Source: Bergeyella sp.
GTDB taxonomy: Bacteria > Bacteroidota > Bacteroidia > Flavobacteriales > Weeksellaceae
NCBI GenBank assembly: GCA_030263285.1
Contig: SZYB01000001.1
Coordinates: forward strand, 680,911-744,910
Length of the DNA stretch: 64,000 bases
Direction: 5' to 3'
Part shown: piece after piece, positions 1 to 64,000 of the stretch
Layout of the letters: each line of letters starts with the position of its first letter
Numbering within the stretch: the first letter of the stretch is position 1
Notes under the pieces: model-generated
What the model saw: only the letters and a program-made list of their open reading frames with translations
What the model was told of the DNA's origin: nothing
The model's database searches: none
Position numbers and translations under genes: made by a program

Positions 1-1
1 C

Positions 2-784
2 AAGAAATACAATAAACTCTCGGATCACATAGGCTATTTGCCCAGTGTGATGATATCGCCTTATGACTACAACCTCATCTCTGACTCGGCAGAATCCAGA
101 AGAAGGTTTCTTGACTACATGATCTCGCAAACAGATCCGGAATATTTATACCACATTATCCAATACCAGAAAGTTTTACTGCAAAGAAACAGTCTCTTAA
201 AATACTTTGCAAAAAACAGAATATTTGATAAAGATTCTTTGTCCATATACGATGAGCCTATGAATACTTTTGGGCAAAAAATATTCGAAAAAAGAACTAT
301 TTTCACACAGCAACTCAGTCCCCTCGTACAGAAATTTTACAAGTGGATTTCTGAAGATAAGGAGAGTATTACGGTACAATATAAATCCCATCTTGCAGAA
401 AAAAATATGCACCAACTTTTGGAGGAATCACTGGCAAAAGATAAACTCCTTACCTTTACCACGAAAGGGATACATAAGGATGACATGAATTTTGAAATGA
501 ATAAGCATCCCATAAAAAAAACAGGATCTCAAGGGCAACAAAAATCCTTTCTTATTGCCCTAAAGCTGGCACAGATAAGCAAAATAAAGGATATCACCAG
601 AAAATCCCCCATTCTACTTCTGGATGACATCTTTGATAAACTGGATGATCTACGCGTAAGCAAACTGATACAACTGATAACCGAGCAAAATTTTGGTCAA
701 ATATTTATTACCGATACGCATAGAGAAAGAACAGAAAAATTGGTGAAAAGTATAAGCGAAAAAAGCGTTGTTTTTGAGCTTTAA
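2..784 (+). CDS. recF: DNA replication and repair protein RecF, 3' part
   Basis: RecF is an SMC-like ATPase that helps load RecA at single-strand gaps during recombinational repair. The reading frame is open from the first bases of the window, so the 5' end with the Walker A loop lies outside; about 260 residues remain. The visible part has the RecF block around 'RRRFLDYMISQTDPEYL', the ABC signature-like 'GSQGQQKSFLIAL' near the C-terminus, and the Walker B/D-loop 'PILLLDDIFDKLDD'. The protein ends 'TDTHRERTEKLVKS', a normal RecF end with a D-T-x-x-R element. A DciA-like gene follows after 26 bases, a pairing common in Bacteroidota, so the two are probably cotranscribed. Identification is firm; only the 5' end is missing. 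Confidence 0.93.
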   Translation, partial: KKYNKLSDHIGYLPSVMISPYDYNLISDSAESRRRFLDYMISQTDPEYLYHIIQYQKVLLQRNSLLKYFAKNRIFDKDSLSIYDEPMNTFGQKIFEKRTIFTQQLSPLVQKFYKWISEDKESITVQYKSHLAEKNMHQLLEESLAKDKLLTFTTKGIHKDDMNFEMNKHPIKKTGSQGQQKSFLIALKLAQISKIKDITRKSPILLLDDIFDKLDDLRVSKLIQLITEQNFGQIFITDTHRERTEKLVKSISEKSVVFEL

Positions 785-810
785 GGGAGAAAAATATCAT
801 TAATTCTCGC

Positions 811-1107
811 ATGAAAAAGCATAAAAAAAGAGAATATAATTCATCGGAGTTGATCAATATTTTGGCCAAAGTTTATGGCTTTGAAGACAAATTAAAAGCG
901 TTTGAGGTGAAGAGCTTTCTGGAAAACGAACTGGATCCTTCACTATTCTCAGAATTAGAAAAGGTAGAACTGAAAGAGGACATTCTCCTACTCAAGATAC
1001 AATCTCCCCTGATAAAACATGACATGAGGATGAAGAAATCATTTTTTCTCAAAAAAATTCAGGAAACATTCGGAAAAGAAAAAATAGCCGATCTCGTCAT
1101 TTTTTAG
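811..1107 (+). CDS. DUF721 / DciA-like protein
   Basis: A 98-residue protein of the DUF721 family. Members related to DciA load the replicative helicase DnaB in bacteria lacking DnaC; for short Bacteroidota members this role is inferred. The N-terminus is basic (MKKHKKREYNSSEL), followed by the compact fold ending in 'VELKEDILLLKIQSPLIKHDM' read as separate strands, then a final helix that packs a hydrophobic tail. It lies 26 bases behind recF in the same direction, as in many flavobacteria, consistent with a replication or repair role. The last 11 bases overlap the 3' end of the convergent gene on the other strand, so no terminator separates them. Confidence 0.8.
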   Translation: MKKHKKREYNSSELINILAKVYGFEDKLKAFEVKSFLENELDPSLFSELEKVELKEDILLLKIQSPLIKHDMRMKKSFFLKKIQETFGKEKIADLVIF

Positions 1108-3148
1108 ATACCGTTTCATCGATCATTTTGGCAGCCTTATCATCCAACTCAGAAGGAATAGGAACGAAAAAATGCAGCGGATGAGAAAAAAAATGCTTGA
1201 CGATCTCCCTCAGAATAAGTACAAATTCTGAGAAATCTATCTTTCTAGAACGCAGAGCCAGCACAATGGAGAGACCAAAACTTACAATGAAATTAAAAAA
1301 TCCAATAATAAAAACTGTAGCCAAACAAATGATAAAGAGATCAACAGGAATGTTAAACCCCTTTCCATAAAGCCCTAAAGCAAAGTTTCCTGAGGCAAAA
1401 GTAATATGCCGTATATCTATATCCAAACCCAAAAATTTGCCAATAGGACCCGTACTTCCCATGAATATACCAAACCACAAATTGGATATAATTCCCGGAT
1501 AATTGCGCGCATAATATCCTGCCAGAGCTTCCGATCTCTTCTCCCCTATCAGTTGATTAAAAAAAGGATTCTTGGCAATACGCAGAGGAATTTTATAATA
1601 TACTGTACTATTCCCGGCAAAACCTGCAATAATCCCGGAGAGAAATAAAAAAAAACCTGCAATACATGCATGAAAAACCGCTCTAGATCTAAAAGGATCA
1701 AGTTGCATTAAAAGATAATCAGCCTCTTGCGTCGCCAGATTGCTGTTGAGCAGTACATCCAGTCCGTAAATTACCAAAAGTGCCACAGGAAAAGCCCAAA
1801 GAACATTTCCTACAAACGATATAAATTGAGAGCGAAACAACTGAGAAACCACAGAGGCAAAAGAGGTGTAATTTTTAGAGGTATTTCTTCCGTAAGAAAG
1901 CACCTTTGCCATCGTTGCAGCTGTCATGGCAGGTTGCTTGGTGGCGAGGGTATATCCCATGAGGTAGATCATAATAAACCCCATGGCATAATTAAAAGAA
2001 TAGAGGAAAGCATGGGAAAACTCGCTACCCTCAGCATACGAATACAGCATCTTAAAAATACAGAGGAAACCTACAATCACCCCTCCAAAACTCGCTTTCC
2101 AAAACATTTTCACATAATCTTTTGCACTAGAAGTAATGTAATGAGAACCGGTCTCTGCAGTATGATTGGTGATGAGATGAGAGAGCAATCTCGTACTTTC
2201 ATCCGCAAACTCTCTTAGGTTATTTTTATGGGATTTATATTCCAGAATATTCAGAAAAAGCACCTGAGAATTGCGAGAAATATCTTCTTTGCCATCCGCT
2301 ACCAAAAGAGGCAAAATATCCTTTATACGTTGAAGCTGCTGTCGTATTTTAATAAGAGACTGATTAATTTTCCCGGAAATCCCGTACAGGCTAGAATTTT
2401 TAAAAGCCGTATTAACAAATTCCTGACAATGAGAAAGATAAATCTTTATTTGTATATAATTCTCGTTTTTGGAATGAATCTGAAAATTCTCATTTTTCCT
2501 AAACGCCTCGTTGATGTGATTGAGTTCTTCCTGAAGAGCCAAAAAAGGATTGTCAAATTTTCTGTATTCAGGAACCATTCTTACAACCTCTACCTCCATT
2601 GCGTTCCCTATTACCCGCCATGCCAGAATATTTAAAGAAAAAAGAATATCTCTTTTCACAGAAGCCTTTCCGGAAAAATAAGAAATACCCAAAAGATCAA
2701 AGAACCGGTAGAGGTCTTCCTGAGAAACTTCTCTAAAGTATTTAAAATTGGTCACCATTCTCAGCGAAACATTATCCATTACCGCCCAAACCGTATTTTC
2801 GTTTTCTACCGCAGGTAAAAATGTATCCAAAATGCGTTTTCTGAGTTCAGGAAAAAAAGCATTCTCAGAGAGTATATTGGCTTCTGTGAGCGAAAGGTTA
2901 AAGGATTTGTCCTTAAAGATATTGATAACATAATACCCAAAATTTTCCGCGACCTGCTTATGACTCTCCAGATAACCGAGTATAACTCCAAAATTCTCTA
3001 CCCGAAAGGACTTCAGTATTTCGGTTAAGGGCTCCAAAGAAGTGGTCTCATTCTGAAAAAGAAAATACCTTTCCAAAATGATTTTATAGCTTTCTTTTTT
3101 TAATTTCAAAATTCCCATAGCTTGAACAAAGATTCTATTTAAGAACAA
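1097..3148 (-). CDS. Membrane protein of the 'site-specific recombinase' (Gcr/SpecificRecomb) family
   Basis: A 683-residue protein matching the family called site-specific recombinase Gcr. The name is historical: no tyrosine or serine recombinase motif is visible, and the C-terminal half (about residues 345-650) holds several hydrophobic helices, for example 'GVIVGFLCIFKMLYSYA' and 'FIMIYLMGYTLATKQPAMTA', so it is an inner-membrane protein. The N-terminal 340 residues are soluble, helical and charged. It overlaps the end of mtgA by 14 bases on the same strand, so it is probably translated from the mtgA transcript. The real function is unknown; I assign the family only. The start is the Met at 3148. 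Confidence 0.75.
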   Translation of the reverse strand: MFLNRIFVQAMGILKLKKESYKIILERYFLFQNETTSLEPLTEILKSFRVENFGVILGYLESHKQVAENFGYYVINIFKDKSFNLSLTEANILSENAFFPELRKRILDTFLPAVENENTVWAVMDNVSLRMVTNFKYFREVSQEDLYRFFDLLGISYFSGKASVKRDILFSLNILAWRVIGNAMEVEVVRMVPEYRKFDNPFLALQEELNHINEAFRKNENFQIHSKNENYIQIKIYLSHCQEFVNTAFKNSSLYGISGKINQSLIKIRQQLQRIKDILPLLVADGKEDISRNSQVLFLNILEYKSHKNNLREFADESTRLLSHLITNHTAETGSHYITSSAKDYVKMFWKASFGGVIVGFLCIFKMLYSYAEGSEFSHAFLYSFNYAMGFIMIYLMGYTLATKQPAMTAATMAKVLSYGRNTSKNYTSFASVVSQLFRSQFISFVGNVLWAFPVALLVIYGLDVLLNSNLATQEADYLLMQLDPFRSRAVFHACIAGFFLFLSGIIAGFAGNSTVYYKIPLRIAKNPFFNQLIGEKRSEALAGYYARNYPGIISNLWFGIFMGSTGPIGKFLGLDIDIRHITFASGNFALGLYGKGFNIPVDLFIICLATVFIIGFFNFIVSFGLSIVLALRSRKIDFSEFVLILREIVKHFFSHPLHFFVPIPSELDDKAAKMIDETVSKK

Positions 3149-3779
3149 TATTTTTCATCTGTTTCATTATCCACCGGTGTTTCTTCTTGAGATAGGCAGA
3201 GGGTCTCCTGGGATCGTACTTCTGAGGATTGGGAAGCACGGCGGCTATCCAAGCCGCCTCACTGTCACTGAGATTCTTGGCTGATTTTCCAAAATAATAC
3301 CGGGAAGCCGCCTCTACACCAAATACCCCTTGTCCCATTTCTACACAATTAAGATACCGATCCAGAATAATTTTTTTGGTCCAAACAGCTTCTATCATAA
3401 AGGTAAAAATGAGTTCCAGACCTTTCCTAAACCAAGACCTCTCCTGCCAAAGAAAAATATTTTTTGCCGTCTGCTGAGAGATCGTACTCGCTCCCCTGGT
3501 GATTTTTCTCTTTCTATTTTGTTCGATAGCTTTTTTTATCTCTTTAAAATCAAAACCGTTATGAGAAAAAAATTTTTGATCTTCCGATGCCAAAATGGCT
3601 TTCTTTATAGCATCACCCATATCATCATAAGAAATATAATTCCGATCCAGCTTTTTATATTTTAGAAAACCCTGTATCTGGGTAATGGTAACAGGCGGAT
3701 TATAAAACCGACCTAAAAAAATAAAAAGCAGATGGAACAGAACAAGTAAATAAAGAACCCTTTTTATGAGTTTCCACAT
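3135..3779 (-). CDS. mtgA: Monofunctional peptidoglycan glycosyltransferase
   Basis: Polymerises lipid II into glycan strands at the outer face of the inner membrane. The 214-residue protein has one N-terminal membrane anchor (VLYLLVLFHLLFIFLGRF) and a GT51 domain. Visible GT51 motifs are 'ASEDQKFFSHNGFDF' with the catalytic Glu, 'RGASTISQQTAKNIFL' and 'RYLNCVEMGQGVFGVEAA'. There is no transpeptidase domain, and the length is normal for MtgA. A perfect Bacteroidota -7 element lies about 30 bases upstream, and the recombinase-family gene overlaps its 3' end, giving a two-gene operon. Confidence 0.93.
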   Translation of the reverse strand: MWKLIKRVLYLLVLFHLLFIFLGRFYNPPVTITQIQGFLKYKKLDRNYISYDDMGDAIKKAILASEDQKFFSHNGFDFKEIKKAIEQNRKRKITRGASTISQQTAKNIFLWQERSWFRKGLELIFTFMIEAVWTKKIILDRYLNCVEMGQGVFGVEAASRYYFGKSAKNLSDSEAAWIAAVLPNPQKYDPRRPSAYLKKKHRWIMKQMKNIVLK

Positions 3780-3807
3780 CCTACAAAATTATTACAAAGC
3801 ACAAGAG

Positions 3808-3815
3808 CAAAGATA
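3808..3815 (-). promoter_or_regulatory. -7 promoter element for mtgA
   Basis: On the minus strand the sequence reads TATCTTTG, a perfect match to the Bacteroidota -7 consensus TAnnTTTG. It would give a 5' leader of roughly 25 bases before the mtgA start. No clear -33 TTTG partner is visible. Confidence 0.55.
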
Positions 3816-3982
3816 CATCTTTGATAAAATTGTGAGAAGCAGCTGGAACGGACAAAATGTTATTACCGTTTAGGTTATTGAGTCAGGCTTATCCTAGCGT
3901 TATCTTTCACAGGAAATAACAAAAAATAATATGTAGCCAAAAGAAATGAGCCTTCATTATTCAAATAAGATAATTTTATGAC

Positions 3983-3990
3983 TATATTTG
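3983..3990 (+). promoter_or_regulatory. -7 promoter element for tRNA-Arg
   Basis: TATATTTG, a perfect TAnnTTTG match, ends 14 bases before the 5' end of the tRNA, which would give a leader of about 10 bases. The spacing closely parallels that seen for tRNA-His at the other end of the window. Confidence 0.65.
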
Positions 3991-4004
3991 CGGCCGTAGG
4001 AAAC

Positions 4005-4081
4005 GGACGCGTAGCTCAATTGGATAGAGTGCCAGATTACGGCTCTGGAGGTTGAGGGTTCGACTCCTTCCGCGTTCACCA
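4005..4081 (+). tRNA. tRNA-Arg (anticodon ACG)
   Basis: A complete cloverleaf. The acceptor GGACGCG pairs with CGCGTTC (one G-T pair). The anticodon stem CCAGA/TCTGG encloses the loop TTACGGC, giving anticodon ACG. The T arm is GAGGG/CCTTC around TTCGACT. A discriminator and an encoded CCA end the gene at 4081. An ACG anticodon implies A-to-I editing by TadA to read CGU, CGC and CGA. Confidence 0.96.
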
Positions 4082-4120
4082 CTAAAGCCTTTGAAATCAT
4101 GGATTATGAAGGCTTTTGGT
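4078..4120 (+). terminator. Probable terminator behind tRNA-Arg
   Basis: AAAGCCTT at 4084-4091 pairs with AAGGCTTT at 4109-4116, and the flanking ACCA/TGGT can extend the stem. The loop is long (17 bases) and the T-run is only four bases, so termination is plausible rather than certain. Confidence 0.4.
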
Positions 4121-4156
4121 GTTCTTCTGTAGATTTCTTTTACAAAAAAATAAGCA

Positions 4157-4855
4157 ATGTCCCTGGAAATCATCAATTTTTCAAAGAAATACGGTTCTCA
4201 AACCGTCCTGGATAGGATCAATATAAGTATAAAAAAAATGGAAATCATCGGTCTTTTGGGTCCCAACGGAGCGGGAAAATCTACACTTATGAAATCTGTT
4301 GTGGGAATTCTGAAAACAGAAAAAGGAAAAATATTTTTGGAAGGAGAAGATATCTCAACCCATCCTATTTCTTCAAAAAAAAAAATAGGGTTTTTGGCAG
4401 AAAACAATCCTCTTTATGAAGAAATGTACGTAAGGGAATATCTGGATTATGTCACCAGCTTACACGGTACGGATAAAAATAGGATCCACATAGTGATAGA
4501 TCAGGTAGGACTGTCCGAAGAAAAAAACAAAAAAATAAAAGAACTGTCCAAAGGCTATAAGCAGAGATTGGGCATTGCGCAAGCTATAATACATGAGCCC
4601 AATGTACTTATTCTGGACGAACCCACAACGGGTCTGGATCCCAACCAGATAATAGAGATAAGGAGTTTAATAAAAAAGACAGGAGAGGAAAAAATCGTCA
4701 TTCTTTCCACTCACCTCATGCAAGAGGTGGAGGCGGTTTGTTCCAGAGTGATCCTTATCGATAAAGGAAAAATGATTTCTGATGCCCCCGTGGAAAACTT
4801 GAAAAAAGAATTCGGTTCTCTGGAAACTGCTTTCCATCATTTTACCACTTCTTAG
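4157..4855 (+). CDS. ABC transporter ATP-binding protein, GldA-like
   Basis: A 232-residue cytoplasmic ATPase subunit. Walker A is 'GLLGPNGAGKSTLM' (about residues 33-46), the Q-loop region includes 'GFLAENNPLYEEMYVREYL', the signature is 'LSKGYKQRLGIAQA', Walker B 'NVLILDEPTTGLDPNQ', and the switch His is in 'ILSTHLMQEVEAVCSR'. The 'ENNPLYEEMYVREYL' and 'DEPTTGLDPNQ' segments are typical of GldA, the ATPase of the gliding-associated GldAFG transporter. GldA is usually near 300 residues; here the segment between 'VENLKKEF' and the terminal 'SLETAFHHFTTS' is about 65 residues shorter. No permease gene (gldF, gldG) is adjacent, so partner and substrate are unknown and I give no symbol. Confidence 0.8.
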   Translation: MSLEIINFSKKYGSQTVLDRINISIKKMEIIGLLGPNGAGKSTLMKSVVGILKTEKGKIFLEGEDISTHPISSKKKIGFLAENNPLYEEMYVREYLDYVTSLHGTDKNRIHIVIDQVGLSEEKNKKIKELSKGYKQRLGIAQAIIHEPNVLILDEPTTGLDPNQIIEIRSLIKKTGEEKIVILSTHLMQEVEAVCSRVILIDKGKMISDAPVENLKKEFGSLETAFHHFTTS

Positions 4856-5101
4856 AAAGTGTCTTTGTAACGTTTAGAATGCAGAAAAGAGGCAAAATAA
4901 GCCCTCAAGCCCATCGCCACACTCCAATAAAAACATAATATTTTTATATTAATCATATCTTATTGTGTTTTTGTGATAAAAAAGACTTACCTTGCAGGCA
5001 AGAATAAAGTTCTGGAGAGAATGTACCACTTGAGTTCTTCAAATGCCGTTTTTCGATTTATTACTTTATTCGACAATTATCAATTTTTTATTTTTTTTGT
5101 A

Positions 5102-5398
5102 ATGAACATTTTTATTTCAAATCTTAACTATAATACAGTTGAGTCGGAGCTACAGGCTCTGTTTGAAAATTATGGAGAAGTAGACTCCGTAAAAATTATC
5201 TTAGATCGAGAAACAGGCAGAAGTAGAGGATTCGGTTTTGTAGAGATGTCTGATAATGATGAAGCACTAAAGGCAATTGGAGAACTTAACCAGAGAGAAT
5301 TTAAAACCAAGGTTTTAAATGTATCTGAAGCTCGCCCGAGAGAGCAGCGACCACAAGGAGATAATTACCGAAGAGGAGGATACCGAAACGGATATTAA
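5102..5398 (+). CDS. RRM-domain RNA-binding protein
   Basis: A 98-residue protein with one RNA recognition motif. RNP2 is at the N-terminus (MNIFISNLNY) and RNP1 is 'GRSRGFGFVEM' near residue 40. The tail is short and rich in Arg, Gly and Tyr (NYRRGGYRNGY). Small RRM proteins of this form are abundant in Bacteroidota and are proposed post-transcriptional regulators; targets here are unknown. An in-frame upstream extension of 43 codons exists, but RRM proteins start directly with the first beta strand, so I place the start at 5102. It is a single-gene unit closed by a strong terminator. Confidence 0.9.
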   Translation: MNIFISNLNYNTVESELQALFENYGEVDSVKIILDRETGRSRGFGFVEMSDNDEALKAIGELNQREFKTKVLNVSEARPREQRPQGDNYRRGGYRNGY

Positions 5399-5403
5399 CA
5401 AAG

Positions 5404-5428
5404 AAAACCCTGTTCGCAGGGTTTTTTT
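5404..5428 (+). terminator. Rho-independent terminator after the RRM gene
   Basis: AACCCTG and CAGGGTT form a seven-pair stem around a TTCG tetraloop, followed directly by a run of T. It starts seven bases after the stop codon of the RRM gene. Confidence 0.9.
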
Positions 5429-5917
5429 AATGAGTTTTTAGCCCTACCTCCGGGGATTCTATGAAGAGATAAAAAGGCATTATTTAGTGAAAAATAATAG
5501 ACCTCATGAATTAAAACCCGTAAGGAGATAAAAATAAATCTTAAATCAGATTTTAATACCCGGGGAACCCACCAAAAACAAAAGCAGCATACCCAACCTG
5601 TCATCACTATTGATGAATCCCGATAAAAGGATAGGATAAGAGAAAAACAGAATTTTTGGTATTCTCAATTTTATTCCATAGAAAACAATACCAGCGCTAC
5701 AGTAACAATTCTCAATACTATATTAAAAACGGCAGAAGCCTATGTTATATAGGATCAATATCAAGTAGCAATTCAGAAAAACATGCTTCAGATATACTAT
5801 TTTGGTAAATGAACCTATAAACTAAAAAAGTCTTTTGAAATCGGCTGCTTTCATTACTTTGTTTGGTGTTTGTTATAAACACTGAAAATAGTCTATCGGT
5901 ACGACGAAAACTTTTGA
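5429..5917 (+). other. Gap between convergent genes, nothing recognised
   Basis: About 490 AT-rich bases between the RRM terminator and the 3' end of the RND pump gene. I read both strands and found no start-to-stop frame resembling a protein I know, no structured RNA and no repeat. It may be old gene debris. Confidence 0.5.
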
Positions 5918-8900
5918 TTACGAATCATGAGAAACTTTGTTGTAGTCTTCCCGCATCAGTGCATCATAATCCTTCTTATAGACTCCCAGAAATCTTTCTT
6001 CAAAACCCACCATGATTGCATACACCACGGGGACTATTACCAAAGTAAGAAGCAAAGAAGAGATAAGCCCACCGATAATTACAATAGCCAAACCCTGATT
6101 CATGGATGAAGCTTCTCCACTCGCCATGGCAATGGGAATCATACCAAAAACCATGGCTACGGTAGTCATAAGAATAGGTCTTAGTCTAGAGTGATTGGCC
6201 TGTATAAGGGCATCAAAAGTGCTCTCTCCTTCCTTTTTTCTTTGGTTGGCATAATCCACCAAGAGAATAGCATTTTTGGCCACTAATCCCACAAGCATGA
6301 TCATACCGAGAATCGTAAATATATTTAAACTTTTATCCGTAAGAGCAAGTCCCCAAAAGGCACCAATAAATGATAGAGGAATAGAAAACATGACAACAAA
6401 AGGTCTCAAAAAGTCATCATAAAGAATTACCATAATCATATAAACCAAAATCAATGCAGCGAGTAAAGCCACACCGAGAGTACCAAATCCTTCTTCCTGA
6501 TTACTGAGATTACCGCTCCATTCCCACTCTACTCCCGCAGGCTTCTTGATTTTCTCAAGTTTTTTTGTCCATTCGCCGGCTACTTCTCCTGCAGTTTTGC
6601 CGACAGTCTGAGACTTAACCGTAACAGACGGTGATCTGTTGGTCCGTTCAAGAACAGAAGCACCGGAGCTGTATTTAACCTCCGCAAACTGAGACAATTT
6701 TATTTCCTGACCACTTGCATTGAGAAAAGCTACATTTCTTACATCATCAATATCTGCTCTAAATGCATCATCCAAAATAATATTGATATCGTACTCTCGA
6801 TTCCCCGTACGGAATTTGCTGTCCGTGTTCCCACTAAAAGCCGTTCTCAGAGTTTGTCCTACGATAGCTACGTTAAGACCAAGAGAAGTCATCCTATCCC
6901 TATCTACAGAAATAGAAATTTCTGGACTTCCGTCCTTTACACTTAGGTCTACTTGGTTTGAACCTTCTACAGACTTCAGCAATCTCTCAGCCTCTTTTGC
7001 ATACTTCATCGCATCCTCCAAACTATTGCCCGTCACTACCATTTGTATGGCCGCCTCTTCTGCCCCCATAATCCCTATAGGAATGGTGTTAATCTTTACA
7101 CCTATGAGCTCTTTTTCCAAACTGCGTTTTAGCTTGGCTGCAAATACTTTGGCAGTCTCTTTTCTTTTAGACTTATCTATGAGTTCCACACTGATCTCCG
7201 ACTTATATGCTGTAGATTGAGTGGCAACCATCCCACTGCTTGTTTGTCCCACGCTAGCGATAGTAGACTCTACTTCTGGGTATTTTGTAATAAAGCGTTC
7301 AGCTTTTTGGGTGGCAAAATTGGTTTGCTCCAGAGATGCATCTTTATTGAGTTCTAATTGTACCATGAACTTTCCTCTATCCGATGCCGGAAAAAAATCA
7401 CTTCCTATAAAGCCCAACCTAACAAGTAAAAAGGAAGAGAGAAACAAAATTAATGCGACGATTAAAGTGACAAACTTATTCTTCAGACACCACAGAAGAA
7501 GATCGCTTATCCACAGAGTAAAACGATCTAACAAATGTTCAAAACCAAAAATTATTTTTCCTATAAAAGAATCTTTGCTGATCGGCTCCAGTTTTCCGAA
7601 TCTGGAATACAGCCAGGGAACTGCGGTAAAGGAAACAAGGAGAGAAAACAGCGTGGAAATAATAACCACCACACAGAACTGCTTGATAATATTGGCTACC
7701 AGTCCCGTACTTATAGCAATGGGGAGAAACACCACTACGATCACCATCGTGATGGCCGTCACGGTAAACCCTATTTCCGAAGCTCCATCATAAGCGGCCC
7801 TTACTTTACCTTTTCCCATCTCCAGGTGTCTGTGCATATTTTCTATAACCACTATAGCATCGTCCACCAAAATACCAACGACCAGAGAAAGCGCCAGAAG
7901 ACTCATCAGGTTTAAACTAAAACCAAATACAAGTATCCCGATAAAAGTTGCGATAAGTGAGGATGGGATGGATACCATCACAATGAGTGCATTTCTAAGG
8001 CTATGCAAGAAAAAAAGCATCACAAAAGCTACCAAAAGCACTGCTAAAAACAAATCGTGAATTACTGCGTCTGCTGCCTCCAGAGTAAATATACTACTGT
8101 CATCTGCCAGATTAAATAAAACATGATCTGAAGAAAATTGTTTTTCCAGATCTTTTATTTTTACTTTCACCCCCTTACTCACCTCTACTGCATTGGCATC
8201 AGACTGTTTTTGTATTTGCAGTAAGAGCGTACTTTTTTGATCTATTCTGGCAATTTTTTCTACCTCTTTCTCGGTGTCCTGCACATCTGCGACATCCGAT
8301 AGTTTTATGTTTACGCCATTTTTTGAAGCAAGGGTCAAATTTCTTAATTGTCCTACAGAAGAGATATTTCCGGAAAGACGGATAAGCGTGGTGTTGTCCC
8401 TTGTCTTCAGGTTTCCTGTAGGAAAATCCATATTGGAGCTCGCAATGATCTGTTGTACCTGCGGAATCGAAAGTCCGTACGCCATTACTTTATTGGGATC
8501 CAGACTTACCCTAATTTCTCTCTCCTGCCCTCCGATAACGCTCACAGAAGCCACTCCATGAATTCTGGAAAATGTGGGTTTTATCTTTTGGTCTACTACG
8601 TCATAGAGCTGAGTTTCGGAGAGACCAGCCGTGACGCCGATGGTTATAATAGGTAGGTCTGATAAAGAAAATTTGGACAAAGAAGGCTCCTTAGCATCTG
8701 TAGGCAAATCGGAACGTATAGCATTTATTCTTCTCTGTGCATCATTAAGCGCATAATCTATATCTGCCTGACTGTCAAATTCTATAATTACAACAGACAA
8801 ACTCTCATAAGATCGGGACTGTATCTTTTTTATATTCTCCAGAGAAGATACTGCATCCTCCACCTTTTTTGTGAGGGTATTTTCTACTTCCGCAGGAGAT

Positions 8901-9061
8901 GCGCCAGGATACACGGTGGAAACCGTAAGTACTTTAGAATCTATTTTAGGAATAAGCTCATAGCTCAAATTACTGTAACTGTAAAGCCCACCAATAATGA
9001 GCAAAGATAGCAACACGATAATAAGGCTAGGCCTCTTAATGGATATTTCGGCTAACTTCAT
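5918..9061 (-). CDS. RND efflux transporter, AcrB/HAE1 type
   Basis: The inner-membrane pump of a tripartite proton-driven exporter. The 1047 residues match the normal AcrB length and order: TM1 at the N-terminus (PSLIIVLLSLLIIGGLYSY), a periplasmic porter domain, a TM2-6 block with the proton-relay acidic pair in 'VVGILVDDAIVVIENMH' (about residues 400-416), a second periplasmic half, then the C-terminal TM block with 'MIMLVGLVAKNAILLVDYA'. It is the last gene of an operon with the TolC-type and adaptor genes (gap of 12 bases to the adaptor). The substrate cannot be read from sequence; the HAE1 class usually exports hydrophobic or amphiphilic drugs and bile-like compounds. Confidence 0.95.
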   Translation of the reverse strand: MKLAEISIKRPSLIIVLLSLLIIGGLYSYSNLSYELIPKIDSKVLTVSTVYPGASPAEVENTLTKKVEDAVSSLENIKKIQSRSYESLSVVIIEFDSQADIDYALNDAQRRINAIRSDLPTDAKEPSLSKFSLSDLPIITIGVTAGLSETQLYDVVDQKIKPTFSRIHGVASVSVIGGQEREIRVSLDPNKVMAYGLSIPQVQQIIASSNMDFPTGNLKTRDNTTLIRLSGNISSVGQLRNLTLASKNGVNIKLSDVADVQDTEKEVEKIARIDQKSTLLLQIQKQSDANAVEVSKGVKVKIKDLEKQFSSDHVLFNLADDSSIFTLEAADAVIHDLFLAVLLVAFVMLFFLHSLRNALIVMVSIPSSLIATFIGILVFGFSLNLMSLLALSLVVGILVDDAIVVIENMHRHLEMGKGKVRAAYDGASEIGFTVTAITMVIVVVFLPIAISTGLVANIIKQFCVVVIISTLFSLLVSFTAVPWLYSRFGKLEPISKDSFIGKIIFGFEHLLDRFTLWISDLLLWCLKNKFVTLIVALILFLSSFLLVRLGFIGSDFFPASDRGKFMVQLELNKDASLEQTNFATQKAERFITKYPEVESTIASVGQTSSGMVATQSTAYKSEISVELIDKSKRKETAKVFAAKLKRSLEKELIGVKINTIPIGIMGAEEAAIQMVVTGNSLEDAMKYAKEAERLLKSVEGSNQVDLSVKDGSPEISISVDRDRMTSLGLNVAIVGQTLRTAFSGNTDSKFRTGNREYDINIILDDAFRADIDDVRNVAFLNASGQEIKLSQFAEVKYSSGASVLERTNRSPSVTVKSQTVGKTAGEVAGEWTKKLEKIKKPAGVEWEWSGNLSNQEEGFGTLGVALLAALILVYMIMVILYDDFLRPFVVMFSIPLSFIGAFWGLALTDKSLNIFTILGMIMLVGLVAKNAILLVDYANQRKKEGESTFDALIQANHSRLRPILMTTVAMVFGMIPIAMASGEASSMNQGLAIVIIGGLISSLLLTLVIVPVVYAIMVGFEERFLGVYKKDYDALMREDYNKVSHDS

Positions 9062-9073
9062 GGAGACTTTACT

Positions 9074-10150
9074 TTACTTTTTATTATTGTTATTACTGTT
9101 ATCTAATATTTTTACTTTTTGCCCATCAGAAAGGTTAATTTGTCCGCTAACTACTACCATATCACCCGGCTCCAAACCATCGATTACCTGCACTTTATCG
9201 CCATAGTTGGTCCCACTCTTTATCTTTGCCAAATGCGCTACAGAATTTCTTACAACAAAAACTTCATTCTGGCTTACACTCCCCACGAAAGCCTCCCTGG
9301 GTACTATAAGAGTTTTATGAAGATCATCTCTTTTAAAGAATGCTGTACCGTACATCCCTACCTTTAACTTATTGAAAGTATTAGGAATGGTAATCTCCAC
9401 AGGAAATTTTAGTGCGCCGTCAGATGCAGGAGCAATAAAACTGATTCTGCCTTCCAGTTTGGCATCTGTAACACTGGCACCTACCCTTACTATATCACCC
9501 AAGGATAGCATCCCTACCAGGGTCTCGTCTACCTCCACCCTTAACTTTACAGAGGATATATCTACCACCTGCACTATGGCAGTACCCGGACTGACCACAT
9601 TGCCTATTTCGACATATTTTTTGTTGACAATTCCTCCAATTTTGGATCTGATTACAGTATCTCCAGAATTGAGCTGGGCCGCCTTGTATTGAGCCTGAGC
9701 ATTTTTTAGCCGTAACTTTGCCTCGTCCAGCTGAAGTGCAGTCACTCCCCCGGTTTTAAAAGCAGTCCGATAACGATTAAGCGTCATTTCTGCATTATCC
9801 AGCGCGGCCTTTGCATTGCTTACACTTACATCTAGCTTATCTCCTTTTAGCCTGGCGATAATTTGTCCGGACTTCACATAACTGCCCTCCTTCACATAAA
9901 GGGCAACCAACTGCCCACTCATCTCGGCAGAAATATTGGTTTGAGCATTGGCTGTAAAATATCCGTTTACCTCAAAGGTGTCTTCTACATTTTCGTATTT
10001 TACGGTGGCAGTACGCACGATAACCTCCGGATTTTTCTTGGAAACAATGTCTACCTGCTCCTGATTTTTTTCTTTATTTCCTTTAAGTACATAATATATG
10101 CCCGCTCCCACGGCCAAAACAATAACAATATAAATGGATATCTTTTTCAT
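9074..10150 (-). CDS. RND efflux adaptor (membrane fusion protein)
   Basis: A 358-residue periplasmic adaptor bridging the AcrB-type pump and the TolC-type channel. The N-terminus is a single membrane anchor or uncleaved signal (ISIYIVIVLAVGAGIYYVL) without a lipobox Cys. The order is normal: a lipoyl half near residue 70 (LYVKEGSYVKSGQIIARLKG), a helical hairpin (residues 95-145), the second lipoyl half ('IRSKIGGIVNKKYVEIGNVV'), beta-barrel, and membrane-proximal domain ending in an Asn/Lys-rich tail. It lies 26 bases behind the TolC-type gene and 12 before the pump gene. Confidence 0.93.
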   Translation of the reverse strand: MKKISIYIVIVLAVGAGIYYVLKGNKEKNQEQVDIVSKKNPEVIVRTATVKYENVEDTFEVNGYFTANAQTNISAEMSGQLVALYVKEGSYVKSGQIIARLKGDKLDVSVSNAKAALDNAEMTLNRYRTAFKTGGVTALQLDEAKLRLKNAQAQYKAAQLNSGDTVIRSKIGGIVNKKYVEIGNVVSPGTAIVQVVDISSVKLRVEVDETLVGMLSLGDIVRVGASVTDAKLEGRISFIAPASDGALKFPVEITIPNTFNKLKVGMYGTAFFKRDDLHKTLIVPREAFVGSVSQNEVFVVRNSVAHLAKIKSGTNYGDKVQVIDGLEPGDMVVVSGQINLSDGQKVKILDNSNNNNKK

Positions 10151-10176
10151 AAGTTAATATTGACTATCTAAAAAAA

Positions 10177-11520
10177 TTATTTGATTTGATCTATTTTCCC
10201 TTGAGACTTTAGATATTCTATTTCTGCAATTTTATAATCAAGTCTTGCCTCCGTAAGATCATTTTTTGCTGCAGCTAAATCTTTTTCGGCAATGAGAATA
10301 TCATTGAGAGTAGCTAAACCGTACCTATAATTATTCTGAGTATCCTCCAAAACTTTTTGGGCAAGCATGAGATTTTTTTCTTGATTAGTGATCGTAATAA
10401 GACTATTTTGTAGGGAAGAGAGTGAGTTTTCGTACTCTAAATCCAGAGCCAGTTTCGTATCCTTGAGTTCGGCTTTGGCAAGTTCAATCTCTATGGCACT
10501 CTTCTCCACTTTAGATTTTGTGGCAAAACCAGTGAAAATAGGTATATTCAAGTTAAGTCCCACAGCGGCAAAACTACTCCACGAAACTGCGTTTGAAGAG
10601 CCATTCCAAAGCGGAATGTTCCTTCCTTGCCCATACCATCCGTAGTTGGCAGTAAAGGAAAGAGTGGGATAATATTCTGCCTCACTTGATTTTTTCTGCC
10701 ATTCCAGCAGTTCTATTTGTTTGGCCAGCACCCTTAACTCTGTTCTGTTATGTTGAGAAATAGAATCTTGCACAACAGGCAGAATAGAAGAGGAAAACGT
10801 ATCATCCGGAAGGTCTATTTTTGTATTGATGGGCATCCCCATTATAAACTTCAGGGTATTTTCATTGATGTCTCTTGCGTTGATAAGCTGTCTTTCGGTG
10901 GCTTTTAGGTTATTGAATCCCACCAGACTCCTATCATAATCTATACGTTTTGCAAGCCCCGCGTCATAAAGACCCTTTACAATATTCATAGATTTTTGAG
11001 AGATTTCTAAATTGCTGTAAAGGTTCTCAAGCATTTGTTTTGACTTGTAAACCTTATAATAGGTGATGGAAACCTTCTCTATGATTTGCTGATCTGTAAG
11101 TTCTTTATTGAGCAAATAAAATTCTCGAGAAGACTTCGCCGCTTTCAGACCAACAAACACGGATTGATTAAAAATCACCTGGGTAAGCCGGGCACTCATA
11201 TTGGACGTCCATTTCTGACCAAACGTAACAGGAACCGTGATACCGGGTTTTCCCATCACCTCTCCCGGTAATAATGTTTTTTGCAGAAGGGGATTATAGG
11301 TCGTATTTCCCACTACCTCTATTCTGGGATATACATTTGCTCGCACTTCCTTTATCTGTATCGCACTTTTCTCTATATTTAAACCAGCCTTGAGCGCATC
11401 TGCCTTGTAGGTAAGAGCGTACCTGATGGCCTCTTCTAGCGACATAATATGTTTCTCCTGTGCAGTAAAAACATCCGAAAAAATGACCCAAAATAGGATT
11501 AAACAAATTTTATTTTTCAT
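10177..11520 (-). CDS. TolC-family outer membrane efflux protein
   Basis: The outer-membrane channel of the RND pump. The 447-residue protein has a signal peptide (KICLILFWVIFSDVFTAQ) and two OEP repeats rich in heptad coiled coil, as in TolC. The first gene of a three-gene minus-strand operon (channel, adaptor, pump). Its ATG overlaps by four bases (ATGA) the stop of an upstream reading frame that is otherwise decayed; see the separate entry. That overlap suggests the operon once began with another gene, probably a regulator. Confidence 0.93.
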   Translation of the reverse strand: MKNKICLILFWVIFSDVFTAQEKHIMSLEEAIRYALTYKADALKAGLNIEKSAIQIKEVRANVYPRIEVVGNTTYNPLLQKTLLPGEVMGKPGITVPVTFGQKWTSNMSARLTQVIFNQSVFVGLKAAKSSREFYLLNKELTDQQIIEKVSITYYKVYKSKQMLENLYSNLEISQKSMNIVKGLYDAGLAKRIDYDRSLVGFNNLKATERQLINARDINENTLKFIMGMPINTKIDLPDDTFSSSILPVVQDSISQHNRTELRVLAKQIELLEWQKKSSEAEYYPTLSFTANYGWYGQGRNIPLWNGSSNAVSWSSFAAVGLNLNIPIFTGFATKSKVEKSAIEIELAKAELKDTKLALDLEYENSLSSLQNSLITITNQEKNLMLAQKVLEDTQNNYRYGLATLNDILIAEKDLAAAKNDLTEARLDYKIAEIEYLKSQGKIDQIK

Positions 11521-11649
11521 TTTCTTCTAGATTCTCTCAATAATATTTTCCTCTTTTCAATGGAGATGGCATCAAAAAGACTTTGTATTTTATCCGTATT
11601 GCGTTTCAACGTTGTCAAAAACCGAGCCATCAGTGGCAGAAAGAAGAAC
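11517..11649 (-). pseudogene. Possible 3' remnant of a regulator gene heading the efflux operon
   Basis: Directly before the TolC-type gene a frame reads 'FFFLPLMARFLTTLKRNT', then 'DKIQSLFDAISIEKRKILL' and ends 'RESRRK' with a TGA sharing bases with the ATG of the next gene. A start/stop ATGA overlap is what one expects between adjacent operon genes, and the charged helical end resembles the last helices of MarR- or TetR-type regulators, which often head such operons. The frame is closed upstream by TAG. Farther upstream (11850-12000) another piece reads 'RKILYDSMKRSHESY' and 'LLDILLKFENNPRG'. Family assignment is a guess; that a gene was lost here is more likely than not. Confidence 0.35.
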
Positions 11650-12298
11650 TAAAAAAATATTTTTATAGGATTGCCCCTATCAAACATCGTCTGTAAAAAT
11701 CTTGATTTCTCCCTCTCATCTAATGTGATTGACATTCCATGATTTTCTCATCATTTGATAACAATTTTTATGATGTCTGAACAAGGATCAGAATAGTGTT
11801 TCCTAAACTGTATAGCAATAGAAATTCCTCTCATTTCCATGACGACCCTCTTGGGTTATTTTCAAACTTCAGCAAGATGTCCAATAGACAACCATACGAC
11901 TCATGACTTCTTTTCATGCTGTCATATAAGATTTTCCGAAGCAAAATTAGGCACACAAACCGATATTTACTATTATATACTCTCAACACAGGATCTATTC
12001 TAATAAGTCCAGTAAGTAAAAAACCTCCTTACTAAATCCCACCGTGAAAATCTTTGCATCACCTTGATAAACAAGGAGCAGAAACTTTTTTTATGAGATA
12101 TCTTTCCCGAAAATTCAAAATTGAGTACAAACCTAGATAATAAAACTTAGAATCAAAAAAAAACGTTTATTATTACTCAACAGAACAAAAAAATCCCGCT
12201 ATGATATCCTGATGAACTGTCGCGATCCATATTTTTACACCACGAACAAGAGTAAGATTGAGTTGAGTAAAAAAGAAATTTTATCTTGAGGAATTTTA
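11650..12298 (+). other. Long divergent gap, mostly eroded sequence
   Basis: About 650 bases between the efflux operon and acpP. The left part probably holds the remains of the operon's former first gene (minus strand). The right part carries the acpP promoter region. I see no intact gene and no RNA structure. Confidence 0.45.
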
Positions 12299-12306
12299 TA
12301 TATTTG
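12299..12306 (+). promoter_or_regulatory. -7 promoter element for the acpP operon
   Basis: TATATTTG, a perfect TAnnTTTG match, 34 bases before the acpP start. It would drive acpP, fabF, rnc, the IPExxxVDY gene and pyk, which follow closely on the same strand. Confidence 0.65.
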
Positions 12307-12340
12307 CAGCAATCTAAAATAATTTTTAAAATTAAGTATT

Positions 12341-12580
12341 ATGTCAGACATTGCATCAAGAGTAAAAGCGATTATTGCAGACAAACTGGACGTTGAAGAG
12401 TCAGAAGTGACATCAGAAGCAAGTTTCACAAATGATTTGGGAGCAGATTCGCTAGATACTGTGGAATTGATCATGGAGTTTGAGAAAGAGTTCAGCATCC
12501 AGATTCCAGATGATCAGGCGGAAAAAATCACTACGGTAGGACATGCCATAGCCTATGTAGAAGAAGTGGTAAACAAGTAG
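12341..12580 (+). CDS. acpP: Acyl carrier protein
   Basis: A 79-residue carrier that shuttles growing acyl chains on 4'-phosphopantetheine in type II fatty-acid synthesis. The attachment Ser is in the '[14 protein letters not shown]' motif (about residue 40); helix 3 follows as '[17 protein letters not shown]'. Length and acidic character are normal. fabF follows after 27 bases, the standard arrangement. Confidence 0.97.
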
Positions 12581-12607
12581 TAAAAAGATAGGGCTAAGTA
12601 AAAATTT

Positions 12608-13855
12608 ATGGGTCTAAAAAGAGTGGTTGTTACCGGTTTCGGTGCTGTGACTCCTGTAGGAAACAACGCAGAAGAATACTGGGATAACCTTGTAAAAGGT
12701 CAGAGTGGTGCAGCTCCAATTACTCTTTTTGACACTACTTACTTCAAAACAAAATTTGCTTGTGAAGTAAAGAACTTTGATCCTCTCAATTTCTTTGACA
12801 AAAAGGAAACGAAAAAGATGGATCGCAATACTCAGTTGGGTAGAGTTGCTGCCAGAGAAGCAGTAGAACATGCAAATCTAACGAGTGTTTCTATAGATAA
12901 AAGGAGAGTGGGCGTTATTTGGGGTTCAGGGATCGGGGGACTAGAGACGTTTGAAACTGAAGTATTGGACTTTGCCTCTTCAAAGGGAATCCCGAGATTC
13001 AATCCCTTTTTTATTCCAAAAATGATTGCCGACATTACTCCGGGGCATATTTCTATCGAATATGGATTTCATGGTCCTAATTACACCACGGTTTCTGCCT
13101 GTGCATCTTCTGCCAATGCAATTATAGATTCAAAAATGCTTATTCAGCTGGGAAAAGCCGACGTGATAGTGTGTGGCGGCTCAGAAGCGGCAGTAACCGC
13201 AAGCGGGGTGGGAGGTTTTAATGCCATGATGGCACTTTCTACCAGAAATGATGATCCCAAGACAGCCTCCAGGCCCTTTGACAGAGATAGAGACGGATTT
13301 GTCCTGGGAGAGGGAGCGGGTTGTCTCATCTTGGAAGAATATGAGCATGCCGTAAAAAGAGGAGCTGCCATCTATGCAGAGCTAAAAGGAGGAGGAATGA
13401 GTGCTGACGCTCACCATATGACCGCTCCGCATCCGGAAGGACTTGGCGCCTATATGGTAATGCACAATTGTCTAGAAGATGCAGGTCTTCCACTGGAAAG
13501 CGTAGATCATATCAATATGCATGGAACTTCTACCCCCTTGGGAGATGTTGCAGAATCTCATGCGATATCAAAGCTTTTTGGTGAACATGCTTGTAAAATT
13601 CAGATAAACTCTACAAAATCAATGACTGGACACCTCTTGGGAGCTGCCGGCGTTATAGAGGCCATATCTGCCGTAAATTCGATATACAGAGGCATAGTTC
13701 CTCCTACTATCAATCATTTTCATGACGATGAGAAAATCAATTCAAAACTCGACTTTACTTTCAATAAAGCGGTAAAACGGGAAATAAAAGTGGCCATGAG
13801 CAATACTTTTGGTTTTGGTGGTCATAATGCTTGTGTCCTCTTCCAAAAAATATGA
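12608..13855 (+). CDS. fabF: Beta-ketoacyl-ACP synthase II
   Basis: The condensing enzyme that elongates acyl-ACP with malonyl-ACP. The 415 residues contain the nucleophile Cys in 'TTVSACASSANAI' (about residue 163), the first catalytic His in 'NMHGTSTPLGD' and the second in 'SMTGHLLGAAG', with the terminal 'SNTFGFGGHNACVLF'. Full length and no odd residue. It sits between acpP and rnc and is probably cotranscribed with both. Confidence 0.97.
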   Translation: MGLKRVVVTGFGAVTPVGNNAEEYWDNLVKGQSGAAPITLFDTTYFKTKFACEVKNFDPLNFFDKKETKKMDRNTQLGRVAAREAVEHANLTSVSIDKRRVGVIWGSGIGGLETFETEVLDFASSKGIPRFNPFFIPKMIADITPGHISIEYGFHGPNYTTVSACASSANAIIDSKMLIQLGKADVIVCGGSEAAVTASGVGGFNAMMALSTRNDDPKTASRPFDRDRDGFVLGEGAGCLILEEYEHAVKRGAAIYAELKGGGMSADAHHMTAPHPEGLGAYMVMHNCLEDAGLPLESVDHINMHGTSTPLGDVAESHAISKLFGEHACKIQINSTKSMTGHLLGAAGVIEAISAVNSIYRGIVPPTINHFHDDEKINSKLDFTFNKAVKREIKVAMSNTFGFGGHNACVLFQKI

Positions 13856-13882
13856 ATTTTTGTTCTGCCCTCCCTTGACTAA

Positions 13883-14644
13883 ATGAACATAAAAAGGCAG
13901 CTACAACTTTTTTTAAAAATTCTGAAAGAAAAAGAACTGTCCGGAGAGGAAACAAAAAAGAAAAACCAGATCAAAAAACTTTTGGGATTTAAAACGAGAA
14001 ACATCCATTTCTATACAGAAGCCTTTACCCTAAAATCTCCTTCTCAAAAACCAAACTACGAACGTCTGGAATTTTTGGGAGATTCTGTGCTCAATACTGT
14101 TGTCTCTACTTACTTATTTCGCAATTATTCACAAAAAAATGAAGGGTTTCTCGCCCAAATGAAATCTAAAATTGTAAGCAGAAATACGCTCAATGGATTA
14201 GGAGAAAAACTAAAACTTACCGATTGGATCATAGGCAAAGAAAATATAGTATTGGGACAAAATCTTTCCGGGAACCTGTTTGAAGCTTTTGTAGGCGCTA
14301 TATACCTAGACCTGGGATACGAGACCTGCGAAAAAATCATCTTGGATAAACTATTAACACCTCAAATGATTAAAAAACTGGAAAATAAGGTGATAAGCTA
14401 TAAAAGCCTACTTCTGGAATGGACACAGAAAAAAAAAATAAATTTGAGTTATGAAACTTGGGAAGAGACCAATCAGGACAAATATATCGTATTCTGTACC
14501 CGTATATGGCTGGACAAGGAAAAGGTAGCTAACGCTTCCGCATCCTCGAAAAAAAAATCAGAAGAAAAAGCCGCTCAAAGAGCTTTTTATGCCCTAAACA
14601 AAAAACAAAATATTCTTGAAATACCCAACATTACTTCTGGATGA
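13883..14644 (+). CDS. rnc: Ribonuclease III
   Basis: Cleaves double-stranded RNA in rRNA precursors and regulatory duplexes. The catalytic domain shows 'YERLEFLGDSVLNTV' (the RNase III signature with acidic metal ligands, residues 50-65) and 'GNLFEAFVGAIYLDLGY'. A double-stranded RNA-binding domain occupies residues 170-240 (YKSLLLEWTQKKK to SEEKAAQRAFYAL). The 253-residue length is usual for Bacteroidota, with an N-terminal extension of about 30 residues. The last 29 bases overlap the start of the next gene. Confidence 0.95.
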   Translation: MNIKRQLQLFLKILKEKELSGEETKKKNQIKKLLGFKTRNIHFYTEAFTLKSPSQKPNYERLEFLGDSVLNTVVSTYLFRNYSQKNEGFLAQMKSKIVSRNTLNGLGEKLKLTDWIIGKENIVLGQNLSGNLFEAFVGAIYLDLGYETCEKIILDKLLTPQMIKKLENKVISYKSLLLEWTQKKKINLSYETWEETNQDKYIVFCTRIWLDKEKVANASASSKKKSEEKAAQRAFYALNKKQNILEIPNITSG

Positions 14645-15089
14645 TCAAGACTCAGACGTTATTGAAATCGGAATATTGCAAGCAAATAATACCCCGCTAC
14701 CCGAACACGAGTTTTTCTTTCATATCAACAGAAAAAATCATCTAAAATTTACACGTAAAGAAGATTTGGAACTCAGAGGGAAGTATTATAGGTACAGGCA
14801 CTCTGTGCATAGTGCCTATCATAAGATCTCACAAAATACGTTGCACTTCATTTCTAATAAATCCATAAAAACTCTGAAAGAAAAAGAGCTAGATGAACTT
14901 TTTACCGAAGAGAATGAAATAAATTATTTGTTAAAAAATCATAAAGAAATAACGTACATAGTCAAAGCTACCGATAACATGTCCGATTTTTGTCTAATTT
15001 TGCCGTTTGATACCTCACCCACTCAGATACAAAGTCTTCCACTCACAAAGGACAGTAATCTATATTTTTTAATTCAGAATTATGAGTAA
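14616..15089 (+). CDS. IPExxxVDY family protein
   Basis: A 157-residue protein of unknown function found in Bacteroidota between rnc and pyk, exactly its position here. The N-terminal 'KYPTLLLDDQDSDVIEIGIL' fits the family start; no ATG is available, so the TTG at 14616 inside the rnc end is the best start. The name-giving motif I-P-E-x-x-x-V-D-Y is degenerate: the corresponding place reads 'LKNHKEITYIVKA'. The end overlaps pyk by eight bases. Assignment rests on position, size and the N-terminal block. Confidence 0.7.
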   Translation: MKYPTLLLDDQDSDVIEIGILQANNTPLPEHEFFFHINRKNHLKFTRKEDLELRGKYYRYRHSVHSAYHKISQNTLHFISNKSIKTLKEKELDELFTEENEINYLLKNHKEITYIVKATDNMSDFCLILPFDTSPTQIQSLPLTKDSNLYFLIQNYE

Positions 15090-16527
15090 TAATTGGAAAA
15101 AAACCAAAATAGTCGCTACGTTGGGACCTGCATCTTCTAACAAACAAACCATGCACGACCTAATAAGAGCAGGCGTAGATATATTCAGAATAAATTTCTC
15201 TCATGCAGATTACGAGTTAGTTAGAAAAAACGTAGATACCCTACGGACTCTCAATGAAGAATTAGGCATCAACGTAGGCATATTAGGTGACCTACAGGGA
15301 CCCAAGCTAAGAATAGGCGAAGTAAAAGAGGGTTCCTATATCAATCCGGGGGATATCCTGGAATTTACTAACCATGAAACAGAAGGAAATGCTTCAAGAG
15401 TATACATGACCTACCAAAAATTTCCACAAGATGTGAAAGTAGGAGAAAAAATACTAATAGACGACGGAAAACTGGTACTGAAAGTAATGGAAACCAACAA
15501 CAGGGATACGGTAAAAGCAAGGACAATACAGGGGGGACCCCTGAGTTCTAAAAAGGGAGTCAATCTACCCAATACCAAAGTCTCTTTGCCCGCGCTTACA
15601 GAAAAGGATATAAAAGACGCCAATTTTATTTTGGATCTTGAGCTGGACTGGATTGCGCTTTCTTTTGTAAGACATGCACAAGATATTATAGACCTAAAAA
15701 AACTCATCAAAAAACACCCTACAAATAATTCCGGTACCCCTATTATTGCAAAAATAGAAAAACCTGAAGGGGTAGAAAATATAGAGGAAATACTAAGAGA
15801 ATGTGATGGACTCATGATTGCCAGAGGGGATCTGGGCGTAGAAGTCCCAATGGAAGAGGTTCCTGCTATCCAAAAAAAGCTAGTGGAAAAATCCAGACTC
15901 TACGCAAAGCCCGTAATCATTGCTACGCAAATGATGGAAACCATGATAAGCAGCCTCACGCCTACCAGAGCAGAGGTAAATGATGTAGCCAATTCTGTAC
16001 TGGATGGAGCCGATGCAGTGATGCTTTCCGGGGAAACTTCTGTGGGAAAATATCCGGTAGAAGTAGTAAAAAACATGACCAAAATCATAAAGAATATAGA
16101 GGTAACCGATTTTTATAACACCAAAAACACGATTATAGAAAAAGAATATAATTGTGTGGATGAGAGATTTATTACGGACAGGATATGTCTTGCTGCAGTA
16201 AGAATTGCAAAAAGTACCGATGTGGAGGCAATGATAACACTCACTTACTCTGGATACACTGCACTGCAGATTTCTTCTCACAGACCCAATGCTCACATCA
16301 TTGTCTACAGCTCAAACAAGAAGGTGCTTACAATGCTGAATCTGGTTTGGGGGGTACGTGCCTATTATTATGAAATGAAAAAATCTACAGACGAAACCAT
16401 TGTACAGGTAAATGACATCACTCTGGAGAGGGGATACATACAAAAAGGAGATATTGTAGTAAACATAAACGCCATGCCTGCTACAGAAGGGGGAAAAGCC
16501 AACACAATACGCCTTACCAATATCTAA
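15082..16527 (+). CDS. pyk: Pyruvate kinase
   Basis: Final ATP-forming step of glycolysis, phosphoenolpyruvate to pyruvate. The 481 residues include the N-terminal 'TKIVATLGPASSNKQTM', the B-domain entry 'GDLQGPKLRIGEVKEG', the active-site Lys in 'TPIIAKIEKPEGVENI', 'DGLMIARGDLGVEVP', and 'ATQMMETMISSLTPTRAEVN'. The C-terminal domain is present. No extra PEP-utiliser domain is fused. It is the last gene of the acpP-led cluster and ends 15 bases from the convergent hutG. Confidence 0.97.
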   Translation: MSNNWKKTKIVATLGPASSNKQTMHDLIRAGVDIFRINFSHADYELVRKNVDTLRTLNEELGINVGILGDLQGPKLRIGEVKEGSYINPGDILEFTNHETEGNASRVYMTYQKFPQDVKVGEKILIDDGKLVLKVMETNNRDTVKARTIQGGPLSSKKGVNLPNTKVSLPALTEKDIKDANFILDLELDWIALSFVRHAQDIIDLKKLIKKHPTNNSGTPIIAKIEKPEGVENIEEILRECDGLMIARGDLGVEVPMEEVPAIQKKLVEKSRLYAKPVIIATQMMETMISSLTPTRAEVNDVANSVLDGADAVMLSGETSVGKYPVEVVKNMTKIIKNIEVTDFYNTKNTIIEKEYNCVDERFITDRICLAAVRIAKSTDVEAMITLTYSGYTALQISSHRPNAHIIVYSSNKKVLTMLNLVWGVRAYYYEMKKSTDETIVQVNDITLERGYIQKGDIVVNINAMPATEGGKANTIRLTNI

Positions 16528-16542
16528 AAACGAAGGGGGGGA

Positions 16543-17466
16543 CTATATTGAAGCGTTCATGAACCATTCATTCACTAGACCAGACGCGAGGCGTGCCGTC
16601 CTCTCCTGCTCATCATAGAGTGGATTGACTTCCGCTACGTCCAGTGCCTTGAGTTTCTGCGAAGACAATATACGTTTATAAATAGAAATAAAGGCCTGAT
16701 CGGCAAAAATCCCGTTGCAGGATGGAGCCGATACCCCGGGAGAAATACTGGCATTAAAGGTATCCATACATACGGTAAGGTAGAGGAGGTCTACCCTTTG
16801 CTCCAAAGTATCTACTGTTGTGCATATACTTTTTATATTCTCATAAAAAATCTCCTCTGCCAGAATATATTCCATCCCAAATGTGTGGGCTCTGTCAAAG
16901 AGTTCCAATGTATTAGCATTTTTTTGTATCCCTATATGTAAGGAAAAAAGTTGTTTTTCTTGCTGGTAAATTTGCCAAAAAGACGTTCCGGAGGTTCCCA
17001 ATCCGCTCTCTGCTTCCCTGTTATCAAAATGCGCATCAACATTGATTATCCCTATTTTCTTATTGGGAAATGCCTTCCTTATCCCCATAAAATGAGCATA
17101 AGTAAGCTCATGACCTCCTCCTAAAACAACGGATCTCCCTCCAGATATCAAGCCCTGAGCCACTTTTTCGGATAATTTTTTTTGTGATTTTTCCAAATCG
17201 CCATTCGTACAAACAACGTTTCCAAAATCCAACAAACAAAAACGAGACGCATGGACAGGAAAATTAGCCATATTTTTTCTTATACCGTTGGGCGCCGTTT
17301 TTGCCCCTACCCTTCCTTTATTTCTACGGACTCCCTCATCTACAGAAAAACCGTGTAAAAAAAATCCGTTAGGCGAAATAGCACCATAATCCTCTTCGTA
17401 TTTTACGGACTGAAAAACCCTTTTACACAACGGAGAATCTCCGTCAAAACGCCCCTCCCAAATCAC
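16543..17466 (-). CDS. hutG: Formimidoylglutamase (arginase superfamily)
   Basis: Hydrolyses N-formimidoyl-glutamate to glutamate and formamide, the last step of histidine degradation. The 307-residue protein carries arginase-family motifs: 'LGGGHELTYAHFMG' (residues 115-128), 'INVDAHFDNREAE' and 'CMDTFNASISPGVSAP'. In the third motif the first Asp of the common D-x-D is a Cys. The 'PGVSAP' segment and the coupling to hutI argue for HutG rather than arginase or agmatinase. Its start overlaps the end of hutI by four bases (ATGA). Confidence 0.85.
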   Translation of the reverse strand: MIWEGRFDGDSPLCKRVFQSVKYEEDYGAISPNGFFLHGFSVDEGVRRNKGRVGAKTAPNGIRKNMANFPVHASRFCLLDFGNVVCTNGDLEKSQKKLSEKVAQGLISGGRSVVLGGGHELTYAHFMGIRKAFPNKKIGIINVDAHFDNREAESGLGTSGTSFWQIYQQEKQLFSLHIGIQKNANTLELFDRAHTFGMEYILAEEIFYENIKSICTTVDTLEQRVDLLYLTVCMDTFNASISPGVSAPSCNGIFADQAFISIYKRILSSQKLKALDVAEVNPLYDEQERTARLASGLVNEWFMNASI

Positions 17467-18695
17467 GATAAAATATTTTTTCCGTCTATATAGACTGCAC
17501 TTGGCCTAAGCCGCCCCTGCCGGTAAAGTATCTCCTGGTAGTCGTGAGTGGAGAAAACAGCAAAATCTGCCCTCATCCCCACGGCTATCCTTCCTATACC
17601 GTGAATATTAAGGGCATAGGCAGCCCTGTAAGTAATGCCCGATAAAACCTCGGCAGTAGTTAACTTTTCATAAGCAGCCAGAATACTGGATTCGGCAATT
17701 AAATTGCCCATGGGGGCAGAACCCGGATTCCAGTCCGAACCTATGGCAAGTATCGCCCCGCTATCAAGTAATTTTCTTGCAGGAGCAAACGGTTCTCCTA
17801 AGCCTATGCTCGCCCCCGGAAGTGACGTGGCTACCGTATCCGATTGCGCCAAAAATGCAATATCTTCCTCTGTAACCGCCTCCAAATGATCGGCCGATTT
17901 TGCCCCTACCATTACGGCTAGCCTGGAGCCGCCCACGGTAAACTGATCTGCATGTACACAAAGATCAAAACCCATAGATTTTGCCCGTAACAAAAATGTT
18001 TTGCTCTCCCCCTTATCAAAAGCCGTTTCTTCTACAAAAATATCTACCCTGTTCGACAAATTTTCTTCTTTTACCCTGGGCAGGATCACCTCCAAAACAT
18101 AACACAAATATTCTTCTGTATTTCCGGAAAAATCTTTTGGTTTTATATGAGCAGCCAAACAAGTAGGAACCAAACGAACAGGGGTCATGCTTTGTGCTCT
18201 TCGTATGACACGAAGTATCTTGAGTTCGGACTCCAGACTCAGACCATACCCACTTTTTATTTCTATAGTGGTTATGCCCAAAGAAAGCAAAAAATTGACT
18301 CTCTCCATTAATGCCCCCAACAACACCTCTTCATCCTCACTTCTGGTTTGCTCTACGGTACTCCATATTCCTCCACCATTTTCGGCAATTTCCAGATAGG
18401 TTTTCCCTGCATTTCTCATGGCAAAATCTGCGGCTCTGGAACCGCCATAACAGAGATGAGTATGACAATCCACCAAAGCAGGAAGAAGAACTTTATCTCC
18501 GGTAATCTTTTCCACATCTACACCGGGATATTGATTCTCCATATCTGCAAATCTGCCCAAACCCAGTATTCTACCACCGTCTATCAGAAGCCCCCCATCT
18601 GATATAATCTCCAGAGACTCATCCGGAATTTTGCCCCGCAAAGGCAAATCTCTCATGGTGAGCATTTGTGTGAACGGACCGATGAGTTTCATCAA
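17463..18695 (-). CDS. hutI: Imidazolonepropionase
   Basis: Opens the imidazolone ring to give N-formimidoyl-glutamate, step three of histidine catabolism. The 410-residue amidohydrolase shows the metal-binding 'ALVDCHTHLCYGGSRA' (residues 68-83), 'TTIEIKSGYGLSLESEL', 'LCVHADQFTVGGS' and 'AIGSDWNPGSAPM'. It forms a two-gene unit with hutG. hutU and hutH are not in the window, so whether the route is complete cannot be judged. Confidence 0.94.
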   Translation of the reverse strand: MMKLIGPFTQMLTMRDLPLRGKIPDESLEIISDGGLLIDGGRILGLGRFADMENQYPGVDVEKITGDKVLLPALVDCHTHLCYGGSRAADFAMRNAGKTYLEIAENGGGIWSTVEQTRSEDEEVLLGALMERVNFLLSLGITTIEIKSGYGLSLESELKILRVIRRAQSMTPVRLVPTCLAAHIKPKDFSGNTEEYLCYVLEVILPRVKEENLSNRVDIFVEETAFDKGESKTFLLRAKSMGFDLCVHADQFTVGGSRLAVMVGAKSADHLEAVTEEDIAFLAQSDTVATSLPGASIGLGEPFAPARKLLDSGAILAIGSDWNPGSAPMGNLIAESSILAAYEKLTTAEVLSGITYRAAYALNIHGIGRIAVGMRADFAVFSTHDYQEILYRQGRLRPSAVYIDGKNILS

Positions 18696-18745
18696 AAAAA
18701 TTATAGTCTAGTTGTATATTCTTCTGAAAAAATAAAAACACACCG

Positions 18746-18753
18746 CAAATATA
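18746..18753 (-). promoter_or_regulatory. -7 promoter element for hutIG
   Basis: Minus-strand TATATTTG, a perfect TAnnTTTG match, about 50 bases upstream of hutI. The intergenic region is divergent with ruvB, which has a weaker match (TAACTTTA, 18790-18797, plus strand). Confidence 0.55.
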
Positions 18754-18823
18754 CAATCATTATTAAGCTTTACCTAAACCTAAAAAATACTTAACTTTAT
18801 CCGTGAGATTTTTTGATTCCAAA

Positions 18824-19846
18824 ATGCCAGAATATTTACATCCCGACAAAGAAAATTACTCCGGTGAAGAATTATTGATAGATGAGCAGATAAGACCACA
18901 GAGTTTCAGAGACTTTGCAGGACAGCGCAAGACTTTGGAAAATCTGGAGGTTTTTGTTGCGGCCGCAAAAAAAAGGAAAAACTCTCTGGACCATGTCCTT
19001 CTTCACGGTCCTCCGGGCTTGGGAAAAACCACACTCTCTCATATTATAGCCAACGAACTGGGAGTCAATTGCAAACTTACTTCTGGTCCTGTCTTGGATA
19101 AACCGGGAAATTTGGCGGGATTATTGACCAACTTAGAAGAAAATGATGTCTTATTTATAGACGAAATACACCGACTCTCCCCTGTGGTAGAAGAATATTT
19201 GTATTCTGCGATGGAAGACTTTAAGATCGACATTATGCTGGAGAGCGGTCCCAATGCCAGAAGTGTACAAATAGGCCTAAATCCCTTTACCCTTATAGGT
19301 GCCACAACCAGAAGCGGAATGCTCACCAAGCCTTTACTAGCGAGATTCGGCATCCAAAGCAGGCTAGAGTATTATACAACCGAGCTCTTGAGCCACATTA
19401 TACAGAGAAGCTCCAGAGTGCTGGGAATAAAGATATATGAAGATGCCGCCATAGAAATTGCAAAAAGAAGCAGAGGAACTCCCAGAATAGCCAATGCGCT
19501 TCTTAGGAGAGTGAGAGATTTCGCAGAAATAAAAGGAAACGGAGAGATAGAAATAACCATAGCAAGATTTGCACTGGATGCACTCAATGTAGACGAATAC
19601 GGTCTGGATGACATGGATAATAAAATTCTAAGGGTAATGATAGAGAATTTTAAAGGAAAGCCTGTAGGCATCTCTGCCCTCTCCACCTCCATAGGAGAAA
19701 ACTCCGAAACCTTGGAAGAAGTATATGAGCCTTATCTTATCCAGGAAGGATTCATTATAAGAACTCCTCGGGGGAGAGAAGTAACAAAAAAAGCATACCA
19801 ACACCTTAAACTTAACAAACCCAAAGAATTGGGTGAATTATTCTGA
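18824..19846 (+). CDS. ruvB: Holliday junction branch-migration ATPase RuvB
   Basis: The motor of the RuvABC complex. 340 residues: 'RPQSFRDFAGQRKTLENL', Walker A 'LLHGPPGLGKTTLSHI' (about residues 65-80), Walker B 'DVLFIDEIHRLSPVVEE', sensor 1 'LIGATTRSGMLTKPL', sensor 2 'RSRGTPRIANALLRRVRD' and a winged-helix end with 'RTPRGREVTKKAY'. An in-frame GTG lies seven codons upstream, but the ATG at 18824 fits the family N-terminus and leaves room for the weak promoter. Confidence 0.96.
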   Translation: MPEYLHPDKENYSGEELLIDEQIRPQSFRDFAGQRKTLENLEVFVAAAKKRKNSLDHVLLHGPPGLGKTTLSHIIANELGVNCKLTSGPVLDKPGNLAGLLTNLEENDVLFIDEIHRLSPVVEEYLYSAMEDFKIDIMLESGPNARSVQIGLNPFTLIGATTRSGMLTKPLLARFGIQSRLEYYTTELLSHIIQRSSRVLGIKIYEDAAIEIAKRSRGTPRIANALLRRVRDFAEIKGNGEIEITIARFALDALNVDEYGLDDMDNKILRVMIENFKGKPVGISALSTSIGENSETLEEVYEPYLIQEGFIIRTPRGREVTKKAYQHLKLNKPKELGELF

Positions 19847-19905
19847 ACTATTTAATTAATTGATAATCAATATTTTTAAGTACCCTTGAATAAACTCTCA
19901 ACATT

Positions 19906-20772
19906 ATGAAACTGTACCCCATACAATGCGGGAAATTCAAACTGGATGGTGGAGCGATGTTTGGTGTAGTACCCAAAGTTCTGTGGCAAAAAACAAATCC
20001 TGCCGATGAAAACAATATGATAGAACTGGGAACCCGATCCCTGCTCATAGAAGACGGAAAAAAACTCATTCTTATAGATTGCGGAATGGGAAACAAACAA
20101 AGTGAAAGGTTTTTTAGTCACTACTCTTTATGGGGAAATGACTCTGTAGACAAAGCTCTGGGGAAATACGGATTCGTGAGAAATGATATCACAGATATAT
20201 TTTTTACCCACCTGCATTTTGATCATTGTGGAGGAGCCATAGAATGGAAGAAAGACAGAACTGCGCTGCAACCCTCGTTTAAGAATGCCAGTTTCTGGAC
20301 CAACGAAAACCACTGGCAATGGGCTACAAAACCTAATCCCAGAGAAAGAGCCAGCTTCCTTACAGAGAATATTATCCCGTTACAGGAATCAGGAAAATTG
20401 TGCTTCCTGCCGTTACCCAAAAACGGAAATTATAGTTTTGCTCCGGATCTCAAAGTGGATATCATCTTTGTAGACGGTCATACAGAAAAACAAATGCTTC
20501 CCGTCATAAAGTACCAAGACAAAACTATTGTTTTTGCGGCAGATCTAATCCCGACCGTAGGACATATACCGCTGGTCTACGTAATGGGATATGACACCCG
20601 ACCTCTTCTTACTTTGGAAGAAAAAGAAAAATTCTTAAACCAATGTGTAGAAAATGAATATTTATTATTCTTGGAGCACGATCCTCATCACGAACTGGCA
20701 AGTCTTAAAAAAACCGAAAAAGGAGTAAGACTGGAAAATACTTATAGTCTGAATGAGGTTTTTGGTTATTAG
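19906..20772 (+). CDS. MBL-fold metallohydrolase
   Basis: A 288-residue metallo-beta-lactamase fold protein. The metal site 'FFTHLHFDHCGGAIE' (H-x-H-x-D-H, about residues 103-117) is intact, with further ligands in 'IFVDGHTEKQMLP', 'TIVFAADLIPTVGH' and 'LFLEHDPHHEL'. It resembles cytoplasmic flavobacterial MBL hydrolases of unknown substrate, near the quorum-quenching-lactonase-like group, but that label would be over-reading. It ends six bases before coaE, so the two are probably cotranscribed. Confidence 0.85.
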   Translation: MKLYPIQCGKFKLDGGAMFGVVPKVLWQKTNPADENNMIELGTRSLLIEDGKKLILIDCGMGNKQSERFFSHYSLWGNDSVDKALGKYGFVRNDITDIFFTHLHFDHCGGAIEWKKDRTALQPSFKNASFWTNENHWQWATKPNPRERASFLTENIIPLQESGKLCFLPLPKNGNYSFAPDLKVDIIFVDGHTEKQMLPVIKYQDKTIVFAADLIPTVGHIPLVYVMGYDTRPLLTLEEKEKFLNQCVENEYLLFLEHDPHHELASLKKTEKGVRLENTYSLNEVFGY

Positions 20773-20778
20773 AAAATA

Positions 20779-21408
20779 ATGAAAACCGGTAAAAACATTA
20801 CAGAGAATACTACACGGCCCAAATTAATAGGTATAACAGGGGGAATAGGGTCGGGAAAAACTACAGTGTCCAATACCATAAAAGAGCTGGGGTTTTCTGT
20901 TTACAATTCTGATGAGTCATCTAAAAAAATAGTTAATTCTGTCCCTGACATACGTCTTAAAGTCATTCATCTGTTGGGTAACCGGTCCTATACAAACGGA
21001 GTATATGATACAAAATACATATCCCAAATGGTTTTTAATAATCCGGAAGTATTAGAAAAGCTCAATCAAATTATTCATCCGGAAGTGGATAAAGATTTTC
21101 AAAACTGGAAGCATGAGCAGAATGGCAAATATATCTTTAAAGAAACAGCGCTTCTTTTTGAGTTGGGACTTCATAAAAAATGTGACCTGTCTCTACTGGT
21201 AACGGCAGATGAAAACATAAGAATAGAGCGGGTAATGGCAAGAGATGGAAAAATTTATGAAGAGATAAAAAGTATTATAAAAAGACAAATGCCCGAAATC
21301 GAAAAAATTCGACGGGCAGATATCGTGATATACAATAATGGCTCAAAGGAAGAACTGAAAATCAAAATAAAAAACTTGATTAAAAATTTGATTTTTGTAA
21401 ACAACTAA
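20779..21408 (+). CDS. coaE: Dephospho-CoA kinase
   Basis: Last step of coenzyme A synthesis. The 209-residue P-loop kinase has 'LIGITGGIGSGKTTVSNT' (residues 16-33), 'NSDESSKKIVNS', the 'IIHPEVDKDFQNW' segment and 'RVMARDG' with the lid arginines. In many flavobacteria coaE follows yajC; here it is about 40 kb away, so the cluster has been rearranged. The N-terminus has about 15 residues before the P-loop, slightly longer than usual. Confidence 0.93.
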   Translation: MKTGKNITENTTRPKLIGITGGIGSGKTTVSNTIKELGFSVYNSDESSKKIVNSVPDIRLKVIHLLGNRSYTNGVYDTKYISQMVFNNPEVLEKLNQIIHPEVDKDFQNWKHEQNGKYIFKETALLFELGLHKKCDLSLLVTADENIRIERVMARDGKIYEEIKSIIKRQMPEIEKIRRADIVIYNNGSKEELKIKIKNLIKNLIFVNN

Positions 21409-21642
21409 GTACCGCTTATCTACTAGATAAATAAAACGTCTCTCCACATCATATCCGCCTTTTTTACCATTAATCTGCCCAAGACTAAAAATTCCACAGT
21501 TGGTGAATCAAAATAACTCCGAATAACCAGTCAGGTTAGCATTCTTTGAGAAAATTTGAATATCTATTTATAATATAATATCACCCTATTTATAATATGA
21601 ACCTAAAAAATCATTGACTCAGAGGTTCAACAAAATACCCCG
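21409..21642 (+). other. Gap behind coaE
   Basis: AT-rich sequence with a 13-base direct repeat CTATTTATAATAT occurring twice near 21565 and 21590, just left of a transposase remnant. I find no gene and no hairpin terminator. Confidence 0.4.
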
Positions 21643-21770
21643 ATGAATATATTCAGTTTTACGGCTCATTTTGGAAGTAAAGAAGATTACAAAACATATT
21701 AAAGAAACAAGGAACAACGAGCTGAAATGTAAAAAAGGGGGATCCTACCGATGGATATCCAAACAGAGAA
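21643..21770 (+). pseudogene. IS1595-type transposase, N-terminal remnant
   Basis: From the ATG at 21643 the frame reads 'MNIFSFTAHFGSKEDYKTY' and then hits a stop. In the next frame it continues 'IKETRNNELKCKKGG' and 'SYRWISKQRIIKI'. This mirrors the start of IS1595-family transposases, where a Phe-x-x-x-His-Phe-G-x-Glu-Glu block is followed by a zinc ribbon beginning C-K-x-C-G and then a Trp-x-Lys-S-K-(W) element. One zinc-ribbon Cys is gone, there is a frameshift, and the rest of the element is missing. It ends four bases from the histidine kinase stop codon. Best read as the stub of an old insertion sequence. Confidence 0.55.
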
Positions 21771-21773
21771 TAA

Positions 21774-22943
21774 TTAAAATTTTATTCTAAAAGTAGTCCC
21801 CTTCCCCACCTCTGTGAAAACAATAAAAATTTTGCCCTTGTGATAATCCTCCACGACTCTTTTGGCAAGGCTTAAACCCAATCCCCAGCCCCTTTTTTTA
21901 GTCGAGTACCCTGTTCGGAAAATATTTCTCGCCTCTTTGGACATAAGTCCACATCCGGTATCCATAAAATCTATGTAAATAGATGCGTCTTTTTTGTAAA
22001 GGCTCACCGTAATCTTTCCTTCTCCTCTCATGGCATCTACCGCATTTTTTACCAGATTTTCGAATACCCAACTCATAAGAATTCCGTTATGTAACCTGTA
22101 AACAGGGAGAGACGGAAGATTAAGACTAAAGTTTACATTTTTGGAAATTCTGCTTGATAGATAACGATAGTTCTGTTGCAAAGTTTCGCTTAAATTACAA
22201 TCGACAAGCGCCGGCTTCGACCCAATTTTGGAAAATCGCTCAGAAATTGTCTTTAGTCTTATTACGTCTTTCTCTATCTCAAGAATGGGCTTTAGGTTAG
22301 CATTCTGTATTTTATAAATTTCTATCCACCCGATCATGGAAGAAAGCGGAGTCCCCATCTGATGGGCGGTTTCTTTCGCTAATCCTACCCAAAGAAAACC
22401 TTCGTCGTTTTTTTTTAAAGCTCTTAAAAACCAATAGGAAAAACACAAATAAGCGATAATAAAAAATCCCAGCAAATAGAGATAATACCGGAGAGAATTG
22501 AGAAGCCCAGAATTATCATAAAAAATATAGTGTACCTCGTTACGTGCCTTTTGTATTTCAAAAGGCACATTTTTTCGTTCCATTTTTTCCATAAGACTCT
22601 TGAGTTCCAAAGAATCTTTTATTATTTCTTCAGGTATGTTTTTATAAGTGCCTTTTGCTAAAATGGGCTTTTTATTCTGATCTGTAATGATGAGAGGAAT
22701 GTGATCATTGGTCTCCAAAATTGTAATGATCAAATTCCGAGAAATAGAATCGTCTATATACGCTTCGTCTTGCAAAATCTGAATTGCCTTACCCAGAATT
22801 TCTATCCTTTTATCTTCTCTCTCCTTCAGCTCTCTTGCAAAAAACGCAGAGTACACCAAAATACCCAATACAATTAGGGAAAATAAAGGAAAAGCGATCC
22901 ATGATTTTGCCAAGGGAAAGCGGATTTTCATCGGTCTAATCAA
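21774..22943 (-). CDS. Membrane sensor histidine kinase, orphan
   Basis: A 389-residue kinase with one TM helix near the N-terminus (WIAFPLFSLIVLGILVYSAF), an extracytoplasmic domain (residues 35-150), a second TM helix (LLGFFIIAYLCFSYWFL) and a cytoplasmic transmitter. The phospho-acceptor is in 'LAKETAHQMGTPLSSMIGW'; the ATP site shows N-box 'FENLVKNAVDAMRG', 'DTGCGL' and 'RGWGLGLSLAKRVVEDYH'. No response regulator is next to it, so the target is unknown. It starts inside or just behind the end of dacB, which encodes a penicillin-binding protein; cotranscription is likely, a functional link unproven. Confidence 0.88.
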   Translation of the reverse strand: MIRPMKIRFPLAKSWIAFPLFSLIVLGILVYSAFFARELKEREDKRIEILGKAIQILQDEAYIDDSISRNLIITILETNDHIPLIITDQNKKPILAKGTYKNIPEEIIKDSLELKSLMEKMERKNVPFEIQKARNEVHYIFYDNSGLLNSLRYYLYLLGFFIIAYLCFSYWFLRALKKNDEGFLWVGLAKETAHQMGTPLSSMIGWIEIYKIQNANLKPILEIEKDVIRLKTISERFSKIGSKPALVDCNLSETLQQNYRYLSSRISKNVNFSLNLPSLPVYRLHNGILMSWVFENLVKNAVDAMRGEGKITVSLYKKDASIYIDFMDTGCGLMSKEARNIFRTGYSTKKRGWGLGLSLAKRVVEDYHKGKIFIVFTEVGKGTTFRIKF

Positions 22944-24294
22944 GTTCTTGGAGTATTCTCAGTAATGCCGAGGAGGCATCGGTTCCCTGATAGTTATTGA
23001 TAGTAATAGAAAATACATAATCTTTGTAAAATCCTGCGTAGCTCTTTGTGTTTTTTATCGTACCACTCTTCATATATATTCCGTCTTTATAGGGGGAAAG
23101 ATAGCCTAAAAACTCTGGAAACCAGCTTTGCCTGATACTCCATAAGAGTGCTTGCACTTGCGCTTTGGCAGAAATATAATTCTGGGGAGAAAGCCCGCTT
23201 CCGTCCAAAAAATTTATGGAATAAGGAGAAAGCCCGCTTTTTACCCAAAAGGATTTAAGGTAAGTAAGTCCAGAAATAAAACTCCCTTCCATGAGTTTTT
23301 CTTTACCTAAAGTTTTTACAAAAGTCTCCCCATAAAGGTTGATACTCTCCTGCATAAAATAATAAAGAAGTCTGTCTAACGGCGGAGAATAATAGGTCAA
23401 AATAATATTCTGCTCAGGGAATTTGGGCGGTACCCGTTTTTCTGTTTTCTCCTGAGAGTAAAGATATACTTCTCCGTCGAACAGTATGGAATTTTCCCTT
23501 AACCACTGTTTGATTTCTGAACCTAAACTCAGCGGAGGAAGTGGATTGGCACCCGAAATAACCATTTTTTTATTCGGGGGGAGCTTTCCTTTGATAAAGG
23601 CAAACGGAGAATAAGGTGCCGTGTAGACGATGCTCTTATCGGCAGTTCCTTCTTTTACTATTTCGGCGTACCATGTCAATTTAGGAAGTTTAATTGAGGT
23701 GCTTTTTATGATTCCATTTTCCAGGATGAGATCGAACCGATTCTCCCTCCAGTTAATCCCCCATACTCCTGCTCCATAATAGTTTCCCATATCATTCCAT
23801 GGCCAACCTCCGGGTACAGACTGAAAATCAAAATAAGAATCATCCAACCAGATAGACCCCGAAATTTCCTTAATTCCTTTGTCTTTCAAGGTAGAAATAC
23901 ATTGTCTTTTAAAATCCTCCACTTTATAGCCTTCATACCTCCAACTCCCTAAACTAGGATCTCCGCTGGATTGGATAAAAAGATCCCCCATTAACCCCCC
24001 TTTATTAAGTTTTCCCGAATATGCCATGGAAGTCTTATACCGATAGTCTTTCCCAAAAGTGTCAAGCATACAGATAGCCGTAAAAATTTTTTGTGTAGAA
24101 GCAGGACTAAGCCCTATATTTTCGTTATATCGGTAAACAGGATTTCCCTTTTTGTCTGTAACATAAAAAGACAACTGAGCTGCACCAGATTCCGGCAACG
24201 ACAGGAGTTGCTTTACTGCTTTGTCCAAATTTTCAGACCGAGACTGCCCCCAAAGGACAACAGGAATAAAAAATAAGAAAACCAATACTGGCAT
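22936..24294 (-). CDS. dacB: D-Ala-D-Ala carboxypeptidase / endopeptidase (PBP4 type)
   Basis: A periplasmic peptidase S13 enzyme that trims and cleaves peptidoglycan cross-links. I place the start at the Met beginning 'MPVLVFLFFIPVVLWGQ', which gives a proper signal peptide; the frame extends 26 codons further but would overlap the next gene. Catalytic Ser-x-x-Lys is in 'GLSPASTQKIFTAICM', the second box reads 'SINLYGE' (the usual S-x-N), and the third 'YMKSGTIKNTKSYAG' (K-S-G instead of K-T-G). The large insertion between boxes one and two is present, as in PBP4. Confidence 0.9.
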   Translation of the reverse strand: MPVLVFLFFIPVVLWGQSRSENLDKAVKQLLSLPESGAAQLSFYVTDKKGNPVYRYNENIGLSPASTQKIFTAICMLDTFGKDYRYKTSMAYSGKLNKGGLMGDLFIQSSGDPSLGSWRYEGYKVEDFKRQCISTLKDKGIKEISGSIWLDDSYFDFQSVPGGWPWNDMGNYYGAGVWGINWRENRFDLILENGIIKSTSIKLPKLTWYAEIVKEGTADKSIVYTAPYSPFAFIKGKLPPNKKMVISGANPLPPLSLGSEIKQWLRENSILFDGEVYLYSQEKTEKRVPPKFPEQNIILTYYSPPLDRLLYYFMQESINLYGETFVKTLGKEKLMEGSFISGLTYLKSFWVKSGLSPYSINFLDGSGLSPQNYISAKAQVQALLWSIRQSWFPEFLGYLSPYKDGIYMKSGTIKNTKSYAGFYKDYVFSITINNYQGTDASSALLRILQELD

Positions 24295-24322
24295 ACCAAC
24301 AAAAGCATCAGATATAAAAACA

Positions 24323-25024
24323 TCAGACACCCAGCACAAAAATGGCCGGGACTTTATTAATTTTGGGGACATTATTTTTCCAGTCTTCTATACATAAGGT
24401 TTTTATAAGCTCCTCCTTGGGATGGTGAATATTTGCTGCAATACAAAGACGGATATCAGGCGACAAAAAGCAAAACAAATCTTGCAAGAGCCGAACATTT
24501 CTGTACGGAGTTTCCATAAAAATCTGTGTATATCCGGTAGATAAAATCTTCTTTTCCATATTTTTTATAAAGGCTCTTCTCAATGATTTATCTATTGGAA
24601 GATATCCGCAAAAACTAAAATTCTGACCATTGAATCCACTGGATATAAGGGCCAAAATAATAGAAGAAGGTCCACTTACCGGACAAACCTGTATTCTACG
24701 TTCGTGTGCCCAACGTACAATTTTATTTCCGGGATCTGCTATACAGGGAAGACCAGCCTCAGAAAGGAGACCAAAATCTATCCCTTGCACCATCAGTTTT
24801 TTAGCCTCTTCCAACTCCGGATTTTCTGCGTGTTTATCCAGTAAAAAAAGCCGGAGATCGGCGAGTGCTTTTTCCGGAGCAAAAAACCTGATCACCCGTC
24901 GGGCAGTTTTCTCATTTTCTACAAAATAAAAATCCACCCGCATTATATATTCCCTTACGACAGGAGCAAAAAAATCCGTCGGAGAATCCGGGGTAAGATA
25001 GGCTGGAAGCAGATAAAGCATCAA
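24323..25024 (-). CDS. SAM-dependent tetrapyrrole-methylase-family protein, RsmI-like
   Basis: A 233-residue member of the family that includes RsmI, the 2'-O-methyltransferase of 16S rRNA C1402. Visible blocks: 'LYLLPAYLTPDSP', 'GLLSEAGLPCIADPGNKIV' (the G-x-x-x-D/E-A-G-x-P signature), 'PVSGPSSIILALISSGFNG' and 'IFMETPYRN'. It lacks the C-terminal domain of full RsmI (about 280 residues). Bacteroidota often carry this shorter paralogue close to dnaA, as here, so I do not assign the RsmI target. Confidence 0.82.
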   Translation of the reverse strand: MMLYLLPAYLTPDSPTDFFAPVVREYIMRVDFYFVENEKTARRVIRFFAPEKALADLRLFLLDKHAENPELEEAKKLMVQGIDFGLLSEAGLPCIADPGNKIVRWAHERRIQVCPVSGPSSIILALISSGFNGQNFSFCGYLPIDKSLRRAFIKNMEKKILSTGYTQIFMETPYRNVRLLQDLFCFLSPDIRLCIAANIHHPKEELIKTLCIEDWKNNVPKINKVPAIFVLGV

Positions 25025-25030
25025 AAAAAA

Positions 25031-25255
25031 TTAAATTAGAGTATGACTTTTTACCCTCTCTTCACAAGTATGATATGGAGACAGATGATATACCTCATCA
25101 AGGCCCCCTTCTCCTCTGTAATAAGGATAAGGCACCTCTAACTCTGTCTGCATAACAAGTTTCGGCCGTTCTCTTCTCATCATTCTCTCTGCCAAAGGAC
25201 TTCTGCATATGTTCTCAGTGCATCCTCTCAAAATTTTTGACTCTTTCATACACAT
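25031..25255 (-). pseudogene. Low-molecular-weight protein tyrosine phosphatase, internally deleted remnant
   Basis: The frame starts 'ILRGCTENICRSPLAE', which aligns residue by residue with the phosphatase start (I-L-x-x-C-x-x-N-I-C-R-S-P-L-A-E) and even keeps the C-x5-R loop. After 'RMMRRERPKLVMQTE' it jumps to 'LEVPYPYYRGEGGLDEVYHL', the C-terminal block of the family, where the catalytic acid Asp of D-P-Y is Tyr. About 80 central residues are missing. The frame remains open, so it might be annotated as a gene, but it cannot form the fold. Its place between dnaA and the methylase gene is where flavobacteria carry the intact phosphatase gene. Confidence 0.8.
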
Positions 25256-25349
25256 AATCACTAAATCACCAAACCCCAAAATTAAACAAAAAAAGCCCAC
25301 AAAAGCGAGCCCGTATCCTTTACGTTAAATACATTCAGTAAAATAAAAA

Positions 25350-26798
25350 CTATTGCTTAATTCTTTCGTTAAGCTCCTTCACATACTTCCTAATTTCTTT
25401 GTCTATCTTGGATATATCTTTTATTGTTTCGCAAGCGTACATTACTGTGGAGTGATCTTTCCCTCCCATCTCCTCTCCAATTTTTGAAAAAGTAGAATTG
25501 GTAAACTCTTTAGAAAAATACATGGCGAGCTGCCTGGGAAGTGCCACTTCTCTTCTTCTGGATTTAGAGAGAAGATCTTCTCTTTTTATACCAAAATACT
25601 CACAGACTACATTCTGTATATAAGGGATGTTAACCACTTTCTTCTGCGTAGAGGCTATTTTATTAATCGTTTCTTTTAAGAGATCAAGCGTGAGTTCAGA
25701 ACGATAAACCGTGGAATATGCTATCACAGAATTAATAACCCCTATAAGCTCCCGCACATTTGACCTTACTTCGCCTGCCAAAAAATCTATCATATTCCCC
25801 GGTAAAGAAATACCGTCCCTATGGAGTTTCTCGATAACTATTTTTTTTCGGGTATCAAAATCGGGCGATTTAATCTCGGCAGAAAGCCCCCACTTGAAAC
25901 GAGAAACTATCCGTTCGTGTATATCCTGTATATCCACCGGAGCTTTATCAGAAGTAAGAATGATCTGCTTTCCACTCTGGTGGAGTGTATCAAAGATATG
26001 GAAGAAACTGTCCTGAGTGGCCGACTTTCCGGAAAGGAACTGTATGTCGTCTATAATCAAGACATCTACCACGTGATAAAAATTCTGGAAATCTGTTTTA
26101 TTCTGGGCTTTCGCAGCCGAGACAAACTGCTGGATAAATTTCTCCGAAGAAAGATATAACACCACCTTCTCTGGATAAAAGTGCTTTATCTCAAGACCTA
26201 TAGCATGAGCCAAATGGGTCTTGCCCACGCCTATAGTCCCGTACAAAAATAAAGGATTGAAAGCCGTAACTCCCGGTCTTTTCGCTATAGACCTCGCCAC
26301 TGTAGAAGCAAATTTATTGCTTTCCCCCTCTATAAAATTCTCAAAAGTATGCTGCGGATTGAGATGAGACTCTATATTGATTTTCTTGGCTCCCGATACA
26401 AAAAAAGGATTGATCAACTTCTTGGATTTGGGAACCGCTTCCTGTATTTTGGGGGCAGGAACAGAATTGCCTTTTATACTCTGTACATGAGCACTTCCTC
26501 TATCTACGGGACTGTTCTCCATTATGGAATACCACAGCTTCACCCCTTTCCCTATATATTTTCTCAACGCCGCAGAGAGCAAAGAAAGATAATTATCCTC
26601 TATATATTCCTTATAAAAATCGCTCGGAACCAAAAGGGTAAGATTTCCTTGAACCAAAGACACCGGGCTAACCTTTTCAAAAAGCAGGTCAAAAGATTTT
26701 TTCTGTTTATTAAAGTCATCACTCTCTTCAGATGCATTCAAATTATCCCTCATAAACTGAAGGCACTTTTCCCATATCAATGAAAGATCCTGACCCAT
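25350..26798 (-). CDS. dnaA: Chromosomal replication initiator DnaA
   Basis: Binds DnaA boxes and opens the origin. 482 residues: N-terminal DnaB-interaction domain (residues 1-90), variable linker, AAA+ domain with Walker A 'LYGTIGVGKTHLAHAIG' and Walker B 'VDVLIIDDIQFLSGKSA', and the C-terminal DNA-binding domain with the signature 'GGKDHSTVMYACETI'. Full length. The adjacent upstream region has only one imperfect DnaA box (TTATCCAAA near 26860), so this locus is probably not the origin, in line with Bacteroidota where dnaA and oriC are often separate. Confidence 0.97.
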   Translation of the reverse strand: MGQDLSLIWEKCLQFMRDNLNASEESDDFNKQKKSFDLLFEKVSPVSLVQGNLTLLVPSDFYKEYIEDNYLSLLSAALRKYIGKGVKLWYSIMENSPVDRGSAHVQSIKGNSVPAPKIQEAVPKSKKLINPFFVSGAKKINIESHLNPQHTFENFIEGESNKFASTVARSIAKRPGVTAFNPLFLYGTIGVGKTHLAHAIGLEIKHFYPEKVVLYLSSEKFIQQFVSAAKAQNKTDFQNFYHVVDVLIIDDIQFLSGKSATQDSFFHIFDTLHQSGKQIILTSDKAPVDIQDIHERIVSRFKWGLSAEIKSPDFDTRKKIVIEKLHRDGISLPGNMIDFLAGEVRSNVRELIGVINSVIAYSTVYRSELTLDLLKETINKIASTQKKVVNIPYIQNVVCEYFGIKREDLLSKSRRREVALPRQLAMYFSKEFTNSTFSKIGEEMGGKDHSTVMYACETIKDISKIDKEIRKYVKELNERIKQ

Positions 26799-26844
26799 TA
26801 TACTATTGAAAAATATTAGCTATTTTTAGAAACGATTGCCTCCG

Positions 26845-26852
26845 CAAAGATG
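26845..26852 (-). promoter_or_regulatory. Likely -7 promoter element for dnaA
   Basis: Minus-strand CATCTTTG, one mismatch to TAnnTTTG, about 47 bases upstream of dnaA, in a short divergent region shared with the thioesterase gene. Confidence 0.4.
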
Positions 26853-26901
26853 TAATTTTTATCCAAAAAAAAAAAGAAAACCCGTATTGAATTTTAAAAA
26901 A

Positions 26902-26909
26902 TATATTTG
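26902..26909 (+). promoter_or_regulatory. -7 promoter element for the thioesterase gene
   Basis: TATATTTG, perfect TAnnTTTG, 26 bases before the thioesterase start. Faces away from the dnaA promoter. Confidence 0.6.
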
Positions 26910-26935
26910 TATACAGCGAAAATCACAACCAACTT

Positions 26936-27349
26936 ATGATACAAACAACCTGCTCATTACGAGTAAGATATGCGGACACAGACCCCATGAAATACGTCTA
27001 TTATGGCAACTATGCTAGATATCTGGAAGTGGGGAGAGTGGAGTTGTTTCGCTCCATAGGAATCCCCTATAATGAGATAGAAAATAATGGGATATGGCTC
27101 CCTGTATCAGACTACCATATCAAATACTTGAAACCTGCCAGATATGATGATCTTCTTGAAATAACGACGACTCTGAAAAAACTGCCAGAAATCCGAATAG
27201 AATTCGAGTACGAGATCTATAATCCCAAAAAAGAAATTCTGTCCAAAGCCTCCACTACTCTCTATTTTTATGACGCTATTAACAAAAAAATCACCAGATG
27301 TCCGGATTTTATAATGCAATCCATCATCAAAAATTGGAAAACAAATTAA
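26936..27349 (+). CDS. Acyl-CoA thioesterase, hot-dog fold (4HBT/YbgC-like)
   Basis: A 137-residue single hot-dog domain. The 4HBT active-site segment is clear near the N-terminus: 'RVRYADTDPMKYVYYGNYAR' (residues 8-27) with the catalytic Asp, followed by 'YLEVGRVELFRSIGIPYNEI'. Length and motif order are those of YbgC-type thioesterases, which cleave short acyl-CoA or acyl-ACP; the substrate is not predictable. The next downstream gene on this strand, pepE, is dead. Confidence 0.88.
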   Translation: MIQTTCSLRVRYADTDPMKYVYYGNYARYLEVGRVELFRSIGIPYNEIENNGIWLPVSDYHIKYLKPARYDDLLEITTTLKKLPEIRIEFEYEIYNPKKEILSKASTTLYFYDAINKKITRCPDFIMQSIIKNWKTN

Positions 27350-27374
27350 AATAGGTAATAGATAATTTAGACAT

Positions 27375-27965
27375 ATGAATCTTCTGATCTCCTCTGCCTC
27401 TACGCTTTACAATCAAAACTACCCAGAATATCTAAGAGAAGAAATCGCTCTGCTGCACGAGGGGAATAAACCAAATTCTATTCATACCCCATGCAAGGAC
27501 CCGCCAGAATTACTCACGAAGATTACGCAGAGTCGATCTCCATTTTTTTGAAAACTTAATATTTCTGTCACGAGATTACATCAATACACAGATCCTAAAG
27601 TGCAATACAAAAGGAGCGAGGATATTCCACAGGAAGGACCTTTTTACCCGTAAAAGTTTACACACAGAAAAATCTCATGCCCACACTTAAAACTCACATT
27701 AGAAATAGAAAAGCCTTTTATTTGGGTTTGTAGTGCCGGGAGCAAATTGCGGGAATAAATATGAAGACCACAAACGACATGCTCATCGTCTCTCTGAGCT
27801 CTTTTTAAAACCTTGAAACTCATTCCCTACAATTTAAACCCTCATTATCTGAATCCCAATCTTCCCCTACCCACAAAGGGGGAAACACAACACCTGTACC
27901 TTTTTTCCAGAAAAAGACCCTTACTTACGAAATTGCTCCCCGTACAGATATCAGCCGTCTGTTCC
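27375..27965 (+). pseudogene. pepE: Dipeptidase E (peptidase S51), frameshifted pseudogene
   Basis: The start is well preserved: 'MNLLISSASTLYNQNYPEYL' followed by 'REEIALLHEGNKPNS', as in PepE. The frame then breaks. Later pieces in other frames are 'KLNISVTRLHQYTDPK', 'EIEKPFIWVCSAGSKL' (the nucleophile Ser region, normally W-S-A-G-S-N), 'GINMKTTNDMLIV' and 'LKLIPYNLNPHYLNPNLPLP', all in the family order and spacing. Several frameshifts and stops separate them. PepE cleaves Asp-Xaa dipeptides; that activity is lost from this locus. The 3' end is blurred and runs up to the convergent lgt gene. Confidence 0.82.
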
Positions 27966-27988
27966 ACCACTAGATGCCCACAGCATTT

Positions 27989-29212
27989 TCAGTCCCTAAG
28001 TCTGAACTTGGAAGAAATAAAAATCAGTACACCACCCGCCACGATAAAAGGTATGGAAAGTACCTGCCCAGTATTGAGCAAGGCAAAAGAGATGTATTCC
28101 TCCCCTTGCGGTTCCTTTAAAAATTCCACCAAAAAACGTATAGACCACAACAACACCAAAAACAACCCAAACAACCATCCCTGGTAATACTTTTTACGTG
28201 TTTTTGCATAGAAGAACAACAAGATAAAAAATAAAACCAAATAAGAAAGTGCCTCAAAAAGCTGCGTGGGATACCTAGGAACGGTAGGTCCGTAGTCCGG
28301 GCTCATCTGAGGGAATAAAATGGAAAAAAAAGAATTTTCCGGCGCTTCTTTTCCTATGATCTCGGAATTAAAAAAATTTCCAATACGTATGAAAAAACCA
28401 CCCAAAGCCACCACAATGCCCAATCTATCAAATACCCAAAGTGGATTTTTCTTGATAACCCTGTAAGAATAATACAGTGTCGTAATTAGCAGGGCAATGG
28501 CTGCGCCATGACTAGCAAGCCCGGTAAAACCCGTAAACTCGAATTGGGGTTTCGTACGAAAAGGGAGAAAAACCGCCCAAAAATCCTCCCTGAATAATTC
28601 TGGCTCATAAAAAATCACATGTCCCAGTCTTGCTCCCAAGACAGTGCCCACAAGCGAAAGGGTAAGAAGGGGCTCCAAATATTTTTCATCTACACGATCC
28701 CTCCTGAACATCCAGCCCATAATCTTCAACCCAAAACCAAAGGCAAGAATATACATCAAACTATAAAAATAAAGAGTAAAGAATCCCAGATTGATACCTT
28801 TTACAGGATCCCAAATCATAAACGACGTTTTGAGCGTTACTTTTGAGCCGGTACCGAGATAACGTTTCCGGTCTTTAGGTTTATACAGATACTTGATGGC
28901 ATCCAGGGATTCTGTAGGCATAAATTTTTTATCCAAAAACTGATATCCCCTTTCCCTTAAGGATAAAAAGAGGGGTAATCCGTAAGTATTGAGTTCTTTA
29001 TTCGTAATGATCAAGATGGAATAAGGAAATTCTTTTTCCGTAAAGTTTTCCAAATTTCTGACAGAGATTGTAGAGAATATTTTTACAGGAAAAGGCTGAT
29101 TATTCACAAATAAAACTCCATCCGACAAACCTTCTTTATACTCCTGAGATTTTGCAGAAAAACAGAAAAAAACAGAAAAAAACAGAAAGAGTCTCATAAT
29201 AAGTTTACCCAT
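27989..29212 (-). CDS. lgt: Prolipoprotein diacylglyceryl transferase with extra N-terminal domain
   Basis: Transfers diacylglycerol to the lipobox Cys of prolipoproteins. The Lgt part (residues 130-407) has its TM helices, 'GLASHGAAIALL' with the essential His, and the signature 'FFIRIGNFFNSEIIGKEAP' with the essential Arg; 'RYPTQLFEALSYL' follows. Lgt is usually 260-290 residues. Here about 130 residues precede it: a signal peptide (MRLFLFFSVFFCFSAKSQ) and a roughly 100-residue extracytoplasmic region with no motif I know. Lgt has its N-terminus outside the cytoplasm, so the topology is consistent. yidD lies seven bases upstream in the same operon. Confidence 0.9.
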   Translation of the reverse strand: MGKLIMRLFLFFSVFFCFSAKSQEYKEGLSDGVLFVNNQPFPVKIFSTISVRNLENFTEKEFPYSILIITNKELNTYGLPLFLSLRERGYQFLDKKFMPTESLDAIKYLYKPKDRKRYLGTGSKVTLKTSFMIWDPVKGINLGFFTLYFYSLMYILAFGFGLKIMGWMFRRDRVDEKYLEPLLTLSLVGTVLGARLGHVIFYEPELFREDFWAVFLPFRTKPQFEFTGFTGLASHGAAIALLITTLYYSYRVIKKNPLWVFDRLGIVVALGGFFIRIGNFFNSEIIGKEAPENSFFSILFPQMSPDYGPTVPRYPTQLFEALSYLVLFFILLFFYAKTRKKYYQGWLFGLFLVLLWSIRFLVEFLKEPQGEEYISFALLNTGQVLSIPFIVAGGVLIFISSKFRLRD

Positions 29213-29219
29213 AATGTTT

Positions 29220-29459
29220 TTATTTACATTCTTCTTTTTTAGGTACAGGATCCGTGCCTGATCCCCCCCAGGGATGACATCTTAAAATTCTACGAATACC
29301 CAAACAAAGACCCGCCCCTACCCCCCACTCTTTTAATGCCTGTAACATATAGTTTGAGCAGCTGGGAGCATATCTACAGCTACTGGGCAAAAAGGGGGAA
29401 ATAGCACCCTGATAAAATCTTATAAGAACAACCAAAGGAAAAATCAGAATCCTATTCAA
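29220..29459 (-). CDS. yidD: Membrane protein insertion efficiency factor YidD
   Basis: A small membrane-associated protein that assists YidC/Sec insertion. The signature is complete: '[20 protein letters not shown]', '[15 protein letters not shown]' and '[17 protein letters not shown]'. No ATG is available. The frame is open to 29486, but a promoter -7 element covers 29484-29491, so translation must begin downstream. The TTG at 29459, giving (M)[10 protein letters not shown], matches the usual YidD start. lgt follows after seven bases. Confidence 0.88.
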
Positions 29460-29483
29460 GATATTTATGCATAAAACCAAAGG

Positions 29484-29491
29484 CAAAAATA
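29484..29491 (-). promoter_or_regulatory. -7 promoter element for yidD-lgt
   Basis: Minus-strand TATTTTTG, perfect TAnnTTTG. It excludes the farthest-upstream yidD start and supports the TTG start at 29459. Confidence 0.55.
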
Positions 29492-29514
29492 GAAGAAAAA
29501 AATGGATTTTGACC

Positions 29515-29522
29515 TATCTTTG
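29515..29522 (+). promoter_or_regulatory. -7 promoter element for rarA
   Basis: TATCTTTG, perfect TAnnTTTG, about 70 bases before rarA and 24 bases from the opposing yidD element. Confidence 0.5.
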
Positions 29523-29591
29523 TGTTGAGATAACTTTGCGGCTTGCCACTTTTGTCCTTGTTGTTGAAACCCATCCTAAAATTATTTTTCT

Positions 29592-30878
29592 TTGAATTCA
29601 CATCTTGACATCCCTCTTGCAGAAATTCTAAGACCAACTTCTATAGAAGAGGTTTTAGGACAAGAACATCTTACGGGAAAGGAAGGTCCCATAAGGAAAA
29701 TGATAGAAAACGATACTCTGAGTTCTCTTATTTTCTGGGGGCCTCCGGGAACGGGCAAAACTACTCTTGCAGAGATTATCTCCACACATTCCAAGAGAAA
29801 ACTTTACAAAATTTCTGCCATTTCTTCCGGAGTAAAAGAAGTGAGAGAAGTCATAGAAGAAGCAAAAAAACAAAACCTTTTTTCCGGAAAGTCTCCCATA
29901 CTTTTCATAGATGAGATCCACCGTTTTAATAAATCTCAGCAAGACTCCCTGCTTCATGCGGTAGAAAAGGGATGGATAATACTCATAGGAGCCACCACAG
30001 AAAATCCCAGTTTTGAAGTGGTACCTGCACTTTTGTCACGTACCCAGGTTTATGTCCTCAATCCTTTGGAAAAGGAAAAGTTAGAAACACTTATCGGTAC
30101 AGCCACAAAAAAACACCAAGAACGCACAAAAAAAAAACTTTTCATAAAAGAAAAAGAACCTTTATTACAATACTCGGGCGGAGACGCCAGAAAGCTAATC
30201 AACGCGGTGGAACTCGTACTCAATCACTATAAAAACACCGATAAAAAAAATATCTCAGGCAAAGAAATACAGACTATTTTGCAGGAAACAAGTCCGGTGT
30301 ATGACAAAAACGGGGAACAGCACTACGATATCATCTCTGCCTTTATAAAATCTATAAGAGGCAGTGATCCAAATGCTGCAATCTATTGGCTTGCCAGAAT
30401 GCTTGCAGGGGGAGAGGACATAAAATTCATCGCCCGCAGAATGCTCATTTCGGCTTCAGAAGATGTAGGTCTTGCCAACCCTAATGCACTCGTGGTGGCA
30501 AATGCCTGCTTCCAGGCAGTAAACGTTATTGGGAACCCGGAGGCAAGAATCCTCTTGGGTGAAACAGCGGTATACCTCGCTGTATCACCCAAGAGCAATT
30601 CTGCTTACAACGCCATAAACGAGGCAATGGATTTTGTAAAAAAAACGGGAAACTTAGCCGTTCCACTGCATTTAAGAAATGCACCCACATCACTTATGCA
30701 AAACCTGAATTATGGAAAAAATTACCGGTATGCACACAATTATGACGGGAATTTTGTGGAAGAAGAATTTCTCCCCTCAAAAATTATCGGAACTAGATTT
30801 TACAAGGCAGGCGATAATACCAAAGAAAAAAAAATAAAGGAAGAACTCACAAAAAAATGGAAAAATAAATACCGGTAA
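29592..30878 (+). CDS. rarA: Replication-associated recombination ATPase RarA (MgsA)
   Basis: An AAA+ clamp-loader-like ATPase acting at stalled forks. 428 residues: 'LAEILRPTSIEEVLGQEHL', Walker A 'IFWGPPGTGKTTLAEII' (about residues 48-64), Walker B 'PILFIDEIHRFNKSQQD', sensor 1 'IGATTENPSFEV', then the tetramerisation domain with 'YWLARMLAGGEDIKFIARRM' and 'SASEDVGLANP'. Full length. The start is a TTG; no in-frame ATG fits before the conserved block. Confidence 0.95.
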   Translation: MNSHLDIPLAEILRPTSIEEVLGQEHLTGKEGPIRKMIENDTLSSLIFWGPPGTGKTTLAEIISTHSKRKLYKISAISSGVKEVREVIEEAKKQNLFSGKSPILFIDEIHRFNKSQQDSLLHAVEKGWIILIGATTENPSFEVVPALLSRTQVYVLNPLEKEKLETLIGTATKKHQERTKKKLFIKEKEPLLQYSGGDARKLINAVELVLNHYKNTDKKNISGKEIQTILQETSPVYDKNGEQHYDIISAFIKSIRGSDPNAAIYWLARMLAGGEDIKFIARRMLISASEDVGLANPNALVVANACFQAVNVIGNPEARILLGETAVYLAVSPKSNSAYNAINEAMDFVKKTGNLAVPLHLRNAPTSLMQNLNYGKNYRYAHNYDGNFVEEEFLPSKIIGTRFYKAGDNTKEKKIKEELTKKWKNKYR

Positions 30879-30914
30879 ATATTCCTTTTATTCAGGTCCA
30901 AAAAAGAGGAGAAT

Positions 30915-31766
30915 TCAGCTTCCTATCAGAAATTCTCCGTAATGTCCCAAAAACTTAACAGAGGCACCTATTGCTTCCAACTCCTCAAGAGAATTTCTGA
31001 ACAAAATATCCTGCCACTCTCCGTCTACATCTATATCTACATTGATAAAGAAAAAATAATTACCCAACCCCGTTTTTAGGGTTCTGCTCTCAATCTTGGA
31101 AAGGTTCAGTTTTCTCCATGCAAAAACAGACAGCACCTGATGCAGCCCTCCCGCATGATCCTCCGGAAGCACAACGATAATAGAGGCTTTTTTTCTTACC
31201 GGAGCATAGGGCAATGCGGGTAATAACTCTTTCCCGGATATTACGATAAAGCGTGTATAATTATAAGCAACATCCTGAATGTTTTCGTGCAAGATTTTCA
31301 GTCCGTAAAGCTCTGCGGCATAAGAGTTGGCGATGGCCGCCCATCTTTTATCAGGATTTTCTGACACTTTTTTGGCCGAAGCAGCGGTGGAGCTGAAATC
31401 CTGAGTAGGTATTTCTTTATAATTCTCAAATCTGAAATGGAAAGTCTGCGCAAGTGCCTGAGGATGAGAAAAAATCCTGTCAAACTCTGCATTACCGGGA
31501 TAGACCATCAGATGATGAGAGATAGGCATGATCAGCTCCGAGAGGATGTACATATTCCCAAAACTGTGCAACAAATCAAGTGTCATAGATACAGTGCCCT
31601 CTATAGAATTTTCCAGAGGTACAACAGCGTGATCTGCCTCTTCACTTTCCACGGAAAGAAAACAGTCAAGAATGGTCGTTTTAGAAATAAAATCTGTTTC
31701 ACCAAAAATTTTCCTTGCTGCCAACTGAGTAAAACTCGCCTCCGGACCTAAATACGATACCTTCAT
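30915..31766 (-). CDS. pheA: Prephenate dehydratase
   Basis: Converts prephenate to phenylpyruvate in phenylalanine synthesis. 283 residues with a periplasmic-binding-like catalytic part beginning 'KVSYLGPEASFTQLAA', 'VVPLENSIEGTVSMTLDLL' and 'FSHPQALAQTF', the dehydratase 'YNYTRFIVISG' with the catalytic Thr-Arg-Phe, and a C-terminal ACT domain with the Phe-binding 'LSKIESRTLKTGLGNYFFF' (normally E-S-R-P). No chorismate mutase is fused. A perfect -7 element lies five bases before the ATG, so the mRNA may be leaderless. Confidence 0.93.
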   Translation of the reverse strand: MKVSYLGPEASFTQLAARKIFGETDFISKTTILDCFLSVESEEADHAVVPLENSIEGTVSMTLDLLHSFGNMYILSELIMPISHHLMVYPGNAEFDRIFSHPQALAQTFHFRFENYKEIPTQDFSSTAASAKKVSENPDKRWAAIANSYAAELYGLKILHENIQDVAYNYTRFIVISGKELLPALPYAPVRKKASIIVVLPEDHAGGLHQVLSVFAWRKLNLSKIESRTLKTGLGNYFFFINVDIDVDGEWQDILFRNSLEELEAIGASVKFLGHYGEFLIGS

Positions 31767-31770
31767 CCCA

Positions 31771-31778
31771 CAAAAATA
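31771..31778 (-). promoter_or_regulatory. -7 promoter element for pheA, implying a leaderless mRNA
   Basis: Minus-strand TATTTTTG, perfect TAnnTTTG. Transcription four to six bases downstream would start at about the A of the pheA ATG. Confidence 0.5.
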
Positions 31779-32009
31779 AGAAAGTAAACGTCATTCGTTG
31801 TACATTAATGGATTAAAAAGAAAAGAATGATCGCTGGGCGGCATGCCTTGGAATTGTTTCGACAAAATAGAAAAGATTCAGTCACGAACTTAAGCTAAAA
31901 GTTATCTTTGGATAAGCTCTCTGAATATCTGTCCCTCTTCATTTAATCCGTAAAACTAAACTTTGATCAAAATTAACATCGGCTGATAACGCACCAAGGT
32001 GTTTTTTTC

Positions 32010-32017
32010 TATATTTG
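32010..32017 (+). promoter_or_regulatory. -7 promoter element for the transaldolase-like gene
   Basis: TATATTTG, perfect TAnnTTTG, 50 bases before the start codon at 32068. Confidence 0.55.
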
Positions 32018-32067
32018 TACAAACAGACCCCTAGCAGACTAAGAAATACAAACAATAAAGACAGGCT

Positions 32068-32721
32068 ATGAAATTTTTTATAGATACCGCCAATCTGAAG
32101 CATATAGGGGAGGCCAAAGATTTGGGGATTCTGGCTGGGGTTACTACCAATCCCTCTCTAATGGCAAAAGAAGGAATCAGCGGAGATGAAGCCATAAGGG
32201 GGCATTACGAGAAAATCTGCCAACTTGTGGAGGGGGATGTCTCTGCGGAGGTGCTTTCTGTCTCCTATGGAGACATGATAAAAGAGGGGGAGAAACTTGC
32301 TAGTATACACCCAAATATCGTGGTAAAGATCCCCATGATAAAAGACGGAGTTAAGGCTCTGAAATATTTCTCCGATAAAGGGATAAGAACCAACTGTACT
32401 TTGGTCTTTTCTGCGGGGCAGGCATTGCTTGCGGCAAAAGCCGGAGCCCGTTATGTCTCCCCTTTTTTGGGCAGACTTGATGATATTTCCACGGATGGAC
32501 TTTCTCTCATAGAGGATATAAGAATTATATACGATAACTACCTCTATGAGACGGAAATCTTAGCCGCTTCTATAAGACATCCCATGCATATCATAGAGTG
32601 TGCAAAGATAGGAGTAGACGTAATCACCTCCCCTCTTACGCCTATACTGAACCTGCTCAACCATCCTCTTACAGAAAAAGGACTCGCACAGTTCCTCTCC
32701 GATGCCAAGAAGCTTTCTTAA
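32068..32721 (+). CDS. Transaldolase / fructose-6-phosphate aldolase (TalC/MipB family)
   Basis: A 217-residue TIM-barrel class I aldolase of the short transaldolase family. N-terminal '[20 protein letters not shown]', '[12 protein letters not shown]', the Schiff-base Lys in '[15 protein letters not shown]' (about residue 87), '[20 protein letters not shown]' and '[11 protein letters not shown]'. Most bacterial members of this length act as transaldolases in the pentose phosphate pathway, some as F6P aldolases; sequence alone does not settle which. It is monocistronic and ends six bases from the convergent Lrp-type gene. Confidence 0.92.
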
Positions 32722-32727
32722 ATAAAC

Positions 32728-33192
32728 TCAATACAAAAATATTTTTGTTTCGTCTTTTACCACAGAGAGCACGATGGCACTGTGGTACTGCCCTATATTG
32801 GGAATATTAGCCACGATATGCGTCATAAAATTGTTGTAGTCGCGAATATCCTTTGCCACCACTTTTATCATATAGTCATAGGTTCCAGACAGGCTTACCA
32901 CTTCCAACACTTGAGGTTCTGCCTTAATGAGGGTTTCAAACTCAAGGAGCTTCTTCTCAGACTGCTCTTTCAGCACAATATTGCAATAGGACATAACAGG
33001 ATAACCTACCGCTTCTCTGTCTACTATAACTACATTTTTTAGGATAACGTGATTCTGTTTCAGATACTTTATTCTCTCGTAGGTTGGGGTGAAAGAAAGC
33101 CCCACACGCTCTGCCATTTCTTTTACCGTAACGGTGGCATCTTCTTGTAGTATATTGAGTATTTTGCAATCTACTGTGTCAAGTGGCTTCAT
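32728..33192 (-). CDS. Lrp/AsnC-family transcriptional regulator
   Basis: A 154-residue feast/famine regulator: an N-terminal winged helix ('DTVDCKILNILQEDATVTVK' leading into 'EMAERVGLSFTPTYERIKYL') and a C-terminal RAM domain ('VLEVVSLSGTYDYMIKVVA', 'NIGQYHSAIVLSVVKDETKI'). Its start codon lies 14 bases inside argH, so it is translationally coupled to the arginine operon as its last gene. That suggests it senses arginine or another amino acid and controls this operon or related genes. Ligand and targets are inferred, not visible. Confidence 0.9.
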   Translation of the reverse strand: MKPLDTVDCKILNILQEDATVTVKEMAERVGLSFTPTYERIKYLKQNHVILKNVVIVDREAVGYPVMSYCNIVLKEQSEKKLLEFETLIKAEPQVLEVVSLSGTYDYMIKVVAKDIRDYNNFMTHIVANIPNIGQYHSAIVLSVVKDETKIFLY

Positions 33193-34498
33193 AAAACCGA
33201 GTATAAAGTTGCGTAAATCGATCTTTTATCTGCTGTAACGAGAGGTTTCCTATGCTGCCCACATGCGTATGTTTTAGGTTCCTTCTCTCATAGCTGTACG
33301 TCCCGTCCTCTATAGAATTCCCTACTTCGAGATAGGCATCACGAAAACCTTTTCCCTGCCTCACCAAATCATTTATTTTCTCAACACTGAAGAGGTAATC
33401 ATATTTTGGATCCTCCAGTATATGGAGATTCACCTCCATGTGAGGAAGCATAAAACACAAAATCTGAAGAGAATCTTTCATATCCTCCAGCGCAGGAAAA
33501 ATAATTTCTTTAGTGAGTTGATAATCTCTGTTATAACCTGTAGAAAGGTTGTTTATAAGCAAAGTCAATTCATTGGGTACCGCCTGTATTCTAGATGATT
33601 TTCCTCTTATAAGTTCAAATACATCGGGGTTTCTTTTGTGAGGCATAATACTGCTGCCCGTAGTAAGATGGATAGGAAAAGACAAAAATCCGAAATTCTG
33701 GTTGGAATAAAGACATATGTCATTCGACAGTTTTCCTATGCTTGAAGCTATGGACGAAAGAGCGAAAGATAAAAATTTTTCTGTTTTTCCTCTGGTCATC
33801 TGTGCATAGATAGAATTTACATTGAGTGCTTTAAACCCCAATTCTTTTGTAGTATACTCTCGATCAAGCGGAAAAGAAGATCCATATCCTGCTCCACTCC
33901 CCAGCGGATTTTTGCTTGCAGAAGAATAGGCAACCAAAAGCAATTCCATATCCTCGGAGAGTGACTCTGCATAGGCGCTTAACCACAAACCAAAAGAGGA
34001 AGGCATCGCAATCTGATAATGCGTATACCCCGGCATCAGCACCTCTTGGTATTTTTCTGCAAGAGAGATCAGTTCTTCAAAAAGTTCCTTTATCCTCTCT
34101 GCAATCCGCGGAATTTCGTAACGAAAAAAAAGCTTTATATCCAGAAGGACCTGATCATTTCTAGAACGTCCGGTGTGTATTTTTTTACCCGCCTTTCCTA
34201 ATTTTCTCGTAAGGTTAAACTCTATTTGACTATGAATATCCTCCACTCCCTCGTCAATCGACAAATTATTTTTCTCGGCAAGACACAACATTTTATCCAG
34301 CTCCTTTTGTATCTCTTCGTTTTCTTTTTGAGTTAATATCCCTATTTCAAAGAGCATAGAGGCATGCGCTTTGTTTCCCAATACGTCATATTTCGCTAAA
34401 AGTAGATCAAAATCTCTGTCCTTACCTACAGTAAATTTTTCTATAAGTTTTTCATAAGTTTCTGAACCAGAGTTTTTTGCCCAAATTTTGCTATTCAT
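33179..34498 (-). CDS. argH: Argininosuccinate lyase
   Basis: Splits argininosuccinate into arginine and fumarate. 439 residues with 'EDIHSQIEFNLTRKLG', 'GRSRNDQVLLDIKLFF' and 'MPGYTHYQIAMPSSFGLW', and the fumarase-superfamily signature 'GSSIMPHKRNPDVFELIRG' (about residues 276-294) with the catalytic Ser loop. Seventh gene of the arginine operon, overlapping argE by eight bases upstream and the regulator gene by 14 downstream. Confidence 0.95.
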   Translation of the reverse strand: MNSKIWAKNSGSETYEKLIEKFTVGKDRDFDLLLAKYDVLGNKAHASMLFEIGILTQKENEEIQKELDKMLCLAEKNNLSIDEGVEDIHSQIEFNLTRKLGKAGKKIHTGRSRNDQVLLDIKLFFRYEIPRIAERIKELFEELISLAEKYQEVLMPGYTHYQIAMPSSFGLWLSAYAESLSEDMELLLVAYSSASKNPLGSGAGYGSSFPLDREYTTKELGFKALNVNSIYAQMTRGKTEKFLSFALSSIASSIGKLSNDICLYSNQNFGFLSFPIHLTTGSSIMPHKRNPDVFELIRGKSSRIQAVPNELTLLINNLSTGYNRDYQLTKEIIFPALEDMKDSLQILCFMLPHMEVNLHILEDPKYDYLFSVEKINDLVRQGKGFRDAYLEVGNSIEDGTYSYERRNLKHTHVGSIGNLSLQQIKDRFTQLYTRFYEAT

Positions 34499-35558
34499 TA
34501 TCTAAAAGTACACGGGATAAAATACGAATATATTTTGAAATTCCTTCCTCCAGTTCCCGAAGGTAAACAAATTCATCCGCAGTGTGAGACCGAAGAGAGT
34601 CTCCTATACCTATCTTTACAGAATCAAAAGGAATAAGTGCCTGATCCGAAATGGTGGGGGAACCGTATAAACGACAATTTTCTCTTTTGGCCGCTAAAAC
34701 TATGGGGTGGTCAAGCGAAATTTTCGAAGAGTTTAACCGTAAAGATTTCGGAGAAACTTCAGAATCCAGAAGGGCGTCAAAAGTATCCAGAATTTCTTGA
34801 TTAGAATAGTGCTCATTCGTCCTTACATCAATGGTAAAATCGCAATGATCCGGCACTACGTTGTGTAGGCTCCCCGCTTGTATGACCGTTACAGTAGCTT
34901 TTACCTTCCCCAAAACCTCAGAAATTCTGTCAAAAGTATAGTGTTCTACTTTTTTTATGTCCTCTATTGCCTTATAAATTGCGTGATTTTCGTTGGGATG
35001 TGCTGCATGAGAAGCTCTGCCTTTGGCTCTGCAATGAAGCACCACAAGACCCTTCTCGGCTATGGCGAGCTGCATCTCGGTAGGCTCTCCCACTATAGCA
35101 AAAGAAAGAACACCCAGACCAGGTAAAATACTCCCTATCCCGTTTTCACCGGATATTTCTTCCTCTGCAGTAGCCGCATAGATGAGATTATAATTGAGCT
35201 TCTTATCATAAAAATATAAAAAACCTGCCAAAAGCCCTACCAGAGACGCCCCCGCATCATTGCTTCCCAAACCATACAGTTTTCCTTCCCTTTCAGTAGG
35301 GATGAAAGGGTCTAACGTATAAGAAGAATTGGGCGGAACGGTATCATGATGCGAATTAAGCAAAATAGTAGGTAGCGAGGAATCAAAAAACAAATTACTC
35401 GCCCAAACGTTATTTCCCTTTCTTTCGTAAGGAATATTTTTTGACTTAATATAATCTGCAATGAGCCGTGCGGTTCCCTCTTCTTGTTTGCTTAAAGAGG
35501 GAGTCTGTATAAGTCTTTTCAGCAGATCTTTTGCTTCTTGTGTAAGGGTCGTTATCAC
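34491..35558 (-). CDS. argE: N-acylornithine deacylase (M20 peptidase family)
   Basis: A 355-residue zinc hydrolase that removes the acyl group after carbamoylation (from N-acylcitrulline) in this type of pathway. M20 ligands: 'LLNSHHDTVPP' (about residues 66-76), 'GLGSNDAGASLVGLL', 'ATAEEEISGENGIGS' and 'AIVGEPTEMQLAIAEKG'. The absence of argJ in the cluster means acyl groups are not recycled, so a separate N-acylglutamate synthase is required. Deacylation of acetyl versus succinyl substrate cannot be decided here. Confidence 0.88.
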   Translation of the reverse strand: MITTLTQEAKDLLKRLIQTPSLSKQEEGTARLIADYIKSKNIPYERKGNNVWASNLFFDSSLPTILLNSHHDTVPPNSSYTLDPFIPTEREGKLYGLGSNDAGASLVGLLAGFLYFYDKKLNYNLIYAATAEEEISGENGIGSILPGLGVLSFAIVGEPTEMQLAIAEKGLVVLHCRAKGRASHAAHPNENHAIYKAIEDIKKVEHYTFDRISEVLGKVKATVTVIQAGSLHNVVPDHCDFTIDVRTNEHYSNQEILDTFDALLDSEVSPKSLRLNSSKISLDHPIVLAAKRENCRLYGSPTISDQALIPFDSVKIGIGDSLRSHTADEFVYLRELEEGISKYIRILSRVLLDNE

Positions 35559-36344
35559 TTATATGACAATTTCTGTTCCTGTCTTCTTTCCCATAAATAC
35601 CTTTGAAAGTTCTCCACTATGAACAATCCTAACTTCTTCTACCGGAGAAGAAACAGCCGCAAACGCATTATCGAGTTTTGGGATCATCCCACCTGCAATT
35701 TGTCTTGTGCTTTTCATTTCCTCAAAATCTTTACTAAAAATAACTTCAATGGTAGAGTTCTCATCCATAACGTCCCTAAGCACACCATTTTTTTCGAAAC
35801 AATAGATAAGATGTACCCGATAGTCGTGAGAAAGCGATTGAGCTATTTCGCAAGCCATGGTATCGGCATTCGTATTAAGCAAATCACCTTCTCCGTTCAT
35901 ACTGATGGAACAAACAACCGGAATAAGTTTTTTATCTATGATGGATACAAAAAAAGAAGAATCAATGTTTTTTACCTCCCCCACTTCCCCATAATCTATA
36001 TGGGGATGCTTTCTTCTCTCCGAAATAATGCTTTGTGCATCGGCTCCACAAAGACCGATGGCTTTTGCTCCAAATTTTGAAAACAACGCTACTATTTTTT
36101 TATTTATAAGCCCTGCATAGACCATAGTACAAATATCCAAAGTTTCCGGAGGAGTAATACGTCTTCCCTCTATCATTTTTTGCTCAATTCCCAAACGAGA
36201 AGAGAGTTCTGTTACTTTTTTTCCGCCTCCATGTACCAATAAAATATTTTTTTTTGAGCCAATACAGGCAGAAATACACGCCTGCAAAGAAGAATTTTCA
36301 TCAAGGGTTTCTCCCCCTATTTTTATGACATACAATGTCTTCAT
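35559..36344 (-). CDS. argB: N-acylglutamate kinase
   Basis: Phosphorylates N-acylglutamate, step two of arginine synthesis. 261 residues of the amino-acid-kinase fold: 'LYVIKIGGETLDENSSLQ' with the catalytic Lys, 'ILLVHGGGKKVTELSSRLG' (residues 34-52), 'SISMNGEGDLLNTNADTMA' and 'RQIAGGMIPKLDNAFAA'. It abuts argF upstream and argE downstream with no spacer. There is no N-terminal arginine-sensing helix, so classic feedback inhibition of hexameric kinases is unlikely. Confidence 0.93.
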   Translation of the reverse strand: MKTLYVIKIGGETLDENSSLQACISACIGSKKNILLVHGGGKKVTELSSRLGIEQKMIEGRRITPPETLDICTMVYAGLINKKIVALFSKFGAKAIGLCGADAQSIISERRKHPHIDYGEVGEVKNIDSSFFVSIIDKKLIPVVCSISMNGEGDLLNTNADTMACEIAQSLSHDYRVHLIYCFEKNGVLRDVMDENSTIEVIFSKDFEEMKSTRQIAGGMIPKLDNAFAAVSSPVEEVRIVHSGELSKVFMGKKTGTEIVI

Positions 36345-37301
36345 CTACAGAGAATTTTCCAGCATTTTTTTCAGGATAGTCTGCATGGCCACGGTTCTGT
36401 TATAAGCCTGTCGATAAACCAAAGATCTAGCAGAATCCAGAACAGCATCACTCACCTCCACATTTCTTCTTACAGGGAGACAATGCATCCAATAAGTACC
36501 GGAATGAGAATACAAAAACTCCGCTCCGAGCAACCAATTTTCTTTCACTTTAGGCAAAGTTCCATACTCTTTGTACGATGACCAACTTTTGAAATAGACA
36601 TAATCTGCATTCTCCAATGCCTCCTCCTGATTATAAAATACCGGGGCGTTGCCTGTATATTTCGGAGCAAGGTCGTATCCTTTGGGATGTGCAATCACAA
36701 AATCAATATCCTTTACAGCATTCATCCATTCGGCAAAAGAATTCGCCACACAATGAGGCAAAGGCTTTATGTGAGGAGCCCAGCTCAAGACTACTTTGGG
36801 AGGATAAGGGAATTTCCATGTTTCTTTTATGGTAATAAGATCTGCAAAACTCTGCAAAGGGTGCCCGGTAGCAGATTCCAAAGAAATCACAGGAACCAAA
36901 GAATATTTTACAAAAGTATTGATCACCAGATCCAAATTATCTCTTTCTTTGTCCTTCAGACCGGGAAAACACCGTATCCCTATAATGTCACAATACTGGC
37001 TCAGTACTCTTGCGGCATCCTTTATGTGTTCTGTAGCAGATCCGTTCATAACTGTATTTTCTTCAACATCCCATGTCCAGATCTCGGTTCCTAAATTTAT
37101 TACCTGTACCTGCATCCCCAGATTTTCGCCTGCTTTTATACTGCTCATTCTGGTTCTCAAACTGGGATTAAGGAAAACGAGACCCAAAGTTTTTCGCTTG
37201 CCCAAGTCTGAAAAAGCATATAAATCTTTTTTTAGCTCAAAAGCCTCATGAACAAGACTTTCCAGATCTTGTATATCATTTAGGGAGGTGAAATTTTTCA
37301 T
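36345..37301 (-). CDS. argF: N-acylornithine carbamoyltransferase (acetyl- or succinylornithine)
   Basis: Carbamoylates N-acylornithine rather than free ornithine, the arrangement of Bacteroidota and Xanthomonas. 318 residues: carbamoyl-phosphate loop 'VFLNPSLRTRMSSIKAG' (residues 42-58), 'GIRCFPGLKDKERDN', 'HPLQSFADLITI', and 'WMHCLPVRRNVEVSDAVLD'. In the enzymes from B. fragilis (succinyl) and X. campestris (acetyl) the residue before 'EH' in this loop, Pro90 or Glu92, sets specificity. Here 'NGSATEHIKDA' places Thr at position 90, neither of the two. Substrate is therefore open. Confidence 0.9.
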   Translation of the reverse strand: MKNFTSLNDIQDLESLVHEAFELKKDLYAFSDLGKRKTLGLVFLNPSLRTRMSSIKAGENLGMQVQVINLGTEIWTWDVEENTVMNGSATEHIKDAARVLSQYCDIIGIRCFPGLKDKERDNLDLVINTFVKYSLVPVISLESATGHPLQSFADLITIKETWKFPYPPKVVLSWAPHIKPLPHCVANSFAEWMNAVKDIDFVIAHPKGYDLAPKYTGNAPVFYNQEEALENADYVYFKSWSSYKEYGTLPKVKENWLLGAEFLYSHSGTYWMHCLPVRRNVEVSDAVLDSARSLVYRQAYNRTVAMQTILKKMLENSL

Positions 37302-37348
37302 TTTATATCAAATTTTTACTGCATAACATTCCTAACCTGTATCAAAAA

Positions 37349-38503
37349 TCATTCGGCGAACGGACTTCTTTCTCCAAGAATATGAGAAAGCGAAATAAGA
37401 AAATAATCTATTTCCTCCTCAGTAATGCCAAGCGGAGGCAACAGTCTTATGGTATGAGAATTTTTGGCACTGTCCACCAATATTTTATATTTTTCTCTCA
37501 AAAGTCTTGACACTCCAGAGGCAGAAAAATCAAAATCCAGGGCAATCATAAGCCCCCTGCCACGAATTTCTTTTATCTTCCGAAACTTAGTCAAAGAATC
37601 CAAAAGATACTGCCCTTTCTCATAAGACCGAACGATAAGGTTCTCACGCTCCATAACCTCCAATACCGCTAATGCAGCAGAACAGGCGAGATGATTCCCC
37701 CCGAAGGTGGTCCCCAACATTTTTTTCCGAGCCTCTATGTGAGAGGAAAATAGGACTCCACCTATGGGAAAACCATTGCCCATACCCTTTGCCACAGTGA
37801 TAATATCCGGACGCACCTCAAAATATTGATGGGCAAAAAACTTTCCCGTTCTTCCATACCCCGACTGAATCTCATCGCAAATAAAAAACACACCCAACTC
37901 CCTACAAAGCTGCTCTATCCTTTTTATAAAATCTTTACTCGGGATATGAATACCCCCTATCCCCTGAATACCTTCTGTAATCACCCCTGCTAAGTCCTCT
38001 TTATTTCTATAAAACAGAGTTTCGAAAGTCTCAATATCATTGAATGGGCAAAAAACAAAATTTTCTGAAACGTTGACGGGCGCAATGATGGAAGGGTCAT
38101 CCGTAGCCGCTACACTGGCCGATGTTCTTCCGTGAAAGGAATTCCTGAAGGAAATAAACTTTTTTTTTCCAGACAAAAAAGAGGCCGTTTTAAATGCATT
38201 TTCGTTGGCTTCAGCCCCTGAGTTTACAAGAAAAAGACTATAATCTCCGTATCCCGAGAGCTTCCCCAACTTTTCGGCCAATTTTTCCTGTAGAGGATTT
38301 ATGACAGCATTGGAATAAAATCCTATTTTTTCGAGCTGACTTTTTATGGCCTGTACATAGGCAGAATGAGAATGCCCAATAGAGATAACCGCATGCCCGC
38401 CGTAAAAATCCAAATATTCTTCTCCCTTATCATCCCAAAGCCTGCTCCCCATCGCCTTTTCAATGGAGAGAGGCAAGAGCGGATATACATCAAATAATTT
38501 CAT
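37349..38503 (-). CDS. argD: N-acylornithine aminotransferase
   Basis: A 384-residue class III PLP aminotransferase converting N-acylglutamate semialdehyde to N-acylornithine. Visible: 'YLDFYGGHAVISIGHSH', 'LFLVNSGAEANENAFKTASF' (phosphate-binding S-G-A-E-A), 'FFICDEIQSGYGRTGKFFA' with the PLP-ring Asp, and the Schiff-base Lys in 'IITVAKGMGNGFPIGGVLF'. Normal length, in order between argC (four bases upstream) and argF. Confidence 0.93.
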   Translation of the reverse strand: MKLFDVYPLLPLSIEKAMGSRLWDDKGEEYLDFYGGHAVISIGHSHSAYVQAIKSQLEKIGFYSNAVINPLQEKLAEKLGKLSGYGDYSLFLVNSGAEANENAFKTASFLSGKKKFISFRNSFHGRTSASVAATDDPSIIAPVNVSENFVFCPFNDIETFETLFYRNKEDLAGVITEGIQGIGGIHIPSKDFIKRIEQLCRELGVFFICDEIQSGYGRTGKFFAHQYFEVRPDIITVAKGMGNGFPIGGVLFSSHIEARKKMLGTTFGGNHLACSAALAVLEVMERENLIVRSYEKGQYLLDSLTKFRKIKEIRGRGLMIALDFDFSASGVSRLLREKYKILVDSAKNSHTIRLLPPLGITEEEIDYFLISLSHILGERSPFAE

Positions 38504-38507
38504 TTTT

Positions 38508-39491
38508 TTAAAAAACAGAAGATTTTAGGTTAAGTCCGGATTTTTCTTCCAGGCCAAAAATGAGATTCATATTCTGCACCGCCTGCCCGGAGGCTCCCTT
38601 CAAAAGGTTATCAATAGCCACATGTACCGCTACTTTCTCCCCTGCTTTTTCTATATAAATAAGCGCCTTGTTGGTATTTATCACCTGTTTTAAATCTATG
38701 GGACCTGCAGAAACGAAAACAAATTTTGAATATTTATACGTGTACTTATAGATTTCATTGAGTTCTGCAAGATTTTTTTTGGCGGAAAAGGTAAGCGAGA
38801 CAAAAATCCCGCGGGTAAAATCTCCCCGCCAAGGAACAAAATTTATCTTTGTGGCAATCTCAGACATTTTTGAGACATTTTTTTCTATTTCCGCCATATG
38901 TTGATGCGTAAAAGTTTTATAGGGAGAAATATTATTATTCCTCCAATTAAAATGTGAAGTCTGATGCAGAGCCTTCCCTGCCCCCGTAGCTCCGGTAATC
39001 CCCACCCCGGAGATCTCCTCTATCTTTTCCTCTCCTAATACAGGCAAAATCCCTAACTGAATGGCAGTGGCAAAACATCCCGGATTTGCGATATAAGAAG
39101 ACTTCATGATCTTTTCTTTATTGAACTCACAAAGTCCGTAAACAAATTTTTTATCATGCCACTTCTCATCCACCCTAAAGTCATTTCCCAGATCAATAAT
39201 CTTTACCTTATCAGAAATTCTTTTTTCATTGTCTCTCAGCCAGTTCTTACTCTCTCCGTGAGGCAAACAAAGGAAAATCACATCGCAGGACTGAGCCCAT
39301 TCCTGAAACTTGAGATCCGTATCCCCTACAAGATCCCTGTGTACTTCCGATACCGAAGTACCCTGCAAACTTTGACTCGTAACAAAAATTATCTCTACAA
39401 AAGGATGATAAAGCAAAATCCTTATCAACTCTCCTGCCGTATAGCCTGTACCTCCTACAATGCCTGCTTTTATGAGTTTTTGAGAATGCAT
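38508..39491 (-). CDS. argC: N-acyl-gamma-glutamyl-phosphate reductase
   Basis: NADPH-dependent reduction of N-acylglutamyl phosphate to the semialdehyde. 327 residues, Rossmann start 'KAGIVGGTGYTAGELIRILL' (residues 7-26), the nucleophilic Cys in 'SYIANPGCFATAIQLGILP' (about residue 140) and 'GVGITGATGAGKALHQTSHF'. The Cys signature and the full C-terminal domain are intact. Follows argG after 25 bases. Confidence 0.94.
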   Translation of the reverse strand: MHSQKLIKAGIVGGTGYTAGELIRILLYHPFVEIIFVTSQSLQGTSVSEVHRDLVGDTDLKFQEWAQSCDVIFLCLPHGESKNWLRDNEKRISDKVKIIDLGNDFRVDEKWHDKKFVYGLCEFNKEKIMKSSYIANPGCFATAIQLGILPVLGEEKIEEISGVGITGATGAGKALHQTSHFNWRNNNISPYKTFTHQHMAEIEKNVSKMSEIATKINFVPWRGDFTRGIFVSLTFSAKKNLAELNEIYKYTYKYSKFVFVSAGPIDLKQVINTNKALIYIEKAGEKVAVHVAIDNLLKGASGQAVQNMNLIFGLEEKSGLNLKSSVF

Positions 39492-39516
39492 GTTTCTTTT
39501 GTTTTGCCAAAATAAA

Positions 39517-40707
39517 TTAATACTCCTGATGTACCTGATGATAAATACTCAATGCGTTAGAATAAATTTTTGAAAAACCTTTTACATCCGCCTCCGTCCA
39601 AGTGGCATTTTCCTCGCCATACTTACCAAATTTGGAAGACATAAGATCATGGGGAGAACTTATCCCAATAAGTATAAAATGATAGGGATATAGTTCTACC
39701 TTTACCTCACCAGAGACCTTCTCTTGAGTAGAAACAAAAAAAGATTCCAGATTTTTCATGACGGGATCCAGAGCCCAGCCATCATGCAAATAGTTTCCGT
39801 AGAAAATACTAAGCTGATCTTTTATAATCAACTGATTTTTTGTAAGAGTGTGTTTCTCAAGAAGATGATGGGCTTTTATGATGATCAGGGGAGCAGCCGC
39901 CTCAAAACTCACTCTTCCTTTTATCCCTATGATCGTATCCCCCACATGAGTATCCCTCCCGATACCAAAAGGCTGAGCAATCTCCTCAACCTGCCGTATT
40001 GCCTGTACGGGATGAGAATATTTTTTACCGTTTACGGAAGACAAATTCCCTTTGTCAAACCCTAAAGTCATGAGTTCCGGATCTGTTTTGCTCACCGGGG
40101 TAGGATATGCAGACTCCGGGAGGCTCTCGTTTGAAGTAAGAGTCTCTTTTCCTCCTATGGAAGTTCCCCACAATCCTTTATTGATAGAATACCGAGATTT
40201 TTCAAAATCTACCTCTACCTGATTTTTTGCAAGATAATCCCTCTCTTCTTTTCTGGAAAGTTTCAGATCTCGTATGGGTGTAATCACCTCTATGTGAGGA
40301 AGCAAAACTCTAAAAACAGCATCAAACCGAACCTGATCGTTTCCTGCTGCCGTACTTCCATGCGCAACATATTTTGCTCCTATTTCTTTCGCATAATGAG
40401 CAATGGCGGTTGCCTGAAACACTCTCTCTGAACTTACCGAAAGAGGATAGGTATTATTTTTCAAAACATTGGCATAAATGAGATACCGTATACAGTCTTC
40501 GTAGTACCTCTTTTCATCTTCTATTATCTTGAAAGTCTTCACACCGAGTCGGTAAGCTCTTTCCTCTGTTTTTTTTATTTCAAGAGGAGAAAATCCCCCC
40601 AAATTTACCATAACGGCATGCACTTCTAAATTTCTTTCTTTACTCAGCCATACTGCACAAAAAGAGGTATCCAAACCACCACTATAAGCTAAAACTACTT
40701 TTTCCAT
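39517..40707 (-). CDS. argG: Argininosuccinate synthase
   Basis: Joins citrulline and aspartate with ATP. 396 residues, PP-loop 'VVLAYSGGLDTSFCAVWL' at the N-terminus, 'YVAHGSTAAGNDQVRFDAVF' (citrulline and Asp binding, residues 112-131) and 'HDLMSSKFGKYGEENATW' near the C-terminus. Its first codons overlap the end of the GNAT gene by 13 bases, so the two are translationally coupled. Confidence 0.95.
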   Translation of the reverse strand: MEKVVLAYSGGLDTSFCAVWLSKERNLEVHAVMVNLGGFSPLEIKKTEERAYRLGVKTFKIIEDEKRYYEDCIRYLIYANVLKNNTYPLSVSSERVFQATAIAHYAKEIGAKYVAHGSTAAGNDQVRFDAVFRVLLPHIEVITPIRDLKLSRKEERDYLAKNQVEVDFEKSRYSINKGLWGTSIGGKETLTSNESLPESAYPTPVSKTDPELMTLGFDKGNLSSVNGKKYSHPVQAIRQVEEIAQPFGIGRDTHVGDTIIGIKGRVSFEAAAPLIIIKAHHLLEKHTLTKNQLIIKDQLSIFYGNYLHDGWALDPVMKNLESFFVSTQEKVSGEVKVELYPYHFILIGISSPHDLMSSKFGKYGEENATWTEADVKGFSKIYSNALSIYHQVHQEY

Positions 40708-41321
40708 AAGAGTCTTTTTATTTTGTCTAATTTTGAAAAAAATCTTGCATTACCCGACCTTAAGCTTTCATTTCTCCCCAATTCAGGATCAAAAAGCATG
40801 GCAGTACACATACAGTTTTTTTTGTTCTTGCTCATAAGTATGTCATAGTTTACACAAGTCTTACATCCTTGCCAAAACACTTCATCTTGTGTGAGTTCCG
40901 AGTACGTAACCGGGACATATCCCAGCTTGCTATTGATTTTCATCACGGCAAGGCCTGTCGTAAGACCAAATATTTTTGCCTTGGGAAAATATTTTCTAGA
41001 ATGAGAAAATGTCTTTTCCTTAATAAGAGAAGCGAGACCAGAATTTCTGTATTTTCTGGAAACGATAAGACCAGAATTGGCTACATACTCCTTATCATCC
41101 CATATCTCTATATAGCAAAACCCAGCCCACTCTCCATTACCAGATGTGGCAATTATCACCTTATTTTCAGAAATTTTTTCCCTTATGTATGCCGCCGTTC
41201 TTCTCGCAATGCCCGTACCCCTCTCCTTTGCCGAAATCTCCATCTCCCGCAATATATCGGGTATATGCCGAGCATCCTCCTCACTCGCAATACCCACATT
41301 AAAACTCAAACCATTTTTCAA
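40695..41321 (-). CDS. GNAT acetyltransferase heading the arginine operon, candidate N-acylglutamate synthase
   Basis: A GNAT protein of about 208 residues. The acyl-CoA-binding motif is 'NSGLIVSRKYRNSGLASLIK' (R-x-x-G-L-A). A C-terminal block is Cys-rich: 'WQGCKTCVNYDIL' and 'KKNCMCTAMLFDP', four Cys in two C-x-x-C/C-x-C pairs, possibly a metal site. As first gene of an operon lacking argA and argJ, it is the natural candidate for N-acetyl- or N-succinylglutamate formation; this is inference. The frame is open to 41342, but a perfect -7 element covers 41342-41349, so translation must start downstream. I choose the TTG at 41321, giving a leader of about 16 bases; TTG at 41309 is an alternative. 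Confidence 0.78.
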   Translation of the reverse strand: MKNGLSFNVGIASEEDARHIPDILREMEISAKERGTGIARRTAAYIREKISENKVIIATSGNGEWAGFCYIEIWDDKEYVANSGLIVSRKYRNSGLASLIKEKTFSHSRKYFPKAKIFGLTTGLAVMKINSKLGYVPVTYSELTQDEVFWQGCKTCVNYDILMSKNKKNCMCTAMLFDPELGRNESLRSGNARFFSKLDKIKRLLWKK

Positions 41322-41341
41322 TTTTAATCTAAAATATTTCA

Positions 41342-41349
41342 CAAATATA
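41342..41349 (-). promoter_or_regulatory. -7 promoter element of the arginine operon
   Basis: Minus-strand TATATTTG, perfect TAnnTTTG. It is the only promoter-like site I see before the closely spaced eight-gene block, and it decides the start of the GNAT gene. Confidence 0.6.
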
Positions 41350-41639
41350 GATTTTTTATCCTTAAAAAATTCTTTTGTAAGATTTTATTTTTTTAATCCA
41401 AGATTATTGTGATAACGAATTGTGCAAGTTATTTTTTCATATAGTGTAGAAGATGTTATCAAATACGGTATCTAAAGCAAATACTTGATACACCAATCCG
41501 AAGCAGAAATAGAGAATGAGGATAATATTATGGTGAAAATTAGAGGAACTTAAGTGATAGAGAAATGAACAAATACCCTTAAAAAAACAAAGACAGTTCG
41601 GGTTTATACGGAAAAGTAAACTGCTATTTTCCTATCCAC
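41350..41639 (+). other. Gap upstream of the arginine operon
   Basis: About 290 AT-rich bases between the operon promoter and the decayed aspartokinase. No gene or clear operator repeat is visible; any Lrp-type binding site should lie in its left part. Confidence 0.4.
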
Positions 41640-42664
41640 TGTAGATGGGTAAGCTAGATAACACAACTCGTTAAGAACCACTATCTTATCATGAATATTT
41701 ACCAGCAGAGAAATATTATCGGGACTTCCGCCCCTAAAAGATCATTTTTTATTTCATGGTTTTCCAGAACCTTAGAAATAAATACTATTGATGTTCTTTT
41801 GTCTGGATATCTCATACCCTATCAAACAGATGATGCTCTGCTCTCCGAATACCGAAACCTCAAGTTCTTTTACCCTATTCTCCAAAAACTGGGCATCATC
41901 TATAGCCACAGAGACTACCATCTCTAAAGTTGTAATCATGTTTATGAAGATTTTAAACTCAGAAAATATCCTGAAAATAAATTCTAAAAAACCTTGGGTC
42001 TGCAACATTCTCTCAAAATGATGCTTAGCATCTTGATCCCATCTTTAGTGGCAACCGCCTTCCCCCTCTTCAAAAGACAAGGCAAAAACTCCAGAAACGT
42101 GAAAGACATAACAGAGATCATTATTATGATTATGGAAAGCATCAATATCTGTCCATATCTGGATATTTTCGCATGGACAGTCACTCCAATAGCCGCGTTG
42201 CAATCTGGTCCCCCGTTCGTTTACCCTCCCAAATTCTAACTTAGGAAAAGACGAACAGAAATCTTATTTTCTTGCAGAAACAGACCAAACAGAAGAGACC
42301 CCCTGTACAAGTAAAGCAGACAATAATTTCTTCCATGTCTTTTTTCTCCCAATTATTGGACCCTCTATTACCTGTACGTTTGCATGAGATAATCTCTTGC
42401 ACACCTCTTTATTATTTTCTCCCCCAGAATAATTGCCTGCTATGTCAAAAATATTTCTTTTCCAGATTCCGATAATCTCCCTTTGATTTCTAATTGATAT
42501 CCCACCAGAAAGCGCAAGGGAATGAAAAACCACCAAAAAATTTGTAGTACCTGGCATATAGCCAACAAAACCGCTATTTTCCTTTCTCCATCTACTATAT
42601 CAATACCCTCCCGCATGTTCTCCGAAGAACCCACGGAGTTACCCTCAAACTTCAGAATCTTCAT
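41640..42664 (-). pseudogene. Aspartokinase, multiply frameshifted and internally deleted pseudogene
   Basis: Pieces in correct order over about 1 kb. N-terminus 'MKILKFEGNSVGSSENMRE' (normally K-F-G-G-T-S-V-G-S), then after a frame change 'MPGTTNFLVVFHSLA' (the S-A-M-S-G-T-T-N block) and 'RNIFDIAGN'. Next come a degraded 'GGPDCNAAIG' and 'ENIQIWTDIDAFHN' followed by 'FALSFEEGE' (I-W-T-D-I-D-G and L-S-F-E-E-A). The ACT domains remain as 'MLQTQGFLEFIFRIFSE', 'MITTLEMVVSVAIDDAQFLE', 'EQSIICLIGYEI' and 'DNISLLVNIHDKIVVLNEL'. Stops and shifts lie between them, and roughly 100 residues of the kinase domain are missing. The first step to lysine, threonine, methionine and diaminopimelate is lost at this locus. 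Confidence 0.88.
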
Positions 42665-42720
42665 AAATTTATTAAAAGAACATTTGCAGAATTTACAGAA
42701 AAAGAACCCACTCCGGCTTC

Positions 42721-43089
42721 TTACCTCATGTTGATAATGCTGTCTACTACATAATTGGTGTTACCCCTCCACGGCAAAGCTCCGTGGTACTCTTTGTATC
42801 TGAGCTCAAAATACTTTCCGCCGTTTTGTTCCAATTTTTTGAAAATTTTTTCGTTCTCAATAGAAAACTCAAATTCATAACTCGTGAATGTGTTTCCTCT
42901 TTTAGAATTTCCCCCGAAACCCTGTTGGATAATTTTCCCTTCATAAGTTTTAAAAAAATTACCCTTATACACTGCATAATTGAGATCTCCGGCCTTGACC
43001 CCTTCCCCAAAAACATAAAAATACTTCCACCACACAAAACCAACCAGTCCCATAGTCAAAACAAAAACGGATATCCATACATATTTCAT
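42721..43089 (-). CDS. Small membrane-anchored protein of unknown function
   Basis: 122 residues with one N-terminal TM helix or signal anchor (YVWISVFVLTMGLVGFVWW) and an extracytoplasmic domain: 'FGEGVKAGDLNYAVYKGNFF', 'KTYEGKIIQQGFG', 'YFELRYKEYHGALPWRGNTN' and 'YVVDSIINM'. Flavobacterial homologues are widespread and often carry the label '6-phosphogluconate dehydrogenase', which is clearly an annotation error: there is no Rossmann fold or dehydrogenase motif. A perfect -7 element lies 28 bases upstream. The function is unknown. Confidence 0.78.
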   Translation of the reverse strand: MKYVWISVFVLTMGLVGFVWWKYFYVFGEGVKAGDLNYAVYKGNFFKTYEGKIIQQGFGGNSKRGNTFTSYEFEFSIENEKIFKKLEQNGGKYFELRYKEYHGALPWRGNTNYVVDSIINMR

Positions 43090-43116
43090 AGGACCTTATT
43101 ATTTTCTACTGCCTTC

Positions 43117-43124
43117 CAAAAGTA
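43117..43124 (-). promoter_or_regulatory. -7 promoter element for the small membrane protein
   Basis: Minus-strand TACTTTTG, perfect TAnnTTTG, between the acyl-CoA dehydrogenase 3' end and the small gene. Confidence 0.45.
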
Positions 43125-43135
43125 CAAAATTCGAG

Positions 43136-44275
43136 TTATTTAAGAAGCGCTCGGGAAATAACAATTTTCTGAATCTCCGAAGTACCTTCATAAATCTGAG
43201 TAATCTTTGCATCCCTGAACATCCTTTCCACGTGGTATTCCTTCACATAACCACACCCTCCCAAAACCTGTATGGCCTCTGTAGTGGTTTCCATAGCAAC
43301 TTTTGAGGCATACAACTTTGCCATAGCGCCGGACTCAGAAATATCTAGCCCTCTGTCTTTTTCTGCAGCAGCCTTGTACACCAACATTCTTGCTGCTGCA
43401 ATATTGACATGCATGTCTGCCAACTTAAATCCTATGGCCTGATGACGAATAATTTCTTTCCCAAAAGTTCTCCTGGTCTTGGCATAGTTAAGTGCAATTT
43501 CATAAGCTCCCGCTGCTATGCCCAACGCCTGGGCAGAGATGCCTATTCTCCCCCCATTAAGAGTATCCATTGCAAAAACAAACCCCAACCCCTCCCCACC
43601 TATTCTGTTGGACTTGGGTACCTTTACATCATTAAACAAAAGGGTATGCGTATCACTTCCCCTTATCCCCAATTTGTCTTCTTTTGCTCCTACCTGAAAA
43701 CCCTTCCAACCTCTCTCTATGATGAAAGCATTAATCCCCTTATGTTTTTTTTTCGGATTACTTTGTGCTATCACGATATAATAAGTGGCGCTACTTCCGT
43801 TGGTGATCCAGTTTTTAGTTCCATTAAGCAAATAATAATTTCCCATATCTTCGGCAGTAGTTTTCTGAGAAGCAGAATCTGACCCGGCTTCGGGTTCAGA
43901 CAACGCAAAAGCACCTACTACCTCCCCTCTTGCAAGGGGAAAGAGATATTTTTGTTTTTGTTCTTCGGAGCCGTACTTTTCCAGTCCTGCACATACCAAA
44001 GAATTATTCACCGACATGACGACCGCTGCGGATGCGTCTACTTTTGCCAATTCTTCTATCGCCACTACGTAAGAAACCGCATCCAGACCTGCACCTCCGT
44101 ATTTGGGACTGACCATCATCCCCATAAATCCCAAAGACCCCATTTTTTTTACCGCTTCATGAGGAAATGTTTGTGTACGGTCTCTCTCTATAACTCCCGG
44201 CAACAATTCCGTCCTTGCAAAATCTCTTGCTGCCTGCTGTATCATCAAATGCTCCGGGCTTAGGGTAAAATCCAT
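43136..44275 (-). CDS. Acyl-CoA dehydrogenase
   Basis: An FAD enzyme of beta-oxidation or branched-chain acyl-CoA breakdown. 379 residues, short/medium-chain type: 'GAFALSEPEAGSDSASQKTT' (signature 1, about residues 125-144), 'NGTKNWITNGSSATYYIV', 'RRTFGKEIIRHQAIGFKLAD', and the C-terminal 'AIQVLGGCGYVKEYHVERMF' leading to 'RDAKITQIYEGTSEIQKIV' with the catalytic Glu. Complete. It diverges from the acyl-CoA synthetase gene 125 bases away, which suggests joint use in acyl-CoA metabolism. Confidence 0.94.
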   Translation of the reverse strand: MDFTLSPEHLMIQQAARDFARTELLPGVIERDRTQTFPHEAVKKMGSLGFMGMMVSPKYGGAGLDAVSYVVAIEELAKVDASAAVVMSVNNSLVCAGLEKYGSEEQKQKYLFPLARGEVVGAFALSEPEAGSDSASQKTTAEDMGNYYLLNGTKNWITNGSSATYYIVIAQSNPKKKHKGINAFIIERGWKGFQVGAKEDKLGIRGSDTHTLLFNDVKVPKSNRIGGEGLGFVFAMDTLNGGRIGISAQALGIAAGAYEIALNYAKTRRTFGKEIIRHQAIGFKLADMHVNIAAARMLVYKAAAEKDRGLDISESGAMAKLYASKVAMETTTEAIQVLGGCGYVKEYHVERMFRDAKITQIYEGTSEIQKIVISRALLK

Positions 44276-44399
44276 AAATTCTGGTTTAAAGTGACGTTTC
44301 TGCTTACAAAATTCTGAACGCTACAAAGTAGGTGTTTTCAAGCTAAAAATAAAATAAAGGAGAAAATATGACAAAAACTTATTACCTTTATGTGCAGGG

Positions 44400-46178
44400 A
44401 TGTATTGTATTAAATCACAGACAATGGGCAGAAGAATTTTTGACATCGCCAGAAAGGTTGAGAAAAATTACCCCAAAGAGGACTTTCTTGCTACCAAAGA
44501 GAAGGGTGTATGGAGCAAAACCTCCACCGAAGAATTTATCAGGCTATCCGATGCATTTTCGCGAGGGCTTATCAAGTTGGGTATAAAAAAGGGGGAAAAA
44601 ATTGCGCTTATCACTACCTCCACCCGTACAGAATGGGCCATTGCCGATAGGGGTATTCTACAGATAGGGGGGATTACAGTGCCCGTGTACCCTACCATAA
44701 CTCCGGCAGACTACGAATTTATTTTCAAGGATGCAAAGATCAGATATTGTATAGTATCAGACAGAGAACTTTTGTCCAAAGTAAAACATATAAAAAGTCT
44801 CACTGCCGTATACTCTTTTGACCCCATAGAAAATACCAAAAACTGGAAGGAAATCCTGGAATTGGGTAGAGATTTCTCTACCCAGAATGAAGTACAAAAA
44901 ATAGCAGACACGATACAAGATAACGAGGTGGCTACCATTATATACACCTCCGGTACTACAGGAAAACCCAAAGGAGTAATGCTCTCACACCGCAATATCG
45001 TCTCCAACATAGAAGCCTCACAAGAAAGAATTCCACTTGCCGAAGGCTGCCATTACAAAGAAGTCCGAGCACTGAGTTTCCTGCCTATCTGCCACATCTT
45101 TGAGCGAATGCTGTTTTATCTGTACCAGGACAACGGATTTTCTATCTACTTTGCAGAAAGTCTGGATAAGATAGGCGAAAATATAAAAGAGGTAAAACCA
45201 CACTATATGGCTGTGGTTCCCAGACTATTGGAAAAAATTTACGACAAGATATACGAAAAAGGTACCTCTTCCGGTAAAATAAAAGCTCTCGTTTTTTTAT
45301 GGGCCGTCACCCTGTTAGAAAAAAAAGAAAATATCTCTGCTCCTTCTACTTGGAAGGAAATCATTGCCGACAGGCTCGTGTTTAAGAAATGGAGAGAAGC
45401 CCTGGGGGGCAGAATTGTGGCCCTAATATCAGGCTCTGCAGCCTTGTCGTTGCGTCTTAATAAAATCTTCCAAAACGCAGGGATTCCCATCTTGGAAGGC
45501 TATGGGCTGACAGAAACCTCACCTGTAATTGCGGTCAACTCTTTTGACAAAATAAAGCCCGGAACCGTGGGGCATGTTCTAAAAAATCTAGAAATAAAAA
45601 TAGAACCCGATGGAGAAATTACCGTAAAAGGCCCTTCTGTTTTTGTAGGATATTTTAACAATCCCGAACTCACGGAAAATGCATTTACGGAAGACGGATT
45701 TTTTAAAACGGGAGACATAGGACACATAGACGAAGAGGGATATCTAAAAATTACGGATCGAAAAAAAGAAATGTTCAAGACTTCTGGAGGAAAGTATATT
45801 GCCCCGCAGATCATAGAGAATCTAGCCAAAACCTCAAAATTTATAGAACAAATAATGGTAGTGGGAGAGGGAGAAAAAATGCCTTGTGCCATCATACAGC
45901 CTGATTTTAACTTTGCGAAAAACTGGGCAAAAAGGCATCACCTCAAAGTACCCGCTTCTAACAAAGAAATATCTCAAATGCCGGAACTAAAGGAAAGAAT
46001 AAAGAAAGAGATAGAAAAAATAAACAAGGAACTGGGAAACTGGGAACAGATAAAAAAAATAGAGCTCTCTCCGGAAATTTGGTCTGTAGAGGGAGGAGAA
46101 CTGACCCCTACCCTTAAACTTAAGAGAAAAGCCGTCAAGGAAAAATACCAAAATCTGTATCTGAATCTGTACTCCTAG
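44400..46178 (+). CDS. Long-chain fatty-acid--CoA ligase (AMP-forming)
   Basis: Activates fatty acids with ATP and CoA. 592 residues of the ANL superfamily: the P-loop 'TIIYTSGTTGKPKGVMLSH' (about residues 179-197), 'LPICHIFERMLFY', 'LEGYGLTETSPVIAVNSF', 'FFKTGDIGHIDEEGYLKITD' and 'RKKEMFKTSGGKYIAPQIIE', the form typical of FadD15-like enzymes. The ATG at 44424 (MGRRIFDIARK) is an equally plausible start. A terminator follows. Confidence 0.92.
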   Translation: MYCIKSQTMGRRIFDIARKVEKNYPKEDFLATKEKGVWSKTSTEEFIRLSDAFSRGLIKLGIKKGEKIALITTSTRTEWAIADRGILQIGGITVPVYPTITPADYEFIFKDAKIRYCIVSDRELLSKVKHIKSLTAVYSFDPIENTKNWKEILELGRDFSTQNEVQKIADTIQDNEVATIIYTSGTTGKPKGVMLSHRNIVSNIEASQERIPLAEGCHYKEVRALSFLPICHIFERMLFYLYQDNGFSIYFAESLDKIGENIKEVKPHYMAVVPRLLEKIYDKIYEKGTSSGKIKALVFLWAVTLLEKKENISAPSTWKEIIADRLVFKKWREALGGRIVALISGSAALSLRLNKIFQNAGIPILEGYGLTETSPVIAVNSFDKIKPGTVGHVLKNLEIKIEPDGEITVKGPSVFVGYFNNPELTENAFTEDGFFKTGDIGHIDEEGYLKITDRKKEMFKTSGGKYIAPQIIENLAKTSKFIEQIMVVGEGEKMPCAIIQPDFNFAKNWAKRHHLKVPASNKEISQMPELKERIKKEIEKINKELGNWEQIKKIELSPEIWSVEGGELTPTLKLKRKAVKEKYQNLYLNLYS

Positions 46179-46206
46179 CGGCAACCACGACAAGGAAAAG
46201 AACCAA

Positions 46207-46238
46207 AAAAAAACCACACTTCTTCACGTGTGTTTTTT
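46207..46238 (+). terminator. Probable bidirectional terminator
   Basis: A-run, CACAC, loop, GTGTG, T-run (CACAC 46215-46219, GTGTG 46228-46232). It lies between the convergent acyl-CoA ligase and coiled-coil genes and could serve both. Confidence 0.6.
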
Positions 46239-46256
46239 CTTCAAGTTTTGGGAACC

Positions 46257-47039
46257 CTAAGCAAACTTTATCACGCTTTTCATCTTCGCATTTTCTTCTG
46301 CTACCAACTCGTCGTCTATCAGTATTTTGCCCGAATGTTCATCCACAATGATTTTTTTTCTTTGTGCAATTTCCATTTGCTTTTGAGGTGGGATAGTGAA
46401 GAAAGATCCCTTGGGCGCACCCCTCTCTATACCTACCACTGCAAGCCCGTTTGCCGAGTTGGCTCTTATTTTTTTATAAGAAATAAGCAATCTTTTGTCT
46501 ATCTTTTTTTCGAACTCCTGAGATCTTTTCATCAGAAACTCTTCCTCTTTCTGTGTTTCCGCTACCAGACCTTCCAGCTCCTCTTTTTTGAATTTAAGAT
46601 GCTCTCTCAGGCTCTCCATTTTTAATTCTAAGTCTGCCAACAGCTCTTCTTTATGGTCTATCTTCGCACTGTATTCTTTTATTCTTTTTTCGGCCAGTTG
46701 TATTTCTAGCTCCTGAAACTCTATCTCTTTTTCCAAAGATTCATATTCTTTATTATTCCTTACGTTATCCTGCTGAGACTTATATTTCTTAATGAGAGCC
46801 TGTGCATGATCAATCACCTCATTTTTTGCATTGATCTCTTCCTTTTGTTCCTTTATCTCAGACTGAAACTTCTCCACTCTTTTATTAAGACCCTCTATTT
46901 CTATCTCCAAATCTTCTACTTCTACAGGCAGCTCTCCTCTTGTATTCCTTATCTCATCCAGTCGTGAATCTATAATCTGAAGGTCATACAGGGCCCTTAG
47001 TTTTTCTTCTACCGAAATTTCGTTGGTTTTCTTAGTCAT
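46257..47039 (-). CDS. CdsZ/DUF164-like coiled-coil protein lacking its zinc ribbon cysteines
   Basis: 260 residues, mostly a long antiparallel coiled coil (residues 30-190), followed by the family's C-terminal domain. In the zinc-ribbon family that domain has two Cys pairs (C-x-x-C-F and C-x-x-C-G-R-I-L). Here the places read 'RGAPKGSFFTIPPQKQ' and 'VDEHSGKILIDDEL', so all four Cys are gone while the surrounding residues are kept. Metal binding is therefore excluded. The function of the family is poorly known (nucleic-acid or chaperone roles proposed). It overlaps the Nif3-like gene by eight bases. Confidence 0.82.
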   Translation of the reverse strand: MTKKTNEISVEEKLRALYDLQIIDSRLDEIRNTRGELPVEVEDLEIEIEGLNKRVEKFQSEIKEQKEEINAKNEVIDHAQALIKKYKSQQDNVRNNKEYESLEKEIEFQELEIQLAEKRIKEYSAKIDHKEELLADLELKMESLREHLKFKKEELEGLVAETQKEEEFLMKRSQEFEKKIDKRLLISYKKIRANSANGLAVVGIERGAPKGSFFTIPPQKQMEIAQRKKIIVDEHSGKILIDDELVAEENAKMKSVIKFA

Positions 47040-48141
47040 GCTCTTTAAAAAAATAATTCACAGGGTTGGTACAAATACGCCCTTTCAAGACCGCGAATTT
47101 AGAAAATTTTTCTGAAATTCTCTCAAATAACTGGTCTACTACCCACCGCTCAGACTCAAAATGACCGATATCACACAAGAGCATTTTTTTTTCCGAAAGA
47201 AAAAAATCGTGATACTTTAAATCTCCGGTGAGATAAGCATCACAATCCAAAGTGTGGGCTGCCAAAATACCCAAAGCGCCGCTTCCACCCAAAACAGCTA
47301 CCTTTTTTATTTTTTTGTTCAACACTCCCGAATATCGAATCACTCTGAGCCCTAGTGTTTCTCTCACGTATCCCAAAAACGCTTTCTCTCCCAACTCTTT
47401 TTCCAGATAACCATACCTACCAAATCCCAAATAATGATTCTCATTTTCTGTGAGGAAAACTTGGTACGCCACTTCTTCATAAGGATGAGCAGTGTACATA
47501 GCGTTTAATACTTCATTTTTTTTATGAACTTCAAAAACAAAGCTCAAAACCTGCTCCTCCACGTACGATCTGACCTCCGATTCTCCCGTAAAAGGTTTTG
47601 CATGCGCTTTGGGAGTAAAGGTTCCCAAGCCCGACACAGAAAAGCTGCAGTCTTTATAGAAACCTATATTTCCCGCTCCTGCAGCCAAAATAGCGTCACG
47701 GACAGCTTCTACATAAGCGGAAGGGACATAAACATCCAGACGGTGAAGATTTTTCTTTTTGGGTATGAGAATACGTTGTTTTCTCAGCCCCAGTTTTTCA
47801 GCCAAACCATAACTTACCCCATAGTAATCATTATCAAAAGCCGTATGCACGGCATAAATGGCTATCTGATTCTCAATGGCTTTTAGCACGGCTTTCTCCA
47901 CATAGTTTTTGCCCGTAACGGACTTAAGTCCGGAAAAAATAACAGGATGAAAAGCTACCACTAGATTTGTTTTCCGGGCAACGGCCTCCTCTATAACCTC
48001 CTCCAGTGCATCATGAGTAATGAGAATACCAGTAACTTCTCGCTCAGAATTTCCACACAAAAGCCCTGCGTTGTCAAAACATTCGGCTGTGGAAATTTTG
48101 AAGAGTTCATCCAATTCTCTAGCGACTTCTTTTAGGATCAT
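47032..48141 (-). CDS. Nif3-like dinuclear metal-centre protein
   Basis: 369 residues of the Nif3/YqfO family, with the inserted PII-like domain (residues 125-230) typical of the long form. Metal ligands appear in 'LVVAFHPVIFSGLKSV' (about residues 60-75), 'IYAVHTAFDNDYYGVS' and, at the C-terminus, 'LCDIGHFESERWVVDQLF'. Often labelled GTP cyclohydrolase I type 2, but that activity is shown only for some members. The downstream partner is the coiled-coil gene, an association conserved in Bacteroidota. Confidence 0.88.
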   Translation of the reverse strand: MILKEVARELDELFKISTAECFDNAGLLCGNSEREVTGILITHDALEEVIEEAVARKTNLVVAFHPVIFSGLKSVTGKNYVEKAVLKAIENQIAIYAVHTAFDNDYYGVSYGLAEKLGLRKQRILIPKKKNLHRLDVYVPSAYVEAVRDAILAAGAGNIGFYKDCSFSVSGLGTFTPKAHAKPFTGESEVRSYVEEQVLSFVFEVHKKNEVLNAMYTAHPYEEVAYQVFLTENENHYLGFGRYGYLEKELGEKAFLGYVRETLGLRVIRYSGVLNKKIKKVAVLGGSGALGILAAHTLDCDAYLTGDLKYHDFFLSEKKMLLCDIGHFESERWVVDQLFERISEKFSKFAVLKGRICTNPVNYFFKEHD

Positions 48142-48450
48142 CGGTTATATTATTTTGATTTGGTCTTTAAATTTTAATCTGTGGTAATGATTTCTTCCAT
48201 ATTCTGAACGGTTATATGCTTTCATAAACTCCGTATGCGAGGACTATTTTGCCCATAAATAAACTAAAACATTCTGATACTCGTCCTCATAGATCATAAC
48301 TCTTAAAATAACACTCAAAAGTATAAAAAACCAAACACTCTAACAGATATAATAAAATATCCAAATATAACGAGATAAAGAACGGTTGCCCTCATAAGCT
48401 GACAATGGGGGTCCGTGCCAACAGGATTCTATGATTAGAGCCTTTCTATT
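48142..48450 (+). other. Gap upstream of the Nif3-like gene
   Basis: AT-rich; no gene, repeat or good promoter match recognised on either strand. Confidence 0.4.
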
Positions 48451-48865
48451 CTACATCCCATTTATAATATTTGAAAGCAGACGAAGCACCCAAGGAAAAT
48501 CAAATTTAGGCTCTGCTCCTACAGAGAAAAAATCATTCAATCTTCCATTGATCTTATATCTGTTAAGAAGACAGAGAATAAAATTCCATTTCTTTTTATT
48601 TGTCATCTCTTCTACGTAGAGGGCAGGTAAACCGAGATTAGTTTCTCTTCCTCCTAATCTGCATATAGCCCAATCACCAGATATATAATATCCTTGCTTT
48701 TTGTGGCAATCCAGACCCCAAACCACCAAGAAAACCTATATTTTTTTAATTAAATGCCGGAATGATGGAGTAGCAATTCTTAAATCCACCCGGAGTTATT
48801 CTTTTTACCTTCTGAGAATAAAAACAACCAGACAGAAACGCAAACGTCAAAATTAGAAATGACAT
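48451..48865 (-). pseudogene. Possible lipoprotein gene, interrupted
   Basis: An ATG at 48865 opens 'MSFLILTFAFLSGCFYSQK', a lipoprotein signal with lipobox L-S-G-C, and continues 'VKRITPGGFKNCYSIIPAFN' before a TAA. In another frame an open stretch follows to 48451, including 'GYYISGDWAICRLGGRET', 'NLGLPALYVEEMTNKKKW' and 'NFFSVGAEP'-like residues (DFFSVGAEPKFDFPW). Together they look like one broken gene of about 130 residues. I do not recognise the family. It could also be a short intact lipoprotein plus an unrelated frame. Confidence 0.35.
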
Positions 48866-48901
48866 CCCCTCACGGCTTGTATATTTTTAGTCGTTGTAAC
48901 T

Positions 48902-48942
48902 GAGTTATAAAATTTTCTTAAATTCAAGAAATTTTATAACTC
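48902..48942 (+). other. Long AT-rich stem-loop in the leader of the C1 peptidase gene
   Basis: GAGTTATAAAATTTTCTT (48902-48919) pairs with AAGAAATTTTATAACTC (48926-48942) with one bulged base, a 17-pair stem around a six-base loop. A near-consensus -7 element (TATATTTT, 48880-48887) precedes it, so the hairpin would sit within about ten bases of the mRNA 5' end, 33 bases before the start codon. It may stabilise the mRNA or be an operator; there is no T-run typical of a terminator. Confidence 0.5.
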
Positions 48943-48975
48943 AAAAATTAAATCAATACTTGAAATCAAAAATTT

Positions 48976-50184
48976 ATGAGAGGTAATAAAAGAAAATTGA
49001 TCGCTCTTGTGATCTTAGGGGCATGTATCAAATGGGGAACAGCACAGAATAACTTGGTCAACCAACCTAAAAATAACCGGTCGAAGGAGTCCAACTTTAT
49101 ATTCACTACCGTAAAAGACGTTTTTGCCACCTCGGTAAAAAACCAGGGATCTTCCGGAACCTGCTGGAGCTACTCCGGTAACTCCTTTATAGAATCTGAA
49201 ATGCAACGTATGGGAAAAGAGCCTGTAGATTTATCCGAAATCTTCACTGCCAGAAATTCATACCATGACAAAGCAAAACTTTACATCTTGAATAACGGAG
49301 CTATTAAATGGGGAGATGGAGGAGAATTTCATGATGTTATCAACATGTACAAAAAATATGGTACCGTCCCTCAAGAAGTGTATACCGGACTGAAAGAAGG
49401 ACAACTCAGAAATAATTTCAAGGAAATGCAGAACGAGATAAAACCCGCACTTGACAGTTTGGTAAAAATTTCTGCCAAAAATAGACTTCCGGATAATTGG
49501 CTGTCCAAAATAGATTCTGTTCTGGATAAACACTTGGGAAAAATACCGAAATCTTTTATCTATAAAGGCAAATCTTATACTCCCAAAACCTTTGCTCGCG
49601 ATGTGGTAGGGATTAATACCGAAGACTACGTAGGTATTTCTTCCTACAAGGACTATCCCTATTATCAAAAATTCGTTCTTCCCGTACCCGATAATTGGAG
49701 CCATGACACCTATTGGAATGTGCCTATGAAAGATATTACCGACATCATAGACCATTCCATAGAAAAAGGGTACTCTGTAGGCTGGGCAACCGATGTATCC
49801 GAACCCTATTTTTCTTACAAAAACGGAGTGGCTTATGTTCCTGATGTAGAACTGGACAATCTCACACCAGAGATAAAAAAAGACTTATTTACTGCTCCTA
49901 AGAAGGATAAGGTAATTACGGAAGAAATGAGACAAAAAGCGCTCAATAATCTTTCTACCACGGATGATCACGGTATGCATATCGTAGGACTTGCAAAAGA
50001 TCAAAAAGGCAAACAATATTATAAAGTGAAAAATTCTTGGGGAACCCATAATGACCTTGGCGGTTATTTGTATGTCACCAAACCCTACGTACAATACAAA
50101 ACCACCGCAGTATTAGTCCATAAAAAAGGAATACCTAGGAAGATATTAAAAAGATTAAAACCCAATAAAAGTATAGGGCTTTGA
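48976..50184 (+). CDS. Secreted C1B cysteine peptidase (bleomycin hydrolase / aminopeptidase C type)
   Basis: 402 residues with a signal peptide (KLIALVILGACIKWGTAQ). The papain-like triad is complete: Cys in 'KNQGSSGTCWSYSGNSFIES' (about residue 57), His in 'DDHGMHIVGLAKDQKGKQYY' and Asn in 'KVKNSWGTHNDLGGYLYV'. The order and insertions match the C1B family rather than secreted papains. Cytoplasmic homologues trim peptides and inactivate bleomycin; an exported form, as here, would digest peptides outside the cytoplasm and may help feed an amino-acid-requiring cell. Monocistronic, with a 5' hairpin and a 3' terminator. Confidence 0.9.
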   Translation: MRGNKRKLIALVILGACIKWGTAQNNLVNQPKNNRSKESNFIFTTVKDVFATSVKNQGSSGTCWSYSGNSFIESEMQRMGKEPVDLSEIFTARNSYHDKAKLYILNNGAIKWGDGGEFHDVINMYKKYGTVPQEVYTGLKEGQLRNNFKEMQNEIKPALDSLVKISAKNRLPDNWLSKIDSVLDKHLGKIPKSFIYKGKSYTPKTFARDVVGINTEDYVGISSYKDYPYYQKFVLPVPDNWSHDTYWNVPMKDITDIIDHSIEKGYSVGWATDVSEPYFSYKNGVAYVPDVELDNLTPEIKKDLFTAPKKDKVITEEMRQKALNNLSTTDDHGMHIVGLAKDQKGKQYYKVKNSWGTHNDLGGYLYVTKPYVQYKTTAVLVHKKGIPRKILKRLKPNKSIGL

Positions 50185-50206
50185 TGGATTTTGAAGTTCC
50201 TGCTAC

Positions 50207-50240
50207 AAAAAAACCGCTGCCCAAAAATAGCGGCTTTTTT
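50207..50240 (+). terminator. Terminator after the C1 peptidase gene
   Basis: A-run, CCGCT (50214-50218), short loop, AGCGG (50229-50233), then T-run. The A- and T-runs also allow it to serve the convergent lpdA gene. Confidence 0.8.
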
Positions 50241-50267
50241 ATGAAAAAACTCACGAAAACAGGTATG

Positions 50268-51659
50268 CTATACATGAATCACTTCCCCATAAGCAGCGGC
50301 AGCAGCTTCCATAATCGCCTCAGAAAGTGTGGGATGCGGATGCACAGACTTTATTACCTCATATCCAGTAGTTTCCAGTTTTCTGGCTACTACCGCCTCA
50401 GAAATCATATCTGTTACTCCATCCCCTACCATGTGACAGCCCAGCCATTCCCCGTACTTAACGTCAAAAATTACTTTGATAAATCCATCCGTATCCCCAT
50501 TTGCCATAGCCTTCCCCGATGCCGAAAAAGGAAACTTCCCTACTCTTACGGATATACCCTTATCCCGAGCCTGCTTTTCTGTGAGCCCTACAGAAGCCAC
50601 TTCCGGGTGACAGTAGGTACATCCCGGTATATTCCCGTAATCTATTTTTTCTATAGGTAACCCCTTTATTTTTTCTACACAGGTTATCCCCTCTGCAGAG
50701 GCCATGTGCGCAAACGCGGGGGTAGGGATGACATCCCCTATCGCATAATATCCTGACACAGAAGTCTCATACCAATCGTTTACCACAATCTTGCCATTTT
50801 CTGTTTTTATCCCTACGTCCTCAAGCCCTATATTTTCTATATTCGCAGTAATACCCACCGCAGAAAGCAAAATATCTGCCTCCAAAACCTTCTCCCCACT
50901 TTTTGTGTTTACCTTGGCTTTCACCCCCCTTCCGATCGTAGTATCCACAGATTCTACAGAAGAGCTAGTAAGAATATTGATACCGGATTTCTTGAGTGAT
51001 TTTTCTACATGTTTTGATACTTCTTCATCTTCCAGCGGAAGAATATTAGGCAGGTACTCTACCACCGTCACTTCGGTCCCGAGAGAATGATAAAAATCTG
51101 CAAACTCTATTCCTATTGCCCCGGATCCCACCACAATCATAGTTTTGGGTTGCTCAGGAAGAGAAAGTGCCTGGCGGTAGCCTATCACTTTTTTGCCGTC
51201 TTGTGGAAGATTGGGAAGTTCTCTGGAACGTGCGCCTGTAGCTATTATAATGTGCTGTGCAGAATATTCGTTTTCCTTTCCTTCTGCTGTTACCAACACC
51301 TTGTTTCCTGCCTTTACCCTCGCTGTTCCCTCTATCACATCTATTTTGTTCTTTTTCATCAGAAAACGGATGCCTTGACTCATTTTATTCGCCACATCCC
51401 TGCTTCTCGCTATAATCCTAGAAAAATCAAAACCCGGGTTTTCTATCTTATTCAGACCATAATCTTCGGCATGTTGTAAAGATTTAAAAACATGGGCAGA
51501 TTTCAGCAGTGCCTTGGTGGGGATACACCCCCAGTTAAGACAAATACCCCCCAGATTCTCTTTCTCTATGATCGCTGTCTTAAAGCCCAGCTGCGCCGCA
51601 CGTATGGCTGTTACATATCCCCCCGGACCACTTCCTATCACTATAATATCGTAAGTCAT
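50268..51659 (-). CDS. lpdA: Dihydrolipoyl dehydrogenase
   Basis: E3 subunit of the 2-oxoacid dehydrogenase complexes (and glycine cleavage). 463 residues: FAD site 'YDIIVIGSGPGGYVTAIRAA', redox disulfide 'NLGGICLNWGCIPTKALLKS' (about residues 36-55), NAD site 'TMIVVGSGAIGIEFADFYHS', 'YYAIGDVIPTPAFAHMASAE' and the dimer-interface catalytic 'HPHPTLSEAIMEAA'. Complete. The E1/E2 genes are elsewhere. Confidence 0.96.
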   Translation of the reverse strand: MTYDIIVIGSGPGGYVTAIRAAQLGFKTAIIEKENLGGICLNWGCIPTKALLKSAHVFKSLQHAEDYGLNKIENPGFDFSRIIARSRDVANKMSQGIRFLMKKNKIDVIEGTARVKAGNKVLVTAEGKENEYSAQHIIIATGARSRELPNLPQDGKKVIGYRQALSLPEQPKTMIVVGSGAIGIEFADFYHSLGTEVTVVEYLPNILPLEDEEVSKHVEKSLKKSGINILTSSSVESVDTTIGRGVKAKVNTKSGEKVLEADILLSAVGITANIENIGLEDVGIKTENGKIVVNDWYETSVSGYYAIGDVIPTPAFAHMASAEGITCVEKIKGLPIEKIDYGNIPGCTYCHPEVASVGLTEKQARDKGISVRVGKFPFSASGKAMANGDTDGFIKVIFDVKYGEWLGCHMVGDGVTDMISEAVVARKLETTGYEVIKSVHPHPTLSEAIMEAAAAAYGEVIHV

Positions 51660-51677
51660 GAATCAAAAAATTTATCG

Positions 51678-51685
51678 CAAATCTA
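51678..51685 (-). promoter_or_regulatory. -7 promoter element for lpdA
   Basis: Minus-strand TAGATTTG, perfect TAnnTTTG, 18 bases upstream of the lpdA start, giving a leader of about 13 bases. Confidence 0.5.
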
Positions 51686-51744
51686 CATAAAAATAACTCG
51701 TGAAAAAAACGGTTTTTTCTCAAAAAACCTCACTATCAAGTTCA

Positions 51745-52422
51745 TTAGCCAAGTCTAAACTTAACGTAAGTAATGGGCTTTCCTCCGGCAAAAAAAAGCA
51801 GCTCATAATAAGTTTTGATTTCTCTCAAATAAGGCGTAGAAGGCTCATATTCTCTAGCACCGTATATGTCATGATGCGCAGTAATAATCTCATGTCCCAA
51901 TCCCTGTAGTAAGCCCAAAGTGTAACCATACAAAAATTCGGAGTCTGTTTTTAGATGAATTACCCCCCTTGGTCTTAGTATTTTTCTGTATTTCTCCAGA
52001 AAATACGGACAGGTAAGCCGGTGCTTCATCCTCTTGTGTTTTATCTGAGGATCCGGAAAAGTAATCCAGATTTCATCCACCTCATTTTCGTCAAAAAGCA
52101 GATCAAGGAGCTCAATGTGTGTTCGTAAAAATGCGACATTGCCAAGTGATTCCCCCACCGCCTCCTTTGCACCGAACCAAAGCCGTGCTCCTTTTATATC
52201 CAGTCCTATAAAATTTTTTTCTGGGAAAACCTTCCCCATCCCCACGACATATTCTCCTTTACCACAACCAAGTTCCAAAATTATAGGACGAGTGTTCCCA
52301 AAGAATTTATCCCTCCATCTCCCTTTCAGCTGAAAACCGGAAAGAACCTCTTGTCTTGTTGGCTGAATAACATTCGACAAACACCTATTTTCTTGAAATC
52401 TTCTCAGTTTATTCTTGCCCAT
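51745..52422 (-). CDS. trmB: tRNA (guanine-N7)-methyltransferase
   Basis: Forms m7G46 in tRNA. 225 residues from the Met in 'MGKNKLRRFQENRCLSNV', the conserved Bacteroidota start; the frame extends ten codons further but without support. SAM site 'IILELGCGKGEYVVGMGKVF' (about residues 48-67), 'NFIGLDIKGARLWFGAKEA', and the catalytic 'DEIWITFPDPQIKHKRMKHR' (normally F-P-D-P-W-x-K-x-x-H-x-x-R-R). The Trp after F-P-D-P is Gln here, as in many Bacteroidota. Confidence 0.92.
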   Translation of the reverse strand: MGKNKLRRFQENRCLSNVIQPTRQEVLSGFQLKGRWRDKFFGNTRPIILELGCGKGEYVVGMGKVFPEKNFIGLDIKGARLWFGAKEAVGESLGNVAFLRTHIELLDLLFDENEVDEIWITFPDPQIKHKRMKHRLTCPYFLEKYRKILRPRGVIHLKTDSEFLYGYTLGLLQGLGHEIITAHHDIYGAREYEPSTPYLREIKTYYELLFFAGGKPITYVKFRLG

Positions 52423-52735
52423 AAATGAAAAACAATACAACACCCTAGACACTACAGCACCCTATCCATTGTAGATTATGACGTAGATTAAAAAACCCAT
52501 ACATTTTACTGGAAATCAGTATACTGCATCAAATCCAAATTACCTACAACGAATACTCTGACCGAAAATTACAAAAGAATTTTGGAATAAGTTTAAACGA
52601 AGTGATTTGACAAATCACAATGAGGAAAACATCAAACGAGTTGGAGGGCTTTTTCGTTTTGTTTTCTCGACCGGTATTTGGAAAATCGCAAACCATTTCT
52701 TAAATTGGAAGTGGATTTAACTTCAAAAATAAAAG

Positions 52736-53590
52736 ATGAATATGTCACAAGAACTAAGCAAAGAGCCCATCTTTGAGGGTGTAGGCTACGAGCCCTCCCC
52801 GTTTTCTCGGTCACAATTCGTAACCTCCAAGACGGACTACGACTATACCGTGTATAAGAATGCCAATAAAGATAAAAGCAAAAGGGTTTTGGTGATGTGC
52901 ACCGAGGAACGGTATATGACCATGAAAAACGGAAAAAAGTTTTCTACGGGAAATCACCCCGTGGAGACCTTGGTTCCCATGTTGCACTTTGAAGCGGCCG
53001 GATTTGAGTCCGATATTTTCACTCCCACGGGATCCCCTGTCGCTTTAGAAATGTGGGCAATGCCCTCGGAAGATGATGCAGTAAAGGGTATTTTGGAGAG
53101 GTACAAAAATAAATTTGAACATCCTAAAAGTCTGGAAGACTTTGTCTCAAAAGGCATGAAATCGGAGGTCGATTACGTGGCTGTGTTTCTCCCCGGGGGT
53201 CATGGTGCGATGCTGGGTTTGCCAGAAAACGATGATCTGAAAAAAATTATTAATTGGTCAATTGAAAAGGAACTTTACGTGTTAGCTATTTGTCACGGTC
53301 CCGCCGCACTATTGGCTGCTGCTCACAACGAACCGGCAGAAAACTTTCCTTACAGAGGATATCAGATGAAATCGTTTCCCGATAAAATAGATACACAAAC
53401 ACCGGATATTGGCTACGTTCCGGGAGAAATGCCTTGGTTTTACGGTGAAAAACTGGAAACTCTCGGAGTAAAAATTTTGAATGATAATATTTCGGGAGCC
53501 TGTTTAACCGATAGAAAACTGATTACGGGAGATAGCCCACTGGCAGCCAATAATTTTGGTAAAATGAGTGCAACGGCGCTGCTGAAGTGA
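52736..53590 (+). CDS. hchA: DJ-1/PfpI-family glyoxalase III / deglycase, HchA type
   Basis: 284 residues, the long DJ-1 form (Hsp31/HchA). The nucleophilic Cys is in 'LYVLAICHGPAALLAAA' (about residue 184), the Glu in 'TGNHPVETLVPMLHFEAAGF', with the extra N-terminal domain and P-domain present. HchA converts methylglyoxal to lactate without cofactor; the protein deglycase activity is debated. Codon use looks richer in G and C (for example in 'PVETLVPMLHFEAAGFESD') than in the neighbours. It is an isolated gene with a 280-base upstream gap and may be acquired. A second in-frame ATG lies two codons in. Confidence 0.9.
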   Translation: MNMSQELSKEPIFEGVGYEPSPFSRSQFVTSKTDYDYTVYKNANKDKSKRVLVMCTEERYMTMKNGKKFSTGNHPVETLVPMLHFEAAGFESDIFTPTGSPVALEMWAMPSEDDAVKGILERYKNKFEHPKSLEDFVSKGMKSEVDYVAVFLPGGHGAMLGLPENDDLKKIINWSIEKELYVLAICHGPAALLAAAHNEPAENFPYRGYQMKSFPDKIDTQTPDIGYVPGEMPWFYGEKLETLGVKILNDNISGACLTDRKLITGDSPLAANNFGKMSATALLK

Positions 53591-53708
53591 AAGGATATGA
53601 AAAAGCAACTACGGGAATACTCCGGTAGAAAAAACAACGTGATTGGCCTCCGGATACCAAAGTAAAGAATCTGAGAGTTGGGCGTTATTCCAAGCGTGAA
53701 GGGAGTTA

Positions 53709-54833
53709 CTACAGATTTGTTCTGATTTCGGAAATGAGGTTCATGATCGCTATCGCCGCCTTTCCGCTTGCTCCTTTTTTTCCCAGGGTGTTCCGTAATT
53801 GGTCATAATCTCCCAAAATTCTTTCTCTGTCTTTCGACAAAATATTCTTGAGTGCTGTGGTAAGATTTTGGGTATTAAACTCATTCTGTATGAGTTCTCT
53901 CACCACTTCCCTGCCCATAATGAGGTTGACAAGAGAAATATATTTTATGTTTTTGATAAGTCTTTTAGCTACTTTATAGGAAACTGCATTGCCCTTGTAG
54001 CAGACTACCTCCGGAACGTTCAGAAGTGCAGTTTCTAAAGTAGCCGTACCGGAAGTAACCAAAGCAGCATAAGAACATCCTAAAAGATCATAGGTGCGGT
54101 TTGAGACAAAACTTACGTGCTCGGTCAAAAAAGGCTCGTAGAACTCTCGGGACAAACCGGGGGCTCCTGCAATCACAAAAGCATAATCTGTAAAATAAAG
54201 CTGCGAAGATAGCATAATTTTCAGCATCCGTGCTATTTCCTGCTTTCTGGAACCGGGAAGCAAAGCGATGATCTTCTTTTCACCCAAATCATATTCTTCC
54301 CGAAATTTTTGTTCATCTACAGGCACCAGCCCAGAGAGTGCATCAAGAAGCGGATGCCCTACGTATATTGCCTCTACCCCTCTATCTTTATAAAATTTCT
54401 CCTCAAATGGTAGGATAACCAACACCTTATCCACATATTTTTTTATGGTTTTTATTCTTCCCTCCCTCCATGCCCACAGTTGCGGAGATATGTAGTACAC
54501 CACCTTTATCTTTAGTTGATGAGCAAATTTTGCTATCCTCAGATTAAAGCCGGGATAGTCCACCAGAATAAGAACATCAGGACGATAGTTTTCAATATCC
54601 CGCTTACAAAACCGAATATTCTTAAGAATTACCCTAAGATTGAGAATCACTTCCCAAAAACCCATGAATGCCAAGTCCCTGTAATGCTTTACCTGCTCGC
54701 CGCCCTGAGACTTCATATGGTCTCCCCCCCAAAACCTAAATTCTGCTCTGGGATCATGATTTTTTATAGCACTCATGAGATTACCGGCATGGAGATCCCC
54801 AGAAGCCTCACCGGAAATAATATAATATTTCAT
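53709..54833 (-). CDS. lpxB: Lipid-A-disaccharide synthase
   Basis: Glycosyltransferase forming the lipid A disaccharide at the inner membrane. 374 residues from the Met in 'MKYYIISGEASGDLHAGNL' (the universal LpxB start; an upstream extension of 15 codons is not supported). Further blocks: 'RFWGGDHMKSQGG', 'LILVDYPGFNLRIAKFAH', 'VVYYISPQLWAWREGRIKTI', 'IALLPGSRKQEIARMLKIM' and 'VTSGTATLETALLNVPEVV'. Complete, so the cell makes lipid A. Confidence 0.94.
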   Translation of the reverse strand: MKYYIISGEASGDLHAGNLMSAIKNHDPRAEFRFWGGDHMKSQGGEQVKHYRDLAFMGFWEVILNLRVILKNIRFCKRDIENYRPDVLILVDYPGFNLRIAKFAHQLKIKVVYYISPQLWAWREGRIKTIKKYVDKVLVILPFEEKFYKDRGVEAIYVGHPLLDALSGLVPVDEQKFREEYDLGEKKIIALLPGSRKQEIARMLKIMLSSQLYFTDYAFVIAGAPGLSREFYEPFLTEHVSFVSNRTYDLLGCSYAALVTSGTATLETALLNVPEVVCYKGNAVSYKVAKRLIKNIKYISLVNLIMGREVVRELIQNEFNTQNLTTALKNILSKDRERILGDYDQLRNTLGKKGASGKAAIAIMNLISEIRTNL

Positions 54834-54893
54834 AAAAAAGAAAAGATAAATACGTGAATACGGGCAAGATGAGGACAATCAAAAATTTCCACT

Positions 54894-54901
54894 AATTTTG
54901 T
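54894..54901 (+). promoter_or_regulatory. -7 promoter element for the DUF2480 gene
   Basis: TAATTTTG, perfect TAnnTTTG, 19 bases before the start codon. Confidence 0.5.
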
Positions 54902-54920
54902 CCCTAAAGATAGGGAAAAA

Positions 54921-55430
54921 ATGGAGGGAGAATTTGAAATAAGAAACCGGGTAACAGAAAGTGGCCTTATAAGTTTTGATCTTGAGAGCCTTTTACCAAA
55001 AGGCAAAAGAATAGGGATAGATATTAAGGATTTCCTTTTTGAAGCGGTGATACTAAAAGAAAAAGATTTTAGAGCAAAAGTGGCTTTACTTGATAGAGAA
55101 TATTATCGCAATGCCTACATTCACCTGTATAATTCTGCAGAGGCAATTGTGCCCCTTTGGGTTTACTTTATTTTGACAGCACACCTTACGGAAGTAGCAA
55201 AAAAAATAGCCTATGGCTCCGAAAAAGAACTGGAGATCCTCTTGATGCACGAAGCGATAGAATCTTATAATTTTGAAGAACTTAGGGGAAAAAGAGTAGT
55301 GGTAAAAGGCTGTTCAAAAAGAGAAATCCCAGAGAACGCCTATGTGGCGCTTGTGGAAAAATTAAAGCCTATCGTAAAATCCCTAATGTTCGGAGAGGCG
55401 TGCTCCAATGTTCCCATTTTCAAAAATTAG
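54921..55430 (+). CDS. DUF2480 family protein
   Basis: 169 residues, a cytoplasmic protein conserved across Bacteroidota with no known function. Family blocks: 'NRVTESGLISFDLESLLPKG', 'GIDIKDFLFEAVILKEKDFR', 'YNSAEAIVPLWVYFILTAHL' and 'KRVVVKGCSKREIPENAYVA'. It diverges from lpxB, a common neighbour in this group. No membrane segment and no catalytic motif are evident. Confidence 0.85.
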   Translation: MEGEFEIRNRVTESGLISFDLESLLPKGKRIGIDIKDFLFEAVILKEKDFRAKVALLDREYYRNAYIHLYNSAEAIVPLWVYFILTAHLTEVAKKIAYGSEKELEILLMHEAIESYNFEELRGKRVVVKGCSKREIPENAYVALVEKLKPIVKSLMFGEACSNVPIFKN

Positions 55431-55671
55431 CTACCCCCATTCGGATAACAATGACACATGACTAAAAATTTATTGTTTGGCACCACTATTATCCGTTCCT
55501 CACCCAACGACATACTCTTGATATGTTTTTCCGACTTACTACTTCTATCTCCCGAATATTGAAACGGGAAAGATGTAAAGAAAGAAACAAGAATAACACA
55601 AACAACACACAGGTAAAGCAAAATACAACAAGTAGTCCCACAATTCAAAATCAAAAAAACTAAACACATTT

Positions 55672-56010
55672 ATGAGTATACTCAATCTTTTCACGAGAGG
55701 AAACGATGTAGTAGAACAATTGGCACAACAGGCAGAGAACAAATAATTGGTATGACAAAAAACCCACTCATTGTGCTCGCAATGGTAGCAACACCACCAA
55801 TCATCTCGTATCTCAATAAGAAATCCCAAACACGCAGGAGTACGAGTAGCTAAACAGCCCATTGGATAAAAATCACAACAGAAACAACAATAACATCACT
55901 CAGTTTACATAAAACAAAACGAGGGAAATTCTATTCTTAATAAAATTTTTGGGAGTGAAAAATCTACTGTTGAAACAGAATTATCTCAAAACACAGAAAT
56001 CTCATTTTAG
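55672..56010 (+). pseudogene. DUF937 family gene, frameshifted pseudogene
   Basis: Start 'MSILNLFTRGNDVVEQLAQQ', ending 'AENK' and a stop; shifted frame 'IGMTKNPLIVLAMVATPPII' running on as 'SYLNKKSQTR'; later 'LNSPLDKNHN', then 'GNSILNKIFGSEKSTVETEL' and 'SQNTEISF'. The intact family has the same order: an M-S-I-x-D-L-L-T start, a K-x-x-I-I-x-L-M-A-V-A-x-P-L-I-x-S-Y-L helix, an L-D-K-D-H-D-G acidic turn, and I-L-G-x-I-x-G-S-K-x-S-x-V-E. At least two frameshifts and two stops. Function of the intact family is unknown. Confidence 0.75.
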
Positions 56011-56065
56011 GGAGTGTCTTGAGAAAAATTCAAAGCAACAGCGGAAGGGATTTAGAGAAATCCCC

Positions 56066-56084
56066 AAGAAGAAGAAGAAGAAGA
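56066..56084 (+). repeat. AAG trinucleotide repeat
   Basis: Six tandem AAG units behind the decayed DUF937 gene and in front of the bTHX gene (convergent). Probably a by-product of relaxed selection. Confidence 0.6.
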
Positions 56085-56177
56085 AAATAAACCTAACTGT
56101 TTGATATTGATAAACATCTACCCCTTCCTACCTGTATACGGAGGAGAGAGACTTTTTTCAACAAACCCTCCCCGACC

Positions 56178-56453
56178 TTAAGATCTCCCTCCTTTAGTAG
56201 TCTTATTCTCCTCTGTAGTCGAGGCCTTGCCTTTAGCAGTTTTTTTGGCAGAAATCGTTGATTTGGTTGAGGCGGACTTAACCGCTGTTGCTTTCCCAAC
56301 TGCTGCTTTTGGCTTAACATCCTGATCGGAAGGCATTTCCGCCTCTTTGTTCCGAAAGACGAATAACGCCTTTGAGGCTTTCCTAGGTCTGGTCTTACCA
56401 TAACTCCCCGTTACTATCTTTCCTCTCTTGGTTTTTTTATCTCCTTTACCCAT
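56178..56453 (-). CDS. 30S ribosomal protein bTHX with long low-complexity tail
   Basis: The N-terminus 'MGKGDKKTKRGKIVTGSYGK' and 'TRPRKASKALF' is the bTHX (THX) signature, a small basic peptide that sits in the head of the 30S subunit. bTHX is usually 25-60 residues. Here the core is followed by about 50 residues rich in Ala, Lys, Ser and Thr (for example 'AAVGKATAVKSASTKSTISA'), giving 91 residues. Extended tails of this kind are found in flavobacterial homologues, but the length is variable and the role unknown. Confidence 0.85.
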   Translation of the reverse strand: MGKGDKKTKRGKIVTGSYGKTRPRKASKALFVFRNKEAEMPSDQDVKPKAAVGKATAVKSASTKSTISAKKTAKGKASTTEENKTTKGGRS

Positions 56454-56634
56454 AGTATGTTTATCGGACGGCCAAGTTACAAAATCACAACCAAAAGACC
56501 AAAACTAACCAAAGTGCTAAGACCCTAAAAAAGGATGAATAAATTATGGTATCTTCGCACCTTGAAGTCTGGAAACTGAAAATATTCCGAAGCCAAACAG
56601 TATAAAAAATTCTTTGTGTATTAATTTGTATAAG

Positions 56635-58383
56635 ATGTATCGATCACACACCAATGGAGAATTGTCTGCAGAAAACATCGGCCAAGAAGTTACCCTGTCT
56701 GGGTGGGTACAAACCGTTCGTGATAAGGGATTTGTAATCTGGATAGATCTTAGAGACCGATATGGGATCACTCAACTGGTGTTTGATAAAGAACGTTGCC
56801 CGGCGACTCTCTTTGAAGAAGCAAAAAAACTGGGGCGGGAATTTGTCATCCAGGTCACCGGAAAAGTGATAAAAAGGACCAGTAAAAACCCTAATCTCTC
56901 CACCGGCGAAATCGAAATTTTGACCCAAAAGCTAACCGTACTCAATAGTGCTGAACTTCCACCTTTTACCATTGAAGAAGATACAGACGGTGGCGAAGAG
57001 CTCAGAATGAAATACAGGTATTTGGATTTTAGAAGAAATCCCGTAAAAGACAAGCTAATCTTCCGTCACAAGATGGCGCAAAAAATACGTAACCATCTTA
57101 CAGATGAAGGGTTTATAGAAGTGGAAACCCCTGTCCTTATAAAATCCACCCCCGAAGGAGCAAGAGATTTTGTAGTGCCAAGCAGAATGAATCCGGGAAA
57201 ATTTTATGCATTACCTCAATCTCCACAAACCTTCAAACAACTCCTTATGATAGGGGGTATGGACAAGTATTTTCAGATTGTAAAATGTTTCAGAGACGAA
57301 GACCTAAGAGCAGACAGACAGCCCGAGTTTACCCAGATAGATTGTGAAATGGCATTTGTGGAACAGGAAGATATCATTCAGGTGTTTGAAAACCTCTCCA
57401 AAACCCTTCTTAAAGAAGTGACAGGAAAAAATTTCGAAAAATTTCCAAGAATGACCTACACAGAAGCAATGAAAAAATATGGAAACGACAAACCGGACGT
57501 CCGGTTTGGGATGGAGTTTGTAGAGCTGAATGATCTGGTAAAAGGGAAGAACTTCAAAATATTTGATGAAGCAGAACTAGTGGTAGGAATTAAAGTAAAA
57601 CATGCTGCAGACTTCACAAGAAAGCAAATAGAGGAGTGGACAAAATGGGTAAAAAGACCTCAAGTAGGAGCCTCCGGTCTCGTTTGGATCAAATTTCTAA
57701 AAGATGGAAGCCGGACTTCTTCTGTCAATAAATTTTATAACGAACAGGACTTGCAGAAAATAACAGATTCTTTTTCGGCTAAAGAAGGTGATCTCATATT
57801 TGTTCTTTCCGGCAAAAAAAACAGGGTAAGAGCGCAACTTTCTGCTCTTAGGATGGAGTTGGGCAACCGATTGGGACTGAGAAAAAAAGATGTTTTTGCT
57901 CCACTGTGGGTAGTGGATTTTCCTCTTCTGGAATGGGACGCAGAGGCACAAAGATACCATGCAATGCATCATCCTTTCACTTCTCCAAAACCCGAAGATA
58001 TCCCGCTGCTGGAGTCTCATCCAGAAAAAGTAAGAGCCAATGCCTATGATCTCGTCCTTAATGGAAACGAAATAGGAGGAGGATCAATCAGAATTTTTGA
58101 TAAGGATCTTCAATCCAGAATGTTCAATCTCTTAGGCTTTAGTAAAGAAGAGGCAGAATCACAATTTGGATTCCTAATGAATGCTTTTCGGTACGGGGCA
58201 CCTCCACACGGGGGGATCGCTTTCGGCTTTGATCGTTTGGTCGCTATTCTGGACGGAAACGAGGGAATAAGAGACTATATAGCCTTCCCAAAAAACAATT
58301 CAGGGCACGATGTAATGATCAACGCACCTTCGCCCATCTCCGATCAACAACTCAAAGAACTGAAAATTCGTGTAGAAAAATAA
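56635..58383 (+). CDS. aspS: Aspartate--tRNA ligase
   Basis: 582 residues: N-terminal OB-fold anticodon-binding domain ('[19 protein letters not shown]', '[20 protein letters not shown]'), class II catalytic core with motif 2 '[19 protein letters not shown]' (about residues 219-237), the bacterial GAD insert, and motif 3 '[19 protein letters not shown]'. The insert indicates the discriminating bacterial type is possible; AsnRS presence elsewhere would settle it. I chose the ATG at 56635 over the in-frame start seven codons upstream because the family begins M-Y/F-R-x-H. A strong terminator follows. Confidence 0.96.
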
Positions 58384-58419
58384 AAGACTACAAGAGAATC
58401 GAAAGCACGTACGAACATG

Positions 58420-58448
58420 AAAAAAGCCCGCAAAAGCTGGGCTTTTTT
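58420..58448 (+). terminator. Rho-independent terminator after aspS
   Basis: AAAAAAGCCC at 58420-58429 pairs with GGGCTTTTTT at 58439-58448 around a nine-base loop. The A- and T-runs make it usable from both sides. Confidence 0.9.
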
Positions 58449-58508
58449 CATTATAGCGTCACGCTACAGGAAACACGACATCAATCCGACGTAGTTAACC
58501 CCCAACCT

Positions 58509-58844
58509 CTAGATTTCCTCTTCGCTGTCTATCGTATAAGACTTAGGTTTGTAGTCTTTATCATGTTTTTCAGAAATTACGTCCTCGCCTTTCTCATTTA
58601 TAATGAAGTCCGTAGATTCTTTAAATAAGTCCTGAAAACTTTTAAAATCTTCTTTATAGAGATAGATTTTGTGTTTTTCAAAACTAGCCTCACCATTCTG
58701 GCTGAAGTTTTTTTTGCTTTCGGTTATCGTAAGATAATAATCCCCTGCCTTAGTCTCTCGCACATCAAAAAAATAGGTCCTTCTACCCGCTTTCAAAATC
58801 TTGGTAAAAATCTCATTCTCGTGCCTTTCCTTATAATCACTCAT
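58509..58844 (-). CDS. DUF3276 / PUR-alpha-like nucleic-acid-binding protein
   Basis: 111 residues of the Bacteroidota PUR family: 'EIFTKILKAGRRTYFFDVRE' and 'KAGDYYLTITESKK' form the first beta strands, 'KHKIYLYKEDFKSFQDLFKE' the family helix, and the tail is acidic ('YTIDSEEEI'). The homologous spirochaete and Bacteroidota proteins bind single-stranded nucleic acid as dimers. Monocistronic, with a perfect -7 element 30 bases upstream. Confidence 0.88.
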   Translation of the reverse strand: MSDYKERHENEIFTKILKAGRRTYFFDVRETKAGDYYLTITESKKNFSQNGEASFEKHKIYLYKEDFKSFQDLFKESTDFIINEKGEDVISEKHDKDYKPKSYTIDSEEEI

Positions 58845-58873
58845 TGTTTACTGTTTTTTTAATCTTAATGAAG

Positions 58874-58881
58874 CAAATATA
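58874..58881 (-). promoter_or_regulatory. -7 promoter element for the DUF3276 gene
   Basis: Minus-strand TATATTTG, perfect TAnnTTTG, giving a leader of roughly 25 bases. Confidence 0.6.
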
Positions 58882-58941
58882 AAGCAAATACCCGAATCGG
58901 AAAATTTTTTTGAAGAAAAAAGGAAAAGACCAAAAACCAGT

Positions 58942-60582
58942 TTAGGAGTCCAAATAAAGGATTCTGTCTGCCTTTTGAGCCGTCGATTCTCTATGGGTGA
59001 TAATAACCGTGGTATGTCCCGATATTTCCTGGGCAATATTGTCCAATACTTTTCTCTCGGTTTTGGTATCCAGAGCAGAAAGAACATCATCAAAAATGAG
59101 AACAGAAGGCTTTTTTATTAATGCCCTGGCAATACATATCCTTTGTTTTTGTCCCCCGGAAAGCGCTACTCCCCTCTCTCCCACAAGGGTCTGATAGCCC
59201 CAAGTAAACCCCTCTATGTCTTTATGAACATCGGCTTTTTTTGCATATTCTACAACGGCAGAAAACGAGGGATTATCTACAGCAAACCCGATATTTTTTT
59301 CCACCGTTTCAGAAAATAAATAACTCTCCTGCGGCACGTAGCCAAGACATGATCTGTAGAGTACCAGATTATGTTCTTTAAGATTCTTTCCGTCCAATAA
59401 AATCTCTCCTTCTGTAGGCTCAATAAGCCTGGACAACAACAACGCCAGTGTAGTTTTACCACTTCCCGTCTTGCCCATAATGGCAAGACTCTCCCCTGCA
59501 GAAAGACTGAAATTCACTTTATCCAAAGCCCTGATCCCCGTATTGGGGTACACGTAAGAAACGTTCCTAAACTCTATGTTTCCCTTAATAGGATAAGTAG
59601 AAAAATTCTGATTTCTGATTTCTGATTTTAGATTCAGAAACTCATTTATTCTTTGCATGGAGGCCTCTGCCCTCTGATTTACAGAAGTAACCCAACCCAC
59701 CATGGAAACAGGAAAAATAAGAATATTGATATACATAAAAAAATCAGCAATCTTCCCCACAGAAATCTCTCCATTTATATATTTTATCCCTCCCACATAT
59801 AGGATGATCACATTGAGAAGACCTAAAATCAAGAGAATAATCGTATAGAAATAAGCCTCGGTCTTTGCAAGATCAAGTGCCCCTTTCTGAAAACTTAAGA
59901 CCTCTCTTTTGTATATTTTATCTACAAACAACTCTTTGGCAAAAAACTTAATCACCCGTATGCCCGAAAAACTATCGGTAACCAGGGTAGAAATTTCCGA
60001 TTGTTTTTTTTGCTGATTTTTAGACTTTCTATTGATAACAGAACTTACCTTAAAAATGAGATAGGCCAAAACAGGAAGCGGAACAAGTGCCCAAAGTGTA
60101 AGCTGCACCTCTGTTTTAAGCATATAAATACCTGTGATAAAAACCAATACCACCGTATTTATGATATACATGACCCCGGGTCCCAGATACATCCTCACCG
60201 CCACCACATCTTCACTTAATCTGTTCATAAAATCTCCGATGGTATTTTTTTTGTAGTCGGTGAGGGAAATTTCCTGGTAATGCCTGTAGATTTTATTTTT
60301 CAGTTCATATTCTATTTTACGGGAGGCGACAATGATTGTTTGCCTCATCATAAAGGTGAAAAATCCGGCAAACAAGGAACTGAAAATGATAATCAATACA
60401 TACTTCGATATCTGAAAAGACCATTCAGAAGACTGAGAATCTGCAATAATATCTACCGATTTACCCACGTACTGTACCCTAAAAATGGTAAAAAAATTAC
60501 TCAACACTATAAAGCTGAGCCCCAGAAAAATCTGGAGACGATATTTCCAAAAATAAGAATTAAGAGATCGAAGAGAATTCAT
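58942..60582 (-). CDS. ABC exporter, fused membrane and ATPase domains (MdlB/MsbA-like)
   Basis: A 546-residue half-transporter that works as a dimer. Six TM helices fill residues 1-310 (for example 'IFLGLSFIVLSNFFTIF', 'YVLIIIFSSLFAGFFTFMM'). The nucleotide-binding domain has Walker A 'LAIMGKTGSGKTTLALLLSR' (about residues 358-377), Q-loop 'LGYVPQESYLFSETV', signature 'ERGVALSGGQKQRICIARAL', Walker B 'PSVLIFDDVLSALD' and switch His 'TTVIITHRESTAQKADRILY'. It is slightly short at the C-terminus. Substrate unknown; multidrug or lipid export are both possible. Confidence 0.92.
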   Translation of the reverse strand: MNSLRSLNSYFWKYRLQIFLGLSFIVLSNFFTIFRVQYVGKSVDIIADSQSSEWSFQISKYVLIIIFSSLFAGFFTFMMRQTIIVASRKIEYELKNKIYRHYQEISLTDYKKNTIGDFMNRLSEDVVAVRMYLGPGVMYIINTVVLVFITGIYMLKTEVQLTLWALVPLPVLAYLIFKVSSVINRKSKNQQKKQSEISTLVTDSFSGIRVIKFFAKELFVDKIYKREVLSFQKGALDLAKTEAYFYTIILLILGLLNVIILYVGGIKYINGEISVGKIADFFMYINILIFPVSMVGWVTSVNQRAEASMQRINEFLNLKSEIRNQNFSTYPIKGNIEFRNVSYVYPNTGIRALDKVNFSLSAGESLAIMGKTGSGKTTLALLLSRLIEPTEGEILLDGKNLKEHNLVLYRSCLGYVPQESYLFSETVEKNIGFAVDNPSFSAVVEYAKKADVHKDIEGFTWGYQTLVGERGVALSGGQKQRICIARALIKKPSVLIFDDVLSALDTKTERKVLDNIAQEISGHTTVIITHRESTAQKADRILYLDS

Positions 60583-60609
60583 AAGATTTTGACCTTAAGG
60601 TACACAGGG

Positions 60610-60617
60610 CAAAATTA
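60610..60617 (-). promoter_or_regulatory. -7 promoter element for the ABC exporter
   Basis: Minus-strand TAATTTTG, perfect TAnnTTTG, 27 bases upstream of the exporter start. Confidence 0.5.
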
Positions 60618-60682
60618 ACCAAAACATTTTTGAACTGCTTAAAAATAAACATAAATCCTGCCTGCGCTTCACAAAAAATTTT

Positions 60683-60690
60683 TACATTTG
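60683..60690 (+). promoter_or_regulatory. -7 promoter element for nusB-DUF1573-yajC
   Basis: TACATTTG, perfect TAnnTTTG, 29 bases before the chosen nusB ATG at 60720. It rules out the longer in-frame start at 60630. Confidence 0.6.
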
Positions 60691-60719
60691 CCCGTTCACA
60701 AAAAGCTCTTTGCATTACT

Positions 60720-61625
60720 ATGTTAGGAAGAAGACAGATCAGGGAAAAAGTAATCGAAAACACCTACGCTTATTACCAAAACCCTATCGACCACACTGTT
60801 GCAGAAAAAAATCTGTTTTCCTCTATCAGTAAAATTTTTTCCCTCTATATATATGAACTAAATTTTTTCCTCGGGCTCAGACATCTTGCAGAAGAACAAA
60901 TTGAAATTCATCGTAAAAAATTCTTTAAATCTCCCTCTGCGATTCATCCCCACGAAAAGTTTATACAGAATAAGATACTCTTAAGGATAGAAAACAACCC
61001 AGAGAGAATTTCTTTTACGGAAAAGCACAAGGAACTTGTCTGGGATCTTCATGAAGATATTCTCCTTAAAACTTTCCAGAAAATGATTGCAGGAAAGAGA
61101 TATCAAGATTACATAAAAGAGCCTCATGCTTCTTTTTTTGAGGATCAGAAATTCATCGGAAAAATATTTCTGAGATATATGGCAGAAAACGAAGATTTTC
61201 ACAGCTTTTTGGAAGACAAAGAATTGGGGTGGTCAGATGACTTTCATATCGCAAATTCCATGATCCAGAAGACCATAGGATTTATGCAGGAGGACAAGGA
61301 CGATCTTACGCTTCTCAAGATGCTGAAAGACGAACAAGACAGAGAGTTTGCAAAAAATCTTCTGAAATTTACCCTGGAAAATTGCAAAACCACAGAAAAA
61401 ATTCTTGAACAAAGACTAGAAAACTGGGGAATAGACAGAATTTCTCTTCTGGATAAAATTATACTGGTTACAGCAATTTCTGAGCTGGATCACTTCCCCC
61501 TTACCCCATCTAAGGTGATCATAAATGAATACATAGAGATCTCAAAAGTTTTTTCCACAGAAAAATCCAATATCTTTGTCAACGGAATTCTTGACAAATA
61601 CACAAAAGATAAAAACAGAAATTAA
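60720..61625 (+). CDS. nusB: Transcription antitermination factor NusB, long Bacteroidota form
   Basis: 301 residues. The first half (from 'MLGRRQIREKVIENTYAYYQ') is an extra helical region found in Bacteroidota NusB; the canonical NusB fold of about 130 residues is C-terminal: 'DREFAKNLLKFTLENCKTTE', 'RLENWGIDRISLLDKIILVT' and 'VIINEYIEISKVFSTEKSNI' followed by 'FVNGILDK'. NusB acts with NusE in rRNA antitermination. I use the ATG at 60720 because the promoter lies inside the longer frame. DUF1573 follows after three bases. Confidence 0.92.
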   Translation: MLGRRQIREKVIENTYAYYQNPIDHTVAEKNLFSSISKIFSLYIYELNFFLGLRHLAEEQIEIHRKKFFKSPSAIHPHEKFIQNKILLRIENNPERISFTEKHKELVWDLHEDILLKTFQKMIAGKRYQDYIKEPHASFFEDQKFIGKIFLRYMAENEDFHSFLEDKELGWSDDFHIANSMIQKTIGFMQEDKDDLTLLKMLKDEQDREFAKNLLKFTLENCKTTEKILEQRLENWGIDRISLLDKIILVTAISELDHFPLTPSKVIINEYIEISKVFSTEKSNIFVNGILDKYTKDKNRN

Positions 61626-61628
61626 AGT

Positions 61629-62126
61629 ATGAAAAGACATATTGTGTCACTCCTTATGGTTGCCGCATTGCTCAGCATATCATGTAAGAAATCACAAACA
61701 GATTACCCAAATATTTTGGAGACCAAAAACGGTATTGATGATTTAGCTGGCAAAAAAGCGTTTCTCCCCGATAGCCGGAAGGAAAACATTGCAAAAACAA
61801 AGAAAAGCCCGCTAACCTCAGTCGCCCTATCAAGGAGTACGCATGATTTTGGCAAAATACAAAAGGGAAAAACGGTAGAACACGTGTACGAAATAAAAAA
61901 TATGGGCAAAAATCCTCTGATTATCTCAACGATAAAACCCTCTTGCGGATGTACGGTGCCAAAATATACCAAAGAACCCATTCCGCCAGGCAAGACAGGC
62001 AAAATCAGCTTGAGTTTTGATTCTTCAAATTTTGAAGGAAAAATACGGAAACAGGCGGAAGTTTATGCCAATGTGGTCCATTTGCCCATTATACTATCGT
62101 TTACGGGGGAAGTAGTCAACCAATAA
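61629..62126 (+). CDS. DUF1573 lipoprotein
   Basis: 165 residues with a lipoprotein signal (IVSLLMVAALLSISC, lipobox S-I-S-C at about residue 19). The DUF1573 immunoglobulin-like domain covers residues 70-160: 'HDFGKIQKGKTVEHVYEIKN', 'PLIISTIKPSCGCTVPKYTK' and 'PIPPGKTGKISLSFDSSNF'. The S-C-G-C-T motif is typical of the family. Extracytoplasmic, attached to a membrane by lipid; function unknown. In operon with nusB and yajC. Confidence 0.9.
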   Translation: MKRHIVSLLMVAALLSISCKKSQTDYPNILETKNGIDDLAGKKAFLPDSRKENIAKTKKSPLTSVALSRSTHDFGKIQKGKTVEHVYEIKNMGKNPLIISTIKPSCGCTVPKYTKEPIPPGKTGKISLSFDSSNFEGKIRKQAEVYANVVHLPIILSFTGEVVNQ

Positions 62127-62138
62127 AATCTATATAAA

Positions 62139-62489
62139 ATGTTAAACACCTTATTTTTACAAGCACAAAGCGGTGGAGGATCTCAGATGCTTATTTTATT
62201 TGCAGTATTTATTGCCTTTATGTACTTTATGATGATTCGCCCACAGATGAAAAAACAGAAACTGGAAAAAAAATTCCAAGAATCTCTCAAGGTAGGGAGC
62301 CGGGTGGTGACCACCTCGGGACTTCATGCCAGGATTGCCCAAATACAAGAAGACGGCGTGGTTTTGGAAACGCTTTCAGGAAAACTAAAATTTGAAAAAG
62401 CCGCCATATCCAGGGAGTTTACTGCCAACAGATTTCCGAATAACACAGAGGAAAATGCCTCAGAAAGGAAAGACAAGAAAGAGAAATAA
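62139..62489 (+). CDS. yajC: Preprotein translocase subunit YajC
   Basis: 116 residues; accessory subunit of the SecDF-YajC complex. One TM helix 'LILFAVFIAFMYFMMIRPQ' (residues 18-36) is followed by the family motif 'RPQMKKQKLEKKFQESLKVG', 'RVVTTSGLHARIAQIQEDGV' and 'LKFEKAAISREF'. The tail is charged and disordered. Order nusB-DUF1573-yajC is conserved in flavobacteria. A hairpin terminator follows. Confidence 0.94.
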   Translation: MLNTLFLQAQSGGGSQMLILFAVFIAFMYFMMIRPQMKKQKLEKKFQESLKVGSRVVTTSGLHARIAQIQEDGVVLETLSGKLKFEKAAISREFTANRFPNNTEENASERKDKKEK

Positions 62490-62536
62490 TTATTTTTCAT
62501 TAAGCATAGTTTACTTACTAGTGTATAAAAAAACAG

Positions 62537-62562
62537 GGAGGCGTTGAAATTTCAACGCTTCC
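62537..62562 (+). terminator. Palindromic terminator after yajC
   Basis: GGAGGCGTTGAAA and TTTCAACGCTTCC form a 13-pair palindrome (one G-T) with no separate loop, preceded by an A-run and followed by GCCTTTTC. It lies between yajC and the convergent tRNA-His and can act in both directions. Confidence 0.65.
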
Positions 62563-62597
62563 GCCTTTTCGCCTCGATATACAAGGACTTGTATTAG

Positions 62598-62672
62598 GGT
62601 GACTGATCGGGATCGAACCGACGACCTCCAGAACCACAATCTGGCGCTCTAACCAACTGAGCTACAATCACC
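62598..62672 (-). tRNA. tRNA-His (anticodon GTG)
   Basis: Complete cloverleaf on the minus strand: acceptor GTGATTG/CAGTCAC (one G-T pair), anticodon stem CCAGA/TCTGG with loop TTGTGGT giving GTG, T arm GTCGG/CCGAT. The extra G at -1 (62672) opposite discriminator C73 is encoded, the hallmark of tRNA-His. CCA is not encoded. Confidence 0.96.
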
Positions 62673-62683
62673 GTCTGCGAGGG

Positions 62684-62691
62684 CAAATATA
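62684..62691 (-). promoter_or_regulatory. -7 promoter element for tRNA-His
   Basis: Minus-strand TATATTTG, perfect TAnnTTTG, 12 bases before the tRNA 5' end, leaving a leader of about seven bases. Confidence 0.65.
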
Positions 62692-62707
62692 TACAATTTA
62701 AGTAATT

Positions 62708-63433
62708 CTATAAAACAATCCCCTCAAAATTTTCAAGAGCAATCAACCTCTCACAAGTAAATCCCTCTGCATAATCTACTCCAGAAAGTCTCCCGAGATC
62801 CTGCGCTCTGTAGGTAATACTATCAAAAAAACCTACGGAAGAAATGGGCGTTTCGGGCTCCTTTGAATCCGGATCATAAAACTGGCTGGAATATGCCTTA
62901 CATGCAGAAATTTTCAACTCCATAAAACGGGAAATGTCTATCACAAAATCCGGACGCACAGACTTCCACTGAATATAATGAAAAACATGTTTGGGTCTCC
63001 ATGCCTTTTGTGCAAAACCCTTTTCATCCAGCGTTTCTACTCTTCTAAGACCCGACAGAAAACAAGCATCAGATACCAGCTTTGCTGCCCTTGCATGGTC
63101 AGGATGTCTGTCGTCCATCGCATTGGCAAGCACAATTTCGGGAGAATATTTTCTGATACTTTGTACAACTTTGAGTTTGTATTCTGCAGAATGATCAAAA
63201 AATCCGTCGGGAAATCTTAAATTTTCCCGAAAAGAAACCCCCAAAATTTCCGAAGCTCTAGAAGCCTCCCTTCTTCTTAGCTCACCAGACCCCCTAGTGC
63301 CCAACTCTCCCTCCGTAAGATCCACCACCGCCACAGACCTGCCCTGGGAAATGAGCTTGGCAACAGTCCCCCCGCACCCCAACTCCACATCGTCCGGATG
63401 TGCTCCGAAAACCAAATAATCTACCTTTTCCAT
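62708..63433 (-). CDS. bshB1: Bacillithiol biosynthesis deacetylase BshB1
   Basis: A zinc LmbE-family deacetylase that removes acetate from GlcNAc-malate in bacillithiol synthesis. 241 residues from the Met in 'MEKVDYLVFGAHPDDVELGC' with the A-H-P-D-D metal and catalytic motif at residues 11-15; 'VVDLTEGELGTRGSGELRRR', 'NAMDDRHPDHARAAKLV' (third ligand) and 'FHYIQWKSVRPDFVIDISRF' complete the BshB1 pattern. The frame extends nine codons upstream without support. Bacillithiol is the main low-molecular-weight thiol of many Bacteroidota. Confidence 0.92.
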   Translation of the reverse strand: MEKVDYLVFGAHPDDVELGCGGTVAKLISQGRSVAVVDLTEGELGTRGSGELRRREASRASEILGVSFRENLRFPDGFFDHSAEYKLKVVQSIRKYSPEIVLANAMDDRHPDHARAAKLVSDACFLSGLRRVETLDEKGFAQKAWRPKHVFHYIQWKSVRPDFVIDISRFMELKISACKAYSSQFYDPDSKEPETPISSVGFFDSITYRAQDLGRLSGVDYAEGFTCERLIALENFEGIVL

Positions 63434-63496
63434 AGCCCAAAAATAAAAAACTTCCCTCAAAAAAAGGAAGTTTCGTAACTATCAAACGAATATAAA

Positions 63497-64000
63497 TTAT
63501 GGGTTGAGCTTCTTATTTAAGCTCACGGCATCTGGATAATCGGGTTTTAACTCAAGAGATTTGACTACATATTCCCTCGCTTTCGCCGGATCTGCATTTT
63601 GTAAAATATAAGCCACAATGAAATAGGCAAAGGATAACGAATCTTTATTCTCCTCTATTGTTTCTTTTGGCACTTTAGCTATATAACTCTCATACGCCAG
63701 TTTTGCCAGTTCATTCTTTCTCATCTGCTGATAAGCATAACCCAGACTGTAATAAGCAGGCGCCCAATCGGGAAGAAGATGAATCATTTTTTGCCACGCA
63801 AGCACTGCGCCATCCCAATTTTTGACATTTTGATAAGCCGTCCCCAATTTAAACAGAACATCGGTATCTTCCGGATTCGCCGCTATCTTTGCTTTCAGTA
63901 TCCGTATTTCGTCATTGGTAGGTCCTGCCTCTGCAGCCGCCGTACTCGCTCCCCCGCCACTCAATACCTTAGCAAACTCTTCGTCCCATTTCAGCGTAGT
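63497..64000 (-). CDS. TPR-repeat protein, 3' part
   Basis: The frame enters from beyond the right end of the window; 167 residues are visible. After a short Gly/Ala-rich linker ('SGGGASTAAAEAGPTNDE') come tandem tetratricopeptide repeats: 'DVLFKLGTAYQNVKNWDGAV', 'APAYYSLGYAYQQMRKNELA' and 'YFIVAYILQNADPAKAREYV'. TPRs mediate protein contacts. The N-terminus, and so any signal or catalytic domain, is not visible. Confidence 0.85.
   Translation of the reverse strand, partial: TTLKWDEEFAKVLSGGGASTAAAEAGPTNDEIRILKAKIAANPEDTDVLFKLGTAYQNVKNWDGAVLAWQKMIHLLPDWAPAYYSLGYAYQQMRKNELAKLAYESYIAKVPKETIEENKDSLSFAYFIVAYILQNADPAKAREYVVKSLELKPDYPDAVSLNKKLNP

Follow-up and report, generated by a model that had tools for sequence, protein, structure and literature searches.

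Does the short region between the arginine cluster and a small upstream gene, on the minus strand of the Bergeyella sp. stretch analysed here (64,000 nucleotides, hereafter the window), hold a dead aspartokinase gene, and if so, which aspartokinase was lost and at what cost to the cell? Our analysis indicates, with a probability of about 0.95, that it is an old pseudogene, completely inactivated, which derives from a third, monofunctional aspartokinase of the 'lysine-sensitive aspartokinase 3' type.

The aspartokinase relic and its lesions

The minus strand from 42664 to 41649 could be aligned over its full length to intact monofunctional aspartokinases (residues 1 to 433 of 433). In a frameshift-aware alignment with one of them, L047 (433 aa), the region scored 348 with approximately 45% identity (147 identities in 325 aligned codons), whereas 20 shuffles of the same DNA averaged 34 and never exceeded 49. 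A profile built from 17 intact orthologues gave a score of 178 for the C-terminal half, compared with 23 to 27 for 12 shuffles and 26 for the opposite strand, and a score of 81 for the N-terminal 44 residues, compared with a shuffle maximum of 27. The whole parent gene is thus represented above chance level, although in 1016 bp instead of the approximately 1299 bp of an intact gene. The aspartokinase peptides quoted in the first-pass annotation were all recovered, on the minus strand and in the order claimed, and its limits for the region (41640-42664) proved accurate to about 10 bases.

Three remnants can be recognized, all on the minus strand. The N-terminal one (42531-42664), located by the profile alignment, begins with MKILKFEGNSVGSSENM and is followed, after a +2 frame change, by MPGTTNFLV; in it, the catalytic, nucleotide-binding motif KFGG has been altered to KFEG. 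The catalytic-domain remnant (42064-42170) runs from ENIQIWTDIDAFHN to LSFEEG and, like the regulatory (ACT) remnant (41649-42032), was placed by both the profile and the frameshift-aware alignment. The latter remnant is further supported by a match to Pfam ACT_9 in the C-terminal part of the read-through (E = 3.3e-8).

The frameshift-aware path requires at least nine frame changes, near positions 42557, 42360, 42328, 42245, 42064, 42032, 41773, 41748 and 41738, the last three being clustered in the ACT remnant. Stop codons occur in all three minus frames across the relic (8, 18 and 32), and the longest open stretch has 111 codons. In addition, two blocks are missing, one of about 45 residues in region 155-200 and another of about 50 residues in region 250-299, the loss directly after LSFEEG removing about 50 residues (LAYFGAKILHP...). 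The frameshifts and stops reported for this gene were therefore confirmed, as was its dead state, but the single internal deletion reported with them has to be replaced by two. With no single open frame, KFEG in the place of KFGG and blocks of the core deleted, the relic cannot make an aspartokinase.

Could the gene be intact and its frameshifts be errors of sequencing or assembly? The assembly is a draft of 30 contigs, and single frameshifts could in principle arise in this way. At least nine of them within 1 kb are nevertheless difficult to reconcile with the neighboring arginine genes, which are open over 7.5 kb. Moreover, errors do not account for the absence of approximately 95 residues in two blocks, nor for the change of KFGG to KFEG, and the relic has a branch of 2.98 in the tree compared with 0.2 for its sister. 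Because of the two missing blocks, the changed catalytic glycine and the low identity, assembly error is inadequate as an explanation for the whole, and we consider it highly improbable.

A second alternative concerns the regulatory part, in which an ATG opens a stretch of 78 codons (~41772-42008) that keeps the first ACT region and might be expressed as a stand-alone ACT peptide, comparable to the small subunit of two-subunit aspartokinases. The next ACT half, however, is not in the same frame and has three frame changes, and partial decay of a gene is expected to leave open stretches of such length; no stand-alone form was seen in relatives. We thus give very little credence to such a peptide, and equally little to the idea that it would modulate the two remaining aspartokinases in trans.

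A 97-aa ORF within the relic (42264-42557, minus strand) starts at the methionine of MPGTTNFLV. It was rejected as a separate gene, since it lies inside the aspartokinase alignment path and has no NCBIfam match, and is best seen as a chance survivor.

The lost isozyme and those that remain

Assignment of the pseudogene to a class was based on single-protein scores from one run, in which the relic scored 272 to 452 against aspartokinases of 430-450 aa, 103 to 150 against the aspartokinase part of fused ThrA proteins and 71 to 95, the lowest values, against short LysC proteins (412-417 aa). The best NCBIfam match of the read-through was lysine-sensitive aspartokinase 3 (NF006570, E = 9e-26). Taken together with the ACT_9 match, these results indicate that the relic derives from a third isozyme of the AKIII type (a LysC-type class of about 433-440 aa), nearer to this class than to the other isozymes of the genome, and not from a broken thrA or lysC. 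On the single-protein scores, we also rejected the idea that the relic arose by partial duplication of thrA or lysC from this genome.

NF006570, which represents the E. coli LysC type, is also the best family of the closest intact orthologue (E = 5e-124), although this protein itself reaches only 415 bits, below the family cut-off of 455. The relic retains the domain order of the family, from the N-terminus to the ACT regions, but differs from it by the frame changes, the two deletions and the changed KFGG, such that no intact protein is possible. Going by the family name alone, the lost isozyme was probably lysine-sensitive. With ThrA (NF006959, fused aspartokinase/homoserine dehydrogenase I) the relic has the aspartokinase domain in common, but it is far less similar and lacks the dehydrogenase part. 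The second monofunctional LysC (about 412-417 aa), predicted by homology to have the same enzyme activity, belongs to a different and shorter class and is the least similar to the relic.

The first-pass annotation had left two options for the loss: either another isozyme, for example a fused ThrA, covers for it, or the cell depends on its host for these amino acids. The genome (1.68 Mb, 99.99% complete) speaks for the first of them. Away from the relic, it encodes an intact fused ThrA of 814 aa, which scores 990 bits where the curated cut-off is 726; ThrB and ThrC, both intact, come next in a thrABC cluster. It also encodes an intact second monofunctional LysC of 416 aa, a class that is likewise intact in most relatives examined. 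The genes asd, dapA, dapB and dapF, a gene for a LysA-type decarboxylase and a MetX-like gene are open as well. Of the genes named for a genome search, lysC/thrA, dapA, dapB, thrB and thrC were found. The MetX-like protein scores below the curated cut-off, as do those of all nine matching control genomes. The gene adjoining lysC reads as a putative fructose-bisphosphatase.

A small genome of 1.68 Mb would fit a host-associated life, in which loss of this gene might leave the cell reliant on its host or community to supply lysine, threonine and methionine. Such dependence is very unlikely here, given that ThrA, LysC, Asd, DapA, DapB, DapF, LysA, ThrB, ThrC and the MetX-like protein are all intact, the lysine steps covered being those up to tetrahydrodipicolinate and from diaminopimelate onward. 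Since the genome retains two other aspartokinase genes intact, along with the downstream genes tested, ordinary gene decay is the preferred reading, and the alarming view that lysine, threonine and methionine synthesis is broken by the dead gene can be corrected.

The decay of the third isozyme may be pictured as follows. The retention of ThrA and the second LysC would have relaxed selection on the third copy, this redundancy being what presumably permitted its loss; indels and two larger deletions destroyed it, leaving no enzyme now, and feedback control of the pathway would rest on the two remaining isozymes. The pseudogene of a dispensable isozyme is genuine but ordinary; searches of the literature yielded nothing specific. 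It is a clear case of a small genome that has dropped one isozyme and kept two intact ones, and a possible use would be in following how feedback in the aspartate pathway shifts upon loss of a probably lysine-sensitive isozyme.

Distribution and possible origin

Of 296 genomes from the same family, 40 have a match to the third isozyme; they belong to 5 of the 33 genera, and one of these matches is partial. Across the order, 35 of 395 genomes matched at the thresholds used, all relatives compared being from outside the genus of the relic. Most relatives thus manage without this isozyme.

The nearest intact relative found (score of 348) belongs to G015, a genome from another family of the order; the next best match scored 276 and the best from the same family 225. 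In the tree, the relic grouped with G015 with support of 99/98, and of 96/97 when the read-through was guided by a same-family copy. Forcing the relic into the main same-family group cost 13.8 log-likelihood units and was rejected by the AU test (p = 0.03). Since its nearest intact relative found is from another family, the gene may have arrived horizontally from such a family and decayed afterwards, instead of descending from an ancestral family copy. No synteny between the relic and intact copies was seen in the stretches fetched, which also favors an arrival of this kind. On the other hand, the relic branch is very long, its sister is a single sequence and the AU p value is no lower than 0.03. 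The isozyme has a patchy distribution across the order, and an identical pattern would be expected if most genomes had shed an old copy. Horizontal arrival, with odds that we place slightly short of even, is thus suggestive only, and either origin is compatible with the pseudogene.

In another genus of the family, locus L133 (G206:C78, ~7912-8508) carries an orthologue of the dead gene that can be recognized only from residue 243 onward, as a 199-codon frame near a contig end followed by a lysA-looking gene. It may be another instance of decay, or else result from the contig edge.

The arginine cluster and other neighbors

The relic is flanked by two intact genes on the same strand. Upstream lies a gene for a 122-aa protein with a hydrophobic N-terminus (42721-43089), which had no match in Pfam or NCBIfam. 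Downstream, a gene for a GNAT-type acetyltransferase (40695-41342, weak Pfam GNAT match) stands at the head of the arginine cluster and adjoins argG in all eight relatives examined. The cluster comprises, in this order, the acetyltransferase, argG, argC, an aminotransferase, a carbamoyltransferase, argB, an argE-like gene and argH; it occupies 33179-41342 of the window on the minus strand, and its gene order is kept in eight relatives of the family. The carbamoyltransferase has as its best NCBIfam match, under the cut-off, the N-acetylornithine carbamoyltransferase of the acetylated pathway.

No AKIII-class aspartokinase was seen beside the acetyltransferase and argG, either in the stretches retrieved for intact copies or in those surrounding the arginine clusters of relatives. 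The contrast between the dead gene and the intact arginine operon, at first described as striking, is not meaningful, because the relic represents a dispensable and patchy extra copy that, in the relatives examined, does not belong to the arginine cluster.

The segment that separates the relic from the acetyltransferase gene (41343-41648) is very AT-rich, with 28% G+C compared with 39% for the window, and may contain the promoter of the arginine cluster. Elsewhere in the window, a minus-strand frame at ~56178-56453 starts like the ribosomal protein bTHX (MGKGDKKTKRGKIVTGSYGKTRPRK), a likeness recognized by eye only, and continues into a long lysine/alanine-rich tail.
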